In this document: positions 1-8,249 of the stretch, piece by piece
Numbering within the stretch: position 1 is the stretch's first letter
How the letters are laid out: each line of letters opens with the position of its first letter
Origin: Acidobacteriota bacterium
GTDB taxonomy: Bacteria > Acidobacteriota > UBA890 > WLXD01
Assembly (NCBI GenBank): GCA_022571615.1
Contig: JACZXM010000108.1
Span: 1 to 8,249 of the forward strand
DNA length: 8,249 nt
Direction: 5' to 3'
The notes under the pieces: generated by a model
Database searches by the model: none
Seen by the model: the letters and a program-made list of their open reading frames with translations, nothing else
Told to the model about the DNA's origin: nothing
Made by a program: the position numbers and the translations under genes

Positions 1-912
1 GGCTCCAGCGCCGGCTCGATCCCAGCACCCTTTTACGCCCAAATCGTTGCCGAGCACTATGCTGACGCACGGGTGGTGGCCCTCGGCGACGGCTCCGGCA
101 CCTATCGCCGCGATGCCGACGAGGAGCAGGACGACCCCACCGTCACCTGGAACACGCTGCAGGTGCTAAAGCAGCACGCCGGCTACCAGGACCTGACGCA
201 GGAAGAGCTCGGCTACCACGACCTGTACGTCGTCGCCGGCCGACAGCACCCCGAGCTGCGCCTGTATCAGTACGATTCGGCCCACGACGCGGTACAGGGC
301 TTCTATCTTCGCCTTAGCGGAGTGAACGACCCTGATCTGTCGGCGCTGATCAAGAGCAACCGCAACGACATCCGGGCCCAGATCTCCAACTTCGCTGCCT
401 ACACGGCCGGGGGACCGGAGCACACCATCCTGTGGCGGCCGGCGTTCTACCAGTACGAGGTCGATGGACTGCTGTTCCGCGACTGGGTCAAGGCACTGCT
501 CGCCGGCGAGACGGTCGAGGACATCGACTGCGACCGTTGTTCGCGTCCCGAGCTCCATTACAACGAGGCCGACCAACAGATCATCGAGCGCACGATGGAG
601 CTGCTCGGTGACGGCGGCGCTTGGATTGGTCACGACGAGGGCAGCTGCCCCGAGGCCAGCGACGAGGACGGCGAGGCGGGATGGAGCCTACGTTGCGCCC
701 TCCAGCAGGCCACCGGTGAGGTCAAGGGCAATGCACGCGCCTGGAGCGCGGCGCAGCTGGACCTGCGCCTGGAGTCGGCCGCACGGCTGGCGGACATCGA
801 TCCCCGCACATCGCTGCGTGAGTACAACAACCACGCATCGACCCGCTTTCAGGATATCGAGTCGCTCTTGCACACGGTGGCAGATCGGATCGCCAGCCAC
901 GGCCAGCACTGA
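1..912 (+). CDS. Pectinacetylesterase/Notum-like hydrolase with extra C-terminal domain (5' truncated)
   Basis: The reading frame is open from base 1, so only the C-terminal 303 codons are in the window; the GTG at 73 is an internal codon. The fragment opens with GSSAGS, the nucleophile elbow of the pectinacetylesterase/Notum alpha/beta-hydrolase family, with the likely catalytic Ser at codon 3. Further family-like blocks follow: LGDGSGTYR (codons 28-36), YDSAHD (Asp92 a candidate triad acid), HTIL (His141 a candidate triad base), and YEVDGLLFRDWV followed by a C-D-R-C pair near codon 179. Family members usually end about there. This one continues about 120 residues with GAWIGHDEGSC, WSLRCALQQA and EYNNHASTRFQDIESLL, which resembles a conserved stretch I have seen in bacterial hypothetical proteins but cannot name. 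The fold assignment is good; the substrate is unknown, and a bacterial esterase acting on something other than pectin is quite possible. It ends at TGA 910-912, converging on the amidohydrolase. Confidence 0.72.
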   Translation, partial: GSSAGSIPAPFYAQIVAEHYADARVVALGDGSGTYRRDADEEQDDPTVTWNTLQVLKQHAGYQDLTQEELGYHDLYVVAGRQHPELRLYQYDSAHDAVQGFYLRLSGVNDPDLSALIKSNRNDIRAQISNFAAYTAGGPEHTILWRPAFYQYEVDGLLFRDWVKALLAGETVEDIDCDRCSRPELHYNEADQQIIERTMELLGDGGAWIGHDEGSCPEASDEDGEAGWSLRCALQQATGEVKGNARAWSAAQLDLRLESAARLADIDPRTSLREYNNHASTRFQDIESLLHTVADRIASHGQH

Positions 913-916
913 GCTC

Positions 917-937
917 GCGGCGGCGGCTTCGCCGTGC
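917..937. terminator. Possible hairpin between convergent genes
   Basis: Only 39 bp separate the two convergent stop codons. Within them CGGCG-GCTT-CGCCG (921-934) can form a 5-bp GC stem with a 4-nt loop. No T-run follows on either strand, so this is a weak candidate for an intrinsic, possibly bidirectional, terminator. Confidence 0.3.
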
Positions 938-951
938 GTAGCAGGCCGTGA

Positions 952-2343
952 TCAGCGGTTGACCGGCAAGTCGAGCGAACCACGGTCAACGACGCGGCCA
1001 CCCTTGATCACCAGCTCGATCTCCTGGGTGTTGGCAATATCGGCAAGCGGGTCGGCCCGCAGCAAGAGCAGGTCAGCGAGCTTGCCCTCCTCGATCGAGC
1101 CCAGCTCGCGCTCCTTGCCGAGGAAGATGGCGGCGTTGAGAGTGCCGATCCGGATAGCATCGAGCGCCGGAATGCCGCCCTCGACCATGAGCTCCAGCTC
1201 GCGGTGCGACTGCGGTCCGGCGGATTGGTCGGAACCCAGGACGATCACGCCGCCGGCGGCGTTGATTAGCCGCAGGTTCTCCTGCGCCACCGGCGTCATG
1301 ACCTTCATCCAGGTCGTCCAGGCGCGTGCGGCGTACCGGTCGCGCACTTCGGTGCGCAGCAATTCGATCATCTCGGGCGCATAGACAGCCTGGTAAAGGG
1401 GCCTGTCCAGGAACTCGGGGTGCTCCACGAGGCGGGAGTAGCCCTCCCCGATGGTCAGGGTCGAGACCATGGGTACGCGTTTGGAGGCCATCAGGCGGAC
1501 GAACCCCTCGCTGATCGGTCCCTGGATCACCGGGTGGGCGAGGGTGTCGATCCCCGCTGCGATCGCCTGTCGAGCTCGGTACTCGTGGGAGGTGTGCACG
1601 GTGGTGCGGATCCCGTGCTCGTTGAGATAGCGGCCTACCCTGGCCATCAACTCGACTGGCAACAGCGGAATCAGCGGCCGCGTTCCCCAGCCGTGCTCGT
1701 CGAAGGTGAGCTTGACCATATCGGGGTGCAAGGCGATATGCGCATCGAGCGCCGCGCGCGCCTGCGGCCAGCTCTCCACCAGTGTCATGCCGGCTCCGGC
1801 ACCGTGGCCGCCAGGCACGGTGACCAGCGGTCCGGTGGCGAAGATGCGTGGGCTCACGATCGAACCCTCACGCTCGCGGGCCCGCAGCGAGAGGATGAAC
1901 TCGCCGTTGTTGCCGGCGTCGAAGATGCTCGTGATGCCGCTGTACAGAAAACCATGCAGGGCCTGGATCCCGGCCGTCTCGTCAGGCCCGTCGCGCCCCC
2001 GGCCGCCACGCAGATGCACGTGCATGTCCATGAGCCCGGGAATCAAGTACTTGCCGGTTCCGTCGATGCGAAGCGCGTTCCCGTGACCTTCGATCGACCC
2101 CTGCACGACGCGTTCGATCCTCTCGCCCTGGATCCAAACCGACGCGTCATGAATCGGAGCCGCTGCGGTGCCATCGATCAGCGTCACATGCTCGATGATC
2201 AGACCGGCAGGGGTTTCGGCGCCCTGTCCGCACGCCGGGCTCGCCTGCGCCGCGGACGGAGGCTGCACGGCAGACAACGCTCCGAGCATGATCGCCGTAG
2301 CGGTCAACGCGGACAGGGGACGGGAACGAGAGCCTCGGTGCAT
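952..2343 (-). CDS. Secreted metal-dependent amidohydrolase
   Basis: A 463-aa protein of the amidohydrolase superfamily, imidazolonepropionase/prolidase-like subgroup. An N-terminal signal peptide is visible: basic RGSRSR, hydrophobic stretch at about residues 11-26, and a likely cleavage near AQA-SPA (about 35), so it should act in the periplasm or outside the cell. Metal and catalytic residues in order are H108 and H110 (DMHVHL), K211 (MVKLTF, candidate carboxylated Lys), H250 (VHTSHE), H270 (LAHPV), D372 (LGSDQS) and H380. The C-terminus has the usual block NAAIFLG...GSIEEGKLADLLLL and a closing small beta domain. The start is supported by AGGAAG placed 4 bases before ATG 2343. It begins 23 bp after the fumarase stop on the same strand, so co-transcription is likely. 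The substrate cannot be told: peptides, cyclic amides or lactones are all possible for this group. Confidence 0.88.
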   Translation of the reverse strand: MHRGSRSRPLSALTATAIMLGALSAVQPPSAAQASPACGQGAETPAGLIIEHVTLIDGTAAAPIHDASVWIQGERIERVVQGSIEGHGNALRIDGTGKYLIPGLMDMHVHLRGGRGRDGPDETAGIQALHGFLYSGITSIFDAGNNGEFILSLRAREREGSIVSPRIFATGPLVTVPGGHGAGAGMTLVESWPQARAALDAHIALHPDMVKLTFDEHGWGTRPLIPLLPVELMARVGRYLNEHGIRTTVHTSHEYRARQAIAAGIDTLAHPVIQGPISEGFVRLMASKRVPMVSTLTIGEGYSRLVEHPEFLDRPLYQAVYAPEMIELLRTEVRDRYAARAWTTWMKVMTPVAQENLRLINAAGGVIVLGSDQSAGPQSHRELELMVEGGIPALDAIRIGTLNAAIFLGKERELGSIEEGKLADLLLLRADPLADIANTQEIELVIKGGRVVDRGSLDLPVNR

Positions 2344-2366
2344 GGGTCTTCCTTGCTAGGTGCCGC

Positions 2367-4001
2367 TCAGGAGATCTGGATCGGGCGCCGGGCGGAGAGC
2401 TGGGCGTAGAAGTCGTTGCCCTTGTCGTCGATGACGATGAAGGCCGGGAAGTCCTCGACCTTGATGCGCCAGATCGCCTCCATGCCGAGATCCTCGTACT
2501 CGAGCACCTCCACACGCTTGATGCAATCCGCCAGTCGGGCAGCCGGGCCGCCGATCGAGCCCAAGTAGAACCCCCCGTACTGGGCGCAGGCCTGGCGCAC
2601 GGCGTCGGAACGATGGCCTTTGGCCAACATCACCAGGCTGCCCCCGAGCGACTGGAATAGCTCGACGTAGGGATCCATGCGCCCAGCAGTCGTCGGTCCG
2701 AATGAGCCCGAGATGTAGCCTTCCGGGGTCTTGGCCGGACCTGCGTAATAGACCGGATGGTCCTTGAGGCACTCCGGTAGCCCTTCGCCGCGATCCACCC
2801 TTTCCTTCAGGCGCGCGTGGGCGAGATCGCGTGCCACCACCAGCGAGCCGGTCAAGGACAGGCGCGTTGCGACCGGGTGCCGTGACAGCTGCTCGCGGAT
2901 CTCGCGCATCGGACGGTTGAGATCGATCTGTACCACCTCGCCCCCGAGCTGATCGTGCGTCACCTCGGGAAGGTACCGGGCTGGATCGGTCTCGAGTTGC
3001 TCGAGAAACACCCCCTCGGCGGTGATCTTGGCGAGCGCCTGGCGGTCGGCCGAGCAGGATACTCCGAGCCCGATCGGGCACGAGGCACCGTGACGCGGCA
3101 GCCGGATCACCCGCACGTCGTGGGCGAAGTACTTGCCGCCGAACTGCGCCCCGACTCCGATGTTCTGGCACAGCTCGAAGACCTGCGCCTCGAGCTCGGT
3201 GTCGCGGAATGCGCGTCCTCCCTCGTTGCCCTCACGCGGCAGCTCATCCAGGTAGTGGGTCGAGGCCAGTTTGACGGTCTTGAGGGTCATTTCCGCCGAG
3301 GTGCCGCCGATCACCAGCACCAGGTGGTAGGGCGGACAGGCCGAGGTACCCATCGAGATCAGCTTGTCCTCGATGAACGGCAGCAAGGTGGCGGGATTGA
3401 GCAGCGCTCTGGTCTCCTGATACAGGAAGGTCTTGTTGGCCGACCCGCCACCTTTGGCGATGAACAGGAACCGGTACTCGTCTCCCGAGACCGCGTGCAG
3501 ATCGATCTGAGCCGGCAGATTGGTCCCGGTGTTTTTCTCCGTGTACATGTCCAGCGGGGCGAGCTGGGAGTAGCGCAGGGCATAGTCACGGTAGGCCTCG
3601 TAAATCCCCTCCGAGAGCGCCTCGCTATCGTCGGCGAACGTGAACACGTTCTCGCCCTTGGATCCCAGAACGATCGCAGTGCCGGTGTCCTGGCATCCCG
3701 GTAACACCCCGCCCGAGGCGATCACCGCGTTGCACAACAGCTCGTAGGCGACGTAGCGATCGTTGTCGGAGGCCTCGGGATCGTCGAAGATCTTGCGAAG
3801 CTGCTCCAGGTGCTCCGACCGCAGCAGGTACTCGATGTCGTGGATCGCCTCGCGCGCCAGGAGCCTGAGGGCCTCGGGCTCGATCTTGAGCACCGTCCGA
3901 CCCTCGAATCGGGTGGTCGAGACATGCTCGGAGGTGAGTTGCCGGTACGAGGTCGTGTCGTCACCGAGCTCGAACATCTTCTGGTACCGAAAACCGCTCA
4001 T
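2367..4001 (-). CDS. fumA: Class I (Fe-S dependent) fumarate hydratase
   Basis: A 544-aa single-chain class I fumarase, matching the length of the FumA/FumB type (about 548 aa). It converts fumarate and malate reversibly in the citric acid cycle, in the cytoplasm, using an oxygen-sensitive [4Fe-4S] cluster. The three expected cluster cysteines are present: C103 in [10 protein letters not shown]222 in TSACPPYH and C316 in [10 protein letters not shown], spaced as in E. coli FumA (105/224/318). Other family blocks are AKGGGSANK (183-190), [10 protein letters not shown] (232-241), [20 protein letters not shown] (about 286-305) and, in the C-terminal domain, [15 protein letters not shown]. The start ATG at 4001 has AAGGGA about 8 bases upstream. 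It is the first gene of a likely fumarase-amidohydrolase unit and lies next to the left end of the accessory module. The family is certain; related activity on similar dicarboxylates such as mesaconate cannot be excluded. Confidence 0.96.
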
Positions 4002-4087
4002 GGCACCCGTCCCTTCGTTGGTCGACTGCCTTCAAGATAGCGGAAAAACGACCCGCCGAACGCCGCGCACGTGAGTGAAGGCGTAGT

Positions 4088-4106
4088 GCATGAGCTTGCT
4101 GCCTTT
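4088..4106 (+). repeat. Direct repeat, left copy
   Basis: GCATGAGCTTGCTGCCTTT, matching 7258-7276 at 18 of 19 positions (one T/C transition), with weaker similarity continuing for about 15 more bases. The two copies are 3170 bp apart and enclose all the mercury and selenoprotein genes. The left copy lies upstream of the fumarase start. Adjacent bases 4098-4116 can form a 6-bp hairpin (GCTGCC, 7-nt loop, GGCAGC) that the right copy does not share. The best reading is an attachment-site-like or target duplication bounding an inserted module. Confidence 0.55.
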
Positions 4107-4150
4107 AGTTGGCAGCCCGTGGCAGAAGTGGTGTGGGTCGCGTTGTCAAT

Positions 4151-4428
4151 ATGTCACTGGCAGGTCAGTCTGTGCAAAACCGAACTGACTCAGATTATCC
4201 ACAGTCACCACAGCATATCGGAGAGCACCTCAAGAAACGCCGGCTCGATCTTGGCCTTCTGCAGCGAGAAGTAGCCGAGCAGATGGGCATATCAGCGTGG
4301 ACGGTTCTCAACTGGGAGCTAAGAGAGACAAGACCTGGCCTCCGGGTATGGCCCCCAGTGTTATCAGCTTCCTGGGCCACGACCCAATGCCAGATCCCAC
4401 GAATCCGAGCGTCGCGTCCTTAACTTGA
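4151..4428 (+). pseudogene. XRE-type helix-turn-helix regulator, frameshifted remnant
   Basis: From ATG 4151 the frame gives an XRE/Cro-type DNA-binding segment: YPQSPQHIGEHLKKRRLDLG followed by LLQREVAEQMGISAWTVLNW, a typical opening of small HTH proteins of this type. At about 4350 the expected sequence is lost (WPPVLSASW...). It resumes in another frame as PSVISFLGHDPMPDP, the usual block of this family after the HTH, and ends at TGA 4426-4428. The shift falls at the C5 run 4352-4356, so a 1-base loss or 2-base gain there explains it. Unshifted, the frame ends at TAA 4421-4423. Family members I know usually continue further, so the gene also looks shortened at the 3' end. It sits just inside the left direct repeat, in DNA somewhat less GC-rich than its neighbours, and may be a leftover of the element that brought the module in. 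A sequencing error at the C-run is the alternative. Confidence 0.6.
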
Positions 4429-4476
4429 CAGTACCGCCGCGATAACTCGCAAAGGAACAAGGGAGGGAGAGATTCC

Positions 4477-5112
4477 ATGGAACATCTGGATGTCGACAAG
4501 CTGCGGGAGGAGTTCAACCGCGCCAGCACGTCAGTCAGGGTCGTCTCCGTCTTCTCACCCACCTGACCGGTGTGCCAGTACGGACAAGGTGTTGTCCGAA
4601 GACTCTTCGAGGAATTCGGCGCCGACAATCTGAAAGGTTTTGCTGTCTGGCTCCCGATGATGCGAAACGACAGCGTTGAGCGGGCCCGCGCGGAGGCGGC
4701 ACCCTTCGAAGGCCTGCAGGTGGTCCACGCCTGGGACCCGAAGCGTAAGCTTGGTCATTTGTTCACCAAGACACTGAAACTTCGTTCCACGGTGTGGGAT
4801 TTCTATTTTCTCTATGCATCAGGAGTGCGGTGGGAGGGAAACGAGCCGCCCCGACCGACTTTCTGGATGCATCAACTTCCCTCGGCGTCCGGAGCGGATC
4901 GGGACCTTGTCCTGTACCCCACGAGATTCTCGCGGGAGCTGCTCGCGCTACTTGGTGACGGAGTCGAGCCAAGCCATACGAGCCGTGACGACCTGGGCCT
5001 TGATCTCCATTGGGACGGTCTACTGAACCTGACCAGCGAAAGAGCTGAGTACACTCTCCGAGATGTACGCAATGCCTTCGAGGACTCGAAGACCGAGAGG
5101 CGGCGGATATGA
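4477..5112 (+). CDS. Thioredoxin-like selenoprotein (UxxC), Sec at in-frame UGA
   Basis: ATG 4477 follows a strong GGGAGG ribosome site (4461-4466). The frame runs 29 codons, meets TGA at 4564-4566, and stays open to TGA 5110-5112, giving 211 residues if the first UGA is Sec. Around it the protein reads RVVSVFSPT-U-PVCQYGQGVV: a beta strand, then a U30-P-V-C33 redox motif at the start of a helix, as in thioredoxin folds where C-P-x-C or C-x-x-C is normal. Downstream blocks such as GFAVWLPMM, VHAWDPKRKLG, TVWDFYFLYASGVRW and FWMHQL look like those I recall in Cys-containing thioredoxin-like proteins of metal-related clusters. A perfect hairpin of SECIS type follows the UGA. No signal peptide is visible, so it is probably cytoplasmic. 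Likely role: selenol/thiol redox or metal-thiol exchange within the mercury module. merR starts 9 bp after its stop, suggesting co-transcription. Read conventionally, only a headless frame beginning near GTG 4570 would be annotated. Confidence 0.85.
4564..4598 (+). promoter_or_regulatory. Sec UGA and bacterial SECIS-like hairpin of the thioredoxin-like gene
   Basis: The UGA at 4564-4566 is followed by 14 bases and then CGGACAA-GGTG-TTGTCCG (4581-4598), a perfect 7-bp stem with a 4-nt loop beginning GG. The loop lies 22-25 nt past the UGA. Bacterial SECIS elements recognised by SelB are small stem-loops roughly 16-37 nt after the UGA with a G in the first two loop positions, and this fits. An outer 3-bp stem (AGT 4577-4579 with ACT 4602-4604) is possible across an internal loop. 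Confidence 0.82.
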
Positions 5113-5121
5113 GACCGGGAC

Positions 5122-5562
5122 ATGGAATACCGCATCGGTGAAGCTGCTCGGACCGTGGGGCTGAGTGTGGAGGGGCTGCGTTTCTATGAACGCCGTGGAT
5201 TAGTCCGTCCGGCGCGGCGAACAATCTCCGGCTATCGGCTGTATGGCCAGCGCCAGGTCGATTCGCTGCGATTCATCCGCGCCGCTCAGGAGATGGGTTT
5301 CTCGCTACGTGAGATCCGGGACCTGCTCACGCTTCGTGACGGCACCGGCGCGGACGAGAGTTGTCGTTCGATGCGCGGCCGGCTGAACCACAAGTTGGAC
5401 ACGGTCCGACGCCGCCTCGAGCTCTTGCGCGAGTTCGAGCGCGACCTTGTCGCCTGCATCGAGCGCTGCGATGCGCAGATCGACACCGGCGATGCCGCTT
5501 GCTGCCCTGTCCTCGAGGACTTGGGCTCGAAGCTGACAATGGCGTCCCGGCCCAGCGATTAG
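5122..5562 (+). CDS. merR: MerR-family metal-sensing regulator
   Basis: A 146-aa MerR-family protein. The N-terminal winged helix is complete: YRIGEAARTVGLSVEGLRFY, ERRGLVRPARRTISGYRLYG, then the dimer helix from about residue 80 to 112. The metal-binding cysteines point to Hg(II) sensing: C81 and C116 are 35 residues apart, as C82 and C117 are in classical MerR, with C127/C128 near the place of C126; C112 is an additional cysteine. It binds and twists an over-long promoter spacer to activate transcription when metal is bound. The likely target is the operator-promoter at 7204-7235 controlling the convergent operon. The gene starts 9 bp after the selenoprotein stop with only a weak ribosome site, so translation is probably coupled to that gene. 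Sensing of another soft metal (Zn, Cd, Pb) is possible because the operator spacing is 20 bp rather than the 19 bp classical for mer. Confidence 0.85.
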   Translation: MEYRIGEAARTVGLSVEGLRFYERRGLVRPARRTISGYRLYGQRQVDSLRFIRAAQEMGFSLREIRDLLTLRDGTGADESCRSMRGRLNHKLDTVRRRLELLREFERDLVACIERCDAQIDTGDAACCPVLEDLGSKLTMASRPSD

Positions 5563-5698
5563 GCCGGACGGGCAGAACCAGACCTCCTCCTCAAGTTCGC
5601 CGACAAGCTCTTTGGTGGTTTCGCGCAGGCTAGGTTGACTCCGCACCTATAGCTGTCGTCGGCGCAGTCTGTGGCCGGCCAGGGAACCGACGCGATAC
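5563..5698. other. Intergenic stretch between convergent merR and merT, with a mer-operator-like half site
   Basis: These 136 bp separate merR and merT. TTGACTCCGCAC at 5635-5646 (plus strand) matches the left half of the classical mer operator (TTGACTCCGTAC) at 11 of 12 positions, but no second half or -10 box follows. A 10-bp palindrome TGGCCGGCCA lies at 5672-5681. I see no convincing terminator and no gene. Confidence 0.35.
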
Positions 5699-6082
5699 TT
5701 ACATCGGTATCGATTGCATGAGCGCGGCGGTCCACGACGGAAACAGCTTCAGCAGCAAGGCGGCGATCACCACGACGGTCGCAATGCCGAGGAGCACCTG
5801 GTTGAGTCGTCGACCGACGAACTGGCAGGCTTCGGTCTCGCAGCGCCGCTTGCGCCGGAAGTAGATCCACCAGGCGCCGGCGAGGCCGAAGACGCCGAGC
5901 GGCAGGGTGATCCACTCGTACTGCATCATCGTCATCATGAGGCCAGCGCCGGCAACGCCCGCGAACATCAGTGCGAGAGGCAGGATGCAGCATGTCGCGG
6001 CCAGAAGCGCCGCGATTAACCCGGTTGCCCCGGACGCCCGCATGGCAGACGAGGCCCGCGGTATCGATGGTCGTGTGTTCAT
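5699..6082 (-). CDS. merT: MerT mercuric ion transporter
   Basis: A 127-aa inner-membrane protein with three hydrophobic segments (about 20-48, 56-76, 93-113). The vicinal pair C31-C32 in LLAATCCILPLAL is the diagnostic MerT site in the first membrane helix, and C81 and C86 (RRCETEACQ) in the cytoplasmic loop are the second pair. MerT takes Hg(II) from periplasmic MerP and hands it to cytoplasmic thiols. ATG 6082 is chosen over TTG 6088 because GAGGA lies 7 bases before ATG. It is the last gene of the minus-strand operon, 45 bp after merP, and converges on merR. All four cysteines are kept as Cys, in contrast to its MerP partner. Confidence 0.93.
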   Translation of the reverse strand: MNTRPSIPRASSAMRASGATGLIAALLAATCCILPLALMFAGVAGAGLMMTMMQYEWITLPLGVFGLAGAWWIYFRRKRRCETEACQFVGRRLNQVLLGIATVVVIAALLLKLFPSWTAALMQSIPM

Positions 6083-6127
6083 CTTCAAGTCCTCAGCGAA
6101 AGTGGCTCTGGAGGCGTGAAGGGAGGT

Positions 6128-6481
6128 CTACTCGTCGTCGCTGTTGGCTTCGATCAGCGAGGCGCCGAACCCGGTTGCAACGATCGCCTCGACCATCTGC
6201 TCCGGCGTGACCTGATCCGCGACATACCTGACCTGGGCGAGTTTGGCGTCGTACGACACCTCGGCCTCCACGACACCCTCGATCCCCGTCAATTCCTGGC
6301 GCACGGCCAGGGCGCAGGCGCCTCACGTCATGCCTTCGATGCGCAGGCTCACCAACTGGGTATTCGCGACCTGCTCGGCTGACGCTGGCTCCCGCTCCGC
6401 AGCACCGCCACATCCTACTCCCAGCGCCGCGCCAGCGACGATCCCGAGCGCTAGCGCACCTCTCAACCACCCGTTTGTCAC
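6128..6481 (-). CDS. merP: MerP-like heavy-metal-binding selenoprotein, Sec in the metal site
   Basis: The frame starts at GTG 6481-6479, which overlaps the preceding stop as GTGA, and reads to TAG 6130-6128 through one in-frame TGA at 6325-6323: 117 residues with Sec at position 53. Residues 42-115 form a heavy-metal-associated (HMA) domain: LVSLRIEGMT-U-GAC, then ALAVRQELTGIEGVVEAEVS, with the family ending TPEQMVEAIVATGFGASL. The usual GMTCxxC metal site is here GMT-U53-G-A-C56. The N-terminus has a hydrophobic signal (about 6-22) ending LGVGC, a plausible but imperfect lipobox (C24), so it is periplasmic, perhaps membrane-anchored. MerP-type proteins bind Hg(II) and pass it to MerT, which is the next gene. 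A hairpin of SECIS type follows the UGA. If the UGA were a stop, the protein would end just before its metal ligands, and the well-conserved 64 residues behind it would be unexplained. Confidence 0.88.
6295..6325 (-). promoter_or_regulatory. Sec UGA and bacterial SECIS-like hairpin of merP
   Basis: On the minus strand the TGA at 6325-6323 is followed by 11 bases and then CCTGGC-CGTGC-GCCAGG (6311-6295), a perfect 6-bp stem with a 5-nt loop. The loop begins 18 nt after the UGA and has G at its second position. It matches the bacterial SECIS pattern in distance, stem length and loop rule, and lies wholly in the coding sequence, as these elements do. Confidence 0.78.
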
Positions 6482-6972
6482 GTTACAATCTCCGCGAGCC
6501 CGTCGCGGATCATCGCGACGGCCTTGTTGACCTCGCCGAGACAACAACGCCCGGCTGGATTACGTACCTCGCAGGCGCAGTTACCCGCTTTGATCTCCGC
6601 GGTGATCCGCTGTGGCACGGTAGTTTCGCCGTTGGCCCGCAGCTCCTGCTCGATCTCACCGCGCGAGTGCATGAAGCAGTAGCACACGAGCCCCTCGGCG
6701 CCCGGGGTCTTGAACCCGGGCACGACGTGCATATCGCCGATGCTGAACAGGGCGCCCTGGCCGCCGTGATAGACGGTCTCGCACTCCGCTTGCCGGCACA
6801 GCCAGAAGTTCTGCTTCGGCGCCAGATGGCCTCGGGTCATCGCCGCGACGGTCTGCGGGTCGACGGTCGGACCGTCGCTGCCGCACGTCGGACACACCTG
6901 AGGCTTGGCCGCCGACTCCGCTACTGCGCACTGATCCTCGGTGTCCGAGGTTGGGCAACAGGATTCGCTCAT
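6478..6972 (-). CDS. CopZ-N-like Cys-rich zinc/[2Fe-2S] protein
   Basis: A 164-aa soluble protein with 13 cysteines. The pattern is that of the N-terminal domain of Archaeoglobus-type CopZ: CPTCGSDG (C27, C30) with VDPQTVAAMTRGHL, then FWLCRQAEC (C59, C64) for a Zn-type site, then VCYCF (C97, C99) and NCACEVRNPAGRCC (C132, C134, C143, C144) for a [2Fe-2S]-type site. The HMA domain that CopZ carries in the same chain is absent here; instead an HMA protein, MerP, is encoded by the next gene, with translation coupled through GTGA. Likely role: a cytoplasmic metal-binding or electron-transfer partner of the metal relay; this is inference. The extra CC at 5-6 and C15 form a flexible Cys-bearing tail. 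GGAGGT (6983-6978) lies 5 bases before ATG 6972. Transcribed from the promoter at 7204-7235. Confidence 0.82.
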   Translation of the reverse strand: MSESCCPTSDTEDQCAVAESAAKPQVCPTCGSDGPTVDPQTVAAMTRGHLAPKQNFWLCRQAECETVYHGGQGALFSIGDMHVVPGFKTPGAEGLVCYCFMHSRGEIEQELRANGETTVPQRITAEIKAGNCACEVRNPAGRCCLGEVNKAVAMIRDGLAEIVT

Positions 6973-6975
6973 CCA

Positions 6976-7167
6976 CTACCTCCGATATACGGCGAAAGCA
7001 AGCAACGCCCCAGCGACGATCAGGCCCGCGAAAATTGGTGTTCCGCGGCCGAACAGCACCGAAAAGCCGACCACCCCGACTCCTCCGGCCGTCCACGCGG
7101 CCCGCGCGTGACCCTGCCAGGACGCGACCCGTGTCAGGGCTGCGATGAAGAACCCCAAGAGGGGCAT
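6976..7167 (-). CDS. Small membrane protein heading the mercury operon
   Basis: A 63-aa hydrophobic protein that I do not recognise. Two membrane segments are clear (about 26-42 and 45-60), with a further hydrophobic N-terminus (MPLLGFFIAALTRV) and an ending of FAVYRR. It has no Cys, His-rich site or other metal motif, so it is not MerC, MerE or MerF. It starts about 37 bases after the -10 of the MerR-type promoter and ends 3 bp before the CopZ-like gene, so it is the first gene of the operon. The start is uncertain: TTG 7170 directly precedes ATG 7167, and no good ribosome site is visible. It may be a transport accessory subunit or a degenerate remnant of a longer membrane protein. Confidence 0.6.
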   Translation of the reverse strand: MPLLGFFIAALTRVASWQGHARAAWTAGGVGVVGFSVLFGRGTPIFAGLIVAGALLAFAVYRR

Positions 7168-7203
7168 CAACGTGAGTGTCGTGATGTCGAGCCCTCTGGG
7201 TCG

Positions 7204-7235
7204 ATCGTAGACCCTGTACGTTAGTGTAGAGTCAA
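7204..7235 (-). promoter_or_regulatory. MerR-type operator-promoter of the mercury operon
   Basis: On the minus strand TTGACT (-35, 7235-7230) and TACGAT (-10, 7209-7204) are separated by 20 bp, the over-long spacer typical of promoters activated by MerR-family proteins. The spacer is a dyad: GACTCTACAC, 4 bp, GTACAGGGTC, with 7 of 10 positions symmetric, and outer arms (GACTCT/AGGGTC) as in such operators. It drives the 63-aa protein, the CopZ-like gene, merP and merT. The regulator is most likely the MerR encoded at 5122-5562. Confidence 0.8.
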
Positions 7236-7255
7236 GCCCTGATTAAATCAGCTTG
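7233..7255 (-). terminator. Hairpin between the phosphatase gene and the mercury promoter
   Basis: CTGATT-A-AATCAG (7239-7251) is a perfect inverted repeat. On the minus strand it extends with CAAGC and GCTTG around a GG bulge to about 10 bp. No T-run follows, so it is a poor intrinsic terminator. It overlaps the edge of the -35 box and could instead be a regulator site or an AT-rich upstream element. Confidence 0.35.
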
Positions 7256-7257
7256 AG

Positions 7258-7276
7258 GCATGAGCTTGCCGCCTTT
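7258..7276 (+). repeat. Direct repeat, right copy
   Basis: GCATGAGCTTGCCGCCTTT, pairing with 4088-4106. It lies just downstream of the phosphatase stop codon (minus-strand TAG at 7281-7279), the kind of position at a gene's 3' edge that integrating elements often use. Similarity continues, with gaps, into AGCCC(A/G)TG. Confidence 0.55.
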
Positions 7277-7278
7277 GG

Positions 7279-8085
7279 CTAGCCCATGTTCTGGCCGCGG
7301 CGAATCACCAGCAGGGTCTCGTCGTCACACTGATCCCGGCCACCGCGGAATGCCGCCACGGCCGACAAGGCCGCCGCGGCGAGGCCCGGTGCATCGAGCG
7401 AAGTCCATCGCGCCGCCGCCTCGCGTAGACCCTCGACTCCCAGCTCGTTGCCACGTGAGTCGGTGCTCTCGATGAGGCCGTCGGTGTAGAGCAGAAGCGA
7501 TTCGCTGGGCATCATGTGCAACCTCCGCGTCGCGTATTGCGAGCGAGCAAACAGGCCCGCGGGCAGACCGGTAGCGTCGATCGTCTCCACCCCGGCCACG
7601 CCGACGAGCAGCGGCGGAACGTGACCGGCATTGACGAGCTCCACCTCACCGTCCGGCCGGGCGACACCGGCGACGAGCGTCACATAACGGCGCGAATCGG
7701 TCCGTTTCACCAGCTCGGAATTGATCCGCGTCATCAGGGCATCGAGCGGCAGCCCCGAGCCCAACAGGCTGCGGTAGGTCGCCCCGAGGTGGGCCATGAG
7801 CAGAGCCGCAGACACTCCCTTGCCCGAAACATCGCCGAGCAGGAAGTGCAGGGATCCGCTCTGGTCGCAGACGATGTCGACGACGTCGCCGCTCACGGGC
7901 CCGGCTGGCAGATATCGGTAGTGGCTGCGCCACCCCGGCACGCCGAGATCCTGCGAGGGGAGAAGACCTGCCTGGACGCTCCAGGCGAGCTCCAGGTCCC
8001 GCTCCAGGGCTAGCGTGGGATTTTCGCCAGGCCGGTGAAACGGGGCCATGAACACGCCAAATTTCATTCGCTTTGGGGCTGCCAT
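7279..8085 (-). CDS. SpoIIE/PP2C-type phosphatase with luciferase-monooxygenase-like N-terminus (chimera)
   Basis: A 268-aa protein. Residues 34-263 are a complete PPM/SpoIIE-type serine phosphatase domain of the RsbU kind: SVQAGLLPS, PAGPVSGD (D67), LLGDVSGKGVSAALLMAHL (D85), RYVTLVAGV, NAGHVPPLL, LLYTDGLIEST (D202) and DDETLLVIRR (D254/D255), with the metal-binding Asp residues in place. It should dephosphorylate an anti-sigma-factor antagonist or similar target. Residues 7-33 (MKFGVFMAPFHRPGENP then TLALERDLEL) instead match the start of luciferase-like flavin monooxygenases. The usual sensor domain (PAS, GAF, response receiver) is missing. The join falls in ERDLELA, which suits both families, so recombination at short homology is a natural explanation. 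The start is well supported: GAGGAG 6 bases before ATG 8085. Whether it is still active without its sensor is unknown. Confidence 0.85.
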   Translation of the reverse strand: MAAPKRMKFGVFMAPFHRPGENPTLALERDLELAWSVQAGLLPSQDLGVPGWRSHYRYLPAGPVSGDVVDIVCDQSGSLHFLLGDVSGKGVSAALLMAHLGATYRSLLGSGLPLDALMTRINSELVKRTDSRRYVTLVAGVARPDGEVELVNAGHVPPLLVGVAGVETIDATGLPAGLFARSQYATRRLHMMPSESLLLYTDGLIESTDSRGNELGVEGLREAAARWTSLDAPGLAAAALSAVAAFRGGRDQCDDETLLVIRRGQNMG

Positions 8086-8191
8086 AATTATCTCCTCAGT
8101 TACTCGATCTGGAGGGCTGTCGGAGAGGCGATCCTGTCATTCCCAGGGCCACGTCTACTCTCGGTAAAGTGAAGGCACTCTGTGTTGGCCC

Positions 8192-8221
8192 ATTCTAACA
8201 CGGGGCAGTTGTTTCATCCAA
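8192..8221 (-). promoter_or_regulatory. Possible extended -10 promoter for the phosphatase gene
   Basis: On the minus strand TG-T-TAGAAT (8200-8192) is an extended -10 box with five of six consensus bases, with a weak -35-like TTGGAT (8221-8216) 18 bp before it. It lies about 107 bp upstream of ATG 8085. Confidence 0.4.
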
Positions 8222-8227
8222 TGAAAC
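8211..8227. repeat. Perfect palindrome, probable operator
   Basis: GTTTCAT-CCA-ATGAAAC, a perfect 7-bp inverted repeat around 3 bp. It covers the -35 region of the possible promoter, so it looks like a binding site for a dimeric regulator. The regulator is not in the window. The remaining sequence at 8086-8249 holds no gene that I can support. Confidence 0.5.
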
Positions 8228-8249
8228 CTGCCATTAGCTGAGGAGCTGG

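Follow-up and report, generated by a model that had tools for sequence, protein, structure and literature searches.

A likely two-selenoprotein metal-handling module beside a MerT-like gene in an Acidobacteriota genome

The window, by which we mean the whole stretch of 8,249 nucleotides analysed here, likely encodes a two-selenoprotein metal-handling module, and the metal is likely Hg(II). Two frames each contain an in-frame UGA where relatives have a Cys codon; coding is conserved after both UGAs, both are followed by SECIS-like hairpins, and the genome has genes for the selenocysteine (Sec) machinery. We put at roughly 0.65 the probability that a Sec-containing MerP-like capture protein and a thioredoxin-like protein, itself likely a selenoprotein, are encoded together, probably as partners that deal with Hg(II) or a metal like it.

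RESULTS

A UGA codon at the first metal-binding position of a MerP-like protein

The merP-like frame (6128..6481, minus strand) begins with GTG and, with TGA translated as U, encodes a 117-aa MerP-like HMA protein, a predicted secreted selenoprotein with the motif GMT-U-GAC. Its one internal stop is a TGA at residue 53 of 117 (6323..6325, minus strand), the predicted Sec codon, which occupies the first metal-binding position and is followed by 64 residues. The original prediction had placed a single UGA precisely at the first Cys of the HMA motif and had the frame running on for 64 HMA residues. Both points are borne out, as Pfam HMA (PF00403) covers residues 46-105 at 55.9 bits, above its cut-off of 24.8, and coding is conserved after the UGA in the five nearest genomes. 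The proposed coupling to the preceding gene is also seen: the GTG start codon (6479-6481) and the TGA stop codon of a CopZ-like gene (6478..6972, minus strand) share bases as GTGA, with a GGAG located upstream of the start. The protein contains a lipobox-like LGVGC, judged by eye. Ordinary gene calling stops both UGA genes at that codon, as had been foreseen for the merP-like gene, and the mechanical frame list holds only remnants past the UGAs, of 58 aa (merP-like) and 180 aa (thioredoxin-like).

The earlier description of the product as a Sec-containing MerP is supported as to Sec, but we call the protein MerP-like because it falls under NCBI's cut-off for the MerP equivalog (TIGR02052, 50.2 versus 92.55 bits). 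Its top NCBIfam model is NF041115 (UxxU_metal_bind), with 79.1 bits under a cut-off of 95; the motif in the window is UGAC, with one Sec. CopZ models score 50.6 and 50.1 bits against the 50.2 of the MerP model. A protein search with query P0001 returned one match, a Cys form. When an alignment of 10 members (A4) was used instead, the named proteins among the best 120 of 4464 matches were largely of copper-ion-binding and P-type-ATPase types, an uninformative outcome. The solved structures to which its sequence is related come from MerP, from mercuric reductase, and from domains of copper ATPases or chaperones. Cys homologues align their Cys at U53, as the original prediction expected.

The same codon is UGA in at least 11 genomes

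In a search of 60 genomes, the host and its relatives, UGA was found at the same merP position in G007, which belongs to the order of the host, and in G001, which belongs to its family. An alignment of those UGA frames was then searched in 396 genomes of the phylum, the host included, and matched at E 1e-9 in 145, with most of the matches listed lacking an internal stop. Twenty-one listed matches were marked as carrying one TGA. These included 11 genomes with UGA at the first Cys and always Cys at the second position, while the other 10 matches have the motif CxxC and a TGA elsewhere. The UGA-merP genomes, at least 11 in number, are G000 (the host), G001, G007, G079, G316, G217, G225, G354, G284, G095, and G115. 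Listed matches with an internal TAA or TAG in G017, G119, and G032 show no stop at the motif in the loci covered; those in G254, G227, and G288 lay outside the motif scan.

We then tabulated the first-Cys codon in 71 distinct HMA-like frames, a set that excludes 12 pattern-scan loci and is enriched in UGA, such rows having been fetched on purpose. The codon was TGC in 41, TGT in 17, and TGA in 13. The 13 TGA frames comprise the 11 merP-like frames, one UxxU frame in G095, and one match at L142 that we judged spurious. The second-Cys codon is TGA only once in the 71 frames, in the same UxxU frame. Scanning a genome-contig collection, which may omit records close to the host genome, for the pattern [IVM][KEDN]-GMT-U-[GA]C gave 12 stretches, 0 of them within an HMA frame by motif scan.

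Two further loci are recorded here as separate observations. L117 of G095 holds an HMA frame with UGA twice (GMI-U-GL-U), on a contig shared with a UxxC merP and a MerA over cut-off. On the minus strand of L098 in G079, itself one of the UGA-merP genomes, a frame near locus position 13585 resembles what we take to be the DUF411 metal proteins and has UGA at SPT-U-GCC, which makes it a candidate selenoprotein.

Coding conservation and SECIS-like hairpins after the UGA

Among the five nearest genomes (G000, G001, G007, G079, and G316), third positions after the UGA are the most variable in 10 of 10 pairs. Codons +5, +6, +7, and +9 after the UGA, for Leu, Ala, Val, and Gln, are the same in all five; of the 14 remaining codons that specify residues common to these genomes, 11 vary. 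The four invariant codons fall inside a SECIS-like hairpin, CCUGGC-CGUGC-GCCAGG (6295..6311, minus strand), located 11 nt past the merP UGA. A second such hairpin, CGGACAA-GGUG-UUGUCCG (4581..4598, plus strand), lies 14 nt past the thioredoxin-like UGA.

Hairpins were scored in four groups of frames with a rule requiring 4 or more stem pairs and a G among the first two loop bases, a wider rule adopted after the misses of a stricter one had been seen. By this rule a hairpin is present in all 11 MerP-UGA frames, in 10 of them at -6 kcal/mol or better. The mean is -8.5 versus -4.1 in 1000 synonymous recodings (z -4.4, with single p values of 0.03-0.55), and the 58 HMA Cys frames have a smaller excess (z -2.6); since the sequences are related, these z values are overstated. 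The stricter rule, which requires GU near the loop start, found hairpins in 9 of 10 MerP-UGA frames (single p 0.02-0.18 for those nine) and missed the remaining one along with 12 of 22 thioredoxin-like frames. Plain folding energy after the two UGAs of the window was not better than that of shuffles. The merP UGA is followed by a predicted SECIS-like hairpin with G in its apical loop, and the excess is a group effect.

The host genome has genes for the Sec machinery

The window corresponds to contig 113 in a draft genome of 3.2 Mb that comprises 527 contigs and is 71% complete. The original prediction hinged on the host having selB and selC, and the draft holds selA, selB, selD, and tRNA-Sec. 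SelB (339 bits), SelA (536), and SelD (319) are all above NCBI cut-offs, and the tRNA-Sec scores 68 bits versus a gathering score of 47 and is reported by ARAGORN as tRNA-SeC with anticodon tca. The expectation that further UGA homologues would occur in Sec-decoding genomes agrees with what was found: tRNA-Sec is over the gathering score in 10 of the 11 UGA-merP genomes, and SelB, sought in all but G115, is over cut-off in 8 of 10, falling below it in G007 (75% complete) and G316 (93%). G115 (97% complete), whose merP-like frame has UGA, gave no tRNA-Sec match among the 103 of 777 candidates scored. Among genomes with UGA in the thioredoxin-like gene, 18 of 22 have tRNA-Sec, and none was found in G012, G115, G233, and G265. 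Searches of five genomes (G041, G304, G296, G387, and G109) gave no tRNA-Sec and no SelB over cut-off, and the HMA matches of these genomes are without internal stop. Because SelB is over cut-off in 35 of the 42 genomes tested, Cys genomes included, the association of UGA with the machinery is weak evidence alone and serves as a consistency check only.

Taken together, the sel genes and tRNA-Sec, the UGA in at least 11 genomes, and the hairpins in 11 of 11 frames strongly support the Sec reading, and the UGA at merP codon 53 is very likely read as Sec.

The merP-like gene lies in a mer-like cluster

The minus-strand run is ordered as a 64-aa membrane-like protein without a Pfam match (6976..7170), the CopZ-like gene, merP(UGA), and a MerT-like gene (5699..6088). 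The original prediction had merT following merP. A MerT-like membrane protein with a Cys-Cys pair close to its N-terminus is indeed encoded there, but it scores under the cut-offs (PF02411, 29.5 versus 32.9 bits; NF010314, 36.8 versus 150). The 164-aa CopZ-like protein is an iron-sulfur-type metallochaperone (zf_CopZ plus BFD-like) without an HMA domain of its own. It is over the cut-offs of NF047645 (106.2 versus 100 bits) and PF18423 (42 versus 28.4) and is the sole cluster protein above an NCBIfam cut-off.

A MerR-family regulator is encoded on the plus strand (5122..5562). Its top NCBIfam model is MerR at 106 bits, ahead of ZntR and CueR, all below cut-off, and it retains Cys at the three sites that align with Cys in chain 4ua1_A, which we take to be Hg ligands. 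A motif scan found a candidate MerR-type promoter with a long spacer, TTGACT-N20-TACGAT (7204..7235, minus strand), as the one site in 4000-8249, versus 0.02 expected per window from base shuffles. Three such sites are present at the G007 locus and none in the scanned stretches of G001, G079, and G316. Upstream of the cluster, 7279-8085 (minus strand) encodes a 268-aa protein with sub-cut-off RssB and SpoIIE matches, presumably a PP2C-type phosphatase.

MerR, CopZ-like, merP(UGA), and MerT-like genes occur together in G000, G001, and G007. Elsewhere, a MerT-like gene follows merP(UGA) in G079, a CopZ-like gene is near it in G217, and a MerR-family gene in G316 and G284. No neighbour match was obtained in the fetched stretches of G225 and G354 (3.1 and 11 kb); G354's own merP gave no match either, so the sensitivity of the neighbour search is low there. 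At L032 of G007 (7303-8523, plus strand), CopZ-like and UGA merP form one continuous frame up to the UGA, a possible CopZ-MerP fusion.

Besides its UGA merP, the G095 contig has MerR, MerT-like, and further MerP-like and CopZ-like genes, and roughly 10.6 kb from that UGA merP lies a MerA over cut-off. MerA is over cut-off in only 2 of 17 genomes tested, and the best match in the host genome (71% complete) has 391 bits against a cut-off of 454.45. A MerA identity was considered for the FAD reductases adjoining merP-like genes in G217, G316, and G376 and was rejected, since they are below cut-off and lack the C-terminal Cys pair. Those at L113 (G217), L099 (G316), and L100 (G376) have the MerA-like motif GGTCAxRGCDPKK.

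A thioredoxin-like protein is a second predicted selenoprotein

The second UGA frame of the window (4477..5112, plus strand), absent from the original prediction, encodes a 211-aa thioredoxin-like predicted selenoprotein (SPT-U-PVC) with its predicted Sec codon at 4564..4566 (plus strand). The predicted fold is thioredoxin-like, with UxxC ahead of the first long helix; no Pfam model matched at E 0.001, and NCBIfam gave nothing convincing at E 1. The family, which may be undescribed, is present in 47 of the 396 genomes searched. At the 30 loci read, the window included, the codon is UGA in 22 and Cys in 8, and by these comparisons the UGA in the window is likely read as Sec. Several relatives start with signal-like stretches, judged by eye. 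In the window protein no signal peptide is visible; it may therefore fail to reach a periplasmic MerP and might act on the cytosolic side.

Domain fusions join this family to HMA proteins. In G047, a single 303-aa protein combines HMA (GMTCGSC) and thioredoxin-like (SPTCGIC) domains, and its gene sits between MerT-like and CopZ-like genes. The homologues of this fusion numbered 195, and we classed the best 120 listed, the fusion itself included, by motif patterns: 100 have both motifs, 17 thioredoxin only, 2 HMA only, and 1 neither. MerT stands in front in 5 of the 100 listed double-motif proteins, and 1 of the 17 thioredoxin-only proteins is MerT-thioredoxin. Thermoanaerobaculia (Acidobacteriota) names appear, among the matches listed, on two fusion homologues and one thioredoxin-only homologue. 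Fusions in both orders are single frames apart from the UGA, namely HMA(Cys)-Trx(UGA) in G218 and Trx(UGA)-HMA(Cys) in G073. A MerT-like neighbour was found at 6 of the 30 thioredoxin loci (flanks up to 1.5 kb), the window and G047 included.

DISCUSSION

In HMA motifs it is the first Cys that is exposed, and selenols bind Hg(II) and exchange faster than thiols. Sec in the MerP-like protein would be at the site where ligand exchange is thought to begin. In the mechanism that we propose, the MerR-family regulator would sense the metal and open the long-spacer promoter at 7204-7235, and the exported MerP-like protein would capture the metal, selenolate first. From there the metal would go to the MerT-like transporter and, in the cytosol, to the CopZ-like protein. 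The thioredoxin-like selenoprotein could re-reduce the Se-S (or S-S) bond of the metal sites, or alternatively split metal-chalcogen adducts at blocked U/C pairs; either activity would enable rebinding. Selenium-mercury antagonism is mostly a toxicology topic. In this resistance-type cluster a genetically encoded Sec would serve as metal ligand, beside what is likely a selenoprotein reductant, and the thioredoxin-like family offers testable partners in its 47 genomes.

We regard as evenly balanced the wider proposal of a two-selenoprotein relay, in which the partner would found an undescribed, mostly-Sec SPT-U-xxC family and genetically encoded Se-Hg exchange would serve detoxification across the phylum. 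This proposal is built on the single-Sec UxxC in an HMA protein and on fusions of the SPT-U-xxC partners with MerT and, in either order, with MerP-type domains.

The identity of the metal is the main point at which another reading competes. Both proteins might be selenoproteins that handle copper, silver, or another soft metal instead of mercury, which we consider unlikely, although it is the best placed of the alternatives. The CopZ-like partner is a named metallochaperone and the one cluster protein over an NCBIfam cut-off, CopZ models score the HMA protein like the MerP model does, and the host genome is without MerA over cut-off. Mercury is favoured by the MerT-like gene that adjoins the merP-like gene, by the regulator, for which MerR outscores the other models and which keeps the three 4ua1_A-aligned Cys, and by the MerA over cut-off on the UGA-merP contig of G095.

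We consider it improbable that the UxxC in the MerP-like protein forms a redox couple, oxidising or reducing MerT or other thiols, with no metal site. Relatives do join an HMA domain to a thioredoxin-like domain, and uncharacterised selenoproteins, many with UxxC-type motifs, are mostly described as likely redox proteins in the available part of one survey (PMC13188914). This alternative fits poorly with the transporter-like and metallochaperone-like genes of the cluster. GMTCxxC binds metal in the solved sequence relatives of the protein, which belong to MerP, to mercuric reductase, and to copper ATPases or chaperones. A true stop at the merP UGA is very improbable: most genes do use UGA as a stop and the window is a single contig of a fragmented draft, but a pseudogene, truncated product, or sequencing error is rejected because the codon is common to 11 separate genomes with coding conserved beyond it in the five nearest, to which the 11 of 11 hairpins and the Sec machinery add.

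The reading that we prefer, a Sec MerP-like protein with a likely selenoprotein partner for Hg(II) or a similar metal, has precedents. A selenoprotein named 'Mercuric transport protein MerP' was listed in 2008 from the Global Ocean Sampling data, with 2 sequences and 0 Cys homologues counted; the portion of that account available to us is silent on its motif, partner genes, and a thioredoxin-like partner (PMC2398784). Table 1 of PMC13188914 lists NF041115 as 'Metal-binding protein (putative mercuric reductase), UxxU' and has neither a single-Sec UxxC HMA-only row nor an SPT-U-xxC thioredoxin row. Generic rows such as 'thiol-disulfide isomerase-like protein, UxxC' in the same table could overlap the thioredoxin-like family.

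Like MerT_CopZ_Se (NF045683), by its name a heavy-metal transport selenoprotein, the cluster brings MerT-like and CopZ-like parts together. In the window these parts are separate genes, scoring 44.6 and 19.1 bits versus a cut-off of 375. The Sec-assisted organometallic (SAO) system, as described in the part of PMC13188914 available to us, also has several selenoproteins per metal locus, including the Trx-like UxxC protein SaoT, but is built from ABC transporter subunits and a MerB-like lyase, unlike the MerT/MerP-type parts here. No Sao model was among the matches listed for the cluster proteins of the window. The thioredoxin-like protein shares its predicted fold with TlpA/ResA/DsbE-type oxidoreductases, yet its structural matches, among those listed, have only 6-18% identity. 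A close relative of the MerP-like protein in kind is NF041115, also an HMA-type metal-binding (seleno)protein, which all 10 A4 members match at E 0.001 and which differs in being double-Sec (UxxU). A Sec MerP is already named in print and a double-Sec UxxU relative is present in NCBIfam, and by its sequence the window protein appears to be the single-Sec, UxxC variant.
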